Below, one piece after another: positions 1 through 64,000 of a stretch of 64,000 bases of DNA (its first letter is position 1; every line of letters starts with the position of its first letter). The notes beneath the pieces were generated by a model, which did no database searches, was not told the origin of the DNA, and saw nothing but the letters and a program-made list of their open reading frames with translations. The position numbers and the translations under genes are program-made. This DNA comes from Pseudomonadota bacterium (GTDB lineage: Bacteria; Desulfobacterota; Binatia; Binatales; Binataceae). The stretch lies in contig JAJPIG010000024.1 of NCBI GenBank assembly GCA_021324855.1, forward strand, positions 62,001 to 126,000, written 5' to 3'.

Positions 1-187
1 GGCCGGCCGGTACAAGCGCGAGCATCGGAGCGAACAGCGTCACCTTGGGTGGGGCGAAGCCACCTGCGGGCGGCTGCGCCGCTTTCGAGACCGTGGAAAC
101 CGCAGCGGGTGCGCAGTAGGCCGCCGGTGGTGCGGTGTCCGGAGCGCCGAGCGCGCCGGACACCGCACCACCGAGAAGGATAACCAC
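1..187 (-). CDS. Possible N-terminus of a secreted protein, cut by the left window edge
   Basis: An open minus-strand frame runs off the left edge. From a GTG at 187-185 it reads VVILLGGAVSGALGAPDTAPP and continues Ala/Pro-rich, which looks like a short hydrophobic signal peptide followed by a low-complexity secreted stretch. The first codons lie across the inverted repeat at 125-173. The Shine-Dalgarno match is weak and no domain is visible in the roughly 62 residues present. It could equally be non-coding, because GC-rich DNA often keeps frames open. Confidence 0.28.
   Translation of the reverse strand, partial: MVILLGGAVSGALGAPDTAPPAAYCAPAAVSTVSKAAQPPAGGFAPPKVTLFAPMLALVPAG
125..173. repeat. 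Perfect 18-bp inverted repeat, GC-rich stem-loop
   Basis: Arm 125-142 (c + ggtggtgcggtgtccgg) is the exact reverse complement of 156-173, with a 13-nt spacer at 143-155. The folded stem would be very stable. No T-run follows on either strand, so it is not a standard intrinsic terminator. It lies about 100 bp upstream of the predicted rpmE start, either between two divergent genes or in the first codons of the left-edge gene. Confidence 0.75.
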
Positions 188-222
188 GCACCTGGACAGT
201 GCGCGCGGCGGAAGGCGCTTAA

Positions 223-251
223 TTGAATGAACCCGAATAGGTTGGTAGAAT
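223..251 (+). promoter_or_regulatory. Predicted sigma70-type promoter for rpmE
   Basis: TTGAAT at 223-228 and TAGAAT at 246-251 are separated by 17 bp, which is the ideal spacing. Each box differs from the consensus at one or two positions. The segment is noticeably AT-richer than its surroundings. Transcription would begin near 258, giving a short leader before the rpmE ATG at 275. Confidence 0.5.
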
Positions 252-274
252 AAACTAAAATAAGCGGTCAACCA

Positions 275-475
275 ATGAAACCTGGAATCCATCCGAACTA
301 TCGCCGATGCGTCGTGACCTGCGCGTGCGGCAACACTTTCGAGACGCGCTCGACGCTCAAAGAACTGCACGTCGAAGTGTGCTCGCGATGCCATCCGTTT
401 TACACTGGCACTCAACGCCTGGTCGACTCGGCTGGCCGGGTCGAGCGCTTCAAGCGCAAGTACGGCATGAAGTAG
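275..475 (+). CDS. rpmE: 50S ribosomal protein L31, zinc-binding form
   Basis: This 66-residue protein is the usual L31 size and opens [10 protein letters not shown], as the family does. Cys16, Cys18, Cys36 and Cys39 (CAC and CSRC) form the zinc-binding site of the C+ form of L31, which sits at the bridge between ribosomal subunits and is mobilised under zinc limitation in other bacteria. The FYTG segment and basic C-terminus (RFKRKYG) are also typical. It has its own predicted promoter and terminator, so it is probably monocistronic. The neighbour prfA matches the common rho-rpmE-prfA order, but rho is not visible upstream here. Confidence 0.95.
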
Positions 476-540
476 CATTGCAACTCCCGCCTCCCGCGGC
501 GCCATTGCGCGTCCGGGTGGGCGGGGGAATGGTCCTTATG

Positions 541-577
541 ATGCGGCAACGTAGTTAGGCGCTGCCGCGTTTTTTTA
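541..577 (+). terminator. Rho-independent terminator after rpmE
   Basis: The stem atgcggca (541-548) pairs with tgccgcgt (563-570), with one G-T wobble, and is followed by seven T residues at 570-576. It lies 65 bp past the rpmE stop and before prfA. It should end or attenuate the rpmE transcript. Confidence 0.75.
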
Positions 578-616
578 TTGAATCAGCCGGCCGCCGTACC
601 ATGACGAGCGTGAGGT

Positions 617-1678
617 ATGCTCGACAAACTTAAAGGAATCGAGGAGCGGTTCGAGGTTCTCGAGCGCAAGCTCGCCGATCCCGCCGTGATCGCCAACAAC
701 CGCGAGTATGCCCAGCTTGCCCGCGAGCGCGCGCAGCTCGAGGAGATGGTCGGCGCGATCCGCGCCTATCGTCGGCTCGCGGAGGAAATTGCCGACCATC
801 GCGCACTGGTCGAAAGCGATCCCGAGTTACGCGATCTTGCCCGCGCCGAGCTTCCAGGCCTCGAAAAGCAGCAGGCCGCGCTCGAAGCGCGGCTGCGCGA
901 TCTGATGACGCCTCGCGATCCGAACGACGAGCGCAACGTTATTCTTGAAATTCGGGCTGGCACCGGCGGCGAGGAAGCTTCGCTCTTCGCCGGCGAGCTG
1001 TTCAGGATGTACACACGCTATGCCGAGCGCCGCGGATGGAAGGTCGAGCCGCTGAGCCTCAGCACCACGGGCCTCGGCGGATTGAAGGAAGCCGTCGCCC
1101 AAATCACCGGGCGCGGCGCGTACAGCCGCCTCAAGTTCGAGGGCGGGGTTCATCGCGTGCAACGCGTGCCGGAAACCGAAGCCTCCGGGCGTATCCACAC
1201 CTCGGCCGTGACGGTCGCCGTTATGCCCGAGGCCGACGAGGTCGAGGTCAACATCAACGAGGAGAAGGACCTCCGGATTGATGTGATGCGCGCCTCGGGT
1301 CCCGGCGGGCAAAGCGTCAACACGACCGACTCCGCCGTCCGCATCACGCATCTCCCGACCGGCATTGTAATTGTATGCCGCGATGAGAAATCGCAGCACA
1401 AGAACAAAGCGCGGGCGCTGAAGATTCTCCGCGCGCGATTGCTTGACCAGGCGCGCGCCGAGCAGGAGGCGAAGATCGCTGCGACGCGTCGCTCGATGGT
1501 CGGTACGGGCGATCGCTCCGAACGCATCCGGACCTACAACTTTCCTCAGTCGCGGGTGACCGACCATCGCGTGAACCTGACCCTCCATCAGCTCGACCAG
1601 GTGCTCGACGGCGCGCTCGATCCGATTATCGACGCACTCGCGGCTCGAGAGCAGGCCGAAGCCCTCGGCGCAGCGTGA
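617..1678 (+). CDS. prfA: Peptide chain release factor 1
   Basis: The 353-residue product is full length for RF1, which recognises UAA and UAG stop codons in the ribosomal A site. The GGQ motif at residues 230-232 lies in [16 protein letters not shown] and triggers peptidyl-tRNA hydrolysis. The codon-recognition loop is PET (in [15 protein letters not shown]), the RF1 PxT form rather than the SPF form of RF2. The N-terminal helical region and the [10 protein letters not shown] segment fit the family. The next gene, prmC, encodes the methyltransferase that modifies the GGQ glutamine, so the pair is functionally linked; 27 bp separate them. Confidence 0.97.
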
Positions 1679-1705
1679 GCCCAACGTCGAGGGACTCGTT
1701 CCGCT

Positions 1706-2542
1706 ATGTGCAACGCAATACAGCTCGAGTCAGCGGCGCAGAGGCTCGACGCGGCCGGAATCGAGACGGCGCGACTCGATGCGGAAGTCCTGATGGCCGC
1801 GGCGTGCGGTGTGAGCCGCTCGGAAGTCATTACCGGGTTGCGCTTGCCGGCTCCTGAAGCGCTCGAGCGTTTCCGGCGATTCATCTCACGGCGCGAGCTG
1901 CGCGAACCGCTCCCATATATCGTCGGTTATCGCGAATTCTACTCGCTCAATCTAATCGTCAGTCCCGCCGTGCTGATTCCGCGTCCTGAGACCGAAGCGA
2001 TCGTCGACGCGGCTCTCGCAGTTCTCGCGAAAAACCCGAAGGCTCACGTGCTTGATCTCGGCACGGGCTCCGGATGCATCGCGCTTGCGATCGCCGCCAA
2101 TACGCCGCGCGCGCGGATCATGGCGACCGACGTTTCGGCGGCCGCTCTCGAAGTAGCACGTCTCAATGCCGAGCGTCTCGGCCTTTCGGACCGCGTCGAT
2201 TTCCAATGCGGCGATTTGTTCGACGCTGTTAACCGCGCGCGTTTCGATCTGATCGTCTCGAATCCACCGTACGTTAAAGAAACGGCTGTGCTCGCGCCCG
2301 AGATCAGCCGCTTTGAGCCGCAGGTCGCGCTCTATGCGGGTGCGGATGGCTTGGAATTCTATCGACGGATAGCGGCTACAGTTCCGGACCATCTCGAACC
2401 GGGCGGCAATCTGATTGTGGAGGTTGGGGCAGGGCAGGCCGGGCCGGTCGCTGAAATGTTGCGGAAGTCGGGCGCCGTTGAGATCTCGATCGAACGAGAC
2501 TTGGCCGGCATTTCGCGGGTCGTCCGGGGACGATTCGCGTGA
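1706..2542 (+). CDS. prmC: Release factor glutamine methyltransferase
   Basis: The 278-residue product is an S-adenosylmethionine-dependent enzyme that N5-methylates the glutamine of the GGQ motif in release factors. It shows the small helical N-terminal domain, then ETEAIVDAAL, the SAM-binding motif VLDLGTGSGCIALAIA (about residues 114-129), and the substrate-glutamine motif NPPY at 186-189. It sits directly behind prfA, the usual arrangement, and ends 3 bp from the stop of the convergent gene at 2546. Confidence 0.96.
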   Translation: MCNAIQLESAAQRLDAAGIETARLDAEVLMAAACGVSRSEVITGLRLPAPEALERFRRFISRRELREPLPYIVGYREFYSLNLIVSPAVLIPRPETEAIVDAALAVLAKNPKAHVLDLGTGSGCIALAIAANTPRARIMATDVSAAALEVARLNAERLGLSDRVDFQCGDLFDAVNRARFDLIVSNPPYVKETAVLAPEISRFEPQVALYAGADGLEFYRRIAATVPDHLEPGGNLIVEVGAGQAGPVAEMLRKSGAVEISIERDLAGISRVVRGRFA

Positions 2543-2545
2543 TGG

Positions 2546-2803
2546 CTAGATGGACCGCGTGCCCATGAGCGCGTGATAAATCATGAGCACGACTACCGCG
2601 CCGACTATTGCCACCAGAATGCTGTAAAGATTGATGCCGGTGACGCCCTCGTAGCCGAGCCGCGTAAACATCGCGCCCCCGACGATCGCCCCGAGTATTC
2701 CCAGGATCATGTCGCGGAAGAAGCCCTCGCCGCGCTTGTTGACCACGCGGCTGCCGATGAACCCTGCGATCAGCCCCACCACTATCCAGGCCAACACGCC
2801 CAT
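2546..2803 (-). CDS. GlsB/YeaQ/YmgE-family small membrane protein (transglycosylase-associated)
   Basis: The protein has 85 residues and three hydrophobic segments: VLAWIVVGLIAGFIGSRVV, a glycine-rich ILGILGAIVGGAMF, and a C-terminal ILVAIVGAVVVLMIYHAL. This pattern, with a GF-rich central loop, is that of the YeaQ/YmgE family of small stress-associated inner-membrane proteins. Their biochemical role is not established, and the transglycosylase label is historical. The start at 2803 is chosen because GGGGAGGAG lies just upstream; an in-frame extension to 2926 has no such site. It is alone on its strand between prmC and murA. Confidence 0.88.
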   Translation of the reverse strand: MGVLAWIVVGLIAGFIGSRVVNKRGEGFFRDMILGILGAIVGGAMFTRLGYEGVTGINLYSILVAIVGAVVVLMIYHALMGTRSI

Positions 2804-2956
2804 CGCGGCTCCTCCCCGCTTCGACAATAAAGCTGCTCGAAGCAGCCAATCTATAGCTCCAGGCTCGGAGAAAAGACAACCGCTCGTTCGTGTGGCGCCG
2901 GCTCTTGCGCGGCGGCGCGTTTCCACTTACCCCTGTCAGGACGGTATCGAAAAGGT

Positions 2957-4228
2957 ATGCAAAAGATGGTGATACAGGGGGGCGTGGCCTTGAGGGGCGA
3001 GGTCGCGGTTTCGGGCAGCAAGAATGCCTCGCTGCCGTGTCTGATGGCCTCGATCCTGACCGATGAACCGGTAATCTTACGCAATGTTCCGCGCTTGCGC
3101 GACATCCGCACGACGCTCGAACTGCTGGAGCGTTTGGGCGTCGAAAGCCGTTGGATCGGACCGCACGAAATCGAGCTTCACGCGGCGACGATGCGCTCGC
3201 ACGAGGCGCCGTACGAACTCGTCAAAACGATGCGCGCGTCGTTCTTTGTCCTGGGTCCGCTGATAGCGCGCCTTGGACGGGCGCGCGTTTCGACGCCCGG
3301 CGGATGCGCGATCGGCGCGCGTCCCGTGAACCTTCATATCTCAGGCATTCGGGCGCTCGGCGCGCGCGTCCAGCTTCGCCATGGCTATGTCGAGGCGCAT
3401 GCCGAGCGGCTGGTCGGGGCGCGTCTGTGGCTCGACAATCCCTCCGTCGGCGCAACCGAGAACATCATGATGGCCGCGGTCCGGGCGCGCGGCGCGACGG
3501 TGATCGAGAATGCGGCGCGCGAACCGGAAATTCAGGATCTGGCCAGGATGCTTAATGCGATGGGTGCGCGGGTAAGCGGGGCCGGCACTCACGTCATCCA
3601 TATCGAGGGCGTCGAGCGCCTCCATGGTGTCGAGCATTGCGTGATTCCCGATCGCATCGAGGCCGGCTCGTTCATGATCGCTGCCGCGATCACCGGCGGC
3701 GACGTGACGGTGAGCAACGCGCCGGCCGGGCATCTCGACGCCGTCACGACCAAGTTGCGCGAGGCGGGGATCGTCGTCGAGCCGGCCGGCGAAGGACTTC
3801 GCGTGCATCGGAACGGCCCGCTCCGGCCGGTCGAGTTGCGCACGCTTCCGTATCCGGGTTTTCCGACCGATCTGCAGGCGCAGATGACGGCGCTTCTAAC
3901 GCAAGCCGAAGGCACCTCGGTCATTACGGAAACGATTTTCGAGAACCGCTTTATGCACGCGCTCGAACTGGTGCGAATGGGTGCGGACATTGTGATGAAG
4001 GGCCCGACCGCGATCGTGCGCGGGCCGGCGCGCTTGTCGGGAGCGCCTGTCATGGCAACCGATCTGCGCGCCAGCATGGGGCTGATCCTGGCCGGCCTGG
4101 TGGCTGAGAACACTACTGAACTCGACCGCATCTATCATCTCGATCGGGGCTATGAGTCGCTCGACGAGAAGCTTCGCAAGCTCGGGGCGCGGATCGAGCG
4201 CAGCGGGGGCGGCGCAGCAGCGGCATGA
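2957..4228 (+). CDS. murA: UDP-N-acetylglucosamine 1-carboxyvinyltransferase
   Basis: MurA transfers enolpyruvate from PEP to UDP-GlcNAc, the first committed step of peptidoglycan synthesis in the cytoplasm. The 423-residue length is standard. The N-terminal [20 protein letters not shown] holds the SGSKN substrate motif. The catalytic cysteine is Cys117 in [13 protein letters not shown], so the enzyme should be of the fosfomycin-sensitive Cys type. The stop codon overlaps the first codons of hisD, a murA-his linkage also known from other Proteobacteria. Confidence 0.97.
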
Positions 4229-5535
4229 TGGCGCGCATCATCGAGAGCGGCTCGCCGGCGTTTCGCCGCTTTCTGGAATCAATTCTGCGGCCTGCGGCGG
4301 GAGGCGAGCGGATCGATCGCGACGTAGCGGCCATTATCAAGCAGGTCCGGCGCCGCGGCGACCGCGCATTGATATCGCTCACCGCGCGCTTCGACGGCGT
4401 CAAACTGACCCGCGGCCGGCTTCGGGTTGCACCCGGGGAGCTCGAGGCGGCGCGTCAGCGAATTCCGTCTGCGGACCGTCGCGCGTTGGAGCTTGCGGCG
4501 CGGCGGATCGCGGAGTTTCATCGCCGCACGCTCGAGCATTCGTTTCGCTATCGCGATCGGATCGGGATGACGCTCGGACAGACAGTGCGGCCTCTTCATC
4601 GCGTTGGTATCTACGTGCCGGGTGGGAAGGGCGCGTACCCATCGTCGCTCCTGATGAACGCGATTCCGGCGCGCGTGGCGGGTGTGAAGGAGATCGTGAT
4701 GGTCTCGCCGCCATCGCGTGACGGCGACAATCCCGCGGTGATGGCGGCGGCGGCAATCGCCGGCGTTGATGAGTTCTATCGCGTCGGCGGCGCGCAGGCA
4801 GTGGCCGGGTTAGCCTTCGGCACGGAGAGCATTCGGGCGGTCGACAAGATCGTCGGGCCGGGTAACGCCTGGGTGCAGGCGGCGAAGCGGATGGTCTACG
4901 GTACCGTCGATATCGACAAGATGGCGGGGCCGAGCGAGGTGCTGGTCATCGCGGATCGCGCGGCGAATCCGGCTTGGATAGCCGCCGACCTCATCGCGCA
5001 GGCCGAGCATGGCTCCGGCGACGAATCGGCAATCCTGCTGACGCCGTCGCGGGTGCTGGCCGAAAAAGTCGCGATCGCTCTCGATGCGGCCCTCACGGAT
5101 TTGCCGCGGGCGGCGGCAGTCCGTCGCGTGCTCCGGGGCCGCAGCGCGATCGTGGTGGTCAGGGATTTAACCGAAGCCTTTCAGGTCGCAAACCGGATCG
5201 CGCCCGAGCATCTGGAGCTCGAGGTGGAAAATCCACGCCGATGGCTTGGACAGGTTGAAGCGGCGGGTGCTGTGTTTCTCGGCGCGATGAGCCCGGCGCC
5301 GCTCGGCGATTATCTTGCGGGTCCGAATCACGTGCTTCCAACCGGCGGATCGGCGCGCTTCGCCTCGCCGCTAGGGGCATACGACTTCCTCAAACGAACC
5401 AGTATAATCGAGGGCTCGGCCGCGGCGCTCGCAAAACTCGGTCCGGCGGTCGCGCGGCTCGCCCGGATGGAAGGTTTTGAGGGGCATGCGCGCGCGATCG
5501 AGATGCGCGCGGCAGGAAGGCGGCGGGCCCGATGA
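4225..5535 (+). CDS. hisD: Histidinol dehydrogenase
   Basis: The 436-residue enzyme catalyses the last two oxidations of histidine synthesis, L-histidinol to L-histidine with NAD+. Family landmarks are [20 protein letters not shown], the segment [11 protein letters not shown], the zinc and active-site region ([14 protein letters not shown]), and IAPEHLE with the catalytic Glu-His pair. [14 protein letters not shown] is also conserved. The start overlaps the murA stop by 4 bp and the stop overlaps hisB by 4 bp, so all three are probably translationally coupled. The initiating ATG could be either of two adjacent ones at 4225 and 4228. Confidence 0.97.
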
Positions 5536-6206
5536 AGATGAGCGACACACGCGATAATCGAAAGGCGAACGGACGCGCGATGCGCGTCCGGGTCAACGGG
5601 GTCGCAAGCGAACAGCCGCCACGGCACGCCAGGATCGAGCGGCGCACGCGCGAGACCCAGGTCGCTATCGAACTCGCGCTCGATGGCGCAGGGCGATCTG
5701 AAATCTCAACCGGCGTGCCATTTCTCGATCACATGCTGGAGAGCTTCGCGCGCCATGGCTTTTTCGATCTGAAAATCGCTGCGCAGGGTGATCTGCATAT
5801 CGATGAGCATCATACGGTTGAGGATGTCGGCATCGTCCTGGGGCGCGCCTTTCGCCAGGCGCTCGGCGATCGCTCCGGCATCCGCCGCTTCGGCAGCTCG
5901 ATCGTGCCGCTTGATGAAGCGCTGTGCGAGGCGGTGGTCGATATCAGCGGCCGTGTCTACCTAGCGTATAACATCGTGATCAAGCAGGAGCGGGTCGGCA
6001 GCTTTCAGACCGAGCTGGTGCACGATTTCATGAAGGCACTGAGTGACGAAGTCGGGATGAACCTGCATCTGAATTTACGGGCCGGCCGCAACCCGCATCA
6101 TGTAATCGAAGCGGCGTTCAAAGCGCTGGCGCGCGCGATGGACGCTGCGACCACCATCGAGCCGCGGCTCAGCGGAGTGCTCTCGACCAAGGGCACTCTC
6201 ACCTGA
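5532..6206 (+). CDS. hisB: Imidazoleglycerol-phosphate dehydratase
   Basis: This is a monofunctional IGPD, which dehydrates imidazole glycerol phosphate to imidazole acetol phosphate using manganese. The repeated metal motifs are visible as DEHHTVEDVG and NPHHVIEA, plus FLDHMLESFARHG near the start of the domain. The 224 residues exceed the usual 190-200 because of a basic N-terminal extension of about 30 residues before RIERRTRETQ. An internal ATG at 5580 would shorten it, but the ATGA overlap with hisD favours 5532. No phosphatase domain is fused, unlike E. coli HisB. Confidence 0.95.
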   Translation: MKMSDTRDNRKANGRAMRVRVNGVASEQPPRHARIERRTRETQVAIELALDGAGRSEISTGVPFLDHMLESFARHGFFDLKIAAQGDLHIDEHHTVEDVGIVLGRAFRQALGDRSGIRRFGSSIVPLDEALCEAVVDISGRVYLAYNIVIKQERVGSFQTELVHDFMKALSDEVGMNLHLNLRAGRNPHHVIEAAFKALARAMDAATTIEPRLSGVLSTKGTLT

Positions 6207-6209
6207 CAT

Positions 6210-6947
6210 TTGTTCAAGCGCTTCACCGTTATTCCCGCGATCGATCTGAAGGGCGGCAAAGTTGTCCGCCTGACGCGCGGCGCAATGGAGAGCGCCACCG
6301 TCTACGGCGACGATCCGGCAGTCGTCGCGCGCGCGTTCGAAAGCGCGGGCGCCGAAGTGATTCATGTGGTTGATCTCGACGGGGCCGTCGCTGGCGCGCC
6401 GCGCAATCTCGATGCGCTGAAGCGGATTCGCGGTGCGGTTCGATGCGCGATCGAGGCGAGCGGCGGACTCCGCGCTATGGATTCAATCCGGCAGGTGATC
6501 GAAAGCGGCGCCGATCGGATCTCGATCGGCTCGGCGGCGCTGATCGATCGGGCGTTGCTGGAGGCGGCGTGCCGGATGCTTCCGGGTCGGGTGCTCGGCT
6601 CGCTCGACGTCCGCGACGGACGTCCGGCACTTAAGGGATGGCTGGAGACCAGCAGGTTGTCGATTGACGATGCGCTCGTACGCTTCAAGGCAGCCGGAGT
6701 CGTGGCGCTTATCTATACGGACGTCGCGCGTGATGGCACTCAGGCCGGTGTGAACGCCGAATCAGTCGGAGCATTCGCTGAGCATGCAGGCGTGCCTGTG
6801 ATCGCATCGGGCGGCGTGGCGACGCTCGCCGACATCGCGGGGCTCAGGCGCGTTTTCGATCGCGGGGTCGTGGGTGTCGTCGTGGGCCGCGCCCTTTACG
6901 AGGGCAGCCTCAGCCTCGAAGAGGCCATTCGCATATCCGGCGCATGA
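6210..6947 (+). CDS. hisA: ProFAR isomerase (phosphoribosylformimino-AICAR ribotide isomerase)
   Basis: The 245-residue (beta-alpha)8 barrel opens the ring of ProFAR in an Amadori rearrangement in histidine synthesis. The first catalytic aspartate is in IPAIDLKGGKVVRL and the second in IYTDVARDGTQAG; the phosphate-binding GGVATLADI and VVGRALYEG segments are present. The start is TTG, 3 bp after the hisB stop. In most operons of this type hisH precedes and hisF follows hisA; neither is present here, and the gene is followed by an AT-rich gap. Confidence 0.95.
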   Translation: MFKRFTVIPAIDLKGGKVVRLTRGAMESATVYGDDPAVVARAFESAGAEVIHVVDLDGAVAGAPRNLDALKRIRGAVRCAIEASGGLRAMDSIRQVIESGADRISIGSAALIDRALLEAACRMLPGRVLGSLDVRDGRPALKGWLETSRLSIDDALVRFKAAGVVALIYTDVARDGTQAGVNAESVGAFAEHAGVPVIASGGVATLADIAGLRRVFDRGVVGVVVGRALYEGSLSLEEAIRISGA

Positions 6948-7142
6948 GCCATCGGGGGCGGCGTTCAGGAAGAAACTTTCGACCTTCCTCGTCATTATAG
7001 CGTCATTTTCAGAGTCAAAAATTTGCCATCGGTACTTTGAAGAAAATGCCCGATTTGGATACATAAAGAGATAATAAGATATAATACGATAAAAATTCGG
7101 AAGTAAAGTCGGCATTTATCTGCTTGGCAACTTTATTGCGTA
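6948..7142. promoter_or_regulatory. AT-rich intergenic segment upstream of the TadG-like gene
   Basis: From about 6990 to 7140 the sequence is markedly AT-rich compared with its neighbours. TATAAT occurs at 7080-7085, with TTGGAT at 7055-7060 as a possible but widely spaced (19 bp) -35 box. It probably carries the promoter of the gene at 7143. No open frame of interest or strong hairpin is visible. The composition break after hisA makes it a candidate rearrangement boundary. Confidence 0.4.
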
Positions 7143-8171
7143 ATGTTGCCTCGGTCACCCCCGGCGGCAAACGTTATGAAGCGAGCGCCACGCAGAAGTA
7201 AAGGCCAGATAATGGTTCTTCTCGGCGTAGTTTTGCCGGTGCTTCTCGGCGCTGTGATGCTGGGTACGGATTTCGCCGTGCTCTACTACAACTGGTCGAT
7301 TTTGCAGAAAGCCGCCGACGCCGCAGCGCTCGCCGGCGCGGTCTATCTGCCCGGGAGTCCGGAAACGGCGATCTCAGTCGCCAACAACTACGCAAAAATG
7401 AACGGCGTTGGTAACAGTCGAGCCGACAACATCGCCGTAACCGTCGACGGGTCAACAACTCCGCAATGGGTCCAGGTTACGCTTACACGCTCGGTCCCTT
7501 ATAGCTTTGGCAGAGCGATGGGCCTTACCTCGGCAACTGTTCAGGCGATCGGAAAGGCGACGATCGCGACATCGTGTGAGGCGGCTGGCGGGAGCCATTT
7601 TCTACCCATCGGAGTCGATTGCACCACGAATGATTGTTACAAACCCGGGCAGGTCATCACGCTGGCGCAAAATCAGGTAGGTCCAGGTGACTGGGGACCG
7701 CTGTCTTTACCTGGGATGAGCGGCGTATCCGACATGGAAAACGTTACGCACTACGGATGGACTTCGCCGAATCCGGCCGACCCAAACGAGATTCTTACTG
7801 TCAATTCGGGTGGATGTAGTAATGGCGGCCCAGGATGCGTAACGATGCAGCCGGGTCAGGGCTCGGTAACCAAGATTGAGGCTGGCGTGAATGAGCGGCT
7901 CCAAGATTCAAGTTCGATGGCGCTGGGCGATTCCTGGCAAAACCCCAATCCCGCGGACCCGTGCGTCGCCGAGCTTCCAATGGTTGACTATACGGGTGTG
8001 AACGGGAGCAGCCAGCTCGCTCCCATCACCGGCTTTGCGGAGGTCTGGCTCTTGGGCACCGATAACCAGAACAACCTCCGGGTAGTGTTCATCAAGGCGG
8101 TCTCATCGGGGAACATCCCAGGGGGCACCTGCCAGAATTTCGGCAGCACCAAACCCGTCTTGACAGATTAG
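7143..8171 (+). CDS. TadG-like Flp pilus-assembly protein
   Basis: The 342-residue protein begins with basic residues (MKRAPRRSKGQ) and one transmembrane helix, IMVLLGVVLPVLLGAVMLGTDF, followed by YNWSILQKAADAAALAGAVYLP. The G-Q-hydrophobic start and the later AADAAALAGA stretch are the hallmark of TadG/TadE-type pseudopilin-like N-termini. The rest is an extracytoplasmic Gly/Asn/Ser/Pro-rich region with six or more cysteines (CEAAGG, CTTNDC, GGCSNGGPGC), suggesting disulphides. No other tad genes (secretin, ATPase, flp) are nearby, so the role is uncertain. A second ATG at 7176 is a plausible alternative start. Confidence 0.7.
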   Translation: MLPRSPPAANVMKRAPRRSKGQIMVLLGVVLPVLLGAVMLGTDFAVLYYNWSILQKAADAAALAGAVYLPGSPETAISVANNYAKMNGVGNSRADNIAVTVDGSTTPQWVQVTLTRSVPYSFGRAMGLTSATVQAIGKATIATSCEAAGGSHFLPIGVDCTTNDCYKPGQVITLAQNQVGPGDWGPLSLPGMSGVSDMENVTHYGWTSPNPADPNEILTVNSGGCSNGGPGCVTMQPGQGSVTKIEAGVNERLQDSSSMALGDSWQNPNPADPCVAELPMVDYTGVNGSSQLAPITGFAEVWLLGTDNQNNLRVVFIKAVSSGNIPGGTCQNFGSTKPVLTD

Positions 8172-8326
8172 CAGCATCGTCACTCGTTCCACGCAACCTC
8201 GGGCCGCGTGCACGCGGCATCCATGCGGCGTCTCGGCTCGCGATGATGCTTATGATGCTGTCGATCTCGGAGCGAACAGCCTGATCGATTTCAAATCGCC
8301 CGACGGCTCTGCTATACGCGTTCGCG
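8172..8326. other. Short intergenic region, nothing recognised
   Basis: The 155 bp between the TadG-like gene and the acyl-CoA synthetase hold no convincing open frame, T-tailed hairpin or consensus promoter pair. Confidence 0.5.
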
Positions 8327-10504
8327 GTGGATGACATCGCAGCACAACGGATGATCTCCGCGGCTCTCGCGGCAGGCGCGACCGAGCTGGACGAAATCGA
8401 GTCCAAGAGGCTGGTGGCGACTGCTGGGGTGAGCGTCGTCGAGGCCGAGCCGGCGCGCGACGCTGAGGAAGCCGCGAAAATAGCCGCACACCTCGGTTTC
8501 CCCATCGTGCTGAAGGTCTTCTCGCCGGGTATCAGTCACAAGTCAGACGTCGGGGGTGTGGCGCTCAATCTGGGCTCGGAAGCGCAGGTGAAAGACGCGT
8601 TCGCCAGCATCAGAAATAATCTCGCGGTGCGAGCGCCGGGGGCGCCATTCGAAGGCGTGACAGTCCAGGCGATGGCGCCTGCCGGAATCGAGATGATGGT
8701 CGGATGTGCACGGGACCCGCGCTTTGGGCTGCTAATTACGCTCGCGATGGGCGGCATTTTCGTTGAAGTGCTGCGCGATTCGGTGACACGGCTCGCGCCA
8801 ATCGATGGTGACGAAGCGCGCGAAATGATCGATACGCTCGCCGGTGCGGCAATCCTGCGCGGTGTGCGTGGATGTGCGCCGTCGGACCTTGGCGCGCTCG
8901 CGGAGCTGCTCGTGTCCGTAACGCGTCTGGCTGCCGCCCATCCGGCGATTCGCGAACTCGATCTGAATCCGGTGATCCTCTACGAAAAGGGGCTGGTCGT
9001 CGTCGATGCGCGCGTGGTTCTCGCTCCGAAGACGGCGGAGCCTTCGGGACCGTCGCTTGTTGATAGCCGTCGAGACCGCCGAATCGAAAATCTGAAGCGC
9101 GCCTTTAATCCGCGGACGGTCGCCGTGATTGGCGACAAGCGGGCGAATTCCTTCCTGTGGCTGCGCTCGCTGACTGGCCTGCGTGGGAAGCTGTACTCGA
9201 TTCAAATCGATCCGGCCGAAGTGGCTGAGATCGAGCGGCTCGGAGTCGAGAATCGCGCGAGTCTTGCCGAGATTCCCGGACCCATCGATCTAGCGATCAG
9301 CGCCGTGCCGCGGCAGGTCGCGCCGCGCATCCTGCGCGATTGTATCGCGGCCGGAGTCGGCGCGATCAGTTTCTTCACCGCCGGTTTCAGCGAGACCGGA
9401 GAGGAACTGGGCGCGCGGCTCGAAGATGAAATTCGCCGCCTAGCGCTCGACTCAGAAATTGCGGTGGTTGGCCCCAATTGTATGGGGCTCTGCAATCCTG
9501 CGGCGGGCCTGCTCAACTTTCCCGGTCTGAAGGTGACCGACATCGGCGATGTTTGTTTCATCTCGCAGAGCGGAACCCACGCGGTGAATTTCTGCGCACA
9601 GGCGCAGGCGCGCGCGATCGCGATTAACAAGGCCGCGTCGATCGGCAACGCCACCGTGCTCGAGGCCGCAGACTATCTCGATTTAATGACCGCTGACCCG
9701 GCGACGCGGGTGATCGGGATGTACATCGAGGGGATGCGCGATGGCCGCCGGTTTTTCGACAGCCTGAAACGCGCCGCGACGCGACATCCGGTGGTCGTTT
9801 GGAAAGGCGGTGTGACCGAGGCGGGAGCACGCGCCACGCGATCGCATACCGCATCGCTCCAGACGCCCGGTGCGGTCTGGGACGCCGTCGTGCGGCAGAG
9901 CGGGGCGGTCGGCGTCGCGAGCATGGACGAGATGCTCGATAGCGTCGAGTTGTTCGCACGCGGACGACCGGTGAAGGGTCGCGGGATGGGCTTGGTCGCG
10001 ATGACCGGCGGGCAATCAGTGGTGATCACCGATACCTTCGCCGGCGCCGGCCTCGAAATCCCGGCGCTCTCGGCAGCCTCATACGAAGAACTTCGATCGT
10101 TCTTCAACATCATCGGCGGGAGTTATAGAAATCCCCTCGATGCCGGCGGCACGATCGGCACCGGAGTCAGCGGCGACAGCCTGGAAAAAATTCTCGATAT
10201 CCTCGAGCGCGACCCCGCGATCGACGCTGTGGTGCTGGAAATCGCAACCGGGCTTCGGGGCATGACGTGGGCATCACGCGAGCAGGATCTGGTCGGACTG
10301 CTCGACAAGCTAGCGGCCTTTAACCGGCGTTCGGTACGGCCGTTCGCGGTGATTCTGCACCCCGCACATATTGAGGCGATCGTCGCGCGCGCGAAGTCGC
10401 TGGCACGCGAGCGGGGTCTCGTCGTCTTCGAGAGCTTCGAACGCGCAGCCCGTGCGTTCCGGATCGCCTTTAACTACTGGAGCCGTCGGCAGCCGGCCGG
10501 CTAA
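8327..10504 (+). CDS. ADP-forming acyl-CoA synthetase, fused with ATP-grasp domain first
   Basis: The 725-residue fused enzyme belongs to the nucleoside-diphosphate-forming acyl-CoA synthetase superfamily, which links acid, CoA and ATP through a phosphohistidine. Residues about 1-230 are the beta-type ATP-grasp domain (FPIVLKVFSPGISHKSDVGGV, ELDLNPVILY). Residues about 250 onward are the alpha-type CoA-binding Rossmann domain (RTVAVIGDKRANS, VVGPNCMGLCNP) and ligase domain (FISQSGTHAV). His507 in RATRSHTASLQ aligns with the phosphorylated histidine. The beta-alpha order is the reverse of the common alpha-beta fusion. The start is GTG. The acid substrate cannot be told from sequence. Confidence 0.88.
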   Translation: MDDIAAQRMISAALAAGATELDEIESKRLVATAGVSVVEAEPARDAEEAAKIAAHLGFPIVLKVFSPGISHKSDVGGVALNLGSEAQVKDAFASIRNNLAVRAPGAPFEGVTVQAMAPAGIEMMVGCARDPRFGLLITLAMGGIFVEVLRDSVTRLAPIDGDEAREMIDTLAGAAILRGVRGCAPSDLGALAELLVSVTRLAAAHPAIRELDLNPVILYEKGLVVVDARVVLAPKTAEPSGPSLVDSRRDRRIENLKRAFNPRTVAVIGDKRANSFLWLRSLTGLRGKLYSIQIDPAEVAEIERLGVENRASLAEIPGPIDLAISAVPRQVAPRILRDCIAAGVGAISFFTAGFSETGEELGARLEDEIRRLALDSEIAVVGPNCMGLCNPAAGLLNFPGLKVTDIGDVCFISQSGTHAVNFCAQAQARAIAINKAASIGNATVLEAADYLDLMTADPATRVIGMYIEGMRDGRRFFDSLKRAATRHPVVVWKGGVTEAGARATRSHTASLQTPGAVWDAVVRQSGAVGVASMDEMLDSVELFARGRPVKGRGMGLVAMTGGQSVVITDTFAGAGLEIPALSAASYEELRSFFNIIGGSYRNPLDAGGTIGTGVSGDSLEKILDILERDPAIDAVVLEIATGLRGMTWASREQDLVGLLDKLAAFNRRSVRPFAVILHPAHIEAIVARAKSLARERGLVVFESFERAARAFRIAFNYWSRRQPAG

Positions 10505-10522
10505 TCAGGCGCAAAATTCCCT

Positions 10523-11998
10523 CTACGGCGTATCGTGGCGCGGCGGGGGTGGCGACAGACGTTTAGGACCGGGCTCGGCCGAGGTCGCCGGTTGGGCCGC
10601 TTCAGGAGGTGGAGGCGGCGCCATCAGCTCGGCCGCCGGCGAGAAAATAGTGAGCACGCTGCTCTTCTGGTCGCCATCGAGCATCGCGAGATTCTTGCCG
10701 TCAGGCGACCAGCTCATGAGGACGCTGCCTCGCGCGGGTCCGCTGGCCATCAGGAAAGCCGTACTTGGCGGAAGCAAGTAAGCGATGACCTCGCGCAAGG
10801 GGTCGGGACGGCCGGGCGAGATGACGTCGACTGCGGCGGAATCCGTCGTGGTCGTGTAGACCATCCGGCTTTCCGCGAGCATCGCGGGAATCGTGCGGAT
10901 GCCGAGCGGAACGATCCGCACCTCGCCGGCTTCGGGCGTGAAGGTCGCGAACTCGGAAAGCACCGGCGCATTAGGAGCTTCGGCGACGCGCCGCCAGGTC
11001 AAATCCTGGTTGCCGAGGGCGAAAACCTGCCCGCTGGCCATGAATGCCGCGGCGCTGGATGAGATGGCGATGAGAGCGCTCTTGCCGGTCGCGAGGTCGT
11101 AACGAAAGGTCGCGACCGTGTTGGCCGCCGGCATCGAATAAAGAAACCCATCATTGTGCGGTGACCACGCTAGAACCGTGATCGGTTCTTTGCTCCGCAG
11201 CACGGCGCAGAAATCCCTGGCGCGGTCGACTAAAACCGGCGGCGTGCCCGGGTCGCCGCCGCCGATCGCGAAGCGGCCGTCGCGGCTCCAGGTCAAATGC
11301 GACAGCGGACATTTGAGCTTCATCTGCTTGACGGCCCCGAGCCCGGCCGTCTCGATCATGAACAGGCCGTCGTTGGCGGAGCTCTGCGCCACGGGCTGCG
11401 CGCCGGGAGCTGGCGCCGGCTGAGCGCCGCTCGCGCGCAAGGCTAGCGCGATAGTATGGCCGTCAAGCCAGCTCATGCTGACGGAATCGAACTGGCCCGG
11501 AAACGCAGCGATCCGGCTCCCGTCTCCCTGCGCGACCACATCGTGAAGCACAATTTCAAGCTGATTGTTAGCCGGCTCCGCGACCGCGATTGCCAGCGTC
11601 ATACCGTCAGGGCTCGCCTCCACATCGACGATCGAGCCGCCCGGTGCGCCGGGGCCGAAATCGCTCGCGATGATCTGGGGGTTCCCGAGCGTCGCGGCAT
11701 CAAACTTTACTACGAAAGCCCGTCCCGCCTTGGCGCCGACCACTGCAATCTGAGCCCCATTCTGGAGCCAGATCGGGGCGAATGGCGGAACGGGCGCGAA
11801 GCCGTCCGGCAGAACTTTGCGTGCAATGACTTTGGCGCCAGTCGCGATTTCGAGTGTAGCGGTATGCTCTTTTGGCGCGAGCCGCGGCGGCTTCGCGGCA
11901 GCCGCCGCGGCCTGCTCGGCTGCGTGTTTCTTCGAGGCGCAAGCGGATGCGCCGATAGTTATCGCAAGCAGCACGAGGATTAAGGTCGGCCTTCGCAT
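10523..11998 (-). CDS. Putative lipoprotein with beta-propeller-like repeats
   Basis: The product has 491 residues from the ATG at 11998. It starts MRRPTLILVLLAITIGASAC, a signal peptide ending in a lipobox-like ASAC. After an Ala-rich linker come repeated segments such as VEASPDGMTLAIA, MSWLDGHTIALALR, LTWSRDGRFAIGG, LAWSPHNDGFLYS and MSWSPDGKNLAML. These resemble the blades of TolB/WD40-like propellers. The C-terminus is Pro/Ala-rich. Substrate or partner is unknown. The frame is open upstream to 12487, but that part is antisense to the protease gene and is rejected. It diverges from the SppA-type gene with only 46 bp between starts. Confidence 0.72.
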   Translation of the reverse strand: MRRPTLILVLLAITIGASACASKKHAAEQAAAAAAKPPRLAPKEHTATLEIATGAKVIARKVLPDGFAPVPPFAPIWLQNGAQIAVVGAKAGRAFVVKFDAATLGNPQIIASDFGPGAPGGSIVDVEASPDGMTLAIAVAEPANNQLEIVLHDVVAQGDGSRIAAFPGQFDSVSMSWLDGHTIALALRASGAQPAPAPGAQPVAQSSANDGLFMIETAGLGAVKQMKLKCPLSHLTWSRDGRFAIGGGDPGTPPVLVDRARDFCAVLRSKEPITVLAWSPHNDGFLYSMPAANTVATFRYDLATGKSALIAISSSAAAFMASGQVFALGNQDLTWRRVAEAPNAPVLSEFATFTPEAGEVRIVPLGIRTIPAMLAESRMVYTTTTDSAAVDVISPGRPDPLREVIAYLLPPSTAFLMASGPARGSVLMSWSPDGKNLAMLDGDQKSSVLTIFSPAAELMAPPPPPEAAQPATSAEPGPKRLSPPPPRHDTP

Positions 11999-12044
11999 TT
12001 CGCAAGCGTTCCAGAGCGGCATCGATATAATAAACTCAGGCGTG

Positions 12045-13868
12045 ATGATGATGAAGTTCGAAGCATTAAACAGGTTGATTCCGGGACGCTCGATGCGAAT
12101 CGCGATGGCGTTGGCCGGGCTGATTGTAGGCGGCATCTTTGCGTTCCGGCACGGGATGCCGGAGCTCAGTACAGCTTTGATTGTCGTTGCGGCGACGATG
12201 GCCGCGGCGTTTGTCGGCTTGGTCGTAATGCCTGCGCGGATCCCGCGCGAGGCGACACTCGAGATCCGGCTCGAAGGCGCGCTCCGCGAGCGCGCCCCGC
12301 GCTCGCTGCTCCAGCGCTTCCGAAGCCATTGGTTCCCGACGCTCGATGATCTTCGCGCCGCTCTTGGAGCGGCGGCGCGCGATCCTAAACTGCGCGCGCT
12401 TATCGTGGAGTTGGGCGGTTTGCAGGTCGGATTCGCCACCGCGCAGGAGCTGCATGATCTGATTGCCGCCGTGAAGCGGGCCGGCAAGCGCGTCGTCGCG
12501 GTGATGGCGGCCGATCATGTCAATGCACGGGAGTATCTGGTTGCGTGCGGCGCATCGCAAATCGTGGTCAACCCCGACACGCCGCTGATCATGCTCGGCG
12601 CGATGGCCGGAAGCATCTTCGTCAAGCGCGGGCTCGACAAGCTCCACATCGAGACCCAGGCGCTGCAATGGAAGGAGTACAAGGGCGCGGCCGAGATCTT
12701 CACGCGCAATTCGATGTCGGCGCCGCTTCGCGAAAGCTTGGAAGCGATCGTATCCGACTGGGAGCAGATCCTAGTGGACACTATCGCGGCGGATCGCGCC
12801 ATCGAAACGGCGCGGGCTCGTGAACTGGCGGGCGCCGGCTTTCTGAGCGCGCGAGCGGCTTGCGACGCGCGCCTGGCCGATCGGCTGGGTTACATCGAAG
12901 AAGTTCGCACCGAGCTCGAACCGCAGCGCGGCGAAACCGCGATTGTCGGGTTGGTGCGCTATCTGCGTCACGTGGCATTCAGCTTCCGGGGTCGCCGTCC
13001 GCATCGGATTGCGCTGGTGTACGGCGTCGGACCGATTATCGCGGGCGAACCGCCGCCGAGCGGCGACTTCATCAGCGGCGAAGCCACGGCGGCGGCGATT
13101 CGCGATGCCGGTCTCAATCCCGCCGTTCGCGCGATTGTCTTTCGGGTCAATTCTCCCGGCGGCTCCGCCGTGGGATCCGATCTTATCTGGCGCGCCGTAA
13201 AGCAGGCGCGTGAGCGCGGCAAGCCGGTGGTGGTCTCGATGGGCGACGTAGCCGGCTCGGGCGGCTACTACGTCGCGATGGGCGCAGATGCGATCGTCGC
13301 CGAGCCAGGCACGGTCACCGGCTCGATTGGCGTCATTTACACCAAGTTCAATCTGGGCGGCTTAATGGCTTCGATGGGCATCAACGTCGATTTCGCCAAG
13401 ACTCGCGCAGTAAGCGACGCGCTCTCTCCGACGCGGGCGATGTCGGAGGCGGAACTCGCGCAGCTCAATGCGGTGGTCGGCGAACTCTATGGAAACTTTA
13501 CAGCCAAGGTTGCTGAGGGACGGCGACTTGCGCCCGAGCAGGCGGAGGAGCTGGCACGTGGTCGGGTCTGGAGCGGAAGAGCGGCGCGAGAACGCGGGCT
13601 CGTTGATGAACTCGGCGGACTTGGCCGGGCGGTCGAAATCGCGCGCGCGAAGGCCGGCATCGCGCCCGATGCGGCGCACGTCCTGACGGAAATGCCTCCG
13701 CCGTCGATGTTTCTCGGGATGAAGGTGGCGCTGATTCCCGCCGAAATGGCGTGGGAAGCCGGGATGCTCGCGGAAATTTTCGGCGTCCCGCGGCGCTGGG
13801 CCCCGGCGATGCTACGGCTTGTGTTGCAGGGTGGCGCGATGCTGCTCTGCCCGTGGCTGGGCGGCTGA
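12045..13868 (+). CDS. sppA: SppA-type signal peptide peptidase (S49 family, double-domain)
   Basis: The 607-residue membrane protease belongs to the long, two-domain SppA class that degrades cleaved signal peptides. Two transmembrane segments lie near the N-terminus (IAMALAGLIVGGIFAF and LIVVAATMAAAFVGLVV). The catalytic dyad is visible: Lys213 in KEYKGAAEIF and Ser405 in GDVAGSGGYYVA; FRVNSPGGSAVGSD and GTVTGSIGVIYTKFN are also family motifs. Start is one of three consecutive ATGs at 12045, 12048 and 12051, preceded by an in-frame GTG. An upstream open frame to 11817 overlaps the divergent lipoprotein gene and is not used. Confidence 0.92.
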   Translation: MMMKFEALNRLIPGRSMRIAMALAGLIVGGIFAFRHGMPELSTALIVVAATMAAAFVGLVVMPARIPREATLEIRLEGALRERAPRSLLQRFRSHWFPTLDDLRAALGAAARDPKLRALIVELGGLQVGFATAQELHDLIAAVKRAGKRVVAVMAADHVNAREYLVACGASQIVVNPDTPLIMLGAMAGSIFVKRGLDKLHIETQALQWKEYKGAAEIFTRNSMSAPLRESLEAIVSDWEQILVDTIAADRAIETARARELAGAGFLSARAACDARLADRLGYIEEVRTELEPQRGETAIVGLVRYLRHVAFSFRGRRPHRIALVYGVGPIIAGEPPPSGDFISGEATAAAIRDAGLNPAVRAIVFRVNSPGGSAVGSDLIWRAVKQARERGKPVVVSMGDVAGSGGYYVAMGADAIVAEPGTVTGSIGVIYTKFNLGGLMASMGINVDFAKTRAVSDALSPTRAMSEAELAQLNAVVGELYGNFTAKVAEGRRLAPEQAEELARGRVWSGRAARERGLVDELGGLGRAVEIARAKAGIAPDAAHVLTEMPPPSMFLGMKVALIPAEMAWEAGMLAEIFGVPRRWAPAMLRLVLQGGAMLLCPWLGG

Positions 13869-14855
13869 TTAACGCTCGAGTTCTTCGCGAATCGAATACA
13901 TCTTCTGCCGTGCCTCCGAGACGTAGGCGTCGAGGTTGCGGCGATGGTTGGCGAAGATGCCGTCGGGCGACCCATTCATCACGATTAGCGGCTTCATCGT
14001 AGCGGCCTTGCCGAGCGGGTCGATGGTTTCATCGAATAGCTGTGAGAGCACGGGTTTGACGTTCAGCGACTGGTGATATTCGCGCTTCACCGCCTGCATC
14101 ATGTAGTACATCACATGCGCATAGCCTTGGGCGTGGTAGAAGTAGTCGTCGACATCCCAGGGCCGCACGGGGCTGCCGTCGTCCTTGCGCGTGCGATAGA
14201 GATTAGCGTGGGCATCGCCGAGCAAATCCATCCATGCCTGCAGGAGCCGGATCAGCTCGATATTGCGCTGGTTCAGTTCGCGCGATGTCGGCGGGGTGCG
14301 ATGCAGGCCCGCGATGTAGGCGCGTAGATGCCGGACGCCATCGCGATAGCGCGATTCGGCCGACGGCAGAATCCAGCGCGTGGCGTCATTGCGGAAATCG
14401 GTGTCGGCGATCATCAGGTTATCGTCGTACTCGTTGGACGAAACCTTGGTTAGATGATCGCGGAATACGCGCATCGTCTCGCGCATCGCGATGATAATCC
14501 CGAGCTGGCGATTGGCGTTATTGTCGGCCATAACGTGCATTCCCCAGAGCGGAAAATCGTTTGGGCGCCATCCGAAGCCGGTGTACAGCTCGTGATCCAT
14601 TATCGCGGCCATCGTGGCGGCATAGATCTCGCCCGGCATGAATGGCTTGTCCGGCGGAAACTGCTGGTCGATGTTCCAGTCGAGACGATCGTGATGAATC
14701 TGACCGAAGTGGAGCGCGACGTTGATGAGGAGCAGGAGAGCCGCGATCCCGATCGCGGCGAGCGCCAGCCGTCCAAAAAGCGTGTGCGAAATGCCGGCGG
14801 TGGGGGCAGAGGCAGGCCCGGTCGCCGAAGGCTCGTGCGGCGCAGCGTTGTTCAT
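13869..14855 (-). CDS. DUF2333 family membrane-anchored protein
   Basis: The 328-residue protein has one N-terminal transmembrane helix (LALAAIGIAALLLLINVALHF) and a long, probably periplasmic region. Its pattern, including GEIYAATMAAIMDHE, FGWRPNDFPLWGMHVMADNNANRQLGI and WDVDDYFYHAQGYAHVMYYMM, matches the DUF2333 family as I recall it. No function is established for that family. It is the last gene of a minus-strand set gshA, gspC, DUF2333, 27 bp after gspC, which would place it with cell-envelope or secretion functions. Confidence 0.72.
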   Translation of the reverse strand: MNNAAPHEPSATGPASAPTAGISHTLFGRLALAAIGIAALLLLINVALHFGQIHHDRLDWNIDQQFPPDKPFMPGEIYAATMAAIMDHELYTGFGWRPNDFPLWGMHVMADNNANRQLGIIIAMRETMRVFRDHLTKVSSNEYDDNLMIADTDFRNDATRWILPSAESRYRDGVRHLRAYIAGLHRTPPTSRELNQRNIELIRLLQAWMDLLGDAHANLYRTRKDDGSPVRPWDVDDYFYHAQGYAHVMYYMMQAVKREYHQSLNVKPVLSQLFDETIDPLGKAATMKPLIVMNGSPDGIFANHRRNLDAYVSEARQKMYSIREELER

Positions 14856-14882
14856 CCGCTGATCAAAAGACCCGAGTGGAGA

Positions 14883-15761
14883 TTAATGAATCGAGTAATG
14901 CATCAGCACCGGCGCGCCCTCTCGCATCACCTGGACAGTGAGCGAGGGCGCGTCGCGCAGCGTCGTGAAGAGCTGCATCGCCTGCGCAGGATCGCGAACT
15001 TCCTGACCGTTGATATTCATCAGGACGTCGCCGTCACGCAGGCCGATCTGCTGGAATATCGAGCCGGGCTGGATTTCGGAAAGCACGTAACCTTCAGGGC
15101 GTCCACCGACCATGTTCGGCACCGCGCGGATTTGGGTTAAGAGCGAGGCCAGGTTTGAGAGATTCTTGTCGACCACCGCGCGCTGCAGCATGTAATGATT
15201 GCTGCCATAGCGGCGGATGCCGCGGCCGCCGCGGAAGCGGGGCAGCCGCATCATCGGGTTCGTCCCGCTCGGACTGGGCGTCAACTCCGTCGACTCCATT
15301 GAGACGGTTACGCGGTTGCCGCCGCCCTGATCGATAATCACGCTGCTGCGTTTGACCTCCACCAGCCGGCCGGTGTCTGGAATCTCCTGGCCGACGCGGA
15401 ACAGAAGCTGCTGTCCGGTGCGCGTATCCTCGATAATCGCGAACGGCTCGCCGACACTCAGGATCGAAGTGCCGAGCAGCTTGATGTGCAGATCGCGCGC
15501 CATCGGCGCGGGCGGCGCCTGCACCTGCGGCGGCGGAGCGAGGTTGAAGATGTCACGCTTGGCAATGCGATCGTAAGCGGAACGGGGGAGCGTGGTCTCG
15601 ACTGCCGCAATGCGTGGCGGCGTGAAGGGCGTCGGCGGAGCAGCGGGATGAAGGCGGGCAATGATGATCTCATTGACGCACAGCGCGGCGAAGTAGGCCA
15701 TCGCTGCCACCAAGACCGCATTCAGAACCATGAGGTAGCGTTCCGAATTGCGTAAATCCAT
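14883..15761 (-). CDS. gspC: Type II secretion system protein C-like, PDZ domain protein
   Basis: The 292-residue protein has the GspC layout: a short cytoplasmic N-terminus, one transmembrane helix (YLMVLNAVLVAAMAYFAALCV), a Pro-rich linker, a homology-region-like beta domain (IKLLGTSILSVGEPFAIIED, GQEIPDTGRLVEVKRSSVII), and a C-terminal PDZ domain (GYVLSEIQPGSIFQQIGLRDGDVLMNING). GspC links the inner-membrane platform to the secretin. No other gsp genes are in the window, so it may be distant from its partners or act alone. It is 1 bp downstream of gshA on the same strand. Confidence 0.82.
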   Translation of the reverse strand: MDLRNSERYLMVLNAVLVAAMAYFAALCVNEIIIARLHPAAPPTPFTPPRIAAVETTLPRSAYDRIAKRDIFNLAPPPQVQAPPAPMARDLHIKLLGTSILSVGEPFAIIEDTRTGQQLLFRVGQEIPDTGRLVEVKRSSVIIDQGGGNRVTVSMESTELTPSPSGTNPMMRLPRFRGGRGIRRYGSNHYMLQRAVVDKNLSNLASLLTQIRAVPNMVGGRPEGYVLSEIQPGSIFQQIGLRDGDVLMNINGQEVRDPAQAMQLFTTLRDAPSLTVQVMREGAPVLMHYSIH

Positions 15762-17126
15762 CTACAGACTGGCCTCCGCCTGATACGAACATTCTTCGAC
15801 CAGCCGATTCACGTCGTAATTCCAGCGGCCTTTCCAACGATCGATGATCAGGCTCGCCTGATTATAGCCGCTGCGCACCTGGTCGAGCAGCCGCAGCAGG
15901 TAGATGGTTTCATCCTCGCCGCGATCGTTGAGCGCGTGCTGGCGAGAGAGGCCGTCGATCGCGATCAACAACAGCTCCAGTGCAAGATCGCGGAAGCTGA
16001 TCTTGCCGGCCCGCGCCGAAAGTCCGAACTTGCACGCCGCATCAATCAACGCGATCCGCTCCGGATAGCTCCAGCGTTTGACGATGTCCCACGCGCCATC
16101 GAGGCAGTCGCGCTCATAGAGCACGCCCTTCAGCAGGGCCGGCAGGGAAAGCATCAGCGCCGGTGGCTGGCTATCCGCCGAGCGCACCTCGATATATTTC
16201 TTGAGCCGCACTTCGGTAAAGATGGTCGTCAGATGGTTGGCCCAGTCATCGACGGTGGCGCGTACGCCGTTGTAGCCGCGTTCAAGGAACTGCCGAAACG
16301 TGATGCCGGGCGGGCGCGTCAGATCAATGTAATTATGGCCGCGAATCAAGAAGTACATCGGGACGTCGAGCGCGTAATCGACGTAGTCGCGGAAGCTGGC
16401 GTCTTCACGCAGTGTAAATTTCGGGATTCCGCAGCGGTCCCCATCGGTATCGGTCCAGATATGGCCGCGGAAGCTCTGGTAGCCGTTCAGCCCGCCGTCA
16501 CTCAGAGGAGAATTGGCGAAAATCGCGTAAAGCAGCGGGACGATGCCCATGCTCACGCGCAGCTTGCGCATCGCGTCGGCCTCGTCGCCGTAGTCGAGGT
16601 TAGATTGCACGCCCGCGGTCTGCTTCATCATCCGCTGGCCAAGCCGGCCCTTGCGCGCCATGTATGGATACATGATCCGGTAGCGCGTCTTGGGCAACAA
16701 TTCGATCTCGTCGATGCGGCTAATGGGCTGCATCCCGAGTCCCAGCAGAACGACGCCGAGCTCATCGGCGACGTTCAGCAGCTCTTCGATATGTCGGTTG
16801 AACTCGCGGTTCGCGCAATGGATGGTCTCGCATTGTTCGCCGGAGAGCTCAATCTGGCCGCCCGGTTCGACGGTGATGGTGGCGCGCTCACCACGAAGCG
16901 CGAGAATTCGTCCTTCCTCGTCCTCGGGCTCGTAGCCATAGCGATCGACGAGACGGCGCATGATCTCCTCGACGCCGCCCGGACCCGAAAACGGCAGCGC
17001 TCGGCCATCACGCGCGGAGACGGCAATCTTCTCGTATTCATTGCCGACTCGCCATTCCGATCGCGGCTTCGCGCCGCTTTCGAAGTAGTGGACCAGCTGC
17101 TCTTTATTTTCCAGCAGATCGCTCAT
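15762..17126 (-). CDS. gshA: Glutamate-cysteine ligase, plant/proteobacterial (GCS2) type
   Basis: The 454-residue enzyme makes gamma-glutamylcysteine, the rate-limiting step of glutathione synthesis. Motifs of the plant-type family are RVGNEYEKIAV near the N-terminus, TITVEPGGQIELSG, the tract MMKQTAGVQSNLDYGDEADAMRKL, and VRSADSQPPALMLSLPALLKG. It differs from the E. coli GshA class. No gshB is adjacent. It is the first gene of the minus-strand set with gspC and the DUF2333 gene, and diverges from glpK. Confidence 0.93.
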   Translation of the reverse strand: MSDLLENKEQLVHYFESGAKPRSEWRVGNEYEKIAVSARDGRALPFSGPGGVEEIMRRLVDRYGYEPEDEEGRILALRGERATITVEPGGQIELSGEQCETIHCANREFNRHIEELLNVADELGVVLLGLGMQPISRIDEIELLPKTRYRIMYPYMARKGRLGQRMMKQTAGVQSNLDYGDEADAMRKLRVSMGIVPLLYAIFANSPLSDGGLNGYQSFRGHIWTDTDGDRCGIPKFTLREDASFRDYVDYALDVPMYFLIRGHNYIDLTRPPGITFRQFLERGYNGVRATVDDWANHLTTIFTEVRLKKYIEVRSADSQPPALMLSLPALLKGVLYERDCLDGAWDIVKRWSYPERIALIDAACKFGLSARAGKISFRDLALELLLIAIDGLSRQHALNDRGEDETIYLLRLLDQVRSGYNQASLIIDRWKGRWNYDVNRLVEECSYQAEASL

Positions 17127-17306
17127 AGGCGTCGGCGCCTCGCATCGAGCCCCAAGACGCTGCCTATCATGGCCCCGCCGATTTGCTTAGGCAAGCTCGC
17201 ATATCTTTGAATTTTTGGTTGCCGGGGGGTTTTCCGCCTGCCTAAGGTGGGCGGTGATTTTCGACCCGGGGCCGGTGTGGAAAGATCTTAGGACCCGAAC
17301 TTCAAT

Positions 17307-18821
17307 ATGGCGCAAAGCATCCTCGCAATCGACCAAGGTACCACCGGCACGACGGCGATGGTGATCGGCGCCGAAGGCGAGGTTCTCGGGCGCGCGTATC
17401 GCCAAATCGCCCAGAGCTATCCGAATCCGGGATGGGTCGAACAAGACCCTGAAGAACTTTACCAGTCGGTACTCGAAGCAGGGAAAGCCGCGATGCGTCG
17501 TGCGCGGGTCAGCACGCGCTCGATCTCAACGCTGGGAATAGCGAATCAGCGCGAGACCTTTGTTCTGTGGGAGCGGAACAGTGGACGGCCGGTCTATCCG
17601 GCGATCGTATGGCAATGCCGGCGCAGCACGGAAGTTTGTCGCCGCTTTGCGCGCCATGAAGCCGAGATCGTCCGACGCACAGGGCTGCTGGTCGATCCTT
17701 ATTTTTCAGCGACCAAGCTCAAGTGGCTGCTGACCGAGCGCCCGGAGCTGCGCAAGCGCGCGATGCGCGGCGAACTATGTTTCGGCACCATCGATAGCTG
17801 GCTGATTTTCCGTCTGTCGCGCGGCGCAAAATTTGTCATGGATTTCACCAATGCCTCGCGCACGATGTTGTTTAATATCGACAAAATGATCTGGGACGCC
17901 GCGATGTTGAAGATGTATGGCGTGAGCGAGCAGCTTCTTCCCGAGCTGGTCGAGTCACGCGGACCGATCGCGGAGACCGCGTCCGGAACGCTCGCCGCAC
18001 ACGCGATTCCGATCGGAGCTGTGATCGGCGATCAACAGGCTGCTATGTACGGACAGGGCGCGGTGCACGCCGGCGAGGCCAAGGCGACCTACGGCACCGG
18101 AGCCTTCCTGCTGGTTCATACCGGCAAGCGCCGCGCGCGATCACGTCATCGGCTGGTGGCGACTGTGGCGCTCGATGCCGATGGACATCCGTCGTATGCC
18201 CTTGAAGGGTCGGTCTTCATCGCCGGGGCCGCAATTCAATGGTTGCGCGATGAGCTGGGCTTGATTCGCCGATCGGCGGAAAGCCTCGCGCTGGCGCATC
18301 AGAGTCCGGCACGATCGCATCCGTACATGGTGCCGGCTTTCGTCGGTCTGGGCGCGCCGTATTGGGACAGCGAAGCGCGGGGTGCGATCGTGGGAATCAC
18401 CCGCGGCACGACCCGCGCCGACATTGTCCGCGCCGCCCTCGACAGCATCGCTTACCAGGTGGCGGACGTCGTTACTGCGATGGAACGCGACATGGGCGCG
18501 CCGGTTAAAGAGCTGCGCGTCGACGGTGGAGCGGCGGCCAACGATTATCTTATGCAGTTCCAGGCCGATCTGCTCGGCCGGCGTCTCCGGCGGCCGAGCA
18601 ACACGGAAGCGACCGCTCTGGGCGCCGCGATGCTCGCCGGAGTGGCGACGGGTGTGTGGAAACCAAAGGATCTTCGGGCGATGCGCAGGACCGATCGAGT
18701 CTTCGCGCCTGGGATGGACAACGGGATGCGCGCGGAGTTGCTCGATGGGTGGCATCAGGCGGTCGGCCGCGTGCTGACCGAACCGCGCTTCAGGGCTCGC
18801 CTGCGCTCCGCGCGGGTTTGA
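17307..18821 (+). CDS. glpK: Glycerol kinase
   Basis: The 504-residue FGGY-family kinase phosphorylates glycerol to glycerol 3-phosphate. Landmarks are ILAIDQGTTGTTAMVIG (phosphate 1), GWVEQDPEELYQSV, IGIANQRETF-like LGIANQRETFVLW, GDQQAAMYGQGAVHAGEAKATYGTGAF, and the C-terminal ATPase segment ELRVDGGAAANDYLMQFQADLLG. Length and motif order are normal. No glpF or glpD is beside it. The last 32 bp overlap the end of the convergent gene at 18790-19074. The upstream 180 bp shared with gshA hold no promoter I could assign firmly. Confidence 0.96.
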   Translation: MAQSILAIDQGTTGTTAMVIGAEGEVLGRAYRQIAQSYPNPGWVEQDPEELYQSVLEAGKAAMRRARVSTRSISTLGIANQRETFVLWERNSGRPVYPAIVWQCRRSTEVCRRFARHEAEIVRRTGLLVDPYFSATKLKWLLTERPELRKRAMRGELCFGTIDSWLIFRLSRGAKFVMDFTNASRTMLFNIDKMIWDAAMLKMYGVSEQLLPELVESRGPIAETASGTLAAHAIPIGAVIGDQQAAMYGQGAVHAGEAKATYGTGAFLLVHTGKRRARSRHRLVATVALDADGHPSYALEGSVFIAGAAIQWLRDELGLIRRSAESLALAHQSPARSHPYMVPAFVGLGAPYWDSEARGAIVGITRGTTRADIVRAALDSIAYQVADVVTAMERDMGAPVKELRVDGGAAANDYLMQFQADLLGRRLRRPSNTEATALGAAMLAGVATGVWKPKDLRAMRRTDRVFAPGMDNGMRAELLDGWHQAVGRVLTEPRFRARLRSARV

Positions 18822-19074
18822 TGAGGGTCACCCGCAAACCTTTGGAGGTCCATCCGACGTCGTAGCCCACCGCGTCGCCCTCGTGAAGCAGGTCTATCCC
18901 GGGCATCCGGCCACCAAGCGGCGCGCCGACTACGGCTACGAACGGAAACTGAAACAGGATCTCGCGGCCGCTGTTTGACCGGACGCGGCCGTAGCCGCGC
19001 GCATGATCGATGAAACTGATCATCCCCGGATAGAAATTGCCCGGAAAGTGCTCGGCATCGTAATCGTCAGTCAC
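18790..19074 (-). CDS. Small cold-shock-domain-like protein
   Basis: This 94-residue protein contains GYGRVRSNSGREILFQFPFV and HEGDAVGYDVGWTSKGLRVTLI, which resemble the RNP1-like strand and the closing strands of a cold-shock (OB-fold) domain. Classical aromatic RNP motifs are only partly kept, so nucleic-acid binding is an inference. It starts at GTG, 6 bp after grxC, as the last gene of the comF-purMN-grxC operon. Its 3' end overlaps the end of glpK on the opposite strand by 32 bp. Confidence 0.6.
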   Translation of the reverse strand: MTDDYDAEHFPGNFYPGMISFIDHARGYGRVRSNSGREILFQFPFVAVVGAPLGGRMPGIDLLHEGDAVGYDVGWTSKGLRVTLIKPARSAGEP

Positions 19075-19080
19075 AGCAAA

Positions 19081-19344
19081 TCACTCAGGTTCCGAAAGTA
19101 GCGCATCGAGACGCCCCGCCGCTTCGAGTGCGGACAGTTCGTTGTAGCCGCCGATAATGCGTCCGTTGATGAAAATTTCAGGCACGGTCCGACGACCCCC
19201 AGCCCGCTCTACCATCGCAGCCCTAAGGTCGGGATCGCCGTCGACATCGATCTCTTCGAATGAAATGCCCTTGTCGCGGAGCAGCGCTTTGGCGCGGATG
19301 CAATAGGGACAATACTTAGTAGTATAGATCTCAACTTTCGCCAA
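19081..19344 (-). CDS. grxC: Glutaredoxin 3-type
   Basis: The 87-residue protein is a GrxC-type glutaredoxin that reduces disulphides and protein-glutathione mixed disulphides. The dithiol active site CPYC is at Cys12-Cys15 (YTTKYCPYCIRAKALL). The glutathione-binding TVPEIFINGRIIGGYNEL is conserved. The start is TTG, 18 bp after purN. Glutathione synthesis is supported by gshA at 15762-17126. Confidence 0.95.
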   Translation of the reverse strand: MAKVEIYTTKYCPYCIRAKALLRDKGISFEEIDVDGDPDLRAAMVERAGGRRTVPEIFINGRIIGGYNELSALEAAGRLDALLSEPE

Positions 19345-19362
19345 TGGTCATCTCGCTCAAAA

Positions 19363-20064
19363 TTAATTGTTACGTCCGCTACGCGGGATGTCCAGTGCGG
19401 TTCGCGGCGGATTTAAGAGGGCCTCGTTCTCATCCGGAGCGGGTGCATCGCGAATGATGACCTTCCGGCCTGCGATCTCGAGCCGACCCTCCTGGAAAAG
19501 GCGGATCGCCAGCGGGTAAATGCGATGCTCCTGCGCGAGGATGCGATCGCTCAGTGAATGTTCATCGTCGTCCGGCATCACGGGTACTGCCGCCTGCACG
19601 ATGATCGGCCCGTCGTCGACGCCGGGCGTGACGAAAAACACGCTGCATCCGGTGATTCGCGCACCATGCTCCAGAGCTGCTTTTTGCGCGTTGAGGCCGG
19701 GAAAGGCGGGTAGCAGGGAAGGGTGGATATTCATGATCCGGTTTGGAAAGGCGTTCAGGATGACCGGTGATAGGAGACGCATGAAACCGGCACAGACCAC
19801 CAACTCCACGCGCGCGGCGTTAAGCGCCTCGACCAGCGCGCCATCGAACTCCGCGCGCGAGCCGAAACGGCGATGGTCGATGACGCGGGTCGGAATTCCG
19901 CTCTTCTGCGCGCGCGCCAAACCCGGTGCGTCGGCGCGATTCGAGATCACCAGCGCGATAATCGCATTCAGCTCGCCGCGCTCGATCGCATCGATAATCG
20001 ATTGAAGATTCGTGCCGCGGCCGGAAATCAGAACGCCGAGCCGCAGGATGGGGCGCGCTGCCAT
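19363..20064 (-). CDS. purN: Phosphoribosylglycinamide formyltransferase
   Basis: PurN transfers a formyl group from 10-formyltetrahydrofolate to GAR in purine synthesis. Visible motifs are LISGRGTNLQSIIDAI for the substrate phosphate, the catalytic segment MNIHPSLLPAFPGLNA with Asn and His, and GVDDGPIIVQAAVPV with the catalytic Asp. At 233 residues it is about 20-30 longer than usual, with a tail (DENEALLNPPRTALDIPR) of no recognised role. It lies 8 bp downstream of purM. Confidence 0.95.
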   Translation of the reverse strand: MAARPILRLGVLISGRGTNLQSIIDAIERGELNAIIALVISNRADAPGLARAQKSGIPTRVIDHRRFGSRAEFDGALVEALNAARVELVVCAGFMRLLSPVILNAFPNRIMNIHPSLLPAFPGLNAQKAALEHGARITGCSVFFVTPGVDDGPIIVQAAVPVMPDDDEHSLSDRILAQEHRIYPLAIRLFQEGRLEIAGRKVIIRDAPAPDENEALLNPPRTALDIPRSGRNN

Positions 20065-20072
20065 GGAGCTTC

Positions 20073-21110
20073 TCAGGCGAACTTGACGCCGCCTCCGCCG
20101 CGCGCGATTTCACCCACGATATAGGCTCGCTGACGACGCGCGCGCAGATAACGCAGGATCGCGTCGGATTCCGTCGGCGGCGCGATCGCTATCATTCCCA
20201 GACCGTTATTGAACGTGCGATCCATTTCGGTTTGGTCGATCCGGCCGAGCCGCTCGATCATCCCGAAGATCGGCGGTACCCGCCAGCTCCCCCGTTGGAC
20301 AATAGCATGGAGGCCTGTCGGCATCGCCCGCGGCAGGTTCTCGATGATCCCGCCGCCGGTGATGTTCGCCAGTCCTTTCACACGAAAACGCCCGAATAGC
20401 TCTCCGGCTACCGCGGAATAAATTCGCGTGGGCCGTAGCAGCTCGTCCGCGAGTGTGCAGCCGAGTTCATCTATATGAGCGTCGAGGCGCAGATGTGCCC
20501 GTTCAAGCAAGACCTTGCGCGCGAGCGAGAAACCGTTGGAATGCAGCCCGTTTGATGCGAGCCCGATCAGTACATCGCCCGCGCGGACGGATTTCGGCGC
20601 AGGGATACGGGCGCGATCGACCACGCCGACAGCGAAGCCGACCAGGTCGTATTCGTCGCGCCGGTAGATGTCGGGCATCTGCGCGGTCTCGCCGCCGACC
20701 AGGCTCATCCCGGCCGCGCGGCATCCGCGCGCGATACCTTTGACGATCGCGCGGGCGACCCTCGCATCAAGGCTCCCAGCGCCGATGTAATCGAGAAAGA
20801 ACAGCGGGCGAGCTGCGTGGCAGATGATGTCGTTCACGCACATTGCAACGCAATCGATTCCGACCGTGTCATGCCGGCCGGTGGCGAACGCGATCTTGAG
20901 CTTGGTACCGACGCCATCAGTGCCGGCGACCAGCACCGGCGATCGGATTCCGGCGAGGGACGTAAGGTTGATCAAAGCCCCGAAGCCGCCGATCCCACTG
21001 AGCACGCCCGCGCGTGTCGTCGAACGCGCGATGCGCCGGAAGTCCGGGATCAGCCGCTCTTTCAGATCGATGTCGACGCCCGCAGATTTGTAATTGAGCC
21101 GCCTAGGCAT
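20073..21110 (-). CDS. purM: Phosphoribosylformylglycinamidine cyclo-ligase (AIR synthetase)
   Basis: The 345-residue ATP-dependent enzyme closes the imidazole ring to give AIR in purine synthesis. Family segments are YKSAGVDIDL at the start, LVAGTDGVGTKLKIA, the glycine/Asn-rich MCVNDIICHAARPLFFLDYIG, and GETAQMPDIY. The length is standard. Its start codon overlaps the stop of the upstream methyltransferase by 8 bp, and purN follows, so purMN are co-transcribed as in many bacteria. Confidence 0.96.
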   Translation of the reverse strand: MPRRLNYKSAGVDIDLKERLIPDFRRIARSTTRAGVLSGIGGFGALINLTSLAGIRSPVLVAGTDGVGTKLKIAFATGRHDTVGIDCVAMCVNDIICHAARPLFFLDYIGAGSLDARVARAIVKGIARGCRAAGMSLVGGETAQMPDIYRRDEYDLVGFAVGVVDRARIPAPKSVRAGDVLIGLASNGLHSNGFSLARKVLLERAHLRLDAHIDELGCTLADELLRPTRIYSAVAGELFGRFRVKGLANITGGGIIENLPRAMPTGLHAIVQRGSWRVPPIFGMIERLGRIDQTEMDRTFNNGLGMIAIAPPTESDAILRYLRARRQRAYIVGEIARGGGGVKFA

Positions 21111-21678
21111 GTTTGGCCTTCCGCGCTAGCGCGCCGGCCCGCCATGCCCGCGCGCCATTTGAGTAGACCGTGAGGCCCTCGCGATAACGAATCAGCTCAA
21201 ATCCATCGAGCATGCTGCGCAACTCGTAGTGCTCGAGCAGATAGGCGGGATTGCGTGGATGGCCAATGTCGGCCTGATCGACGAGGAATGTTTCGAACAG
21301 CATCATGCCCGCCGGCTTGAGCGCGCGTTTGAGAGTCGGGACCAGCGCGCGGTCGAGAAAATTGATGTTTACCACGAGGTCGTATTTTTCCGGCTGAATC
21401 GGGATCTCCTCAAGTTCGGCCGCCACCGGGAATACACAGAGTCCTGCGGCGCAAGCTGCGCCGCCGAGCGTCTTGAGCGCAACGATCGAGTGATCTATCG
21501 CGACGACCCGCATCCCCGCGCAAGCCATCGCGAGACTGTGACGCCCGGTTCCGGCCGCGACATCGAGCGCGAGCCCGCGGGGGAGTAGCGGTAGGACCTC
21601 ATCGAAGAACGGCTCGGGAGTTCCCGGGGCGCGCCCCGCAAAGCGGCGATCGTCGTCCGCGCGTTTTTCGGGAATCAC
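21103..21678 (-). CDS. Class I SAM-dependent methyltransferase (TehB-like)
   Basis: The 191-residue protein has the SAM-binding motif ALDVAAGTGRHSLAMACAG, then VVAIDHSIVALKTL (acidic post-beta-2 residue) and YDLVVNINFLDRALVPTL, where a TehB- or UbiE-like methyltransferase has its post-motif II strand. A hydrophobic LFETFLVDQ strand follows. The substrate is unknown; resemblance to tellurite-resistance TehB is only at the fold level. It sits between comF and purM with overlaps on both sides (4 bp and 8 bp), implying translational coupling. Confidence 0.8.
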   Translation of the reverse strand: MIPEKRADDDRRFAGRAPGTPEPFFDEVLPLLPRGLALDVAAGTGRHSLAMACAGMRVVAIDHSIVALKTLGGAACAAGLCVFPVAAELEEIPIQPEKYDLVVNINFLDRALVPTLKRALKPAGMMLFETFLVDQADIGHPRNPAYLLEHYELRSMLDGFELIRYREGLTVYSNGARAWRAGALARKAKHA

Positions 21679-22394
21679 AGCGCGCGAGCGAGGGTGAAGA
21701 CATCGACCGCAACGGCGCCCGCGGCAAGCATCACGTCAGCGCACTCGTCCGCCGTCGCCCCGGTGGTCATCACGTCATCGACGAGCAAGACGCTTCGGCC
21801 GCGTATCTTATCGGGATGAGCTACACGAAAGGCGCGCCGGACATTGCGACGGCGAGAATTATGATCGCGCGCCGTCTGCGGGGGCGTCGCGCGCACGCGC
21901 TCCAGGCAGGTCGTATCGCATTCAATTTCAAGGCGCCGCGCGACCTCCATTCCGAGCAACGCCGCCTGGTTAAAACCGCGCCATCGCAGCCGCGTCCGAT
22001 GAAGCGGCACCGGCGCGACGAGATCATGATGGCCGCGTTCGAACGGCAATGTCCGACCGATGCATTCGGCCAGCGCCCGCGCGAGCGATTGGTCGAGACC
22101 GTACTTGTGATGCCGGATAATTGCACCCAGCGCGCCAGTTTCGGAACTCGAATCGTAACGCGCGATCGATCGGGCGATCCGAAACCGGCGCGGGGCGGAT
22201 CGACAGCGTATACAAAGGTCGCCGCTTCCGGCGGATCGCAGAGGCTCCCCGCAAATTGAACAGAACGGCGGAAGGATTCGATCTATCGACGCGATGCAGG
22301 CGGCGCAGACGCGGTGATCACTCTCGATCGGCAGACGCGCGCCGCATCCCGGACAGCTTGGCGGATAGACGAAATTAAGCAACGCGTTCAGCAT
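21675..22394 (-). CDS. comF: ComF-family phosphoribosyltransferase-like protein
   Basis: The 239-residue protein has the ComFC layout: an N-terminal zinc ribbon pair (CPGCGARL...CAAC and CSICGEPL...CIRC) and a C-terminal phosphoribosyltransferase domain with the PRPP loop VLLVDDVMTTGATADECA. In naturally transformable bacteria ComF acts in the cytoplasm on incoming single-stranded DNA. The start at 22394 gives the usual MLNALLNFVYPPSCPGC; the frame is open up to 22469 but would then overlap the divergent CoA-transferase gene. It leads a six-gene minus-strand operon. comEC is present at 47447. Confidence 0.88.
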   Translation of the reverse strand: MLNALLNFVYPPSCPGCGARLPIESDHRVCAACIASIDRILPPFCSICGEPLRSAGSGDLCIRCRSAPRRFRIARSIARYDSSSETGALGAIIRHHKYGLDQSLARALAECIGRTLPFERGHHDLVAPVPLHRTRLRWRGFNQAALLGMEVARRLEIECDTTCLERVRATPPQTARDHNSRRRNVRRAFRVAHPDKIRGRSVLLVDDVMTTGATADECADVMLAAGAVAVDVFTLARAL

Positions 22395-22453
22395 CGCGAT
22401 GCCACCAGCATAGCCGATCGCGCCGGCGATTGAATCGGGCGTTCCGCGCAAGG

Positions 22454-23710
22454 ATGACGCAGGATGCACGCCCTGCGCCCGATGGTGTTATATTTGGGGA
22501 TGTGAAAGCGCCGTTGGACGGTATTCGCGTAATCGATTGGACGATCTGGCAGCAGGGGCCGGTATCGTCGGCGATGCTCGGCGACTTGGGCGCCGAGGTG
22601 ATCAAACTCGAAGAACCCGAGCGCGGCGACCCCGGCCGCGGGCTGCTCTCGGGCGGGAGCGGGGCAGTTTCGCCAGGTGCGTTCTACTTCGAAACCAATA
22701 ACCGTCACAAGAAGAGTCTGGCGATCAACCTGAAGCATCCGGAGGCCCGCGAAATCGTTTATCGTTTAGCCGAGCGGAGCGATGTTTTCATCCAGAATTT
22801 CCGCCAGGGTGTCGCGCAACGCCTTGGACTCGCCTACGCTGATTTGCGGCGGCGCAATCCGCGGCTCATCTATGCGAGTGCGTCGGGCTATGGTCCGGAA
22901 GGCCCCGAAAGCAATCGACCGTCATTCGATTATCTCGGACAGGCGCGCTCCGGCGTGATGAACGCGGTGGGGGCCCCGGGCCAGCCGCCGACCTACATTT
23001 ATGGCGGCATCGCCGATCAGATGGGCGCAATCATGGTCGCCTACGGCGTCATTACGGCGTTGCTCGCCCGCGAACGCTACGGCGTAGGGCAGGAGATCGA
23101 CGCCTCGCATCTCGGCTCGATGATGGCGGTGCAGGGCCTTAACATCTCTTCAGTGCTTATCGAAGGACACGAGATGCCGCGACGCGCTCGCGAAGAAGCC
23201 TACAATCCGCTTTGGAACCATTACCGATGTGCCGACGGGCAGTGGCTGTGCCTTGGGATGCTGCAGCCGGACCGCTACTGGAAGGACCTTTGCCATGCGA
23301 TGGGACTCGATGAACTTATAGAGGACCCGCGCTATGCGGATATGATCTCGCGCGGCAAAAACTCGCGCGATGTGATCGCGATCTTCGACCGGGTATTCGC
23401 AACCAAGCCGCGGACCGAATGGGTCGCAATCCTCGAGCGCGGCGGAGACTTCATTTTCAGCGTGGTCAACACGGTCGCCGACTTGCCAAATGATCCGCAG
23501 GTGATCGCGAACCGCTACATCGTAGATTACGAACATCCCCGGCGCGGCGCCATGCGGGTGCTCGGGATGCCGATCCGGTTCAGCGAGACGCCCGGCGAAT
23601 CGCGCGGAGTCGCACCCGAACTCGGCGAGCATACCGAGCAAATCCTGGTAGACTTGCTGAATTACGATTGGGCCGAAGTCGCGAGGCTGCGTGAGTCCGG
23701 CGTGATCTAG
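22454..23710 (+). CDS. CoA transferase, family III (CaiB/BaiF)
   Basis: The roughly 418-residue protein is a formyl-CoA transferase-like enzyme that moves CoA between carboxylic acids. It begins the fold with APLDGIRVIDWT and has MLGDLGAEVIKLEEPERGDPGR and FNNRHKKSLAINLKHPE-like FETNNRHKKSLAINL. The catalytic aspartate is near residue 188 in GGIADQMGAIMVAYG. Substrates cannot be predicted. The start is uncertain: ATG 22454 is given, but GTG 22502 has a GGGGA just upstream and would begin close to the fold. The gene at 23761 follows closely. Confidence 0.88.
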   Translation: MTQDARPAPDGVIFGDVKAPLDGIRVIDWTIWQQGPVSSAMLGDLGAEVIKLEEPERGDPGRGLLSGGSGAVSPGAFYFETNNRHKKSLAINLKHPEAREIVYRLAERSDVFIQNFRQGVAQRLGLAYADLRRRNPRLIYASASGYGPEGPESNRPSFDYLGQARSGVMNAVGAPGQPPTYIYGGIADQMGAIMVAYGVITALLARERYGVGQEIDASHLGSMMAVQGLNISSVLIEGHEMPRRAREEAYNPLWNHYRCADGQWLCLGMLQPDRYWKDLCHAMGLDELIEDPRYADMISRGKNSRDVIAIFDRVFATKPRTEWVAILERGGDFIFSVVNTVADLPNDPQVIANRYIVDYEHPRRGAMRVLGMPIRFSETPGESRGVAPELGEHTEQILVDLLNYDWAEVARLRESGVI

Positions 23711-23760
23711 GTTCCTACGCGTTCGTGAACCAGCGGCTGCTCGCCGCCGAGGAGGGGACC

Positions 23761-24192
23761 ATGGGGACAATGACCTGTAGCTGGCAGGATCGCGAGGAGA
23801 TTCGCGAGCTTTACGCGCGCTACTCGATCGCGCTCGATCAGGGGGACTTCGCCGGATGGATTGATTGCTTCGCGGAGGACGCGGTCTTCGACAGTCCAAG
23901 GTTTGGAAACTACGTGGGACGCAACGGCCTTAAGCGCTTCATCGAGGTCTACAAGGAATCGCTCGGCGGCGCAAAAGTGTTACACATAAACAGCAATCTG
24001 AGCTTCCATGTCGATGGCGACCATGGAACCGGAATCTGTTACTACACCTACTTTCATTGTAAGGAAGGGCGCGCCTCGCTCGCCGCGCTGGGCCATTATC
24101 GCGATCGTCTGCGGCGTTACGACTCGGGCTGGAAGTTTGAACGGCGCGAAGTCTTCCTTGATGCGCGTCCGGCGGCTCCGATGATGCGTTAA
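23761..24192 (+). CDS. SnoaL-like (NTF2-fold) protein
   Basis: This 143-residue protein has the SnoaL-type start DREEIRELYARYSIALDQGDFAGWIDCFAEDAVFDSP, followed by GRNGLKRFIEVY and the beta strands ICYYTYFHCKEG and WKFERREVFLDA. NTF2-fold proteins of this type bind small hydrophobic ligands and include cyclases, isomerases and dehydratases; the reaction here is unknown. The start is fixed by GAGGAGGGG just upstream of the ATG. It follows the CoA-transferase gene by 50 bp and probably shares its pathway. Confidence 0.82.
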   Translation: MGTMTCSWQDREEIRELYARYSIALDQGDFAGWIDCFAEDAVFDSPRFGNYVGRNGLKRFIEVYKESLGGAKVLHINSNLSFHVDGDHGTGICYYTYFHCKEGRASLAALGHYRDRLRRYDSGWKFERREVFLDARPAAPMMR

Positions 24193-24220
24193 GCCGCGAG
24201 CCGCCTCGCTCTGGCCGGCA

Positions 24221-26098
24221 TCAGAAGAGCGCGTACCAGGGGCGGGGCTCCTTCGGACTCTCGATCTGAAAATTGATCTGGTAACGCTTGAGTAGCGTGC
24301 CGTCGGAATGGAACAGCGCGACCTTCGCGTCTTCCAACTGGACGTCGGCTTGGACCTCCTGTCCTTCGGCGGCGACGAGCGAATCCTCGTATTGCAGAAG
24401 GTCGTGAGTCGTCGCCATTCCGACCCGGAAGCGGACCTGTTCGTCGTGCAGGGACTGACGCGCGTATTCTGTGGCGGCGCGCGTCGCCCGGACCCTGCGG
24501 ACCGCCGCGACCAGGTTGGCGAGTGAATTTTCGACCTCGACCACCACCCGCGAAAGCTCGTTGCGATATTGCATCCGCGCCTGCTCATAGCTGACCCGCG
24601 ATTGGGCCAGCGCAGCGCGGATCGGCGCGTTGTCGAGCGGCAACTCGAAGACAAACTGGATGCCGTAATCGTAGAAGCGCGTGCCGAAGATGCGATTGAG
24701 GGTCTCTGCGTACGCGCCGCTGAACGGCAGCATGAAGCCGCCGGTCGGCTGCTGCGGACTAAAGCAATTGATGGCCGAGGGCGGCAGGCCAAGCGCCGAT
24801 CCGCAAAGTGGAACACCGCCGATCGCGCTCAAGCCGAATTGGGCGTTGAGATCGAATTGCGGAAGCAGTTGATTGGCCTGATATTTGACCTGGAACTCAG
24901 CGGTGCGCACCGCCTGGCGCATGGCGGCAAGTTCGGGTCTATATTGAACCGCGAGTTCCAGTGATCGTTCCTCTTCCGCCTCGATCGGCTCGTCCGGGTT
25001 CGGCATTTCTGCCGGTTCGATGCTGCGCGGTAGGAAGCTGTGCGTCGGGTTGAGCATCACGTCTTGGCGGAGCGCCGCGCGCGCCGATCTGACGCCGGCC
25101 TGGGCCGAGTAGACGTTGGCCTGGGCGGTGGCGGCGGCTGACTCGGCTTCCTGCAGATCGATCGGCGCCAGGGTGCCGACCTTGAGACTGATCGCGTTCT
25201 GACGCACTAGATCCTGATTAAACTTCAGTGCTTCATTGGCGACTCGAAGATTCTCGTAACTGAGCACGACGTTCCAATAATCGTTGGCAACCTGCCGCAC
25301 GAAGTTCTGAAGCTCCTGCGCATAGCTCCATTGTGCTTGGACCTGCGCCGATTGCGCCATCTGCACGTTCAGAGTGGCGAATGTCAGGCCGAAATTGCGC
25401 AGCAACGGCTGATTCAAAGTCATCGTCAGCTCGCTGTTGTACATCGGATTGATGGTGACGAAAAAGTTGTTGGTTACCTGCCGATCGTTGGTGAACGCGA
25501 GGCTCATCGTTCCGTCGGTCGTGGTCAGGACCTTGCTTAGCGAGAAATTCCAGTCGTAGTTCTTGGTCGAGAGCCGGCCGCTGCGCGCGACGAGCGGGCT
25601 TTGAGCAGGCATGACGCTCTTAATCGTGTCGATTGTCGCCTGCAGATCGGGGTCGAAGGCGCCATAGGCCATCCGAACACCCTCGGTGCTGGCGATCGGA
25701 TCCAGTTCGTAAGCCTTCACGTTCGGATTGTTTTCGATCGCTAGGTAAATCGCCTGCTTGAGAGTGAGCGAGCTGGTTTCGAGATCGACCGTGTGCAGAT
25801 ACGGCTCGTTGATGAGCGCCTCGGGCACAACCTGCTCGGCCGGCGACCACTGATGCACCAGAACGCGCGGTAACGCGAGCGCCGAATCGTCGATATGAAA
25901 CGCATCCGCGGCTGACGGCGGGATGCTGACTACCGGCGGCGTTTGCTTACCGATGGCGGGACCTGGAGCAAGATTGCCGGCGGGCGAAGATGCCTGGCTG
26001 TGGGCGTCGATCGCGCGCAATCCAAGGCAGGAAACGAATATCAGCGCGACTGCAAGGCAGCGCGTTATCCGACGGTTCAGAAGATCGGCGAAGACCAT
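24221..26098 (-). CDS. TolC-family outer membrane efflux protein, copy 2
   Basis: The 625-residue protein has a signal peptide (CLAVALIFVSCLGLRAIDAHS) and the TolC periplasmic helical repeats: SLTLKQAIYLAIENNPNVK, LQEAESAAATAQANVYSAQAGVRSARAALRQD, and near the end EQARMQYRNELSRVVVEVENSLANLVAAVRRV with EQVRFRVGMATTHDLLQYEDSLV. TolC trimers form the outer-membrane duct of efflux and type I secretion systems. It lies 9 bp downstream of a paralogue and is clearly its duplicate. No adaptor (MFP) or pump gene is adjacent. It is longer than E. coli TolC, with extra N-terminal residues before the first repeat. Confidence 0.9.
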   Translation of the reverse strand: MVFADLLNRRITRCLAVALIFVSCLGLRAIDAHSQASSPAGNLAPGPAIGKQTPPVVSIPPSAADAFHIDDSALALPRVLVHQWSPAEQVVPEALINEPYLHTVDLETSSLTLKQAIYLAIENNPNVKAYELDPIASTEGVRMAYGAFDPDLQATIDTIKSVMPAQSPLVARSGRLSTKNYDWNFSLSKVLTTTDGTMSLAFTNDRQVTNNFFVTINPMYNSELTMTLNQPLLRNFGLTFATLNVQMAQSAQVQAQWSYAQELQNFVRQVANDYWNVVLSYENLRVANEALKFNQDLVRQNAISLKVGTLAPIDLQEAESAAATAQANVYSAQAGVRSARAALRQDVMLNPTHSFLPRSIEPAEMPNPDEPIEAEEERSLELAVQYRPELAAMRQAVRTAEFQVKYQANQLLPQFDLNAQFGLSAIGGVPLCGSALGLPPSAINCFSPQQPTGGFMLPFSGAYAETLNRIFGTRFYDYGIQFVFELPLDNAPIRAALAQSRVSYEQARMQYRNELSRVVVEVENSLANLVAAVRRVRATRAATEYARQSLHDEQVRFRVGMATTHDLLQYEDSLVAAEGQEVQADVQLEDAKVALFHSDGTLLKRYQINFQIESPKEPRPWYALF

Positions 26099-26107
26099 GG
26101 CGGCGAT

Positions 26108-27979
26108 TCAGAACGTCGTGAACCAGGGGGTTTCATGCGGATCGGTAATCTGGAAGCGCACGTCGAATGATTTGAGCAGCGTGCCTTTCGCATGCTCCAG
26201 GGTGAGCCACGCATTCATGAGATCGACGTCGGCTTGGACTTCCTGACCCTGCGCGGTGACCAGCGAGTTTTCGTACTGCAACAAGTCGTGCGTGGTCGCC
26301 ATTCCGACCCGGAAGCGCACCTGCTCGTCGTGCAGCGCCTGGCGCGCGTAGTAGGTCGCCTGTTTTGTCGCCTCGACACGCTTGAGGTCCGCATGAAGAT
26401 TCGCGAGCGCGCTTTCCACTTCAACCACAGCTTCCGAGAGCGCCGCGCGATACTGCATGCGCGTCTGCTCGAAACTGACCCGCGCCTGCGCCAGCGAAGC
26501 CCGCGCCAAGGCGTTGCTCAGCGGCCGCTCGTAGTTCAAAACTACGGCATAGTTGTAGAAGCCGAAATTGAAGAGTTGATTGAGCGCCGTGTTGTAGCTG
26601 CCCTCGAACGGCAGCTTGATGCCATTGAGCGGGGGTGGACCGGATAGCGCTGGGTTGAAGCAATTCAGTTGTGGTATTCCGAATGCCGCACCGCATTGTG
26701 CGTTCCCTGCGAGCGAATTGGTCGAGAATTGCGCGGTGACGTTGACCTGCGGCAACAACTGGTTTTCCTGAAATTTTACCTGGGTGAGCGCGGTTCTGAT
26801 CGCTTCGCGCATCTGACCCAGCGAAGGTCTATAGAGCACCGCGTCCTCAAGGGCCGCTTCTTCATCCTCGCTGACGGCCTGCTGGAGCACGGGTTTGTCG
26901 GCCGGCACCACTTCGGCGGGCAGGAACGCATGTTCGGGGTTCAGCATTGCGTCCTCGCGTAGCGTCACGCGGGCGGTCTTCAACGCGGCCTGGGCCGTAT
27001 AGACGTTGGCGGCGGCGGTTGCCGCGGAGGACTGTGCTTCCTGAAGATCAAGCGGGGCGAGAGTTCCGACGCGAACGCTGATCTGGTTCTGGCGTACGAG
27101 ATCCTGGTTGAACTTGAGCGACTCCTGGGCGACCTGCAGATTTTCCCCGCTCTGGACCACGCTCCAGTAATCATTGCCGACGCGCAGGATAAAGTCCTCG
27201 AGCTGCTGGGCCATCTGCCACTGCGCCTGCTTCTGGGCCGATTCGGCGAGCCGCACGTTGAGGGTCGCGAAACGCCAACCGAAGTTCCTAAGCAGCGGCT
27301 GCGACAACGAAATCGCGAGCGTGGGATTGTAGTAGGGGTTGATCGTTTGAGTGGTGTTGTTGCTGATACCGCGCTGGTTATTAAAGGTTGCGCTTAACGT
27401 GCCGTTGCTGGAGGCGAGAATCTTGTTGAGCGAAAAGTTCCAGTCGTATTGCTTCGTCGAGAGCGCGTCGCCACCGCTCTCCAACGCGGTCGTCGACGGA
27501 ATTACGGTCTTGAGTTGATCGGCATTGGCCTGCAAATCCGGATCGAAGGTTCCGTTGGCGTTGCGCACCGCTTCGGTCGCGCCCGGCGGTCCCAGCATGA
27601 TCGACGCCACCGCGGGATTGTTGCTAAGCGCGATGAAAATCACCTGCTTGAGGGTGAGCGGATGCGCGGTGTTGTCGGTAGTGCGCAGGTAGCGTTGGTC
27701 AATAAGCGACTCGGGGGCAACATTTTCGCCGAGCGACCACTGATGCGCGAGGATGCGAGGCAGCGAGATAATCGAGGTGCCCTGTTCGAACTGATCGGCT
27801 GCCGACGGCGCGACGGTAGCAGTCATCGGGATTTGTGCGGGCGGTGCAGGAACAGACATTCCCGATGACATGCCCGCGGGGCTCGTGGTTTGTGCCGCGG
27901 CAACACGCGGGTCGATACCCGCTCGCGCGATCAGCATGAGGGTCATGGCCACGCTTAGAAACAAGTTGCGGCGCGTCAT
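26108..27979 (-). CDS. TolC-family outer membrane efflux protein, copy 1
   Basis: The 623-residue protein starts MTRRNLFLSVAMTLMLIARAG with a signal peptide ending near VAAAQ. Features are HPLTLKQVIFIALSNNPAVA, SRVGTLAPLDLQEAQSSAATAAANVYTAQAAL-type helices and the C-terminal EQVRFRVGMATTHDLLQYENSLVTAQGQEVQADVDL, shared almost word for word with the next gene. The start at 27979 is fixed by a perfect AAGGAGG 5 bp upstream; the frame remains open to 28147 without such a site. An 8-bp inverted repeat at 28053-28075 lies upstream and may be an operator. The two genes must come from a tandem duplication. Confidence 0.92.
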   Translation of the reverse strand: MTRRNLFLSVAMTLMLIARAGIDPRVAAAQTTSPAGMSSGMSVPAPPAQIPMTATVAPSAADQFEQGTSIISLPRILAHQWSLGENVAPESLIDQRYLRTTDNTAHPLTLKQVIFIALSNNPAVASIMLGPPGATEAVRNANGTFDPDLQANADQLKTVIPSTTALESGGDALSTKQYDWNFSLNKILASSNGTLSATFNNQRGISNNTTQTINPYYNPTLAISLSQPLLRNFGWRFATLNVRLAESAQKQAQWQMAQQLEDFILRVGNDYWSVVQSGENLQVAQESLKFNQDLVRQNQISVRVGTLAPLDLQEAQSSAATAAANVYTAQAALKTARVTLREDAMLNPEHAFLPAEVVPADKPVLQQAVSEDEEAALEDAVLYRPSLGQMREAIRTALTQVKFQENQLLPQVNVTAQFSTNSLAGNAQCGAAFGIPQLNCFNPALSGPPPLNGIKLPFEGSYNTALNQLFNFGFYNYAVVLNYERPLSNALARASLAQARVSFEQTRMQYRAALSEAVVEVESALANLHADLKRVEATKQATYYARQALHDEQVRFRVGMATTHDLLQYENSLVTAQGQEVQADVDLMNAWLTLEHAKGTLLKSFDVRFQITDPHETPWFTTF

Positions 27980-28052
27980 GGAAACCTCCTTTTTTATCCG
28001 CGTCCAAAATATCGAACGCATTGCGGCGATCCCGTTTTCAGCCCGTTGAAGA

Positions 28053-28075
28053 TTCTTCGGCTGTTTACCGAAGAA
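28053..28075. promoter_or_regulatory. Perfect 8-bp inverted repeat, candidate operator
   Basis: TTCTTCGG (28053-28060) and CCGAAGAA (28068-28075) are exact reverse complements with a 7-bp spacer. The site lies 74 bp upstream of the first TolC gene and 105 bp upstream of the divergent gene at 28180. Its spacing suits a dimeric helix-turn-helix repressor such as a TetR-type regulator, common for efflux genes. No regulator gene is adjacent, and a simple RNA hairpin is the alternative. Confidence 0.4.
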
Positions 28076-28179
28076 ATGGCGCGCACAGGCGCGATTGATA
28101 CGATAGAGGCGCTTGCAAGACGCCGACAGGTTCCGGATTATAACCATCTCGTGATGGCACGGCGAGCGTTGAGAGGATT

Positions 28180-28752
28180 ATGCCGGTGCGCGGCGTGAGA
28201 TTCATACCCGCATTGGCGATCGCGGTTTCTGTCGCGCTCCTGACGCTCGCTCCCACGCCGCGGCGCGCCAGCGTATGGGCGCAACTCGGCGCGCCGCCCG
28301 CGCCGCTGCCTCCTCCTCCGCAGCCGCCCGGCCCGGCGCCGACTGCCGGTGCGGTGGCTGCGCCGGCGGCAGCGCGGCTCGCGCCCGCTCCAGGAGCATC
28401 CGTTGGAATCGCTGCGACGCCTGCGCCCACGCCGCGGGTATTTTCATGTAGTTGTTTCGGTACGGCGTCGCGTACGCGATGGATGGGACAAGTGCAGGCG
28501 TCGAGCTACTTTACGGCGCGCCAGTCGGCTGTGAACAGTTGTCTCGCCTACAACTTCAATCGACGACCGAGTTCGTCGTTTGTGCCGCCTCAGGAATTTC
28601 ATTTTTTTCCGACTCCGACGCCGCCAACCACCGGCGGAGCAACTCAGCCGAATCTCCCGACGCTGCAGGCGCCGGGCCTTTCTGGTTTTGCCTTGCTTAC
28701 TTCTCCGCGCGCGCGTCTGCTACCGCTCTGCTCGCAATGCGCCTGTAATTAG
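28180..28752 (+). CDS. Secreted Ala/Pro-rich protein of unknown function
   Basis: The 190-residue protein has a signal peptide (VRFIPALAIAVSVALLTLAP), an Ala/Pro-rich linker from about residue 36 to 86, and a compact cysteine-bearing segment, VFSCSCFGTASRTRWMGQVQ followed by ASSYFTARQSAVNSCLAYNF. After that it is Pro/Thr-rich and ends in CSQCACN. GAGAGGATT precedes the ATG, supporting the start. I recognise no family. The two-part design, linker plus short Cys domain, suggests an exported surface or periplasmic protein. It ends 4 bp from the convergent pseudouridine synthase. Confidence 0.6.
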   Translation: MPVRGVRFIPALAIAVSVALLTLAPTPRRASVWAQLGAPPAPLPPPPQPPGPAPTAGAVAAPAAARLAPAPGASVGIAATPAPTPRVFSCSCFGTASRTRWMGQVQASSYFTARQSAVNSCLAYNFNRRPSSSFVPPQEFHFFPTPTPPTTGGATQPNLPTLQAPGLSGFALLTSPRARLLPLCSQCACN

Positions 28753-28756
28753 CCGG

Positions 28757-29674
28757 TCAGGACGCGTCGCAATCGGAAGCATCGAGGAAAATGTTCAACT
28801 CATGTGGCAATGCCGCGGTGACGAGCACGCGGCCTGCCGCCGGTGAATCAAATTCGATCTCGGCGAGATGCAGCCAGAAGCGACCTTCCGGCAGTTCAGC
28901 GGAACGCGGCGCGGCGTACAACCTGTCGTTCACAATCGGGTGGCCGGCGTCTGCGAGATGAACCCTGATCTGATGACGGCTGCCGGTGTGCGGAATCACG
29001 CTGAGCAACGTGAAGCAGCCAAGCCGACGAAGCGGTTCGACGCGCGTTGAAGCTGGACGCGCGCGCCCGCGGATGCGTACGCCGGCCGACAGGCCCGCCA
29101 TTTTCTGCGAATTGCGGCGCCTATGTCCTATCGGCTCATCGAAATTCTGTGGGTCGTTCAGCGCTCCGACGACCAGCGCCCGATAGCGGCGTTCGATCCT
29201 TCCCGCCGCTAGGTCGCGGCGTAACCGCTCATGCGCGTCGCGCGTCCGCGCGATTATCACAGCGCCCGAGGTTCCGTTGTCCAACCGATGGACGAGACCG
29301 CCTTCGCGCGCGAGCTCGCCCGCAGTTGCGGTTTCCGGGAAACGCGCGACCACGCCGTTCATCAACGTGCCGCGCTCGCCGGGTTCAAGCGGATGGCATG
29401 GCATCAAACCCGGCTTATTGACGACCAGCATCGCCGGGTCGCTGTAGAGCAGATCGATGGGAACGGCGAAATCTGCGACTAGAGCCGGTTCCGGCGCGAC
29501 GGCTTCAACTTTAACTTGATCGCCGGCGCCGACGAGATCGCCCTTGCGCGGTATCCTGCCGTTTACCCGGACGCGCCGAAGCGCGATCAGCTCGCGCGCA
29601 GCGCGACGCGAATGAACGAAGCCGGTACGTATCAGATATTGATCGAGGCGCTCGCGACTCGTTATCTCAGCCAT
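28757..29674 (-). CDS. RluA-family pseudouridine synthase
   Basis: The 305-residue enzyme isomerises uridine to pseudouridine in RNA. It has an N-terminal S4 RNA-binding domain (ERLDQYLIRTGFVHSRRAARELI and RVRVNGRIPRKGDLVGAGDQV) and the RluA catalytic domain, with the active-site aspartate in GGLVHRLDNGTSGAVIIART. The segment TLLSVIPHTGSRHQIRVHLADAGHPIVND is also typical. Whether the target is 23S rRNA (RluC/RluD type) or tRNA cannot be decided. It follows the unknown gene at 29714 by 39 bp on the same strand. Confidence 0.93.
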   Translation of the reverse strand: MAEITSRERLDQYLIRTGFVHSRRAARELIALRRVRVNGRIPRKGDLVGAGDQVKVEAVAPEPALVADFAVPIDLLYSDPAMLVVNKPGLMPCHPLEPGERGTLMNGVVARFPETATAGELAREGGLVHRLDNGTSGAVIIARTRDAHERLRRDLAAGRIERRYRALVVGALNDPQNFDEPIGHRRRNSQKMAGLSAGVRIRGRARPASTRVEPLRRLGCFTLLSVIPHTGSRHQIRVHLADAGHPIVNDRLYAAPRSAELPEGRFWLHLAEIEFDSPAAGRVLVTAALPHELNIFLDASDCDAS

Positions 29675-29713
29675 AAGCGAGCGCGCTTCGGCGCAAGATT
29701 AAAGGTGGCCCGG

Positions 29714-30283
29714 TCAGTTGTCCGATAGACCGGTCCGTACCCAGCCTTCGATCTGACGGAGAAAACCGGCAAACGGGTCTTCGTTAGGCGCGGGTGCGAA
29801 GAAGCATTTGCGCATGTAGTCGAGCGCGCCTGAGTAATACTCGAAGCCTTTGCTGAGTTCGTCGAAGACCATGAATCCCGGCCGGTACATCGCCGCATCG
29901 AGCGCCGAAACTTTTTCGTATGAGCGCCGGCCTTCGTCGATGTAATACCGGAGATGGCCGCCGCGCTCGACGAAACGGCGAAACAAACCGGACATAAAGA
30001 GCGTGTAGTCACCGACGTATTTTCGGAACTGACGCTCATCGGGCATGCGGCGGTCGCGATCGGGACCAAGCTGTGCGATCAGCATATCGATCACGCTCGT
30101 CATTCGACGTCCATCGACGGTACGCATCCGGAGCCATCGATCGGAAGAGCTGAACTCGGTGAGCACATCGGCGACGTATTCTGCGATGCGCTTATCGCCG
30201 ACGCCAAGCTGACCGAAACTCCTGCATGTAAGGTCGAAAAAGAAACCGTGCAGACGTTTCAGCGATGATGGTTGAGGCTGCAT
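29714..30283 (-). CDS. Unknown helical protein downstream of uvrA
   Basis: I do not recognise this 189-residue protein. It reads as mostly helical, with RLHGFFFDLTCRSFGQLGVG, IAEYVADVLTEFSSSDRWLR, DMLIAQLGPDRDRRMPDERQFRKYVGDYTLFMSGLFRRFVE and a final amphipathic segment DPFAGFLRQIEGWVRTGL. It has no signal peptide and is probably cytoplasmic. The ATG at 30283 is preferred because the frame upstream (to 30502) overlaps the end of uvrA; GGAGGAA lies a long 14 nt upstream. It begins 22 bp after the uvrA stop, so co-transcription with uvrA is likely. Confidence 0.65.
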   Translation of the reverse strand: MQPQPSSLKRLHGFFFDLTCRSFGQLGVGDKRIAEYVADVLTEFSSSDRWLRMRTVDGRRMTSVIDMLIAQLGPDRDRRMPDERQFRKYVGDYTLFMSGLFRRFVERGGHLRYYIDEGRRSYEKVSALDAAMYRPGFMVFDELSKGFEYYSGALDYMRKCFFAPAPNEDPFAGFLRQIEGWVRTGLSDN

Positions 30284-30305
30284 AGCGCAACAATATTCCT
30301 CCGCT

Positions 30306-33239
30306 TTATCTTCCGCCTCCTGAACCCGATTTTGCACTTTGGGCAAGCCTCGCGCCAGCGTCCCGGCGAGGCGTCGACCGAACCGGGCGCAGTTTAGCCG
30401 TTCCAAGTCCGAGTATTCGCCGCAACTCGCGTCCGGTATGGGAGCGCTGGGATCTCGAAACTGCGAGCGGACTGCCGGCCGCGACCAGGCGACCGCCTTC
30501 ATCGCCGCCGCCGGGGCCGAGATCGATCACAAAGTCCGACTGCGCGATGAACTCGAGATTATGCTCGATGACGACCACGCTGTTGCCTTCCTGAACCAGC
30601 CGAAACAGCACTCGCAGCAACTGACGGACATCGCTCGACGCGAGTCCGGTGGTCGGCTCATCGAGCAGGAACATCCGGGAGCGCGGCTTTCCGTCGGCTG
30701 CGCGCGGCACGGGTTCGAGATCGGAGAGCAGAAAACGCGCCAGCTTGAGCCGCTGGGATTCACCCCCTGAGAGTGTCGATGTCGCCTGACCCAGTTGCAG
30801 ATAACCGAGGCCGACCGCGCTAAGTGCTTCCAGCCGCTTTACCGTGACCGGATGGCGGACGAAGAACTTCAGCGCCTCATCGACGGTCAGGTCGAGCACC
30901 TGATTAATGTTACGGCCCTGGTGCCGAATGGCGAGGATATGGCTCTGAAAGCGGCGGCCATCGCAATTCTCGCAACGCGCCTCGAGATCGGCCATGAAGT
31001 GCATCTCGATGGTCACGGTGCCGATCCCCCGGCATCGCTCGCATCGTCCGCCCGGGATGTTAAATGAAAAGTGTCGCGCCGTAACCCCGAGCCTGCGAGC
31101 CTCGGGCGAGCCGGCGAAGAGCCGGCGGATGTCATCGTAGATCTTGAGATAGGTGGCGACATTCGATCGGATCGAGCGGGTGGGCAGCTCCTGACCCATA
31201 TGCACCATCTCGCCGATCGCGTCGAGGCCCGTGATTGCGTCGCATTTGCCAACCTCGCTGACCGCCTCGCCGGCATGGCGCTGCCAGTTGGCGTAGAGCA
31301 CATCCTCGACGAGTGTGGATTTTCCCGATCCCGACACGCCGGTGACGCAAACCAGCCGTCCGAGGGGTATCGCGACGCTAAGCTCTCTTAAGTTGTGCTC
31401 GCTCGCGCCCACGATCCGAATCGCCGGATCGCGCCGTCCGAAGCGCCGTTCGCGAGCCATCGCGCGCATCAGCAACACCCGTCCGGGCGCGCTCAGCGCA
31501 TCGCGCAGCGCTGCGACGCGGGGACGTCCCGCATACACCAACTCGCCGCCTTCGCGGCCACCGCCCGGGCCGAGCACCACGATGTGATCGGCGCCGCCCA
31601 CGAGCGTCGGATCGTGCTCGACGACCACCACCGTATTGCCCAGATCGCGCAGTCGACGCAGGACCCCGAGCAACTGCCGCGCATCGCGCGGATGCAGCCC
31701 GACCGTCGGCTCGTCGAGCGCGTAGAGGGTTCCGGTCAGCAGGCTGCCGAGCGCGCTCGCGAGATGGATCCGCTGAGCTTCGCCGCCTGACAGCGTGCGC
31801 GCCTGCCGTTCGAGAGTCAGATAGCCGAGCCCGACCGCGTTCAGGTATTCGACTCGATTCGCCAGTTCACGGAGCAGGGGACCGGCGATGCGTTCAATCT
31901 CGGGTCGATCCGCAAGTTCCGCGATCCATCGACTCAGGTCGCGCACCGGGAGATGTCCGACGGCCGGGAACGTCAGGTCACCGACTCGGACGTTGAGCGC
32001 CTCGGACTTTAGTTTCGAGCCGTTGCAGGCCGGGCAGGTGACGAAGCGACGGTAGCGCGCCAGCAAAATTCTAATGTGAGTCTTGTAGCGCCGCCCTTCA
32101 AGCCATCGAAAAAAGCCGCGCACGCCGGGCCATCGATCGTGATCGTGGCGGCGTTCTTCGCTGTCTTCGCGAAGCTCGCCGTCGAGCAGCCAGGCGCGCT
32201 CCTCATCGTTCATCTCGTGCCACGGTACGTTACGGCGCACATGCGCGCGGCGCGCGCACCGGAGCATCCACTCGTGCATCTCGCGATACGCGGGCGTGCG
32301 CCACGGCGCGACCAGTCCCTGGCGCAGCGAAAGCCGCGGGTTTGGGATTACCTTTTCGAGATCGAGCTCAACCGTGCGCCCGAAACCTTCGCATTCCGGA
32401 CACGCGCCGATCGGACTGTTCGACGAAAACAGCGCGGGCGACGGCTCCGGGAACGTCTCGCCGCATCGTGAGCAGTTGAAGCGGCGATCAAACTCGAACT
32501 CGGCCAGCGTGACCATCTTACCGTCTCTGCGAGCGACCCGCAGCGCACGCGACCGGCCCGCACCGAGATAGAAAGATTTTTCGAGCGCTTCGCGAACCCG
32601 CTCTTCGGCGCCGCCCGCCTCGACGCTGACGCGATCGATCACCACCATCAGCGTTTCGGTTTTTGTCGCGAACGATGCGAATTCGGCGGTCTCGACGAAG
32701 CCGCCATCGTGAAAGAGACGGTGATACCCGTTCTCAACAAGGTAAGCAGTGGCCTCGGTGGGCGAGCGCGAGCCGGGTTCGAACGGCGCGATAAAAATGT
32801 AAAGCCCCGGCTCACCGAGAATAGCCGCGGCGGCGCTCTCGACCGTATCGCGCTGCACCCGGATGCCGCATCGCGGGCAGTAGGTCAGGCCGATGGTGGA
32901 GAACAGCAGGCGCAAATAGTCGTTGATCTCCGTTACCGTGCCGACGGTCGAACGCGCGTTGCGGATGGTATTTTTTTGACGCAGCGCAAGCGCCGGCGGG
33001 ATGTCGGAAATCGCATCGACGTCCGGCCGCTCCATCCGCTCAAGAAACAGTCGCGCATAGGTCGAGAGGCTCTGTACGTAACGGCGCTGACCCTCGGCGT
33101 ATAGCGTGTCGAAGACCAGGCTGGATTTTCCCGAGCCCGAGACGCCGGTCACTACTGTAAGTTTGCGGTGCGGAATTTCGAGCGAGAGATTGCGCAGATT
33201 GTGGGTGCGCGCGCCGCTAATCCGGATCGAGCGCTCCAA
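30306..33239 (-). CDS. uvrA: Excinuclease ABC subunit A
   Basis: UvrA is the damage-sensing ABC ATPase of nucleotide excision repair; it loads UvrB onto lesions. The 977 residues include two ATPase cassettes: Walker [20 protein letters not shown] and [19 protein letters not shown], signatures [12 protein letters not shown] and [12 protein letters not shown]. Zinc modules are CSRCGE...CPEC and CERCRG...CENC. The start is TTG with AGAGGA upstream. uvrB (39007) and uvrC (45174) are within 17 kb. A small coiled-coil gene lies 12 bp upstream, and two further genes follow downstream. Confidence 0.97.
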
Positions 33240-33251
33240 ACAGACCGTCCT

Positions 33252-33473
33252 CTAGCGCGGATCGCTAAGCGGACGAGCCTTCCTGCGCCGCTCGCCCGGG
33301 TACTCTTCCATCACCTGCGAGTACAGTTCGCGCAGACGGATGTCGAACTCGGCCTGGAGCCGCTTCTGTTCGGCCTCGCGCCGCTCCCTGGGCAGGTCGG
33401 CCAGCCGCTTCAGGTCGTCCTCGAGGCGCAACATCAAGCGATTGCGGGCGATGAGATATTCATAACCGTTCAT
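33252..33473 (-). CDS. Small charged helical protein upstream of uvrA
   Basis: This 73-residue protein is highly charged and almost wholly helical: [41 protein letters not shown] with heptad-like leucines suggests a coiled coil, followed by a basic tail RRRKARPLS. There is no signal peptide. The ATG at 33473 has a poor Shine-Dalgarno site, so the start is uncertain. It ends 12 bp before the uvrA start on the same strand, suggesting cotranscription. I cannot assign a function. Confidence 0.5.
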
Positions 33474-33541
33474 ACGATAGCCGCAACATCAAATTCCAAA
33501 GTATGCAATTATAAGTTATCTTCGAAACCTCGGACAACCAG

Positions 33542-34345
33542 TTGGAAACCACGGCCGATTACGGACTCACTATCGAGACGACCCAAGGGCGCGGAGCGTG
33601 GGAGACGCCGCGTCTCGGTCATGGTTTCTTTGGCCGCACCGGCGGCGCCAGCCGCGGTCGATTCTTCTCGCTCAACCTTTCCCGTCATGTCGGCGACGAT
33701 CCGGAAACGGTCGCGATCAACTGGCAACGGGTGCGTGCTGTCATGCCGCCCTTTGTCCGTATCGCGACGCTCAACCAGGTGCATGGCGTCGACGTGCATG
33801 TAATTGGCGACGATTACGACGGCGCAAGACCGAGCGGCGACGGGATGGTCACCGCGACGCCCGGAATCGCGCTCGCAATCTTCACGGCCGACTGCGTTCC
33901 GATGCTGATGGTCGACGCGGAGGCGAAAGTCGCCGGCGCATTTCACGCTGGATGGCGGGGCACGCTCGCCGGTATCGCGGGCATCGGCCTGCGCCGGATG
34001 ACCGAGGCGGGCGCCGACCTGCGACGAATCGAAGTGCTGCTCGGACCATCCATCGGGCGATGCTGCTACGAGGTCGATGCCGAGTTAGGTAGGCGTTTCA
34101 CAGCGGCATGGCCGCGCGCAGCCTCGCGGGTTGCTCCGGGCCGCGGGAGCAAGGCGATGCTCGACTTGCGCGGGGTCCTTACGGATCAACTGAAGGATGC
34201 CGGCCTGTCGCCGGAATCGATCGCGCAAGTTGGTCCGTGCACGCGATGCGCATCGGAACTTTTTTTCTCGCGCCGCGCCGCCGGCGGTCAGACCTGCGGT
34301 TTGCAATTGAGCTTCATCGGGTTTATCGATGGCGCCGCGGGCTAA
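33542..34345 (+). CDS. pgeF: Multicopper-oxidase-like YfiH/PgeF protein (purine nucleoside phosphorylase LACC1 family)
   Basis: The 267-residue protein belongs to the YfiH/PgeF (laccase-domain) family. Members have purine nucleoside phosphorylase or adenosine deaminase activity, and PgeF in E. coli is linked to peptidoglycan precursor editing. Visible motifs are GHGFFGRTGGASRG, NQVHGVDVHVI, FTADCVPMLM, GAFHAGWRGTLAGIAG and LGPSIGRCCYEV, with the metal-binding His/Cys residues present. The start is a TTG at 33542; no ATG lies early enough to keep the conserved N-terminus. It is transcribed away from the uvrA set. Confidence 0.9.
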   Translation: METTADYGLTIETTQGRGAWETPRLGHGFFGRTGGASRGRFFSLNLSRHVGDDPETVAINWQRVRAVMPPFVRIATLNQVHGVDVHVIGDDYDGARPSGDGMVTATPGIALAIFTADCVPMLMVDAEAKVAGAFHAGWRGTLAGIAGIGLRRMTEAGADLRRIEVLLGPSIGRCCYEVDAELGRRFTAAWPRAASRVAPGRGSKAMLDLRGVLTDQLKDAGLSPESIAQVGPCTRCASELFFSRRAAGGQTCGLQLSFIGFIDGAAG

Positions 34346-34410
34346 AAAGCGGCGAACGAAGCCGCCACAGTCGAGGGTCCGCAAGCCGATACCACCACCA
34401 GCGCGAACTC

Positions 34411-34521
34411 ATGAAGAACAAACGCGATATCGGCGAACGCGCGAAAAAGAGCAATTACGGCGTGAGCCGAATGGCGGCGAGTTCCCGGGCTGAATTTATG
34501 CACAATTATAAGACCAAATGA
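34411..34521 (+). CDS. Possible 36-residue basic peptide overlapping the next gene
   Basis: An ATG at 34411 opens a frame for MKNKRDIGERAKKSNYGVSR and 16 further residues, ending in a TGA that overlaps the ATG of the acyl-CoA dehydrogenase by 4 bp. The peptide is strongly basic. There is no clear Shine-Dalgarno site. It might be a leader peptide coupling translation of the downstream gene, or chance. Confidence 0.25.
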   Translation: MKNKRDIGERAKKSNYGVSRMAASSRAEFMHNYKTK

Positions 34522-35618
34522 TCAGCTTCGAGCCCACTGAAGAACAGCAGATGATCCGCGACACTGCGGCGGCCTTCGCGCGCAACGAGCTGCGACCGGC
34601 CGCTCGCGCTGTGGATGAAGGCGAAACGATACCAGATGGCCTGATCGCTGCGGCGTCGAAGCTGGGCCTCGTACGCGCCTGGCTGCCGGAGGAACATGGG
34701 GGTGACGGACTTATGCGATCGGCGCTTACCGGCGCGATGCTCATGGAGGAACTCGCGTATGGCGACCTCGCGCTTGCGGCACACTTAACCGCACCGCGCC
34801 TTTTCGCCTTCCCGATCATCGAGATGGGTACGTCGGCGCAGCGCAGCCGCTATCTCAAACCGTTTGCCAGCGGGAACTTCGTTGCGGGATCTTCCGCGCT
34901 TGTCGAGCCGCGCTACGACTTCGACCTGCAGACGATCGCAACGACAGCCCGTCAAGAGCGCGATGGTTGGATTCTGGATGGCGAGAAGTGCATCGTTCCG
35001 CTCGCCGGCGAGTCCGAATCGATCCTGATTTACGCGAGGCGCGGCGAAGAGGATGGCGTGTCAGGATTCATAGTGCCGCGCGAAGCCGCGGGCGTACTCA
35101 TTTCGGAGCCCGAAAAAAATATGGGGCTCAAGGGTCTTAAGACCTACGAAGTGAAGCTCGCCGGATGCCGAATCGCTGCCGACGCGCAGCTTGGCGGTGA
35201 CGCCGGAATCAATTTCGCCCGGATCGCGAGCCAGATGCGTGTCGCGGCCGTTGCGATGGCTGCGGGGTTGGCGCGGGCTGCTTTCGAGTATGCTCGCGAC
35301 TATGCCAAGGAGCGTCGCGCGTTCGGAGCCCCGATCGCGACGCGGCAGGCGATCGCCTTCATGCTGGCGGAGATGGCCATCGAAGTCGACGCGATGCGAC
35401 TTCTGGCGTGGGAGGCGGCGTGGCATCTCGACCGCGGCGAAGATGCCGCCAAAGAGAGCTATCTGGCGAAACATTACGCGTCCGCTTCGGCGCTCAAGGT
35501 CACCGACAATGCCGTGCAGGTTCTCGGCGGCCACGGCTACATCCGGGAGCATCCGGTCGAGATGTGGCTGCGAAACGCCCGCGGTCTGGCGATTATGGAA
35601 GGGCTTGCGATTGTGTGA
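34518..35618 (+). CDS. Acyl-CoA dehydrogenase family protein, A
   Basis: The 366-residue protein has the ACAD fold: helical N-terminus (TEEQQMIRDTAAAFARNEL), central beta domain (AGSSALVEPRYDF, EKCIVPLAGESESILIYA) and FAD-binding C-terminal helices (ARAAFEYARDYAKERRAFGAPIATRQAIAFMLAEM, VTDNAVQVLGGHGYIREHPVEMWLRNAR). The protein ends at LAIMEGLAIV, so the IMEG glutamate aligns with the catalytic Glu of medium-chain enzymes but the usual C-terminal helix is missing. It is paired with the next gene, 26 bp away. Function as an inactive or atypical partner subunit is possible. Confidence 0.87.
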   Translation: MISFEPTEEQQMIRDTAAAFARNELRPAARAVDEGETIPDGLIAAASKLGLVRAWLPEEHGGDGLMRSALTGAMLMEELAYGDLALAAHLTAPRLFAFPIIEMGTSAQRSRYLKPFASGNFVAGSSALVEPRYDFDLQTIATTARQERDGWILDGEKCIVPLAGESESILIYARRGEEDGVSGFIVPREAAGVLISEPEKNMGLKGLKTYEVKLAGCRIAADAQLGGDAGINFARIASQMRVAAVAMAAGLARAAFEYARDYAKERRAFGAPIATRQAIAFMLAEMAIEVDAMRLLAWEAAWHLDRGEDAAKESYLAKHYASASALKVTDNAVQVLGGHGYIREHPVEMWLRNARGLAIMEGLAIV

Positions 35619-35644
35619 GAAGCGGCGAGGGGTGGAGATCGATC

Positions 35645-36871
35645 ATGATTGACTTCGAATTTGAGCCGCAGGTCATTGAGCGTCTTAAGCTCTACCACAC
35701 GATTGCCGAGCAGATGATGCGACCCATCTCGCGCGAGTACGACGAACGCGAGCATGAGAAGCCTTGGCAGTTTTTCGAGACCATGTGGTCGGCGGCGGGT
35801 GCAGCGGCAGAATTTCAGCCCGGCGGAAGAGAGAAAAAAGAAGGCGCTGGCGTTGGCGCTCGCGCCCGAAATCTTTACACGATCGCGACTACTGAAGAGC
35901 TGACCTGGGGGGATGCGGGCCTGTTTCTTTCGATTCCGAACGCGGGATTGGGCGGCGCGGCGATCGCCGCCGCGGGAACGCCCGAACAAAAGCAGCGCTT
36001 TCTCGGACCGTTTCGCGGCGGCAAGCCCAAATGGGGGGCGATGGCGATAACCGAGCCGGGATGCGGTTCAGATTCGGCGGCGATCACCACGACCGCCGTT
36101 CGTGATGGCGATGAGTGGGTGATCAACGGGACGAAAATTTTCTGCACGTCCGGTCAGATGGCGGCGGAGAAGTCGGAAGGCTTCATCGTGGTATGGGCGA
36201 CGCTTGACAAAAGCGCCGGCCGCGCCGGGATCAAATCGTTTGTGGTCCCACACGGAACGCCCGGGATGACCGTCGTGCGGGTCGAGAACAAGCTTGGTAT
36301 CCGGGCCTCCGACACCGCAATGATCGTGTTCGATAACTGCCGCGTTCCTTTCGATCACATCCTGGGCTCGCCCGAGATCAACCGCGAGCGCGGCTTCAAA
36401 GATGTAATGGCAACCTTCGACGCGACGCGCCCGATCGTCGCGGCGATGGCGATCGGAGTAGGGCGCGCGGCGCTGGATTTCGTTCGCGATTTTCTCAACC
36501 AGCAGAAAATCGCAATTCGCTACGGTGCCGGGCTCTATAGGCTGACGGCGGCCGAGCGCGACTTCATTGAGATGGAAGTGCAGCTTAAGGCAGCTCGCCT
36601 GTTGACCTGGCGCGCAGCCTGGATGCTCGACGCGGGGCGTCAGAACAGTCTCGAAGCATCGATGGCCAAGGCCAAGGCGGGCCTCGCCGTTACACAAATC
36701 ACGCAGAAGGCAATCGAGCTTTTAGGACCGCTCGGCTATTCGCGTCGGATGTTGCTGGAGAAGTGGATGCGCGACGCGAAGATCAACGACATTTTCGAAG
36801 GCACGCAACAGATCAATCTGCTGATCGTCGCGCGACGGATTCTGGGCTATTCAAGCCGGGAACTGAGCTAA
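35645..36871 (+). CDS. Acyl-CoA dehydrogenase family protein, B
   Basis: The 408-residue flavoenzyme oxidises an acyl-CoA at the alpha-beta bond. It shows WGAMAITEPGCGSDSAAI (substrate/FAD loop), NGTKIFCTSGQMA, RPIVAAMAIGVGRAALDFVRDFL and the catalytic glutamate in NDIFEGTQQINLLIVARRILG. The start at 35645 is preferred (GGAG at about 35633); the frame is open upstream into the previous gene. Together with gene A it probably forms a two-subunit or two-step system, as many bacteria have paired ACAD genes. The physiological acyl-CoA is unknown. Confidence 0.92.
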   Translation: MIDFEFEPQVIERLKLYHTIAEQMMRPISREYDEREHEKPWQFFETMWSAAGAAAEFQPGGREKKEGAGVGARARNLYTIATTEELTWGDAGLFLSIPNAGLGGAAIAAAGTPEQKQRFLGPFRGGKPKWGAMAITEPGCGSDSAAITTTAVRDGDEWVINGTKIFCTSGQMAAEKSEGFIVVWATLDKSAGRAGIKSFVVPHGTPGMTVVRVENKLGIRASDTAMIVFDNCRVPFDHILGSPEINRERGFKDVMATFDATRPIVAAMAIGVGRAALDFVRDFLNQQKIAIRYGAGLYRLTAAERDFIEMEVQLKAARLLTWRAAWMLDAGRQNSLEASMAKAKAGLAVTQITQKAIELLGPLGYSRRMLLEKWMRDAKINDIFEGTQQINLLIVARRILGYSSRELS

Positions 36872-36883
36872 GCAGGCGGCTGC

Positions 36884-37618
36884 TTATTCGAACCACTTGT
36901 TGTGGTCGAAGCGGAAAATCTCGAGCGTCTGCATCACACGGATCTGCTTCGGCTTGGCGTGCTTCGCCTCGTCGATCGTCTTTCCTGAAAGCGAGTAGAC
37001 GTACTCATAATAGGAGAGCTCGCCGATCGCCACGCCGCTGTCAGACATCTTGGTGGTGCAGCTATTTATCGGGCCGTAACCGGTGTAGGTGCCGCTCTCC
37101 ATGCCGTGGTCCAGATGCCAGTTGATCTGCGACAGGCCCCAGCGTGTTCGCTCCTGGAGTTTGCGTTCCCAGTCCTGACAGAACGCCGGAAATTCTGCAG
37201 CCGCGATCTTGAAGCGACGCTCATGAAAAACGCGCAGCGGATCGAGCTTATTTACCACGGCGGCGACGTCGCCCTTTAATTCGCTCTTCCCCGGCGCAAG
37301 AGCCGCTGATTTAACGGCCGGGGCGGCGGGAACGGAGTTTAACGGCACTGAGCGCACTGCTGGCGCCTTCCCAGTGAGCGAAGCGTCGGAAGAGGGAGCT
37401 GGTAGCTTGTACGAGACAGGCGCGACGGAAGGGGATTGAGGAGCAGAGACCGCGTTGGGTACGGCAGCCGAACTGCCGCCAGTCGGCGATGATGGCGCGT
37501 CCATCGCTTTGTCCAAGAGAGATTCCGCGCGCACATTCGGCGCGAGAGCGAGGAGAACTGCGGCTACTGCCGCACACAGCATTCGTCTGCCCAGAACAGA
37601 AGCAGTCTTCACAGCCAT
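36884..37618 (-). CDS. Periplasmic protein of unknown function
   Basis: The 244-residue protein has a signal peptide (RRMLCAAVAAVLLALAPNVRA) and a long Ser/Pro/Ala-rich linker to about residue 115. A globular C-terminal domain follows, with FHERRFKIAAAEFPAFCQDWERKL, GLSQINWHLDHG, SGTYTGYGPINSCTTK, GELSYYEYVYSLSG and IRVMQTLEIFRFDHNKWFE. Two cysteines (FC, SC) could form a disulphide. GAGGAG precedes the start. I do not recognise the domain. It lies downstream of the OmpA-like gene with an intervening hairpin. Confidence 0.65.
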   Translation of the reverse strand: MAVKTASVLGRRMLCAAVAAVLLALAPNVRAESLLDKAMDAPSSPTGGSSAAVPNAVSAPQSPSVAPVSYKLPAPSSDASLTGKAPAVRSVPLNSVPAAPAVKSAALAPGKSELKGDVAAVVNKLDPLRVFHERRFKIAAAEFPAFCQDWERKLQERTRWGLSQINWHLDHGMESGTYTGYGPINSCTTKMSDSGVAIGELSYYEYVYSLSGKTIDEAKHAKPKQIRVMQTLEIFRFDHNKWFE

Positions 37619-37641
37619 CGGTCACTCTCCTCGAAGTGAGA

Positions 37642-37673
37642 GGCCACAACCCCCCGGATGGAGGGTTGTGGCC
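37642..37673. repeat. Perfect 11-bp inverted repeat
   Basis: ggccacaaccc (37642-37652) is the exact reverse complement of gggttgtggcc (37663-37673) with a 10-nt spacer. It sits between the OmpA-like gene and the next minus-strand gene. No T-run follows, so it may stabilise the upstream mRNA, attenuate, or act as a Rho-assisted hairpin. Confidence 0.6.
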
Positions 37674-37708
37674 ATCGAGCCAGACTCAACCGAACTTCGA
37701 CCGCTCAG

Positions 37709-38377
37709 TTACTGATTCGGCACCAGTTCGACGCGGCGGTTTTGCGCCCGGCCGGCGGCGGTGCGGTTCGACGCCACGAAATGCGTCTTCCCAAAGCCTC
37801 GCGGAATAAGGCGGTTCGCCGCGATGCCGTGATCTTCGAGATACTGCGCGACTGCATTAGCACGCCGCTCAGAGAGTTTCTGATTGTAGCGCACCGTGCC
37901 GATCGAATCGCAGTAGCCGTTGACCTGAACCGTCACGTTCGGGTTCTGCTTCAGCACGGAGACCGCTTCGTCAAGGATAGCCGCGTCTTCGGGCCGAATA
38001 TTGTACTTGTCGAAATCAAAGTGCACACCACGCAGAACAATCTTCTGCGGCGGAGGTGGAGGAGGTGGTGGAGGCGGCGGTGGTGGCGGCGGCGGTGGCG
38101 GCGGAGCCGGCGGCGGCGGCGCACTACGCGCACATCCGATCAACGCACCAAGCAATCCACCGGCGACTACGCCTACAGGAATGGCAATCGGCGCGCGATC
38201 GTGCATGTCAGCGGCGGATACGCCTGCACCAATACCGCCACCGACGAGAGCGCCAATACCTGCTCCGATCAGACAGCCTCGCTGCTGCTCCGGCGGCATT
38301 GAACATGCCGACGCGACAACCATCGAAAAGACGGCTGCCGCCCAGAGCCCCCAAAAACCTCTTCCTCTACCTGCCAT
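37709..38377 (-). CDS. OmpA-family lipoprotein with glycine-zipper and polyproline linker
   Basis: The 222-residue protein has a lipoprotein-type signal (FSMVVASACSMPPEQ), a glycine-zipper segment (LIGAGIGALVGGGIGAGVS and GVVAGGLLGALIGC), a polyproline linker of about 20 residues, and a C-terminal OmpA peptidoglycan-binding domain (VHFDFDKYNIRPEDAAILDE, VNGYCDSIGTVRYNQKLSERRANAV). OmpA domains anchor the outer membrane to peptidoglycan. AAGGAAGGT precedes the ATG. The proline tract is encoded by GGN-repeat DNA on the plus strand at about 38043-38127, prone to length change. Close to YiaD/Pal-type proteins. Confidence 0.9.
   Translation of the reverse strand: MAGRGRGFWGLWAAAVFSMVVASACSMPPEQQRGCLIGAGIGALVGGGIGAGVSAADMHDRAPIAIPVGVVAGGLLGALIGCARSAPPPPAPPPPPPPPPPPPPPPPPPPQKIVLRGVHFDFDKYNIRPEDAAILDEAVSVLKQNPNVTVQVNGYCDSIGTVRYNQKLSERRANAVAQYLEDHGIAANRLIPRGFGKTHFVASNRTAAGRAQNRRVELVPNQ
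38043..38127. repeat. GGN trinucleotide repeat encoding polyproline
   Basis: Plus-strand sequence is an almost uninterrupted GGN run (ggaggtggaggaggtggtgg and more), coding about 20 consecutive prolines plus flanking Ala-Pro in the OmpA-like protein on the minus strand. Such tracts can change length by replication slippage or recombination and can stall translation without EF-P. Confidence 0.8.
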
Positions 38378-39006
38378 AGACCTTCCTTACCCATCACCCC
38401 CGCTCATGGAGCGGCCGAAAGAAGCGCTTCGAGTGATGGTAGTTAGTGTGAGTGCCCGGCACAGCTATGGCCGGATGCTCCTAAGCTCCTCCCCGCACGG
38501 ACCCGGAAAAAAATGGTCCGAGCTCTTAAGCCGGAAACAGCTGGGCTGCCGTCAAATCCAACCGCGACTCGATCAATCAGCCCAAAACCGTGACGGAGTA
38601 TAGATAGCGTTTACAGGAAAATGCAACACCTTGGCCGAAGATTTTAACGATTTGTCGACGAAGGGCGGCCAGGGGCCCGTTTCGGAACCGTTCGTCCTAC
38701 CGGACACGAAAACGCGAACGCCGCGCCGGGAGGAGAGGGGCCGGCACGGCGTTAACGCGAGAGGAGATTTGAAGTCCAATTGCTTCAGCCGTTCATCTGG
38801 AAATACGCGCCTGGATTTTTTCGGTTACAGATTTTGCGGCTGCCCGTTTGCCGCTTTCAGTCCGCTTAGCGATGGCTTAACTTCGCTTCCGCTGCGCAGT
38901 GGGCGGCTTCTAGTCCCGTAGCTGCACGCCGCGACGCCTCCATCGTCTGCTCGATCGGTCGCGCGTTCGGAGCTTTGCGACCGGCCTGCTAGACTGATCC
39001 AAAATC
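38378..39006. other. Gene-free interval between the OmpA-like gene and uvrB
   Basis: About 630 bp separate the divergent starts of the OmpA-like gene and uvrB. I find only short frames (for example a 96-codon plus-strand frame at 38631-38921) with no recognisable protein character. A segment near 38771-38830 is locally AT-richer. I see no T-tailed hairpin, tRNA, known riboswitch core or consensus LexA box. It may contain promoters for both genes or an unknown small RNA. Confidence 0.5.
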
Positions 39007-41298
39007 ATGCTTTCATTGGCGCGGGGCAAAGAGGGCTTCTTTCGCCTGGTCTCCGGATATCAGCCACAGGGCGATCAGCCCGCGGCGATAGATGCACTCG
39101 CGCGCAACGTCGAAGCCGGCGTCGCTCACCAGGTGCTGCTCGGCGTGACCGGCTCGGGAAAAACTTTCACGATGGCGAACGTGATCGCGAAGGTGAACCG
39201 GCCGACGCTGGTGATCGCGCCCAACAAGACCCTCGCCGCGCAGCTCTACAACGAATTCAAAAGCCTTTTTCCCGAAAACGCGGTCCGCTATTTCGTTTCC
39301 TACTACGACTATTACCAGCCCGAAGCTTACGTACCCTCGACCGACACCTATATCGAGAAGGATGCGAGCATCAACGACGAGATCGATAAACTGCGTCATT
39401 CTGCAACCAAAGCGCTGCTCGAACGCAATGATGCGTTGATCGTCGCCTCGGTCTCGTGCATCTACGGCCTCGGCGAGCCGGAAGTCTATTTCGAGATGCT
39501 GGTGTTCGTCGAAGAGGGCCAGACCATCGAGCGCGATCGCGTGCTGCGCAAGCTGGTTGATATTCAGTACCAGCGCAACGAATACGATTTCCATCGCGGG
39601 ACGTTCCGTGTGCGCGGCGACACCATCGAGGTCTTCCCGGCCTACGAAGAGAGCCGCGCGGTGCGGATGGAATTTTTCGGCGATCAGATCGAAGCCCTCT
39701 ACGAGATCGACGCGCTGCGCGGGCAGGTGATTCGCAAGCTGCAGAGCGTCGCGATCTACCCCGCATCGCACTACGTCACCACTTCCGATCGGATGGAGGC
39801 CGCGGTCCGCAACATCAAGACCGAGCTCAGTGAGCGGCTCGATTTCTTCCGCTCGCAGAACCGCCTTCTCGAAGCCCAGCGCCTCGAGCAGCGGACGATG
39901 TACGATCTCGAGCTGCTCGCTGAGATGGGCTTCTGTCCGGGGATCGAGAATTATTCGCGCCATCTGACCGGCCGCGCTCCCGGCCAGCCCCCCCCGACGC
40001 TGCTCGATTACTTCCCCGACAATTACCTGGTCTTCATCGACGAGAGCCACGTCACGATCCCGCAGCTCGGCGGGATGTATCGCGGGGATCGTTCGCGCAA
40101 GGAGACGCTGGTCGAATTCGGTTTCCGGCTGCCGTCGGCGCTCGACAACCGCCCGCTCAATTTCGAGGAATGGGAATCGACGGTCAACCAGGCAATCTAT
40201 GTTTCGGCCACGCCCGGCGATTACGAGCTGCGAAAGTCGGGCGGGCTGGTGATCGAACAGCTCATTCGGCCGACCGGCCTCGTCGATCCGGAGATCGAAG
40301 TGCGCAAGGCCGGCACCCAGGTCGATGATCTGCTTGAAGAGATCCGCAAGCGCGTCGCCGCCAACGAGCGCGTGCTCGTCACCTGCCTCACGAAAAAGAT
40401 GGCCGAGGATCTGACCGACTACTACCAGGATCTCGGCGTGCGCGTCCGCTATCTTCATTCCGACATCGAAACCATCGAACGCGTCGAGATCATCCGCGCG
40501 CTCCGCAAGGGTGAATTCGACGTGCTGGTCGGGATCAACCTGCTCCGCGAAGGACTCGATCTGCCCGAGGTCTCGCTGGTCGCGATTCTCGACGCCGACA
40601 AGGAGGGTTATCTACGTTCGGCGCGCTCGCTGATTCAGACCATCGGTCGCGCGGCGCGCAACCTGAACGGGCGCGTGCTGATGTACGCCGATCAGACGAC
40701 CGACTCGATGAAGCGGGCGATCGAGGAGACCAATCGCCGCCGCGCCCGGCAGCTCGAATTCAATCGCGAGCACGGCATCACGCCCAAGACCATCGTCAAG
40801 GCCATCGATGCGTCCTTGGTCGAGATGTATTCGCCGGAATGGGCGGTGGTTCCGGAAGTCGCGGAGGCGCCGCGGGCACACAAAATCGACGATAACATCC
40901 CGCCGCACGAGCTTGCCGATCACATCAGCGGGTTGCGGCGCGAGATGATGGAAGCGGCGGAAAAACTTGATTACGAACGCGCGGCCGAGCTGCGCGACCG
41001 CATCAAACGGCTTGAACGCAAGGTCTTTGGGTTGGACGCCGAAGTATTCAGGGCTCCGCACCCGCCGCCGGGCAGCGCCGGCACGCGCGCCAGCGAACGC
41101 ACGCGCGGACGACTCGAGCGCCACAAGGTCAAGGACCTGGGCGACACCATTCCGATGGCGAAAAGCCGCGGCCGCAAGGGGGCCGGCGCCGCGACCGGTG
41201 CGGCCGCCGGCGCTGCCGGCTCATCGTCGCGCTCGCGTACGCCGGCAGCCTCCGGCCGTCAGGGACGATTAAAGCTGATTCCTGATCGCCCGGAGTGA
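39007..41298 (+). CDS. uvrB: Excinuclease ABC subunit B
   Basis: UvrB verifies damage and recruits UvrC in excision repair. The Walker A is [16 protein letters not shown], and [22 protein letters not shown] forms the start of the beta-hairpin region. Helicase motifs include [12 protein letters not shown] and [17 protein letters not shown]. The UvrC-binding UVR domain is [32 protein letters not shown]. Length is 763 against about 670 in E. coli, due to a C-terminal tail of roughly 90 Ala/Gly/Arg/Ser-rich residues. [20 protein letters not shown] segment stands out in it. It converges with the amidohydrolase operon, 11 bp from its end. Confidence 0.96.
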
Positions 41299-41309
41299 CG
41301 CGACCAGCC

Positions 41310-42245
41310 TTATTCCAGCCCCAGCAGGCGCGCGCCGTTTGTGTCGAGAATCTTCTTGACGTCGGCCGCCGGAAATCCTGCATCCTCAATGTAAGTCACG
41401 GATCGCAGGTAGTGTTCTTCCACTTGGAACGGATAATCGCTGCCGTAGACCAGACGGTCGGCGCCGAAGGCCGCGTATGCGCATCGGAGCGCCTCCAGCG
41501 AGCCGTGGCCGACGGTATCGTACCAGAGCCGCCTTGCTGTGGCGCTTGCCGGCTCCGCTTCGTCCTTAAGGAAGAGCATGGCGTGCTGATCGATGCGCGG
41601 CAGGACCATCGGCATCACGCCGCCGAAGTGAGGAACGATGATCTTGATTCTCGGATAGCGCACCGGAATCTGCCGCTGGATCAGTTGCATCGTGAACATC
41701 GTATCTTCGAATGGCGCGCCGACCGGCCATGTGAGGCCGTAGTCGCGCACCAGCGGCGAACAGAGCCCGAGACCGGCCGGATGGACGAACACCACCGCGG
41801 CGCGCCGATTGAGCTCCGCCCATAACGGCTCAAACTCGGGGTCGACGGCCGACCGCGTCTGCACCGAGGTTCCGATCGTCATGCCGACCATCTTGAGCCG
41901 ATCGAGCGCGCGCTCGAGCTCGCGCAGCGCGGCATCGACATGCGGCAGCGGTACGGCGGCGAAGGCGCGGAAGCGGCCGGGATGGCGGGCGACGAATTCG
42001 GCGTAGAGATCGTTGGCGGCCTGCGCGCCCTCGATCGCCTTGGCCTCGCTGTCGAAGTAGGGCTGTTGCGATGAGACCGACAGCACCTGCAAATCGACGC
42101 CCGCGCCGTCCATCATTTTGAACCGGGCCTCAAGCTCCTCCGCCGCGTCGCCGCCGAGCGGATAACGCGTGGTCTCACCGCCGAGGCGTTCCATCACGGC
42201 GCGGTAGGCGGCCGGATAGAGATGAGCGTGGACGTCAACGCGCAC
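41310..42245 (-). CDS. Amidohydrolase (ACMSD-like) 1
   Basis: The 311-residue (beta/alpha)8 amidohydrolase belongs to the Amidohydro_2 / aminocarboxymuconate-semialdehyde decarboxylase-like group, which includes nonoxidative decarboxylases. Metal ligands are the DVHAH motif near the start, His in VFVHPAGLG, His in IIVPHFGG, and Asp in VYGSDYPFQVE. It is the last gene of a minus-strand operon with two close paralogues and an SDR. The substrate is unknown; paralogous divergence suggests several related substrates. Confidence 0.88.
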   Translation of the reverse strand: MRVDVHAHLYPAAYRAVMERLGGETTRYPLGGDAAEELEARFKMMDGAGVDLQVLSVSSQQPYFDSEAKAIEGAQAANDLYAEFVARHPGRFRAFAAVPLPHVDAALRELERALDRLKMVGMTIGTSVQTRSAVDPEFEPLWAELNRRAAVVFVHPAGLGLCSPLVRDYGLTWPVGAPFEDTMFTMQLIQRQIPVRYPRIKIIVPHFGGVMPMVLPRIDQHAMLFLKDEAEPASATARRLWYDTVGHGSLEALRCAYAAFGADRLVYGSDYPFQVEEHYLRSVTYIEDAGFPAADVKKILDTNGARLLGLE

Positions 42246-42268
42246 GATCGCCTGCCTCTCGGGCCCTG

Positions 42269-43216
42269 CTAATGCTCAAAGCCCAGCAGCCGCGCAGCGG
42301 TGTGATCGAGAATATTGTCGATGTCAGCCTTCGGCAGGCCCGATTCCTTCACGTACTTCACCGAATTCAGGTACTCGGCGTGAAGCTGATACGGATAGTC
42401 GCTGCCATAAACCAGACGGTCGGCCCCGAGATGTGAAACTGCGCACTTAAGGCCCGCGGTGTTGTTCTGTGCGACCGTGTCATACCAGAGCCGCTTCATC
42501 GTGGCCGTCGGGGCCTCGCTGTTCTGCGCCGCGTACATCGGCTTGGTGGCGTCGAGGCGCGTGAAGAGTGACGGAATCGCGCCGCCGAGATGCGGCACGA
42601 TGATCTTAATCTTAGGGTAGCGCTGCGGAATTTGACGCCGGATCAGATGCAGCACGAACATCGTATCTTCGAACGGCGCGCCGCATACCCACGTAAGCTG
42701 AAATTCGGTCAGCAGCGGGGAACAAACGCCGACGCCGTAGGGATGGACGAACAGCGCGGTCGCGCGCCGGTTCATCTCGGCGTAGAGCGGCTCGAAGGCT
42801 TCCTCAGCCGCGGAGCGCTTGCCGATCGAGGTTCCGAACGTGACGCCGACCATCTTGAGCTGATCGAGCGCGCGCTCCATCTCCTTCATCGCGGCGTCGA
42901 CGTGCGGGAGCGGTAGCGCCGCGAAAGCGCTGAACCGCTTCGGATGGCGTGCGACCAGCTCGGCATAGAGGTCGTTTGCTTCGCGCGCCGCATCGACCGC
43001 GTCGGACTCGCGCTCGTAGTACGGCTGCGTCGATGACACCGACAGCGCCTGCATGTCGACGCCCGCGTCATCCATCATCTTGAGCCGCGCTTCGAGATCC
43101 GCCTTCTCATCGCTCGCGAGCGAGATTCTCCGCACGGCCGAGAGATCCGCGCCGAGCCGTTCCGAGCGTTTGATGTAGGCGTTGGGATAATAATGGGCGT
43201 GAACGTCGATTCGCAT
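42269..43216 (-). CDS. Amidohydrolase (ACMSD-like) 2
   Basis: The 315-residue protein is a close paralogue of its neighbours: MRIDVHAHYYPNAYIKRSERLG, DDAGVDMQALSVSSTQPYYERESDAVDAAREANDLYAELVARHP, LFVHPYGVGVCSPLLTEF, IIVPHLGGAIPSLF and VYGSDYPYQL. All expected metal-binding His and Asp residues are kept. It lies 24 bp after the first paralogue's stop. Loops around TKPMYAAQNSEAPTATMKRLWYDTVAQNN differ from the other copies and may set specificity. Confidence 0.88.
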   Translation of the reverse strand: MRIDVHAHYYPNAYIKRSERLGADLSAVRRISLASDEKADLEARLKMMDDAGVDMQALSVSSTQPYYERESDAVDAAREANDLYAELVARHPKRFSAFAALPLPHVDAAMKEMERALDQLKMVGVTFGTSIGKRSAAEEAFEPLYAEMNRRATALFVHPYGVGVCSPLLTEFQLTWVCGAPFEDTMFVLHLIRRQIPQRYPKIKIIVPHLGGAIPSLFTRLDATKPMYAAQNSEAPTATMKRLWYDTVAQNNTAGLKCAVSHLGADRLVYGSDYPYQLHAEYLNSVKYVKESGLPKADIDNILDHTAARLLGFEH

Positions 43217-43240
43217 TTGTGCCTCCCTGCCTGCGGCCTT

Positions 43241-44188
43241 TTATTTTTCGAGCCCGAGCAACCGGGCTGCATTATGATCGAGAATTTTTTCGGCGTCTCC
43301 CGCCGGCAGGCCCGCCTCGCGAATGTAATTCGCGGCGCGGAGATACGCGTCGCCGCGGTTCAACGGGAAATCGCTGCCGAAGACCAGCCGCTCCGCGCCG
43401 AACACTGCGTGAGCATAGCGCAAAATTTCCGGCCGCCCTGCGACTTGCGTGTCGTACCACATCCGTTTCACGGTCGCGGTCGCGCTTTCCTTATTGTCGG
43501 GTGCGAAAATGCGCATCGTGCGCTCGATCCGATCCAGCACCAGCGGCAGCGCGCCGCCGAAATGCGGCACGATGATCTTAAGCCTGGGATAGCGCTCCAG
43601 GATTCGCCGTTTGATCACGTGCGTTACGAAGGTGGTGTCCTCGAACGGCGCGCCGATCGACCAACTCAGCCCGTAATCCCGGATGAGCGGCGAGCAGACG
43701 CCGAGACCGACGGGATGAACGAAAATCACCGCGCCGCGCCGGTTCAGCTCGGCGTAGAACGGCTCGAACGCCTCGTCGACGGTCGAGCGGTTCATTACGG
43801 AAGTCCCCACGGTTACGCCCGCCATCCCGAGCGTGTCCATCGCGCGCGCAAGTTCTTTCAGCGCCGCGTCGAGGTGCGGCAGCGGCGTGACCGCGAAGGC
43901 TTTGAATCGTGTCGGATATCTCGCGACCAGCTCGGCGTAGAGATCGTTGGCCTCGCGCGCCGCATCGACCGCGTCGGACTCGCGCTCGTAGTACGGATAC
44001 ATCGAGGAGACCGACAGCACCTGCATCTCGACGCCGACCGCCTCCATGTTCGCAAGCCGCGCCTCGATTTCATGCGCAGTTCCGCCGCCAAGCATCGCGG
44101 GCGAGATGTATGAGATATCGCCGCCCATCCGGGCGAAGCGCTCGAACAATGGCGCCGGAAAGTAATGGGCGTGAACGTCGATTCTCAT
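43241..44188 (-). CDS. Amidohydrolase (ACMSD-like) 3
   Basis: The 315-residue third copy begins MRIDVHAHYFPAPLFERFARMG and shows ESDAVDAAREANDLYAELVARYP, IFVHPVGLGVCSPLIRDYGLSW, IIVPHFGGALPLVL and VFGSDFPLNRG. It is the first of the three amidohydrolases in the transcript, about 90 bp downstream of the SDR gene. Its metal centre is intact. The change from SDYP to SDFP and the different C-terminal loop separate it from the other two. Confidence 0.88.
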   Translation of the reverse strand: MRIDVHAHYFPAPLFERFARMGGDISYISPAMLGGGTAHEIEARLANMEAVGVEMQVLSVSSMYPYYERESDAVDAAREANDLYAELVARYPTRFKAFAVTPLPHLDAALKELARAMDTLGMAGVTVGTSVMNRSTVDEAFEPFYAELNRRGAVIFVHPVGLGVCSPLIRDYGLSWSIGAPFEDTTFVTHVIKRRILERYPRLKIIVPHFGGALPLVLDRIERTMRIFAPDNKESATATVKRMWYDTQVAGRPEILRYAHAVFGAERLVFGSDFPLNRGDAYLRAANYIREAGLPAGDAEKILDHNAARLLGLEK

Positions 44189-44275
44189 GGCTCCCCGCGG
44201 ACGATAGCGGCGCTGCGACGCGAATCTAGCCCCGACCTCGCAAATAGTACAGGCCGGCGATTTCGCGTCCTCCGC

Positions 44276-45115
44276 TCATTCTCGTCGATGACGGAACGAT
44301 GGCCCCGAGAAGCCGGCGGGCGGAGCCGGAATCGGCGAGTTCGCGCCGAAAAGATTTCCGCCGAGACTGACGCCGCCGTCGACGACCATCGCCGCGCCGG
44401 TGATCCACTCGGATTCGTCGCTGGCGAGGAACAGGGCCATTGCCGCGATGTCCTCGGGCCGTCCGATGCGCGGGATCTGCTGGACGTTCGCAAAGAACTC
44501 GGCTGCGACCGACGCGCCGCCGGGGACGTGATTGTAGACCAGGGGCGTGTTGATGAGGCCGGGGCAGATGCAGTTGACGCGAATCCGATCCTTGCCGACC
44601 TGGGTTGCCACCGAGCGCGTCAGGTTAATCACGCCGGCCTTGGCGGCCGAGTAGGCATGCGGCGCGCCCGCCATGAAGCCGGCCACCGACGCGGTCGAGA
44701 TAATCGATCCGCCGCCCTGCGTGCGCATCACGGGAATCGCATGCTTCATCCCGAGAAAGACCGAACGCAGCAGGATCGCCATCGTCCGGTCCCAGTTCTC
44801 GACCGAGGTCTCTTCGATCGGTCCGACTGCGCCGCCAAGGCCGGCATTATTGTACATCACGTCGAGCCGCCCGAATTCGCTCGTGGCGCGATCGATCGCC
44901 GCCTTGATCTCAGCCTCATTCTCGACATTCACCGGCTGAAAGACCGCGCGACCGCCCGCGGCGATGCAATCGCGCACCGCCTCTGCGCCGCCGTCGGCGT
45001 TAAGGTCGGCGATTACGAGCGCGGCGCCCTCTGCTGCGAAACGGATCGCGGCGGCGCGTCCGATGCCGCTGGCGGAACCGGTGATGACCGCGACTTTTCC
45101 ATCGAGTCTGCCCAT
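44276..45115 (-). CDS. Short-chain dehydrogenase/reductase
   Basis: The 279-residue classical SDR has the cofactor motif TGSASGIGRAAA, the NNAG segment, the catalytic Ser of STASV and YSAAKAGVINLTRSVATQ (YxxxK), plus the ICPGLINTPL loop and a C-terminal VVDGGVSLGG. An acidic residue after strand 2 (VIADLNADGG) favours NAD(H). The start at 45115 has GGGAG upstream; the frame upstream to 45217 would overlap uvrC and is rejected. It heads the operon with the three amidohydrolases. The carbonyl or hydroxy substrate is unknown. Confidence 0.92.
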   Translation of the reverse strand: MGRLDGKVAVITGSASGIGRAAAIRFAAEGAALVIADLNADGGAEAVRDCIAAGGRAVFQPVNVENEAEIKAAIDRATSEFGRLDVMYNNAGLGGAVGPIEETSVENWDRTMAILLRSVFLGMKHAIPVMRTQGGGSIISTASVAGFMAGAPHAYSAAKAGVINLTRSVATQVGKDRIRVNCICPGLINTPLVYNHVPGGASVAAEFFANVQQIPRIGRPEDIAAMALFLASDESEWITGAAMVVDGGVSLGGNLFGANSPIPAPPAGFSGPSFRHRRE

Positions 45116-45173
45116 GCTGTGCTCCCGTCCGGGCGTCCCCGGACTAATCACTGTGATAGTATGATCGACGGTC

Positions 45174-47270
45174 ATGGCCAACCAGGATTCGCCGCGCGAT
45201 GAACAGGCGCCGATCATCGAGCGTCCGTTCCACTCGCTGGTGAGCTATTCGCCGGCGACGCCTGAATCTACCGGCGGCGACGAGCCGGAGACGGTCTCCG
45301 CCGGGCACCCGCTGGCGAAGAAGCTCGCCGCCGTCCCCGTCGAGCCGGGCGTCTATCTGCTCCGCGATCGGCATGGGAAAGTACTTTACGTCGGCAAAGC
45401 CAAGTCGCTGCGCCCGCGGGTGCGCGCCTATTTCCGCGAGCGCGGCGACGAGCGCTTCCAGGTGCGCTTTCTGATGAAGCGGGTGCGCGACTTCGACACG
45501 CTGGTCGCGGCCTCCGAGAAGGAAGCGCTGATTCTCGAGAACAACCTGATCAAGCAATACAAGCCGCGCTACAACATCCGGCTCAAGGACGACAAATCGT
45601 ATCTGAGCGCGAAGATCACGAACCATCCGTGGCCGCGCATTACGGTGACGCGCAAGATCGTGAAGGACGGCGGGCGCTACTTCGGACCGTTCGGATCGGC
45701 CGACGGCCTGCGCGAAACGATCGACGTCATCCGCAAGGTCTTTCCACTGCGCACCTGCAGCGACACAGTGTTCCGCAATCGCGCGCGCCCGTGCCTCGAA
45801 TATCAGATCAAACGCTGCATGGGGCCGTGCTGTCTACCGGTGGATCGCGCGGAATATGAGCGTCATCTCCGCGCCGCGCAGATGCTGCTCGAAGGCAGGA
45901 ACCTCGAGCTGCTGAAGGAGATGCGCGAGCGGATGAAGTCGCATGCCGAGCGGCTCGAGTTCGAAGAAGCCGCCCGCATCCGCGATCGCGTGCGCGCGAT
46001 CGAGAAGACCGTCGAGCGCCAGACCGTGCTGCATCACTGGGGCATCGATCAGGACGTCTTCGGGCTCTATCGCGAGGGCGGATTCATCGAGGCGATCGTG
46101 CTGATGATCCGCGGCGGCAAGCTCACCAGCGCGCAAAGCTGGAGCTTCGAGGATCTCGAGTTCGCCGATCAGGATGTGCTCGCGGATCTGCTGACGCAGT
46201 TTTACTCGGGCGCGCGGTTTATTCCCGATGAAGTCATTTTGCCGACCGCGATCGAGGACGCCGACGTCCGCGCGGAGCTTCTGACCGACAAACGCGGCAA
46301 GAAAGTAGAGTTGATCGTGCCGCAGCGCGGCGAAAAACTCCGGCTGCTCGAAATGGCGCAGGACAATGCGCGCCAGTCGTTCCACTCGCGTCGCGACAGC
46401 GAATCCACGCGCGAGCGGATGCTCGAGGAGCTCCGCCGCAGGCTGCATTTGCGCAACACGCCGAAGCGTATCGAATGTTACGACATCTCGAATTTGCAGG
46501 GCTCGATGGTCGTCGGGTCGCAGGTCACGTTCGACGAGGGCGAGCCGGAGAAGAATCTTTACCGGCGCTACCGGATTCGCACGGTCGAGGGTCAGGACGA
46601 TTTCGCGAGTCTCTTCGAAGTCCTGCGCCGGCGGCTGGCGCGCGCGCAGCGCGATGGCGAGTATCCGGACCTGTGGGTGATCGACGGCGGCAAGGGCCAA
46701 CTTAATGTAGCGCTTGAAGTATTGCGCGAGACCGGCGCCCGCGATCAGATCGAGGTCGTCTCGCTCGCCAAGCAGCACGTGCTCAATCCGGCCCGTGAGC
46801 GCGAGGTGGTGAAGTCCGAGGAGCGGGTCTTTCTTCCGAATCGCAAGGACCCGATCGTGCTGCCGAAAAACTCGACCGCGTTGTTCCTGCTGGTCCGCAT
46901 CCGCGATGAAGCCCATCGCTTCGCAATCACCTACAATCGCGAGCTCCGGCGGCGGGCGCGGATGCGCTCGGTGCTCGACGACATCGAGGGCATCGGACCG
47001 GTGCGCCGCCGCGCATTGCTACGTCATTTCGGCAGCCTGCGCAGAATCCGGGAGGCGAGCGTGGATGAGATCTCCGCCGTGAAGGGGTTCAATGCGGACA
47101 TCGCGGCTGCGATTCGCCGCCATCTCGACGGCATCGCGACACTGCTCGACCGCGAGGAAGCCGCGGAATCGTCGCTGGTGAACGAGGCGCCGATGCCGGC
47201 TGAACCGCTCGCGCCCCATCCGGATGTTTCGGCCGACGGGAACGCGCCGCAAGAACCCTCCGCATCGTAG
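45174..47270 (+). CDS. uvrC: Excinuclease ABC subunit C
   Basis: UvrC makes both incisions in excision repair. The 698-residue protein has an N-terminal GIY-YIG nuclease (VPVEPGVYLLRDRHGKVLYVGKAKSL), a central UVR domain for UvrB binding (MKSHAERLEFEEAARIRDRVRAIEK), the C-terminal RNase H-like nuclease (ECYDISNLQGSMVVGSQVTFDEGEP) and helix-hairpin-helix motifs (LDDIEGIGPVRRRALLRHFGS, EISAVKGFNADIAAAI). The N- and C-terminal tails are extended by about 50 and 40 residues relative to E. coli. It diverges from the SDR gene. Confidence 0.97.
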   Translation: MANQDSPRDEQAPIIERPFHSLVSYSPATPESTGGDEPETVSAGHPLAKKLAAVPVEPGVYLLRDRHGKVLYVGKAKSLRPRVRAYFRERGDERFQVRFLMKRVRDFDTLVAASEKEALILENNLIKQYKPRYNIRLKDDKSYLSAKITNHPWPRITVTRKIVKDGGRYFGPFGSADGLRETIDVIRKVFPLRTCSDTVFRNRARPCLEYQIKRCMGPCCLPVDRAEYERHLRAAQMLLEGRNLELLKEMRERMKSHAERLEFEEAARIRDRVRAIEKTVERQTVLHHWGIDQDVFGLYREGGFIEAIVLMIRGGKLTSAQSWSFEDLEFADQDVLADLLTQFYSGARFIPDEVILPTAIEDADVRAELLTDKRGKKVELIVPQRGEKLRLLEMAQDNARQSFHSRRDSESTRERMLEELRRRLHLRNTPKRIECYDISNLQGSMVVGSQVTFDEGEPEKNLYRRYRIRTVEGQDDFASLFEVLRRRLARAQRDGEYPDLWVIDGGKGQLNVALEVLRETGARDQIEVVSLAKQHVLNPAREREVVKSEERVFLPNRKDPIVLPKNSTALFLLVRIRDEAHRFAITYNRELRRRARMRSVLDDIEGIGPVRRRALLRHFGSLRRIREASVDEISAVKGFNADIAAAIRRHLDGIATLLDREEAAESSLVNEAPMPAEPLAPHPDVSADGNAPQEPSAS

Positions 47271-47282
47271 CTTTTCGGAGCC

Positions 47283-47303
47283 CCGGGGGGCGCGCCCGGT
47301 TTT
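47283..47303 (+). terminator. Weak candidate terminator after uvrC
   Basis: ccggg at 47283-47287 can pair with cccgg at 47295-47299 around a GC-rich loop, followed by only four T residues. It lies 13 bp after the uvrC stop. The tail is short, so termination is uncertain. Confidence 0.35.
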
Positions 47304-47446
47304 GATTCGCCCGCGCCTTTGATGTAGTTTTCGCTGGATCGAAGCCACCCCCCGGCAGAGAGGAGCCGCCCATCGGAGCGCGGCGTTCGTTCGCACACGC
47401 ATTTGGCGTTCCGCGCCGATACATCGCCGGGAGCATCTCAGCCGGC

Positions 47447-50041
47447 GTGCGATGGTTCGACCGCGCCCCGCTGATCTATTTCGTCGCGGCGGCTGTGATC
47501 GCCGGCGATGTGCTCGGCAACCTCAGCATCCATCTCCTCGCATGGCTCGGATGGAGCGCAGCGGTCTTCTCGCTCATGTTCTTTCTTGTCCGGTGGCGCG
47601 CGCTCGGAAGGGCGATTGCGCTGGCCGGAATCGTCGTCGCGGCGAGCGTTCCAGTCTACCGGCTGCATCAGCCGCCTGGGGATTTACATAGCCTGCGGCG
47701 ATTCCCCGACCGCGCTCTCATCACGGTTGAGGGGCGCCTGCCGGCGCCGCCCGAACATTTGCCGGGCCTCACGCATCTGCTCGTGGCCGTCGAGCGCGCC
47801 GGTCTCGACCCGCATCGACTGATGCCGGCCGCGGGCCTGGTTCGAGTCACCATGCTTGCTCCGAATGATTTCCGGCTTGGCGATCGAATTCGGTTCACCG
47901 CACGGATGCGGCTGCCGTACCGGCTGGGCGATGGCGGCGAATTCGATTACCAGGGATGGCTCGAACGCAATGGAATTGCCGCAACCTTCGTGATCCCGCC
48001 GCATCCCCGGTTTCCCGCGATCGTGCGGATCGGCTACGCGCCGGCTTTCCCCGCCACTCCGATTGAAGCGATTCGCGATCATATCCGGCGCTTCATCATG
48101 GGCGGACTCAAATATCCGGCGAGCGCCGAGATGCGCGCGCTCGTGATCGGCGATCGCGGCGGAATCGATGAAGCGCTGCGTCGTCGCTTCGCACTCACCG
48201 GCATGGCTCATCTGCTGGTCATCTCGGGACTTCATCTCAGCTTCATCGCGGCGGCCGCCTTCGCCTTGATGCGGCTTGTTCTGGGCGGGTTCCGTCGGCT
48301 GCTCGAGACGGGGATGGCGAACAAGCTCGCGGCGCTGTTCGCGGCGGTGGTGGTCGTCGGCTACGCGGCGATCGCGGGCCATCACGTCTCCACGATGCGC
48401 GCGCTGGTGATGGTGCTGAGCTATGTGCTGGCCGTCGTGGCCGGGCGCAGCCGTGAGGTGATGGCGAGTCTCGCACTGGCAGCGATCGTCATCTGCATGC
48501 TGTATCCGGGTTCGACGTTTGATGCCGGATTTCAGCTTTCGTTCTTCTCCGTGAGCGCGATCGTGCTTGGGATGCGGAGGTTTACGCGATGGTGGAGCAT
48601 CCGGGTTCCATCGACCGTGAGATTCGGCGCGTCGCCGCCGTGGCGCGAGCGGCTCGCGCTGATGGTCGTCGGCTACTTCGCCGTTTCATTCTGGGCGCTG
48701 CTCGGGACCGCGCCGTTGACCGCCTTCTACTTCAATCAGTTTTCGCTGGTCGGCCTGATCGCGAATGCGGTTGTGGTCCCGATCATGGGGCTCTGCGGCA
48801 CTGCGCTGGGACTGCTCGCGGCGCTTATGAGTTTCATCGCGATCGCGCCTGCGCGGATGGTTCTCGCGCTCGGCGGCCTGACGCTCGATATCAGCACGCA
48901 TCTCGCCGGATGGTTCCTTGGCTGGCCGTTTAGCTGGATGAGAATCTTCACGCCGACGATTCTGGAACTGGTGCTCGCCTATGCGTTGATCGGGGTCTGG
49001 CTTGCGATGCCGCTCGCCGCGGCTCGCGCGCATCGGGCCGTCCAACCCGCCTTACCGCGCCGGCATGTGATTGTACTCGCGATTCTGCTGGCGATCGTCG
49101 TTTGCGATGCGGTGTGGTGGATGCGCGATCGCTATTTCAATCCTGAATTGCGGGTGACCTTTCTATCGGTGGGCGAGGGCGACGCCGCAGTGGTGCGATT
49201 TCCGGGTGGGCGCGTGATGCTGATCGACGCGGGCGGATCGTTCTCGCGCAGTTCCGACCCCGGCGAGCGCATCGTTGCGCCGTATCTATGGTCGCAAAAG
49301 ATCCTGCATGTGGATTATCTCGCGCTGAGCCATCCCGATCTCGATCATTTCGGCGGCTTCGAATTTATCGTGGATAACTTTTCGCCGACCGGCTTCTGGA
49401 TGAGCGGGCCGCCGCGCCCGGGCGCTCAGTTCGCCGGCCTGATCGCCGCGCTCACGCGCCGGCACGTGCCTGTCAGGGAACTCGATGGCGCAAGTCCGTC
49501 GATCAACGTGGGCGGCGTCACGATTAGATGCCTTGGACCCGAGCCCGGAATCAGCGGCCGGCGCAACAATGCCTCGATGGTCCTGCGGCTTGCCTTCGGC
49601 GCGAATTCGTTCCTGTTCACGGGCGATCTCGAGGCGGCCGGCGAGCGCGCACTGATCGCATCGCGCGCCGACCTGCACGCAACGATCCTGAAGGTGCCGC
49701 ATCACGGCAGCTCGACATCGTCCAGCGATCTATTTCTGAACGCGGTCGCTCCCGACCTTGGCGTGATCTCGCTTGGCTACCTGAATCGTTACGGATTTCC
49801 AGCACCCGAAGTATTGGCTCGGTACCATCGCCATGGCGTCGGCCTGTTGAGGACCGATGAAGCCGGCGAGATCGAGGTCGATGCGACGCGCGATTCGATG
49901 TGCGTGTGGACCTATCGTCGGGTAAGGTTGCCGGCCTCCGCAGGCGGTCTTCCGTTGACTGCGGCGGCCCGGGATTTACGCCGAGGCAGGCGGGAGGCTA
50001 TGCGCCTGAATCAACCTGCGCCTACGGAACCGGCTGCGTAG
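47447..50041 (+). CDS. comEC: ComEC/Rec2 family DNA channel protein
   Basis: The 864-residue membrane protein has the ComEC layout: an N-terminal DUF4131/OB-like region (ALITVEGRLPAPPEHLPGLTHLLV, RIRFTARMRLPYRLGDGGEFDYQGWLERNGIAATFV), a competence domain with about ten hydrophobic segments (MAHLLVISGLHLSFIAAAAFALMRLVLGG), and a C-terminal metallo-beta-lactamase-like domain (SVGEGDAAVVRFPGGRVMLIDAGG, ALSHPDLDHFGGFEFI). ComEC forms the inner-membrane channel for incoming single-stranded DNA. The GTG at 47447 lacks a good Shine-Dalgarno site; an in-frame upstream start is discussed as a finding. Confidence 0.93.
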   Translation: MRWFDRAPLIYFVAAAVIAGDVLGNLSIHLLAWLGWSAAVFSLMFFLVRWRALGRAIALAGIVVAASVPVYRLHQPPGDLHSLRRFPDRALITVEGRLPAPPEHLPGLTHLLVAVERAGLDPHRLMPAAGLVRVTMLAPNDFRLGDRIRFTARMRLPYRLGDGGEFDYQGWLERNGIAATFVIPPHPRFPAIVRIGYAPAFPATPIEAIRDHIRRFIMGGLKYPASAEMRALVIGDRGGIDEALRRRFALTGMAHLLVISGLHLSFIAAAAFALMRLVLGGFRRLLETGMANKLAALFAAVVVVGYAAIAGHHVSTMRALVMVLSYVLAVVAGRSREVMASLALAAIVICMLYPGSTFDAGFQLSFFSVSAIVLGMRRFTRWWSIRVPSTVRFGASPPWRERLALMVVGYFAVSFWALLGTAPLTAFYFNQFSLVGLIANAVVVPIMGLCGTALGLLAALMSFIAIAPARMVLALGGLTLDISTHLAGWFLGWPFSWMRIFTPTILELVLAYALIGVWLAMPLAAARAHRAVQPALPRRHVIVLAILLAIVVCDAVWWMRDRYFNPELRVTFLSVGEGDAAVVRFPGGRVMLIDAGGSFSRSSDPGERIVAPYLWSQKILHVDYLALSHPDLDHFGGFEFIVDNFSPTGFWMSGPPRPGAQFAGLIAALTRRHVPVRELDGASPSINVGGVTIRCLGPEPGISGRRNNASMVLRLAFGANSFLFTGDLEAAGERALIASRADLHATILKVPHHGSSTSSSDLFLNAVAPDLGVISLGYLNRYGFPAPEVLARYHRHGVGLLRTDEAGEIEVDATRDSMCVWTYRRVRLPASAGGLPLTAAARDLRRGRREAMRLNQPAPTEPAA

Positions 50042-50165
50042 CAAACGGGAGACTGCCAGAATTTACCAACGAGGCAGAACCGATGACTCTCCCTTGTTCG
50101 AGGCGTCAGGAACTTTGCGTCAGCCGTCAGGCCCACGCACCGTCGGTTGATCATCACGATACCGC

Positions 50166-50205
50166 TGTGAAAAGATCACTGCTTGGAGAGCGACTCCTTT
50201 TCACA
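50166..50205. promoter_or_regulatory. Inverted repeat upstream of the DUF35 gene
   Basis: tgtgaaaag (50166-50174) and cttttcaca (50197-50205) are exact reverse complements, 22 bp apart, in the 207-bp gap between comEC and the DUF35 gene. The repeat begins 83 bp before the ATG at 50249. The spacing suits either a looped regulator site or a leader hairpin. No consensus promoter pair could be placed with confidence. Confidence 0.4.
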
Positions 50206-50248
50206 TTCCGGGACTCGGTCTCCTTGACGGCTTTGATGGAGGAGATGC

Positions 50249-50692
50249 ATGGCTGAGCAGGCCCAGACCGGGACCGACGGCGGCCCGCGCCCGATCGTCG
50301 CGTACTTCAAGCTCGATCCCAAACCGCATTTGGTGGGCTCGCGATGCGCGTGCGGGGCGGTCTATCTCGATCCCAACCGGGTTGCGTGCTCGAAGTGCGG
50401 TGCGTCTGGCCCATTACCGCAGATCGACATCTCAACCAAAGGCAAGGTTTACGTCTTTTCGGTGATTCATCAGTCTTTCCCCGGAATCAAGACGCCGTAC
50501 GTAAGCGCTATCGTCGATTTGCCCGAGGGCGTGAGCGTGCGCACCAGCCTTTTCGATGTCGATCCGGAGCAGGCTCAGAAGGAACCGCAAAAGATTTTTG
50601 ATCTGCCGGTCGAACTGACCACCTACGTTGCGGCCAAAGATCGCGAGGGCCACGACGTAGTCGCGTTTGCGTTCAAACCGGCGCAGAATTGA
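50249..50692 (+). CDS. DUF35 / OB-fold acyl-CoA-associated protein
   Basis: The 147-residue protein has the DUF35 architecture: an N-terminal segment ending in a zinc ribbon (CACGAVYLDPNR-like CRCAC pattern: SRCACGAVYLDPNRVACSKC) and a C-terminal OB-fold (GKVYVFSVIHQSFPGIKTPYVSAIVDLPEG). DUF35 proteins partner with thiolase-like enzymes; in Mycobacterium ChsH2 works with Ltp2 and others in steroid side-chain degradation. The thiolase gene follows directly, as expected. GGAGGAG precedes the ATG. Confidence 0.88.
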   Translation: MAEQAQTGTDGGPRPIVAYFKLDPKPHLVGSRCACGAVYLDPNRVACSKCGASGPLPQIDISTKGKVYVFSVIHQSFPGIKTPYVSAIVDLPEGVSVRTSLFDVDPEQAQKEPQKIFDLPVELTTYVAAKDREGHDVVAFAFKPAQN

Positions 50693-50747
50693 ACCCATTT
50701 CCCGACGGTCGAGGCCCGCGCCTGCCGGCGGACGGGAGGAACCACAG

Positions 50748-51914
50748 ATGAGAAACGTTTACGTGCTGGGAACCGGCATGATCAAATTCGGGCGCTATCC
50801 CGAGCGTACCGTACCGCAGCTCGGCGCGGAGGCCGCGATTATCGCGCTTAAGGACGCCGGCGTGACGATCAAGGACATCGAAATTTTCATCTCCGGCAAC
50901 TTGTTCCAGGCCAACGCGATGGTCGGACAACGTATTCTGCAGCAGATCGGTCAGACCGGCATCCCCGTCGTCAACGTCACCAACGCCTGCGCCACTGGAT
51001 CGACGGCGTTTCGCGAGGCGTACATCGCGGTTGCTTCCGGCATGTACGATGTATCGCTCGCGGTCGGGAGCGAACAGATGGGGAAGGCCGGACTTTTGGG
51101 TGCTAACCGCGACGGCGTGACCGACCCCGCCTACAACACCGAGGGCAAGCTCGGCTCGGGCCTGATGCCCGCGGTGTTCGGCCAGGCCGGCATCGAGCAC
51201 ATGCGGAAGTACGGCACCACGCTCGCGCATATGGCGAAGATCTCCGTCAAATCGCACAAACACGCGACCAAGAATCCGTTCTCGCAGTATCGCAATGAGG
51301 TCACGCTCGATGACGTGATGCATTCGCGGATGATCGCCTATCCGAACACGCTCTACATGTGCTGCCCGACGGGCGACGGCGCCGCGGCCGCGGTGCTGGT
51401 CTCCGAAAACAAGCTCCGTCAGTTCGCGGGCGGCCGCAAGCGTCCGAAAGTCGCAGCGGCGGTGCTGACCTCCGATCCGTGGACCGAGCGCGACCTCGCC
51501 TGGCCCGACGTAAGCACGCTTACGCGGCGCGCGGCGAAACAGGCGTTCGAGATGGCCGGCGTCGGCCCCGAGGATATCGCGCTGACCGAACTGCATGACT
51601 GTTTCGCGACTGCCGAGCTGGTGCATTACGAAAATTTGCAGCTTTGCGGCGATGGCGAAGCGGCGAAATTCATCGACGAGGGCGGCGGGATGCATCCTGC
51701 GCTCGGCGGCCATTCGCCGGTCAATGTTTCGGGCGGCCTGCTCTCGAAGGGCCATCCGCTGGGCGCGACCGGCGTCGCGAACATCTGCGAGATCACCTGG
51801 CATCTGACGCAGGATGAGCGCGCGAAGGAGCGGCAAGTGCCGGATGCGAAAGTCGGAATGGCGCACGTGATCGGGCTCGGCTCAGCCTGCACGATTCACA
51901 TCCTGACGATCTAG
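50748..51914 (+). CDS. Lipid-transfer-protein-type thiolase family protein
   Basis: The 388-residue protein belongs to the SCP2/nonspecific lipid-transfer thiolase-like group. The nucleophile is Cys81 in NACATGSTAFREAY. ALTELHDCFATAELVHYENL and GGLLSKGHPLGATGVANICEI carry the conserved His residues. The start at 50748 follows GGGAGGAA; the frame remains open upstream to 50667 across the previous gene's end. With the DUF35 partner it could be a thiolase or a retro-aldolase, as with Ltp2. The substrate is unknown. Confidence 0.9.
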   Translation: MRNVYVLGTGMIKFGRYPERTVPQLGAEAAIIALKDAGVTIKDIEIFISGNLFQANAMVGQRILQQIGQTGIPVVNVTNACATGSTAFREAYIAVASGMYDVSLAVGSEQMGKAGLLGANRDGVTDPAYNTEGKLGSGLMPAVFGQAGIEHMRKYGTTLAHMAKISVKSHKHATKNPFSQYRNEVTLDDVMHSRMIAYPNTLYMCCPTGDGAAAAVLVSENKLRQFAGGRKRPKVAAAVLTSDPWTERDLAWPDVSTLTRRAAKQAFEMAGVGPEDIALTELHDCFATAELVHYENLQLCGDGEAAKFIDEGGGMHPALGGHSPVNVSGGLLSKGHPLGATGVANICEITWHLTQDERAKERQVPDAKVGMAHVIGLGSACTIHILTI

Positions 51915-51940
51915 CAGTCCGAGATTCGATTCTGATTCGA

Positions 51941-51968
51941 AAGGGCCGCTCCGACGGGCGGCCTTTTT
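51941..51968 (+). terminator. Rho-independent terminator after the thiolase gene
   Basis: The stem aagggccgc (51941-51949) pairs with gcggccttt (51958-51966), with one G-T wobble, and runs into a T-rich tail (five consecutive T). It lies 27 bp after the stop and ends the DUF35-thiolase unit. Confidence 0.8.
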
Positions 51969-51981
51969 CGTCAATAGTCAA

Positions 51982-52875
51982 ATGGAAGCGACGGTTACCA
52001 GCGCAAATCGGGTGCGGACGACAGCCGAGCACATCGGGCTAGACGCCGACGCGCGCGCCTTGATCGTCAACGCCGACGACTTCGGCCTCTGCCGCGACGA
52101 GAACGAAGCAACTATAGAGGGGCTCGCGCGCGGAATTTTCACATCGTCGACGATTTTGGTTCCGGCGCCCGATTTTGCTCAGACTGCCGAATTCGCGCGT
52201 CGCAACCCGCAGGCCGATCTGGGCGTCCACCTGACGCTTACCAGCGAATGGCCGAAATGGCGCTGGAGGCCGGTATTGAACCGTGGCGCGGTTCCATCGC
52301 TGGTGGACGAAGCGGGATTTCTGTGGCCCGACGTCATGTCGCTCTATGCACATGCCCGGCTCAATGAAGCGGAATGCGAGCTGCGAGCGCAGATCGACGG
52401 GGCGATTGCGGCAGGGATAGATGTGACGCATCTCGATTGTCATATGGGACCGTTGCAGTTGCGCCGCGATTACCACGAATTGTACGTGCAGCTCGCCGCC
52501 GACTACCGGCTCCCGATTCGGGTGGCGCCGCGTGCGATGCTCCGCCGGATGGGGATGAGCACGATCATCGAACAGCTCGATGGCGCCGGGATTCTGTATC
52601 CGGACAATTTCGTGCTTGGCGGTAAGCGCTTGCCGGAGACCGCAGCCGAATACTGGGCGGGCGTAATTCGGGGGCTTCCCGCCGGCGTTTCCGAGATTTA
52701 TTGTCATCCGGCTTACGCCCGCGCCGAACTGCGGAGCTTCGCGGCCGATGCGGCGAAGCGCGACGCCGACTTCCGCTTCTTCACCAGCACCGGAGCGCGC
52801 GAGCTTATTGCGTCGGAGGGCATCCAACTGATTGGCTACCGGAGGCTGCGCGACGTGATGCGCGGTCGGGCCTGA
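51982..52875 (+). CDS. ChbG/HpnK-family deacetylase (YdjC-like)
   Basis: The 297-residue protein belongs to the YdjC (ChbG/HpnK) carbohydrate deacetylase family, which removes N-acetyl groups from sugars or acts in hopanoid biosynthesis (HpnK). Metal-site motifs are LIVNADDFGLCRDENEA, DLGVHLTLTSEW, VTHLDCHMGP and EIYCHPAY. Family length is typical. No hopanoid gene is nearby. It sits just after the terminator and 3 bp before hisS, so it may share the hisS transcript. Confidence 0.85.
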   Translation: MEATVTSANRVRTTAEHIGLDADARALIVNADDFGLCRDENEATIEGLARGIFTSSTILVPAPDFAQTAEFARRNPQADLGVHLTLTSEWPKWRWRPVLNRGAVPSLVDEAGFLWPDVMSLYAHARLNEAECELRAQIDGAIAAGIDVTHLDCHMGPLQLRRDYHELYVQLAADYRLPIRVAPRAMLRRMGMSTIIEQLDGAGILYPDNFVLGGKRLPETAAEYWAGVIRGLPAGVSEIYCHPAYARAELRSFAADAAKRDADFRFFTSTGARELIASEGIQLIGYRRLRDVMRGRA

Positions 52876-52878
52876 CCA

Positions 52879-54138
52879 TTGGAACTGACACGGCTAAGAG
52901 GATTTCAGGACCTGCTCGGTGCGAGCGCGCGGGCAGTCGCTCACGTAGAAGAGCTGGCGCGCGCGGTCGCGCGGCGCTACGCGCTCGATGAGATTCGCAT
53001 TCCGATGCTCGAGCGGCTCGAACTCTTCGAGCACTCCAGCGGCGAGACCTCCGACATCGTGCAGAAGCAGATGTACCTCGTGCGCCGTCACGAGGACAGC
53101 GATCCCGAACGCGGCGAGATGGCGCTGCGGCCGGAGGGCACGCCCGGCGTCGTGCGGGCCTATATCGAGGCGGGACTCGACAAGAGCGATCCGGAGCAGC
53201 GTTTTTTCTATCTCGGTCCGATGCTTCGCTATGAACGTCCGCAGAAGGGCCGCTATCGCCAGTTCACTCAGTTCGGCGTCGAGCTGCTTGGCCGCGCCGA
53301 TGCTGCCGCGGATGCCGAGCTGATGTTCATGATCGACGATCTGCGCCGCGACCTTGGCCTCGACTTAACCTTCGAGATCAACTCGCTTGGCGACGCCAGG
53401 TGCCGTCCGGCCTATCGCGAGGCCCTGCTCGAATGGGGACGCGCACATCTCGCCGAGCTCTGCGAAGACTGCCATCAGCGGATCGATCGGAATCCGCTGC
53501 GGCTGCTTGACTGCAAGGTCGATGCGCGGCTTGCCGAGTCGGCGCCCAAGAGCAGCGATTTTCTCTGTGACGAATGCCGCCGGCATTTCGATCAGGTGCG
53601 CGCGCTGCTCGCCGATGCGAAGGTTCCATTCAGGGTTAATGCGCGGCTGGTCCGTGGCCTCGATTACTACACGCGGACCGCGTTCGAGGTGACTTCGACT
53701 GCGGTGGGTTCGCAGAACGCGGTCGCCGCCGGCGGCCGTTATGACGGCCTCGTTGCGGCGCTGGGCGGCGCGGCGGTGGCCGGAACCGGGTTCGCGATCG
53801 GAATCGAACGGATCGCGCTCGCGCTCGATGCGACCAGGCTCGCCGCCGCACGGGCCGACGTGGTGCTAATCGCGCTCGGTGAGACGGCGATGCTCCCGGC
53901 CGCCGCGATCGCGCATGAGCTGCGGGCCAATGCTCTCCGTGTCGAGATGCTGTCGCCGGAGCGCGGTTTGCGCGCGCTGCTGAGACGCGCGGATCGGCTC
54001 GGCGTCCGCATGGCGGCAATCGTCGGCGAAGACGAAATCGCGCGCGGCGTCGTGCAGCTTCGCGATCTGAAGACCAGCACACAGAGCGAAGTGGCGCGCG
54101 GCGATCTCGCGGCGTCGATCCGCGCCGCGATCAAATAA
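52879..54138 (+). CDS. hisS: Histidyl-tRNA synthetase
   Basis: The 419-residue class II synthetase charges tRNA-His. Motif 1 is near IRIPMLERLELFEHSSGE; motif 2 lies in LRYERPQKGRYRQFTQFGVELLG; the histidine-A loop is RGLDYYTRTAFEV; motif 3 is GTGFAIGIERIALAL. The C-terminal anticodon domain follows. The start is a TTG, the only initiation codon near the conserved N-terminus (LRGFQDLLG). It follows the ChbG/HpnK-like gene by 3 bp and precedes aspS. Confidence 0.95.
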   Translation: MELTRLRGFQDLLGASARAVAHVEELARAVARRYALDEIRIPMLERLELFEHSSGETSDIVQKQMYLVRRHEDSDPERGEMALRPEGTPGVVRAYIEAGLDKSDPEQRFFYLGPMLRYERPQKGRYRQFTQFGVELLGRADAAADAELMFMIDDLRRDLGLDLTFEINSLGDARCRPAYREALLEWGRAHLAELCEDCHQRIDRNPLRLLDCKVDARLAESAPKSSDFLCDECRRHFDQVRALLADAKVPFRVNARLVRGLDYYTRTAFEVTSTAVGSQNAVAAGGRYDGLVAALGGAAVAGTGFAIGIERIALALDATRLAAARADVVLIALGETAMLPAAAIAHELRANALRVEMLSPERGLRALLRRADRLGVRMAAIVGEDEIARGVVQLRDLKTSTQSEVARGDLAASIRAAIK

Positions 54139-54185
54139 GTATTCCGTAGCTGAGCGGCGCTAGGTATCCTGCCAAGCGGAAGTAC

Positions 54186-55973
54186 ATGCCCAACAACCAT
54201 CAATTTTCACCGTTGCCGCCGTGGCCCCGTACCGATTACTGCGGAAACCTGCGCGAGAGCGATGCGGGCCGCGAAGTCGGCTTGTGGGGATGGGTCGCGG
54301 CGCGCCGCGACCACGGCGGCCTGATCTTCATCGATCTGCGCGATCGCGAGGGTATCGTGCAGCTCGTCTTCAATCCTGAGCGCGCCGCCGCGGCCCATCG
54401 GATAGCCGACCAGGCGCGCGCCGAGTATTACCTTGCGGTGCGGGGCGCGGTCGTGCGCCGGACGCCGGCGACCATCAACGCCGAGCTGCCGACCGGCGCG
54501 ATCGAGATCGTCGTCGCCCAGGCGCAGATACTGAATCCGTCATGGCCGATGCCGTTGCAGCTCGATGAGAGCGCCGACGAGCAGCTTCGGCTCAAGTACC
54601 GGTACCTCGATCTGCGTCGTCCGGCCATGCAGCGCAACCTCCGCACACGTCATCAGGCGGTGCGCGGCGCGCGCGAGTTCCTCGACGGTCAGGGCTTCGT
54701 CGAAATCGAAACGCCGATCCTGTGGCGCGCCACGCCCGAAGGCGCGCGCGACTACCTGGTGCCGAGCCGCGTGAATCCCGGGCGCTTCTATGCATTGCCG
54801 CAATCGCCGCAATTGCTAAAGCAGATCCTGATGGTCGGCGGATTCGATCGCTATTATCAGATCGCGCGATGCTTTCGCGATGAAGATCTGCGGGCGAATC
54901 GGCAGCCCGAATTCACCCAGATCGACATCGAGATGACCGGTCCGCGCATCGAAGACGTGATGGCGATCGGGCAGGGCATGATGGCCTCGATGTTCCGGCG
55001 CGCCGCCGGAATCGAGCTCGAGCTGCCGTTCCCGCGGCTCGAATACGAGGAGGCGATGGAGCGCTTCGGCAGCGACAAGCCGGACCTGCGCTTCGGCATC
55101 GAACTGAGGAATTTCACGAGTGCCTTTGCCGGCACGCAGTTTCGAATTTTCGCTGACGTGCTGGCGCGCAACGAATCGATTTATGGCATCGCGATGCCGC
55201 CCGATCTCCAGCTCGCGCGCCGCGAGTTGGACGAGCTTGCCGAGTCGTTGCGCTCGCGTTACTCGATGGGCCTCGCGTGGGTGCGGGTGGCCGAGCCGGA
55301 TTGGCAGGGGCCGATCGCGCGCCATCTGAGCGCGACGGAGCGGGCGCGGGTCACGGAGACTGCGGCCCTCAAGGGCGGCGAGACCGTTTTGATGGTCGCC
55401 GGGCCGGCCGCGAACGTCCGTCCGGTGCTCGGCGAGATTCGGCTCAACCTCGCTGCGCGTTTCAATCTGCGCAAGGCCGATGAGCGCCGGTTTTTGTGGG
55501 TCACCGATTTTCCGCTGTTCGAGTACAGCCCTGAGGAGCGCCGCCTGGTTTCGGTGAATCATCCATTCACGGCGCCGCATCCCGAAGATCTCGGGTTGCT
55601 CGACAGCGATCCGCTCGCGATGCACGCGCTGGCCTACGACCTGGTCCTCAATGGCGAAGAGCTCGGCGGCGGTTCAATTCGTATCCACAACCGCGAACTG
55701 CAGCTCCGGGTCTTCGAAAAGCTCGGTCTCACGCGCGAATCGGCGACCGAGAAGTTCGGGTTTCTCCTCGATGCGCTGAGCTACGGCGCGCCGCCGCATG
55801 GCGGTATCGCGTTCGGCGTCGAACGGATCACGATGCTGCTGTGCGGCGCTGACTCGATCCGCGACGTGATGGCGTTTCCGAAAACCCAGAAGGCCGTCGA
55901 TCTCATGAGCGGCGCCCCGTCCGAGGTCGGCATCGAGCAGTTACGTGAACTGGGAATCAAGGTGATTACATGA
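54186..55973 (+). CDS. aspS: Aspartyl-tRNA synthetase
   Basis: The 595-residue class II synthetase has the bacterial AspRS plan: N-terminal OB anticodon-binding domain (VGLWGWVAARRDHGGLIFIDLRDREGIVQLVF), catalytic domain with ETPILWRATPEGARDYLVPSR, QSPQLLKQILMVGGFDRYYQIARCFRDEDLRANRQPEFTQIDIEM, the GAD insertion domain, and motif 3 (GGIAFGVERITMLLC). Whether it also charges tRNA-Asn cannot be told from the sequence alone; no gatCAB or asnS is in the window. Its stop overlaps the next gene's ATG by 4 bp. Confidence 0.96.
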   Translation: MPNNHQFSPLPPWPRTDYCGNLRESDAGREVGLWGWVAARRDHGGLIFIDLRDREGIVQLVFNPERAAAAHRIADQARAEYYLAVRGAVVRRTPATINAELPTGAIEIVVAQAQILNPSWPMPLQLDESADEQLRLKYRYLDLRRPAMQRNLRTRHQAVRGAREFLDGQGFVEIETPILWRATPEGARDYLVPSRVNPGRFYALPQSPQLLKQILMVGGFDRYYQIARCFRDEDLRANRQPEFTQIDIEMTGPRIEDVMAIGQGMMASMFRRAAGIELELPFPRLEYEEAMERFGSDKPDLRFGIELRNFTSAFAGTQFRIFADVLARNESIYGIAMPPDLQLARRELDELAESLRSRYSMGLAWVRVAEPDWQGPIARHLSATERARVTETAALKGGETVLMVAGPAANVRPVLGEIRLNLAARFNLRKADERRFLWVTDFPLFEYSPEERRLVSVNHPFTAPHPEDLGLLDSDPLAMHALAYDLVLNGEELGGGSIRIHNRELQLRVFEKLGLTRESATEKFGFLLDALSYGAPPHGGIAFGVERITMLLCGADSIRDVMAFPKTQKAVDLMSGAPSEVGIEQLRELGIKVIT

Positions 55974-56716
55974 AGCGGCGCGGCGGTCTGACATGGCTGG
56001 CGATTCTGCTCCTGATGGCCGCCGGATGCGCTCAAAGCGGCGGCATGAGCGGCGTGCCGGACATCGTGAGCGGACTGCCGGGGCTCGGCTCACGAGACCT
56101 GACCGTCCATTCGGTGCGATCGATCAAGACCGTCCACATTCACCGCATCGCGGTGATGCCGTTGATCGATTACCCGGACGTAACCGAGCCCAATTCGATC
56201 CAGGAGGGCGCCGCGCAATCTCTGAGCGCGCAAATCTACAGTCAGGCGGAGCTTGCTGGCGGATGGGAAGTGGTGCCGGAAGAGGATGTTACCGCTGCGA
56301 TGGAGAAGCTGCCGCCGACCACGCGCGCCAATCTCGATGCGAACGCGCTCGCCCTGGCGCGTCAGGTGTCGGCGGATGGGATACTTTATGGGACCGTGCA
56401 CAAATACGAGGATCGGGTCGGCTACAGCTATGCCGCCTCGCAGCCGGCGGCGGTGGCGTTCACGCTCTTTTTCGCCGATCTCAGAAGCCGGCAGATCATC
56501 TGGCGCGCGCAGTTCGCGAAAACTCAGGAATCGCTGTCGCAGAACGCTTTCAACATCGTGAACTGGCTGCAGAACCAGGGGCGATGGGTGCGCGCGGTCG
56601 ATATCGCGAGCGAGGGCGTTCAGGAAGCGGTCGCTGATCTGCACTCGCGTCTCAATCTCACTGGCGGCGTCAAGTTCTTCCCGGTCCCGAACACGCTGGA
56701 GCCTGCGCCGAAGTAA
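55970..56716 (+). CDS. Putative lipoprotein, LpoB/CsgG-like fold possible
   Basis: The 248-residue protein has a lipoprotein signal with a good lipobox (LAILLLMAAGC). After a Gly-rich linker comes a compact domain: IHRIAVMPLIDYPDVTEPNS, LSAQIYSQAELAGGWEVVPEEDVTAAMEKL, ALARQVSADGILYGTVHKYEDRVG, LFFADLRSRQIIWRAQFAKTQES. The pattern of a strand, an ADGILYGTV strand and a QIIWRAQ strand resembles CsgG/LpoB-type domains, but this is an inference. The ATG overlaps the aspS stop, so it is translationally coupled to aspS. Confidence 0.72.
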   Translation: MKRRGGLTWLAILLLMAAGCAQSGGMSGVPDIVSGLPGLGSRDLTVHSVRSIKTVHIHRIAVMPLIDYPDVTEPNSIQEGAAQSLSAQIYSQAELAGGWEVVPEEDVTAAMEKLPPTTRANLDANALALARQVSADGILYGTVHKYEDRVGYSYAASQPAAVAFTLFFADLRSRQIIWRAQFAKTQESLSQNAFNIVNWLQNQGRWVRAVDIASEGVQEAVADLHSRLNLTGGVKFFPVPNTLEPAPK

Positions 56717-57007
56717 GCCTGCGAGGCACAGCCTCGCCGCGACGTGACCCGGCGCGGCCATCGCGCATTTTATCGGAACCTGCAGAAGATACCGCGGTCG
56801 TCGCGTCGGTGACCGGCTGAGGCGAGGAACCAGGGTTTGCGACTCTGCCTGGGTCGGGAAAGCCGCTGGCCAGGCGCAAAACGCAGGAACGGTTGGGCTG
56901 ATTATCGCCGCAATGAATCTCCGGGCCCGTTGTCACGTCCAATCTGCCGAGAAAACGACTCGTCGTTAAAGGACGCCAGCTTCGAACCCGGCTTGTGCTG
57001 AATAGCC
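56717..57007. other. Intergenic stretch, nothing assigned
   Basis: The 291 bp between two lipoprotein genes hold a small GC-rich hairpin just after 56716 (gcgagg/cctcgc) without a T-run. No open frame or promoter could be assigned with confidence. Confidence 0.45.
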
Positions 57008-57607
57008 GTGGGATACACAGCTCGAATCGTACTGGCAGTCGGGCTGGCTGCCGGCACAGTGAATTCCTTAGCCTGTAGCGGCTCCTCGCTCCCATCGCCG
57101 GTCGCGCAGCTCACGCCGGTCGGCGGCTCGATTGCCGCACCGCAGCCGAACCTGAGAGCCTCGCCGCTTCCGACTTTGCCATCAGACCCGGCAGGTCAAG
57201 GCCGCGTGCTTTCAGATTATTTCAAAACCCACAAGCTGCCGCTGGTAGGCGCATCGGTGGTCGCGGATCGGGCGGGACGCGAGGTAATTTTGTACGGCTT
57301 CGTCGCAACACCAGCCGGGAAACTCGATGCCCAAGAGGATGCGCAGCGAATCATCAACGATCCCGCCGTGGCGATCGTGAATCGAATCGTCGTTAGGTCC
57401 GAACTGCTCGAGACGAGTGAATCCAGCGACTCATCCGGCTTAAGCGCCAGCGCGGCGCAGAACAGAATTTGGTCTCAGCTCCCTGCTTATCAGAGCTACC
57501 CGGCCCCTGATCAGATTCAGCAGTACGAGGCCGAGCAGCAGCCGCAGCCGAAGTGGACAAGTTGGGTCCTTCCGCTGCTGATGACCGGGCTGATGTTCGT
57601 CCCGTGA
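57008..57607 (+). CDS. Putative exported lipoprotein with a BON-like segment
   Basis: This 199-residue protein begins with GTG and has a signal peptide (IVLAVGLAAGTVNSLAC, lipobox SLAC). A Pro/Ser-rich linker precedes LSDYFKTHKLPLVGASVVADRAGREVILYGFVATPAGKLDAQEDAQRI, which has the beta-beta-alpha character of BON-like or secretin-like periplasmic domains. The end is Gln/Pro-rich with a hydrophobic C-terminal segment (SWVLPLLMTGLMFVP). No family is recognised firmly. It neighbours two other envelope proteins. Confidence 0.58.
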   Translation: MGYTARIVLAVGLAAGTVNSLACSGSSLPSPVAQLTPVGGSIAAPQPNLRASPLPTLPSDPAGQGRVLSDYFKTHKLPLVGASVVADRAGREVILYGFVATPAGKLDAQEDAQRIINDPAVAIVNRIVVRSELLETSESSDSSGLSASAAQNRIWSQLPAYQSYPAPDQIQQYEAEQQPQPKWTSWVLPLLMTGLMFVP

Positions 57608-57665
57608 TGCGCACGGCGATTTACGGGAACGCGCGGTGGCCCGTTGTGAAGGGTTTCGGGACGAC

Positions 57666-58157
57666 ATGACTTCGCATACAGGCAAAAATTTCATGTGCTT
57701 GCGGAGGGGAGCGCTGAGAAAGCTGTGCCTCGCGATGACGCCGCTGCTGATCATGCTCTTGCAGGCCTGCTCACTGCTCAACCCGCAGCCTACTCCCGAG
57801 CAGCGCGCCGAGTATCTTGAGCCGATGCTCTCGGCTGCCGGCTTCAGGGTGATCTCGGCACAAGATCCCTCCAAACTGCAGACCCTGAATTCGCTGCCCG
57901 CCCTTAGGGTCAACTACTATTTCGACAAGAACGGCGAGCCGCATTATTGGTTCGCCGACCCCTACGTGTGCAAATGTCTTTACCTGGGAGACCAGACGGC
58001 TTATCAGCATTACGAAAATCTGAGGCTTCAGGCACGCATCGCACGCCAGCAGGAAGAAGCCGCCGAAGAGAACATGGAGGCGAGCCAGAACATGCAGATG
58101 GAGATGATGAGCCCCTTCGGTTTTGGCTTCGGCCCTGGCTTGGGTATTGGCTTCTGA
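57666..58157 (+). CDS. Putative lipoprotein
   Basis: The 163-residue protein (start at ATG 57666; GTG 57636 and ATG 57693 are alternatives) has basic N-terminal residues, a hydrophobic stretch and the lipobox LLQAC (AMTPLLIMLLQACS). The body has VNYYFDKNGEPHYWFADPYVCKCLYLGDQTAYQHYENL and a glutamate-rich helix. It ends in a Gly/Phe/Met-rich tail (SPFGFGFGPGLGIGF). Cys residues in VCKCLY may bind metal or form a disulphide. Function unknown. Confidence 0.6.
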   Translation: MTSHTGKNFMCLRRGALRKLCLAMTPLLIMLLQACSLLNPQPTPEQRAEYLEPMLSAAGFRVISAQDPSKLQTLNSLPALRVNYYFDKNGEPHYWFADPYVCKCLYLGDQTAYQHYENLRLQARIARQQEEAAEENMEASQNMQMEMMSPFGFGFGPGLGIGF

Positions 58158-58235
58158 AGCCACCGCGGCCATCAGCGCGGCAATTTCGGGGATTGTAGAT
58201 TCGCTGCAATTCAAGCGCCGGTGGAAACGGCGCGC

Positions 58236-59342
58236 TCACTCCCACGGCGAGTACGGACGCATTTTGAGCGATTCCGCCACCGCCGGATGCACCACGTGTC
58301 CGTCGAAGGTGTTGAGGCCGCGCCGCAGCGCGGGATTGTGCGTGCAGGCCTCGAGCAGTCCGTGATTCGCGATTTCGAGCGCGTACGAGAGCGTCGTATT
58401 GGTCAGCGCGTAGGTCGAAGTATGCGGCACCGCGCCGGGCATATTGGTGACGCAGTAATGCACGACGTCGTGCACGCGATAAAGCGGACGGGCGTGGGTG
58501 GTGGGACGCGAGGTTTCCGAGATGCCGCCCTGATCGATCGATAAATCGACCAGCGCCGCTCCGCGCTTCATCCGCTTCACGGTGGCGGTGCTTATCAGTC
58601 GCGGGGCCCGCGCTCCCGGCACCAGCACCGTGCCGATCACGAGATCGGCCTGCGGAACTTCCTCTTCGATCGCGGCATGATGCGACATGACCGTGTTCAC
58701 CCGCCCGCCGAACAGATCGTTCAGATAGCGAAGCCGCGAGGGATTGACGTCCATGATGGTGACCTCAGCGCCCACGCCCGCCGCGACCCGCGCGGCATTG
58801 CTGCCCGCGATGCCGCCGCCGAGCACCAGCACCTTGCCGGGCCGTACGCCCGAAGCGCCGCTTAAGAGCACGCCGCGCCCGCCGTTTTGCGCCTGCAGGC
58901 ACCACGCGCCGGCCTGCACCGCGAGCGAGCCCGCAACTTCGCTCATCGGCGCGAGCAGCGGCAGCGTATTGTCATCGAGCTGCACGGTTTCGTAGCCGAG
59001 CGCGCTCACCCGCCGCTTCAAGAGTTCGCGCGCCAGAGACTGGTCGGGCGCCAAATGCAAATAGGTGAAAAGTATGAGTCCCGGGCGCAAATAACGAAAT
59101 TCCGAATGCTGCGGCTCTTTGACCTTGAGGATCATCTCCGCGCGTTTCCATACTTCCGCTGCAGATCCGATAATCCTGGCGCCGGCCGCGCGATAGGCAT
59201 GGTCATGCAGATCGCTGCCCGCTCCGGCATCGTGCTCGATCAGCACCGTGTGACCATGGCTGACGAGCGCGGCGACTCCCGCCGGCGTCAGCGCGACGCG
59301 CTGTTCTTCGGCTTTGATCTCTTTGGGCACGCCGATGATCAC
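58236..59342 (-). CDS. ald: Alanine dehydrogenase
   Basis: The 368-residue NAD-dependent enzyme interconverts alanine and pyruvate plus ammonia. It begins MIIGVPKEIKAEEQRVALTPAGV, with the conserved substrate lysine region (LKVKEPQHSEFRYLRPGLILFTYLHLA). The Rossmann motif VLVLGGGIAGSNAARVAAGVGAEVTIMDVN and the segment DLVIGTVLVPGARAPRLI are typical. It is divergent from gcvH, with 242 bp between starts. It could also feed nitrogen and pyruvate metabolism. Confidence 0.95.
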   Translation of the reverse strand: MIIGVPKEIKAEEQRVALTPAGVAALVSHGHTVLIEHDAGAGSDLHDHAYRAAGARIIGSAAEVWKRAEMILKVKEPQHSEFRYLRPGLILFTYLHLAPDQSLARELLKRRVSALGYETVQLDDNTLPLLAPMSEVAGSLAVQAGAWCLQAQNGGRGVLLSGASGVRPGKVLVLGGGIAGSNAARVAAGVGAEVTIMDVNPSRLRYLNDLFGGRVNTVMSHHAAIEEEVPQADLVIGTVLVPGARAPRLISTATVKRMKRGAALVDLSIDQGGISETSRPTTHARPLYRVHDVVHYCVTNMPGAVPHTSTYALTNTTLSYALEIANHGLLEACTHNPALRRGLNTFDGHVVHPAVAESLKMRPYSPWE

Positions 59343-59492
59343 GATTTGATCACCTCCGGGTCGCAGTCAGACCGGCCTGTTCGGCGGCGAGGCGAAGAAT
59401 CGCGGCCGCCGCTCAACGCGCCACGATGACCGATCGCGGCGGAAAAGTCAGCAGCATTTCAACATCGCGCGTCGGGATCGAACGCGCGGAAC

Positions 59493-59521
59493 TTGACAAT
59501 CGCTTTTGCGGTGCGCTTGAT
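59493..59521 (+). promoter_or_regulatory. Candidate promoter upstream of gcvH
   Basis: A perfect TTGACA at 59493-59498 is followed, after 17 bp, by the poor -10 element CTTGAT (59516-59521). It lies 64 bp upstream of the gcvH ATG. I see no glycine riboswitch. Confidence 0.35.
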
Positions 59522-59584
59522 GAATTGGAGGCGAAGCTTGCCGGTAAACCGGCCGGCGCTGTCGACCATGGTTTGGAGGAGGTT

Positions 59585-59974
59585 ATGGAGATCCCGCCGG
59601 GACTCAAGTACTCGAAAGAGCATGAATGGGTCGCAACCGAAGGTGGCGTGGCCACCATCGGCATAACCGATCACGCCCAGGATCAGCTTGGCGAGATCGT
59701 TTATATCGAGCTGCCTTCGGTCGGCGACAAGATCAGCAAGGACGATCCGTTCGGCGTGGTCGAGTCGGTGAAGGCGGTCTCCGACATCTATGCGCCGGTA
59801 AGCGGCACCGTAATCGAGATTAACGAAGACCTGCCGGAGAGCCCTGAGATCGTCAATGAAGATCCTTATGGCGACGGCTGGCTGGTGAAGGTGCGAATCA
59901 GCGACGCGGACGATCTCGAAGATCTGCTCGACAAGGAGGAATACGAGCAGCTCGTGAGCAAGGAGCGGGAATAA
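59585..59974 (+). CDS. gcvH: Glycine cleavage system protein H
   Basis: The 129-residue lipoyl carrier has the expected core: YSKEHEWVATEGGVATIGITDHAQDQLGEIVYIELP and GVVESVKAVSDIYAPVSGTV, in which Lys63 is the lipoylated residue. GGAGGAGGTT immediately upstream fixes the start; the frame is open further upstream but without such a site. No gcvT or gcvP gene is in the window, so it acts either with distant partners or, as in some bacteria, in lipoate relay. Confidence 0.95.
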   Translation: MEIPPGLKYSKEHEWVATEGGVATIGITDHAQDQLGEIVYIELPSVGDKISKDDPFGVVESVKAVSDIYAPVSGTVIEINEDLPESPEIVNEDPYGDGWLVKVRISDADDLEDLLDKEEYEQLVSKERE

Positions 59975-60014
59975 GCTGGTGACGAGCCCGGCCGGAACGC
60001 AGCGTTCCAAAAAC

Positions 60015-61334
60015 TCAGGCGCCGGGCGTAGCCGCCGCCGCTTCGTCGCTCGAGGCCGGCGTCGCCTTGGCCACTGCGAGCGAGAGATCATCGGCCGTGG
60101 CCGGCGGATTGACGAACACGATCGCGAACGGCGCCGTGTCGAGCGGTTTCAGGACGAAATGTTTGGGCGGATCGAGTTGTTGAAAAAATTCGATCTCGTG
60201 CGGCGTCATCTCGCCGATCATCGCTGAAGCCAGATTGTTGCCGCAGTAGACGGTTGCACCTGCGATCGCGTGGTGCGCTCCGTCCTGAAGAGTCGCCGCG
60301 AACTGCACTGCGTGCAGCGGCACGTTCCCGACATTCACCGCCTTGCCCGTCACGACCAGCGCGGTTGCGCCCTTGATGGTCCGTCGCGTGATGCTCACGT
60401 CCCGGATCGCGACCAGACGCGCCGGCACGACCGGCGGCGCGAAACGGTTGGTCATTCCCGGGAGGCTGTTGAGAAACTCCGCGCTCGCCATCGGCGCGTT
60501 GCAAATCAAGACGCTGCCGCCGCCAAAGACGAGTATCACCAGCGCAAAGATGCCGAGAATTAATCCGGTCGAGTGGGTCCGCGCCGATTCGGGAACATAC
60601 GGCGCGCGGCGTGGAACCGCTTCGCGCTCGACGTGGAATTCGGCGTCGTCCTCCGGAAGCGGAAGATCCTCGGCCGAGACGATCGCAGGTTCCGGAGCGC
60701 GCGGCGGCGTCGCATGGATCGACGGACGCGGCGCGAACTCCGCCTGGTCGTCGCCGACCTGCCACTTGTCGTCGTCGCCGCGGCCCGCGGCCAGCTCGGG
60801 CTCGGCGCGCTCGTCGAGCAGCGGCGAATCGTCGAAATCGAACGACAGATTCTCTCCCGGCGGCGGCTCCTCGGGCGCGTTACGAAAGCTTCGCGACAAA
60901 TCAGCGGCCGGTCCGGATGTCGCCGCCTCGGATATGGGTGGCGGAGCTTGCGGTTGCGGCGCGCTCGATGATGGTGGAGGCGCTTGCGGTTTCGGGTCGG
61001 GCGCTCGCGGCGATTCGGTCGCGGCCGCCTTGGGCGATGCTGCGGCGGTTGGGCCGACGCGCGGCGGGCGCTGGGGATTGAGCGTCGCACCGGATCGGAG
61101 CATCGAGGGCTTTCGCTGCGCGGCTTGCGGCGCGGGTTCGCCCGGTTTGTCCTTCAGCGCAGCGCTGTCGCTTTCAGCGGACTTGGCCTGAGCGGGGGGA
61201 CGGCGAGCGCCGCGCGGTTCAGCCGTGAACACATGACCGCATCGCGAGCACTTGAAAGTGGGAGTATCTTCGGGCAAAACCCGCTCGTCGATACGGTATC
61301 GGGTGTGACAACTGGTGCATTGAATCTCGATCAT
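60015..61334 (-). CDS. Zinc-ribbon (MJ0042) and DUF3426 membrane protein
   Basis: The 439-residue protein starts with an MJ0042-type zinc finger (IQCTSCHTRYRIDERVLPEDTPTFKCSRCGHVFTAEP), two CxxC pairs. A long Pro/Ala-rich linker to about residue 250 follows, then one transmembrane helix (TGLILGIFALVILVFGGGSVLIC). A DUF3426-like C-terminal domain ends it (VAIRDVSITRRTIKGATALVVTGKAVNVGNVPLHAVQFAATLQDGAHHAI). This zinc-finger plus DUF3426 layout is widespread in Proteobacteria with no established function. It converges with gcvH. Confidence 0.82.
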   Translation of the reverse strand: MIEIQCTSCHTRYRIDERVLPEDTPTFKCSRCGHVFTAEPRGARRPPAQAKSAESDSAALKDKPGEPAPQAAQRKPSMLRSGATLNPQRPPRVGPTAAASPKAAATESPRAPDPKPQAPPPSSSAPQPQAPPPISEAATSGPAADLSRSFRNAPEEPPPGENLSFDFDDSPLLDERAEPELAAGRGDDDKWQVGDDQAEFAPRPSIHATPPRAPEPAIVSAEDLPLPEDDAEFHVEREAVPRRAPYVPESARTHSTGLILGIFALVILVFGGGSVLICNAPMASAEFLNSLPGMTNRFAPPVVPARLVAIRDVSITRRTIKGATALVVTGKAVNVGNVPLHAVQFAATLQDGAHHAIAGATVYCGNNLASAMIGEMTPHEIEFFQQLDPPKHFVLKPLDTAPFAIVFVNPPATADDLSLAVAKATPASSDEAAAATPGA

Positions 61335-61423
61335 CGCCGCACGCCCTCAGCGCGAAAAGTTAACACAAACATGCTTCCAGCGCAGCGCGGCGGGCGGAAT
61401 CGTTACCGCAATCCGGAAGTGCA

Positions 61424-62542
61424 ATGCGCATCGCGCTGATCACGCGGCGCTTCGATCCGTCGGGCGGCGGCACCGAACGCGACCTGATGGTCACGGCGCG
61501 CTATCTCCGCGACGCCGGCCATCAGGTAACCATCTATGCCGACGAGGTCCGCGCGGCGTCGGCGGACTGGACGGTTCATCGGGTTCCAACCGGCGCGGGC
61601 CGCGCGCTTCGCATCCGGCGTTTCGCGATGGCCGCGCCGGCGGCGGCGCGGCGCGACGACGCGGAAATGGTGATCAGTTTTGCGCGCACCATCGGCGCAG
61701 ACGTGATGCGCTCGGGAGGCGGCGCGCATATCAGTTATGTCCGTGCGGCGCGTCGATGGCGCAGTTCACTCGGGGCGGGTGTGATGCGCCTCAGTGCGTA
61801 TCATCGCGCGCAGATGGCAATCGAGCGGCGCGCGTTTCGATCGCCGACGCTGCGATGTACGGTTGCGGTGTCGAACTTCGTCCGCGATGACCTGATTCGC
61901 GAGTTCGGCCTCGCTCCCGATCGCGTCGTAACGATCTACAACGGCGTCGACCTCGAGCGTTTCCGTCCCATAACGGACCGTGAGGTCCGCGCCGCGATTC
62001 GGCGGCGGGTCGGGATCGTCGATTCCACGCCTATGGTTGTTTTCGCCGGCAATGGTTTCGCGCGCAAGGGTCTCGAATTCCTGATTCGGGCCTGGCCGCA
62101 GCTCGCTCGCGATGCCGCCCTGGTCGTGGTTGGCGAGGATCGCGCAATCCTCCGCTTTCGTCGTCTCTCTCATCGGCTCGGCGTCTCGCGCCGGATCCAT
62201 TTCGTCGGGCGTCGCCGCGATGTTGCCGAAATTTTTGGCGCCGGCGATGTGTTCGCATTGCCGTCGCTGTTCGAGCCGTTCGGAAACGTCGTGATGGAAG
62301 CGATGGCGACCGGCACGCCTGCGCTGACCAGCGCTTACTCAGGCGTCTCCGAGTTGATGCCGGAAGCGATGCGCGGCTTTATCGTCGCCGATCCCACGAA
62401 TCCCGACGAAATCGCCGAGAAGCTCGGCGAGCTCGTCGATCAACGCGTCGGGCTGCGCGAGATGTCGCGGGTTGCGGCCGAGCGATGCACCTGGGATGAG
62501 TACGGGCGCCGCTTCGTCGCGCTGATCGAATCGTTACGCTGA
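61424..62542 (+). CDS. Glycosyltransferase, GT4 family
   Basis: The 372-residue GT-B enzyme shows an N-terminal domain (RIALITRRFDPSGGGTERDLMVTARYLRDAGHQVTIYAD) with the GGTE loop, VTIYNGVDLERFRP linker, and the GT4 donor motif LPSLFEPFGNVVMEAMATGTPALTS containing E-x7-E. It resembles WaaG-like lipopolysaccharide core glucosyltransferases. It probably builds envelope polysaccharide with the GT2 gene next to it. The ends of the two genes overlap by 9 bp convergently. Confidence 0.93.
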   Translation: MRIALITRRFDPSGGGTERDLMVTARYLRDAGHQVTIYADEVRAASADWTVHRVPTGAGRALRIRRFAMAAPAAARRDDAEMVISFARTIGADVMRSGGGAHISYVRAARRWRSSLGAGVMRLSAYHRAQMAIERRAFRSPTLRCTVAVSNFVRDDLIREFGLAPDRVVTIYNGVDLERFRPITDREVRAAIRRRVGIVDSTPMVVFAGNGFARKGLEFLIRAWPQLARDAALVVVGEDRAILRFRRLSHRLGVSRRIHFVGRRRDVAEIFGAGDVFALPSLFEPFGNVVMEAMATGTPALTSAYSGVSELMPEAMRGFIVADPTNPDEIAEKLGELVDQRVGLREMSRVAAERCTWDEYGRRFVALIESLR

Positions 62543-63418
62543 TTGCGCGGCGGCTTCGCCTGACGCCGATCGTTGGGCGCGTAGTCCTTCGAGCATCCCG
62601 TCGACGATCGCGAAGCGTTTCATCTCGCGGGCGAGGCGCACGGGCTCCGCGCGCGCCATCCGGGCGAATGTCAGCCGGAAGGCGGCCACGGTCCAATCGA
62701 TGCGCACGCGGCCGGGCGTGTGATGCTCGTGCATGACGCGACATCGTCCGCGCTCGCGCGCGATGCGGATGAACCGCGCGGGATCGGCGCGCGCGGGATC
62801 GACTTCGTGATAGACGAGCGCGCGGGGCGCGTAGCCGATGCGATAGCCGAAACGCCTGAGACGCGCCGACATCTCGGTTTCCTCTTCATGGCCCGCGGCG
62901 CCCGGTCCGAGACGTTCATCGAACGGCCCGACGCGATTGAGCACGGCGGCGCGAAACGCCATGTTGACGCCCAGCACGCCGTTCACCTCGACCACGTCGT
63001 CGCCGTGGTCCACCAGCGGAAGATCCAGATAGACCGCCGCAGGGCCCGCGATCGCGACCGGATCTTCCATCGCACGGACGCGCCCCTTCATCGCTGCGAA
63101 CTCCGGATGCCGCGCGAAGAAGTGGCCGACCTGCTCGACGTAGTCAGGCGCGACGATTACATCGTCGTCGAGAAATGCGAGCACCTCGCCGCGCGCTTGT
63201 GTGATCGCATGATTCTGGACGCGGCACTTGCCGGGCGCGCGCTCGTAGAGATGCACGATGCGGCCGGGGACGTCGGGAAGCTCGGTTCGTTCCGCGCTGC
63301 CGTTTTCGGCGACGATGACTTCGATTCGGTTGTCGTCGAGTTGCGGCGCGAGGCTGTGCATCAGGCGCGCGAGCGAATCGGGACGATTGCAGGTCGCGAT
63401 GATCAGCGAAATCCTCAT
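62534..63418 (-). CDS. Glycosyltransferase, GT2 family
   Basis: The 294-residue enzyme has the GT-A fold: ISLIIATCNRPDSLARLMHSL, IEVIVAENGSAER, and the metal-binding DDD in EVLAFLDDDVIVAPDYVEQVG; the later GVNMAFRAAVLNRVGPFDERLGPGAAGHEEETEMSARL includes the usual acceptor loop with an ExxE-like acidic pair. It transfers a sugar to a growing glycan. It is on the same strand as the following methyltransferase, 13 bp away. Confidence 0.93.
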   Translation of the reverse strand: MRISLIIATCNRPDSLARLMHSLAPQLDDNRIEVIVAENGSAERTELPDVPGRIVHLYERAPGKCRVQNHAITQARGEVLAFLDDDVIVAPDYVEQVGHFFARHPEFAAMKGRVRAMEDPVAIAGPAAVYLDLPLVDHGDDVVEVNGVLGVNMAFRAAVLNRVGPFDERLGPGAAGHEEETEMSARLRRFGYRIGYAPRALVYHEVDPARADPARFIRIARERGRCRVMHEHHTPGRVRIDWTVAAFRLTFARMARAEPVRLAREMKRFAIVDGMLEGLRAQRSASGEAAAQSA

Positions 63419-63431
63419 GCCGTTCTCCTGC

Positions 63432-64000
63432 TCACGATTGGATTTTCGGCAGCTTTCTAAAAAGCATCACGAGGTTTTCGTCCATCAGGAGCGGCGCGCT
63501 GGTCATCAGGCGGTAGAGATCGCGATTAATTCGCCGCTGTTCGGGATCCTCGATGCCGCGGACGTAGAGATACCAGGAGAACCCTTTGATCGGCAGATAA
63601 AACAGTGGAGCGTAGATCCAGGCGCGCAGCTTGCGGCGGCTGCGGCCCAACGCTTCGAGCCGCAGCCCTGCGCCATGAGCGATCCAGTGCAGATCGTTGA
63701 GACCCATCACATGCCAGTTGCGGCCGTCATCAATCGTGTAGCGGTAGGGCAGGGGAGCGCGGCGGCCCTTGTAGAAGCCGCTCAACAGATAGTGGATGCG
63801 CGAGGTAACGTTGAGCCGGTTGGGCGTCGAGAGGATCGCAATCGCGCCCGGCTTGAGCACGCGCGCGATCTCGCTGAAGACGCGCGGGATGTCCGAGACG
63901 TGCTCGATCACTTCGAGCATCATCACCAGATCGAAGCTCGCGTCGCGAAACGGAAGCGCGTCGTGCAGGTCGGCGCTGACCCAACCGCGCGCCGTCGCGC
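63432..64000 (-). CDS. Class I SAM-dependent methyltransferase, cut by the right window edge
   Basis: The minus-strand frame extends beyond the window. Reading from 63998 it gives ADLHDALPFRDASFDLVMM and then LEVIEHVSD, the classic post-SAM segment of a class I methyltransferase, followed by RVLKPGAIAILSTPNRLN. An ATG inside the frame (63926) is therefore not the true start. The remaining segment includes a hydrophobic LFYLPIKGFSWYLYV. Substrate unknown; the two glycosyltransferases beside it suggest modification of a surface glycan. Confidence 0.88.
   Translation of the reverse strand, partial: ATARGWVSADLHDALPFRDASFDLVMMLEVIEHVSDIPRVFSEIARVLKPGAIAILSTPNRLNVTSRIHYLLSGFYKGRRAPLPYRYTIDDGRNWHVMGLNDLHWIAHGAGLRLEALGRSRRKLRAWIYAPLFYLPIKGFSWYLYVRGIEDPEQRRINRDLYRLMTSAPLLMDENLVMLFRKLPKIQS

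Follow-up and report, generated by a model that had tools for sequence, protein, structure and literature searches.

What do three paralogous amidohydrolases arranged in tandem behind an SDR oxidoreductase do, and does the SDR belong to the same pathway? The question is raised by one locus in the window, i.e. the whole stretch of 64,000 nucleotides that was analysed, for which an earlier note had described three tandem amidohydrolases of 311-315 residues with intact metal ligands behind an SDR. Coordinates, PF04909 matches and active-site residues all confirmed this description. The features are as follows:

39007-41298, plus strand: flanking gene, presumably uvrB, convergent with c3
41310-42245, minus strand: c3 (P0003), PF04909 paralogue of 311 aa with a GTG start
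42269-43216, minus strand: c2 (P0002), PF04909 paralogue of 315 aa
43241-44188, minus strand: c1 (P0001), cog2159/PF04909 decarboxylase-like paralogue of 315 aa
43916-43999, minus strand: codons 64-91 of c1, near-identical to codons 64-91 of c2 (42944-43027), likely by gene conversion
44276-45115, minus strand: SDR oxidoreductase (P0004) of 279 aa, open frame with a PF13561/PF00106 match
45174-47270, plus strand: flanking gene, presumably uvrC, divergent from the SDR

The names uvrB and uvrC are our assumption, based on the sequences and not on a family search; the uvrB at the locus shares 79.7% identity with an ORF of L119 that likewise lies near uvrC. Between these flanks, the SDR, c1, c2 and c3 are full-length open frames on the minus strand, with intergenic distances of 87 bp (SDR-c1), 24 bp (c1-c2) and 23 bp (c2-c3), and with spacings of 11 bp from c3 to uvrB and 58 bp from the SDR to uvrC. 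Strand and spacing suggest an SDR-c1-c2-c3 operon. A consensus scan of the locus returned no sigma-70-like promoter (0.8 expected) and two terminator-like sites (2.8 expected by chance).

PF04909 spans the full length of c1 (E 3e-39), c2 (1.9e-35) and c3 (4.3e-38), with scores of 123.5-136 bits against a curated cut-off of 26.4. None of the copies has lost a metal ligand: each keeps H6, H8, H158 and D273 (c1 numbers) as well as the catalytic H209 and R220, as do 13 of the 13 full-length subfamily members that were aligned. The His-to-Arg spacing of 11 (209 to 220) is that of characterised decarboxylases, for which PMC6305744 gives the carboxylate-binding sets His251/Arg262/Asp323 (IDCase), His218/Arg229/Asp287 (gamma-resorcylate decarboxylase, gamma-RSD) and His241/Arg252/Asp314 (LigW), and PMC11650718 gives His9, His11, His177, Asp294, His228 and Arg239 for ACMSD. 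By sequence, predicted fold and residues, c1-c3 thus appear to belong among the nonhydrolytic cog2159-type decarboxylases.

The closest characterised enzymes differ between the copies. Human ACMSD is the best PDB sequence match of c1 (106.1 bits; next characterised family 88.6) and of c2 (116.1 bits; next family 79.8), whereas c3 is best matched by gamma-RSD at 96.2 bits, followed by 5-carboxyvanillate decarboxylase (89.5) and ACMSD (88.5). The lead of gamma-RSD for c3 is not a clear one, and gamma-RSD scores only 78-80 bits for c1 and c2, which favour ACMSD, so that it cannot be called the clearly closest enzyme. The label "ACMSD-like" given earlier to all three therefore suits c1 and c2 better than c3. 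LigJ reaches 48.5 (c1), 51.1 (c2) and 44.6 bits (c3). A structure model of c3 (pLDDT 76.7, pTM 0.81, with residues 157-179 under pLDDT 50) gave fold Z scores of 33.4 for 2f6k (24% identity), 32.9 for gamma-RSD, 32.3 for ACMSD and 32.0 for LigW, then 29.3-30.1 for IDCase, 29.8 for salicylate decarboxylase, 29.2-29.6 for LigY and 27.4-28.0 for LigJ, at structural identities of 17-28%. Judged from this model, the fold of c3 cannot separate decarboxylase from hydrolase, as LigY ties with the lower decarboxylases.

The tie with LigY (Z 29.6) invites the reading that c1-c3 hydrolyse C-C or C-N bonds in ring-fission products, the metal site activating water, and extradiol-type proteins beside relatives in G002 and Deinococcus could supply the substrate. 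Nevertheless, decarboxylases score far above LigY, which obtains 26.8 bits to c1 and 27.2 to c2 and is absent from the c3 matches; the decarboxylase His/Arg/Asp set is complete in all copies, and alpha/beta hydrolases beside some relatives could perform a hydrolytic step. We hold a hydrolase function to be rather unlikely, and favour with fair confidence that c1-c3 are anciently duplicated, functional paralogous cog2159 decarboxylases whose pockets have diverged and whose substrates are aromatic or ring-fission acids.

The copies are old. Pairwise identities of 56.5% (c1-c2), 58.2% (c1-c3) and 58.5% (c2-c3), together with a separate orthologue for each copy, rule out a recent duplication, so the three are not the recent identical duplicates that would have refuted the earlier note. 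In the sister species (G001), the c2 orthologue (L031, 4656-5600) is 76.8% identical and the c3 orthologue (L031, 5634-6569) 73.6%, while that of c1 (75.6%, over a contig-end fragment of 164 aa) lies on another contig; c2 and c3 are thus adjacent in both species of the genus, with c1 elsewhere in G001. The dN/dS values against these orthologues are 0.14 for c1 (164 codons), 0.13 for c2 and 0.17 for c3, with uvrC at 0.14 as a yardstick, which places the three under purifying selection. Open frames, intact residues and dN/dS of 0.13-0.17 likewise rule out pseudogenes.

Deeper relationships are less settled, several forks of a 17-row tree being unresolved. A 45-row tree, which took in 23 of the 30 PF04909 matches that the genome has beyond the window and left out L027-L030 plus three further rows, carries support stars on the orthologue pairs, groups c1 with c3 (98/92, starred) and places c2 with G002_a at 90/83, a node that bears no star. 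A clade made up of c1-c3 and their orthologues, six rows in all, that excludes G002_a is not rejected (p-AU 0.357), and the test speaks weakly against joining c2 and c3 to the exclusion of c1 (p-AU 0.040). The copies can hardly be dated by synonymous divergence: paralogue distances (0.83-1.04) are smaller than orthologue ones (1.11-1.20), which could result from shared codon use as well as from gene conversion. Codons 64-91 of c1 and c2 are 93% identical in amino acids and 88% in nucleotides, compared with 71% amino acid identity of each to its own orthologue; one exact run measures 44 bp, and the run of identical codons has a permutation p of 0.012. This tract likely arose by gene conversion, the sequence signal being a moderate one.

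The SDR has a history of its own. It matches PF13561 (E 3.6e-66), carries the motifs TGSASGIG at 12, NNAG at 89 and YSAAK at 155, and passes the broad NCBIfam subfamily PRK07231 (238.7 bits, cut-off 215), reaching no equivalog cut-off among the best 25 of 229 NCBIfam families. uvrC gives a single strong match (E <= 1e-60) per genome in 38 of 41 family genomes, and a like SDR stands divergent from the adjoining uvrC in at least 24 of the 38 family genomes and 10 of the 16 genera, a lower bound drawn from 59 family rows among the matches listed at 16 candidates per genome. The PF04909 subfamily of c1-c3 is present in 4 of the 148 genomes of the class; a short-pattern scan of genome contigs led to a single relative and is no measure of rarity. 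Because 9 further genera have a like SDR at the uvrC site but none of these amidohydrolases, we regard the SDR as the older, separate resident, and the best reading of the sequences is that the unit is a composite, the amidohydrolases having been inserted behind a resident kind of SDR.

These observations bear on the proposal that the SDR and c1-c3 form one pathway operon, in which an alcohol or dihydrodiol would be oxidised by the SDR and successive steps would be carried out by the amidohydrolases. The common strand and the short gaps fit such a scheme, as does the fact that in both species the SDR lies close to c2 and c3 and is read in their direction, and the SDR may be co-transcribed with c1-c3. 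In G001, however, the SDR and c2 are separated by an ORF of 212 aa that has no Pfam match, and c1 is elsewhere; a like SDR is found at uvrC in genera that lack these amidohydrolases; and although the host genome holds 60 Rieske, 6 LigB and 41 VOC matches (besides 33 of PF04909), all of the former three kinds lie elsewhere, with none on the contig of 139 kb that contains the window. The pathway operon is thus improbable, and neither a shared pathway for the SDR nor a local form of the multi-step route raised previously is borne out.

The dioxygenase context that the earlier note had proposed to look for is missing from the window contig and present beside some relatives. Two HsaA-like monooxygenases, an HpaD/C23O-like extradiol protein and LLM and MFS proteins neighbour G002_b and G002_d, and a Rieske/LigXa_C protein is found in the neighbourhood of G002_a; the Deinococcus relative lies beside a VOC protein and a "ring-cleaving dioxygenase", the Streptomyces one adjoins FAD_binding_3, AMP-binding and MDMPI proteins, and the Rhodococcus one FAH and ALDH. 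Other relatives are without such neighbours: G002_c stands beside what we take to be methionine-sulfoxide-reductase-like and efflux-like genes, and the single subfamily match in G126 has only a cupin protein beside it. These genomes are rich in aromatic-type genes, and some of the proximity may be due to chance. An ACMSD of a kynurenine-type route was also considered and rejected, as no 3-HAO lies near the locus: both PF06052 3-HAO matches of the host lie on contig C15, where one of them adjoins Rieske alpha/beta genes, and the PF04909 protein nearest to the pair, about 12.6 kb from the second 3-HAO, best matches 5-carboxyvanillate decarboxylase (131.5 bits; ACMSD 87.8).

If c1-c3 are decarboxylases, each would bind one divalent metal via H6, H8, H158 and D273, H209 and R220 would handle the substrate carboxylate, and the substrate, either a hydroxy-aromatic acid or a ring-fission product that bears a carboxylate, would lose CO2 non-oxidatively. 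Such acids would be supplied by ring-hydroxylating and ring-cleaving enzymes whose genes lie at other places in the genome. According to PMC11650718, ACMSD works as a dimer in which the matching Arg239 comes from the other subunit. This sharing and the lasting adjacency of c2 and c3 could suggest mixed dimers in which each copy completes the site of another, yet R220 and the full set of ligands are present in each copy, so that homodimers suffice, c1 is apart from c2/c3 in G001 and G126 has a single match, which makes a heteromer very improbable.

The copies differ at likely pocket sites, namely loop 1, the residue following beta-strand 2, and the ring-stacking residue three after the catalytic Asp (D+3), which is Leu in c1 (L276), Tyr in c2 (Y276) and Phe in c3 (F273). 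Some pocket positions differ between the copies and agree within comparable orthologues; those that are constant inside each orthologue pair and distinct in all three pairs number only 3, as judged from two species and, for c1, over 164 residues. In loop 1 (residues 23-39), c1 lacks Arg altogether, c3 has one that is not conserved and c2 has the conserved R30. R20, just ahead of the loop, is common to all three and could substitute for ACMSD Arg51 (Arg47 in the human enzyme), the residue by which ACMSD binds the second carboxylate. Given these pocket differences, each copy probably acts on a related but different acid. We surmise that c2, because of its loop 1 Arg and best ACMSD score, is the likeliest for a dicarboxylate ring-fission product, and c3 the likeliest for a hydroxybenzoate. 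The parallel specificities suggested earlier gain partial support from the intact, old and selected copies, from their pockets and from some relatives residing in aromatic gene sets.

Seen together, the locus holds a commonplace family of catabolic genes and not a new pathway, and adjacency of an SDR and an enzyme need not denote a pathway where that kind of SDR holds the uvrC site in genera without the enzymes. c1-c3 present one decarboxylase scaffold with three naturally occurring pockets, and full orthologues exist for two of the copies; the set could be screened for (de)carboxylation biocatalysis and could help to place an unnamed PF04909 subfamily. A bolder and doubtful extension is that selection keeps three separately tuned decarboxylases distinct, with Leu, Tyr or Phe facing the ring and with first loops that differ, c2 leaning to carboxymuconate-type and c3 to hydroxybenzoate-type acids, even as one segment is exchanged by conversion; if true, a small genome with 60 Rieske matches would channel several aromatic or ring-fission acids into a single decarboxylation reaction on substrates new to this fold. 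Our literature search found no tandem triple of this kind, and we make no claim of its absence from print.

Among known systems, the ring-opening enzyme KpiC (PMC7356986) was set aside because it belongs to another Pfam family, Pfam01979. ACMSD (2-amino-3-carboxymuconate-6-semialdehyde decarboxylase; PDB 2wm1, 2hbv) and the OpaD-type CHMS decarboxylase have the same metal site of HxH, His and Asp as c1-c3, which also possess equivalents of ACMSD His228, Arg239 and Trp194/191. A reading of any copy as ACMSD proper finds no support: the structural identity to the c3 model is about 25%, and the N-terminal loop bearing Arg51/47 is shorter and unaligned in the locus proteins, human residues 1-54 falling outside the phmmer alignment with c1. 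gamma-RSD, the 2,6-dihydroxybenzoate decarboxylase (PDB 2dvt, 4qro), shares the His/Arg/Asp set and, with c3, the Phe at D+3, at 28% identity to c3, whereas c1 and c2 carry Leu and Tyr there; gamma-RSD has Glu where the first metal His would stand. The uncharacterised amidohydrolase 2 proteins 2f6k and 3ij6 (Lactobacillus) align from query residue 2, and their titles name no function and hence do not help with the substrate. LigW, the 5-carboxyvanillate decarboxylase, and iso-orotate decarboxylase have the same fold and carboxylate-binding set at 23-27% identity.

The SDR followed by three tandem amidohydrolases described in the earlier note was borne out as four consecutive minus-strand genes (SDR, c1, c2, c3) between uvrB and uvrC, both named from sequence, in a 3.75-Mb genome of 38 contigs (stretch C10:62001-126000):

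39007-41298, plus strand, uvrB
41310-42245, minus strand, c3 (P0003), PF04909 amidohydrolase
42269-43216, minus strand, c2 (P0002), PF04909 amidohydrolase
43241-44188, minus strand, c1 (P0001), PF04909 amidohydrolase
44276-45115, minus strand, SDR (P0004)
45174-47270, plus strand, uvrC

The intergenic gaps SDR-c1, c1-c2 and c2-c3 are 87, 24 and 23 bp. A pair of adjoining acyl-CoA dehydrogenase genes lies at 34518-36871, about 2-4.5 kb before uvrB. As had been claimed, the metal ligands (H6, H8, H158 and D273, c1 numbering) are intact in all three copies, and the carboxylate residues H209 and R220 are kept as well; in the alignment these residues are invariant in 13/13 full-length subfamily members, a fourteenth row being a contig-end fragment excluded from the count. 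The equivalent of human ACMSD Trp191, located by aligning c1 with the human protein in the numbering of an excerpt of PMC11650718, is Trp in 11/13 members, Phe in that of G126 (another genome of the class) and Val in the Rhodococcus protein. With pairwise identities of 56.5-58.5%, c1, c2 and c3 are three diverged, probably active paralogues.

According to an excerpt of PMC6305744, the residue at D+3, three positions beyond the catalytic Asp, is aromatic and lies against the substrate ring in iso-orotate decarboxylase (IDCase, Phe326), gamma-resorcylate decarboxylase (gamma-RSD, Phe290) and LigW (Tyr317). Here c1 has Leu, c2 has Tyr and c3 has Phe; the Tyr and the Phe recur in the orthologues of G001, the second species of the genus, whose c1 copy is a fragment only. 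Loop 1 reads SYISPA in c1 and its G001 fragment, and carries Arg30 in both c2 orthologues and Tyr28-Pro-Leu in both c3 orthologues. Three positions are constant within, and distinct among, all three orthologue pairs (two species).

In G001, c2 and c3 adjoin each other behind a like SDR and uvrC (locus L031), with one ORF, without a Pfam match, between SDR and c2:

L031 3831-4469, 212-aa ORF, signal peptide by eye

The G001 c1 orthologue (75.6% over 164 aa) starts on a separate contig, near a TauE-like permease and another PF04909 gene, in a genome rated 93% complete and 5% contaminated. In a 45-row tree, the subfamily's 14 rows group in a clade that is starred and lies apart from 23 further PF04909 proteins included from the window's genome; the c1, c2 and c3 orthologue pairs are each starred. 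Orthologue dN/dS is 0.14 for c1, 0.13 for c2, 0.17 for c3, 0.09 for the SDR and 0.14 for uvrC. Since the pairs are starred and dN/dS of the copies lies at 0.13-0.17, the triplication is older than the separation of the two species, and the copies have since been retained. Within c1 and c2 there is a likely gene-conversion tract:

43916-43999, minus strand, c1 codons 64-91
42944-43027, minus strand, c2 codons 64-91

Here c1 and c2 share 93% amino acid identity, against 71% of each with its own orthologue, which makes conversion of these codons in the lineage of the window likely.

At E <= 1e-50, the subfamily was found in 4/148 genomes of the class (three matches in the window's genome, three including the fragment in G001, four in G002 and one in G126), and at 1e-45 in 1/395 genomes of a phylum-wide draw, namely that of the window; G001, G002 and G126 were not part of this draw. 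The best plasmid matches, among 316 records with any match, come from Streptomyces (49.5%), Rhodococcus (41.0%) and Deinococcus (38.6%), so near kin of the subfamily extend to other phyla. Three genomes of one genus (G003, G017 and G028) each hold 112-141 first-look c3-like amidohydrolase candidates, a high number among the family members searched. The window's genome itself has 60 Rieske-domain, 41 VOC, 6 LigB and 33 PF04909 matches; by these counts of its own, in one genome, it has a dense aromatic-oxidation repertoire, and the triple is ordinary for a genome so rich in such genes.

The proposal that the four genes form a multi-step pathway was not supported, as like SDRs stand at uvrC in genera without the amidohydrolases and none of the genome's Rieske, LigB or VOC matches is on the window's contig. 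uvrC is present in 38/41 genomes of the family, and a similar SDR (E <= 1e-65), in divergent orientation and no more than 1.3 kb upstream, accompanies it in at least 24/38 of these, in 10/16 genera. The remaining genomes comprise three with uvrC starting at a contig edge and 11 with no adjacent SDR among the matches listed, one of which (G029) has SDRs next to a uvrC fragment on another contig. The uvrC-side SDR is single in some genomes, and others have two or three SDRs in tandem there (L116-L127); uvrB comes directly after the SDRs in G007 and after two other genes in G019. Of the genera listed with an SDR at uvrC, that of the window is the only one in which the amidohydrolases occur. The simplest history is that an SDR array stood at uvrC first and the amidohydrolases were added later behind the last surviving SDR; in a small tree the window SDR groups with the second member of the G023 array (84/73, not starred). 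Replacement of the window SDR from another locus is possible, and the top identities outside the genus (73%, among the matches listed) belong to SDRs away from uvrC.

In G002, copies G002_b and G002_d share a contig, about 16 kb apart, and between or beside them lie two flavin monooxygenases resembling HsaA (323.5 and 304.8 bits against a cut-off of 450), one extradiol protein nearest HpaD (118.7 bits, cut-off 321.4), VOC, luciferase-like and MFS proteins, and S15 hydrolases. G002_a is near a Rieske/LigXa_C protein, G002_c has no such aromatic-type genes in its surroundings, and the G126 neighbourhood offers a cupin protein only. Neighbours of the Deinococcus relative are a VOC protein, a ring-cleaving dioxygenase, an LLM protein and MFS; those of the Streptomyces relative are FAD_binding_3, AMP-binding, acyl-CoA-synthetase-like and MDMPI proteins; those of the Rhodococcus relative are FAH and ALDH. 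These neighbourhoods only hint at a function; none of the relatives' neighbours tested reached an equivalog cut-off. Elsewhere in the window's genome (L109 8830-11726, contig C15), a 3-HAO gene adjoins genes for Rieske alpha and beta subunits as well as one of the DOPA 4,5-dioxygenase family, possibly a ring-cleavage cluster.

The label 'ACMSD-like' is supported in a loose sense, and an ACMSD identity is not supported. Human ACMSD is the top match of c2 (116.1 bits; gamma-RSD 79.8, 5-carboxyvanillate decarboxylase 78.3) and of c1 (106.1 bits; 5-carboxyvanillate decarboxylase 88.6, gamma-RSD 79.4); that of c3 is gamma-RSD (96.2 bits; 5-carboxyvanillate decarboxylase 89.5, ACMSD 88.5). LigY scores 26.8 bits to c1 and 27.2 to c2, and is absent among the matches listed for c3. 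A c3 model built from five sequences (mean pLDDT 76.7, pTM 0.81; residues 157-179 below pLDDT 50) is nearest to cog2159-type proteins, with 2f6k first (Z 33.4), then gamma-RSD (32.9), ACMSD (32.3), LigW (32.0) and IDCase (30.1); LigY (29.6) comes next, level with the lower decarboxylases, and LigJ is at 28.0. The modelled fold on its own singles out no family.

By homology, we propose a mechanism in two versions. For IDCase, the excerpt of PMC6305744 gives calculations in which the metal binds the substrate carboxylate together with the oxygen next to it, the carboxylate is held by His, Arg and Asp, and the Asp protonates the ring carbon before CO2 departs; D273 would be this proton-passing Asp, and c3 may follow this version, given its Phe at D+3. 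For ACMSD, the excerpt of PMC11650718 has the substrate thought to be without metal contact, the metal-bound water pointing at the departing carboxylate, and two carboxylates bound by Arg51 and Arg239; c2 may follow this version, given Arg30 and the best ACMSD score of the three copies. The fold also serves meta-cleavage products, as OpaD, 30% identical to the ACMS decarboxylase NbaD, is a CHMS decarboxylase (PMC6362003, in excerpt).
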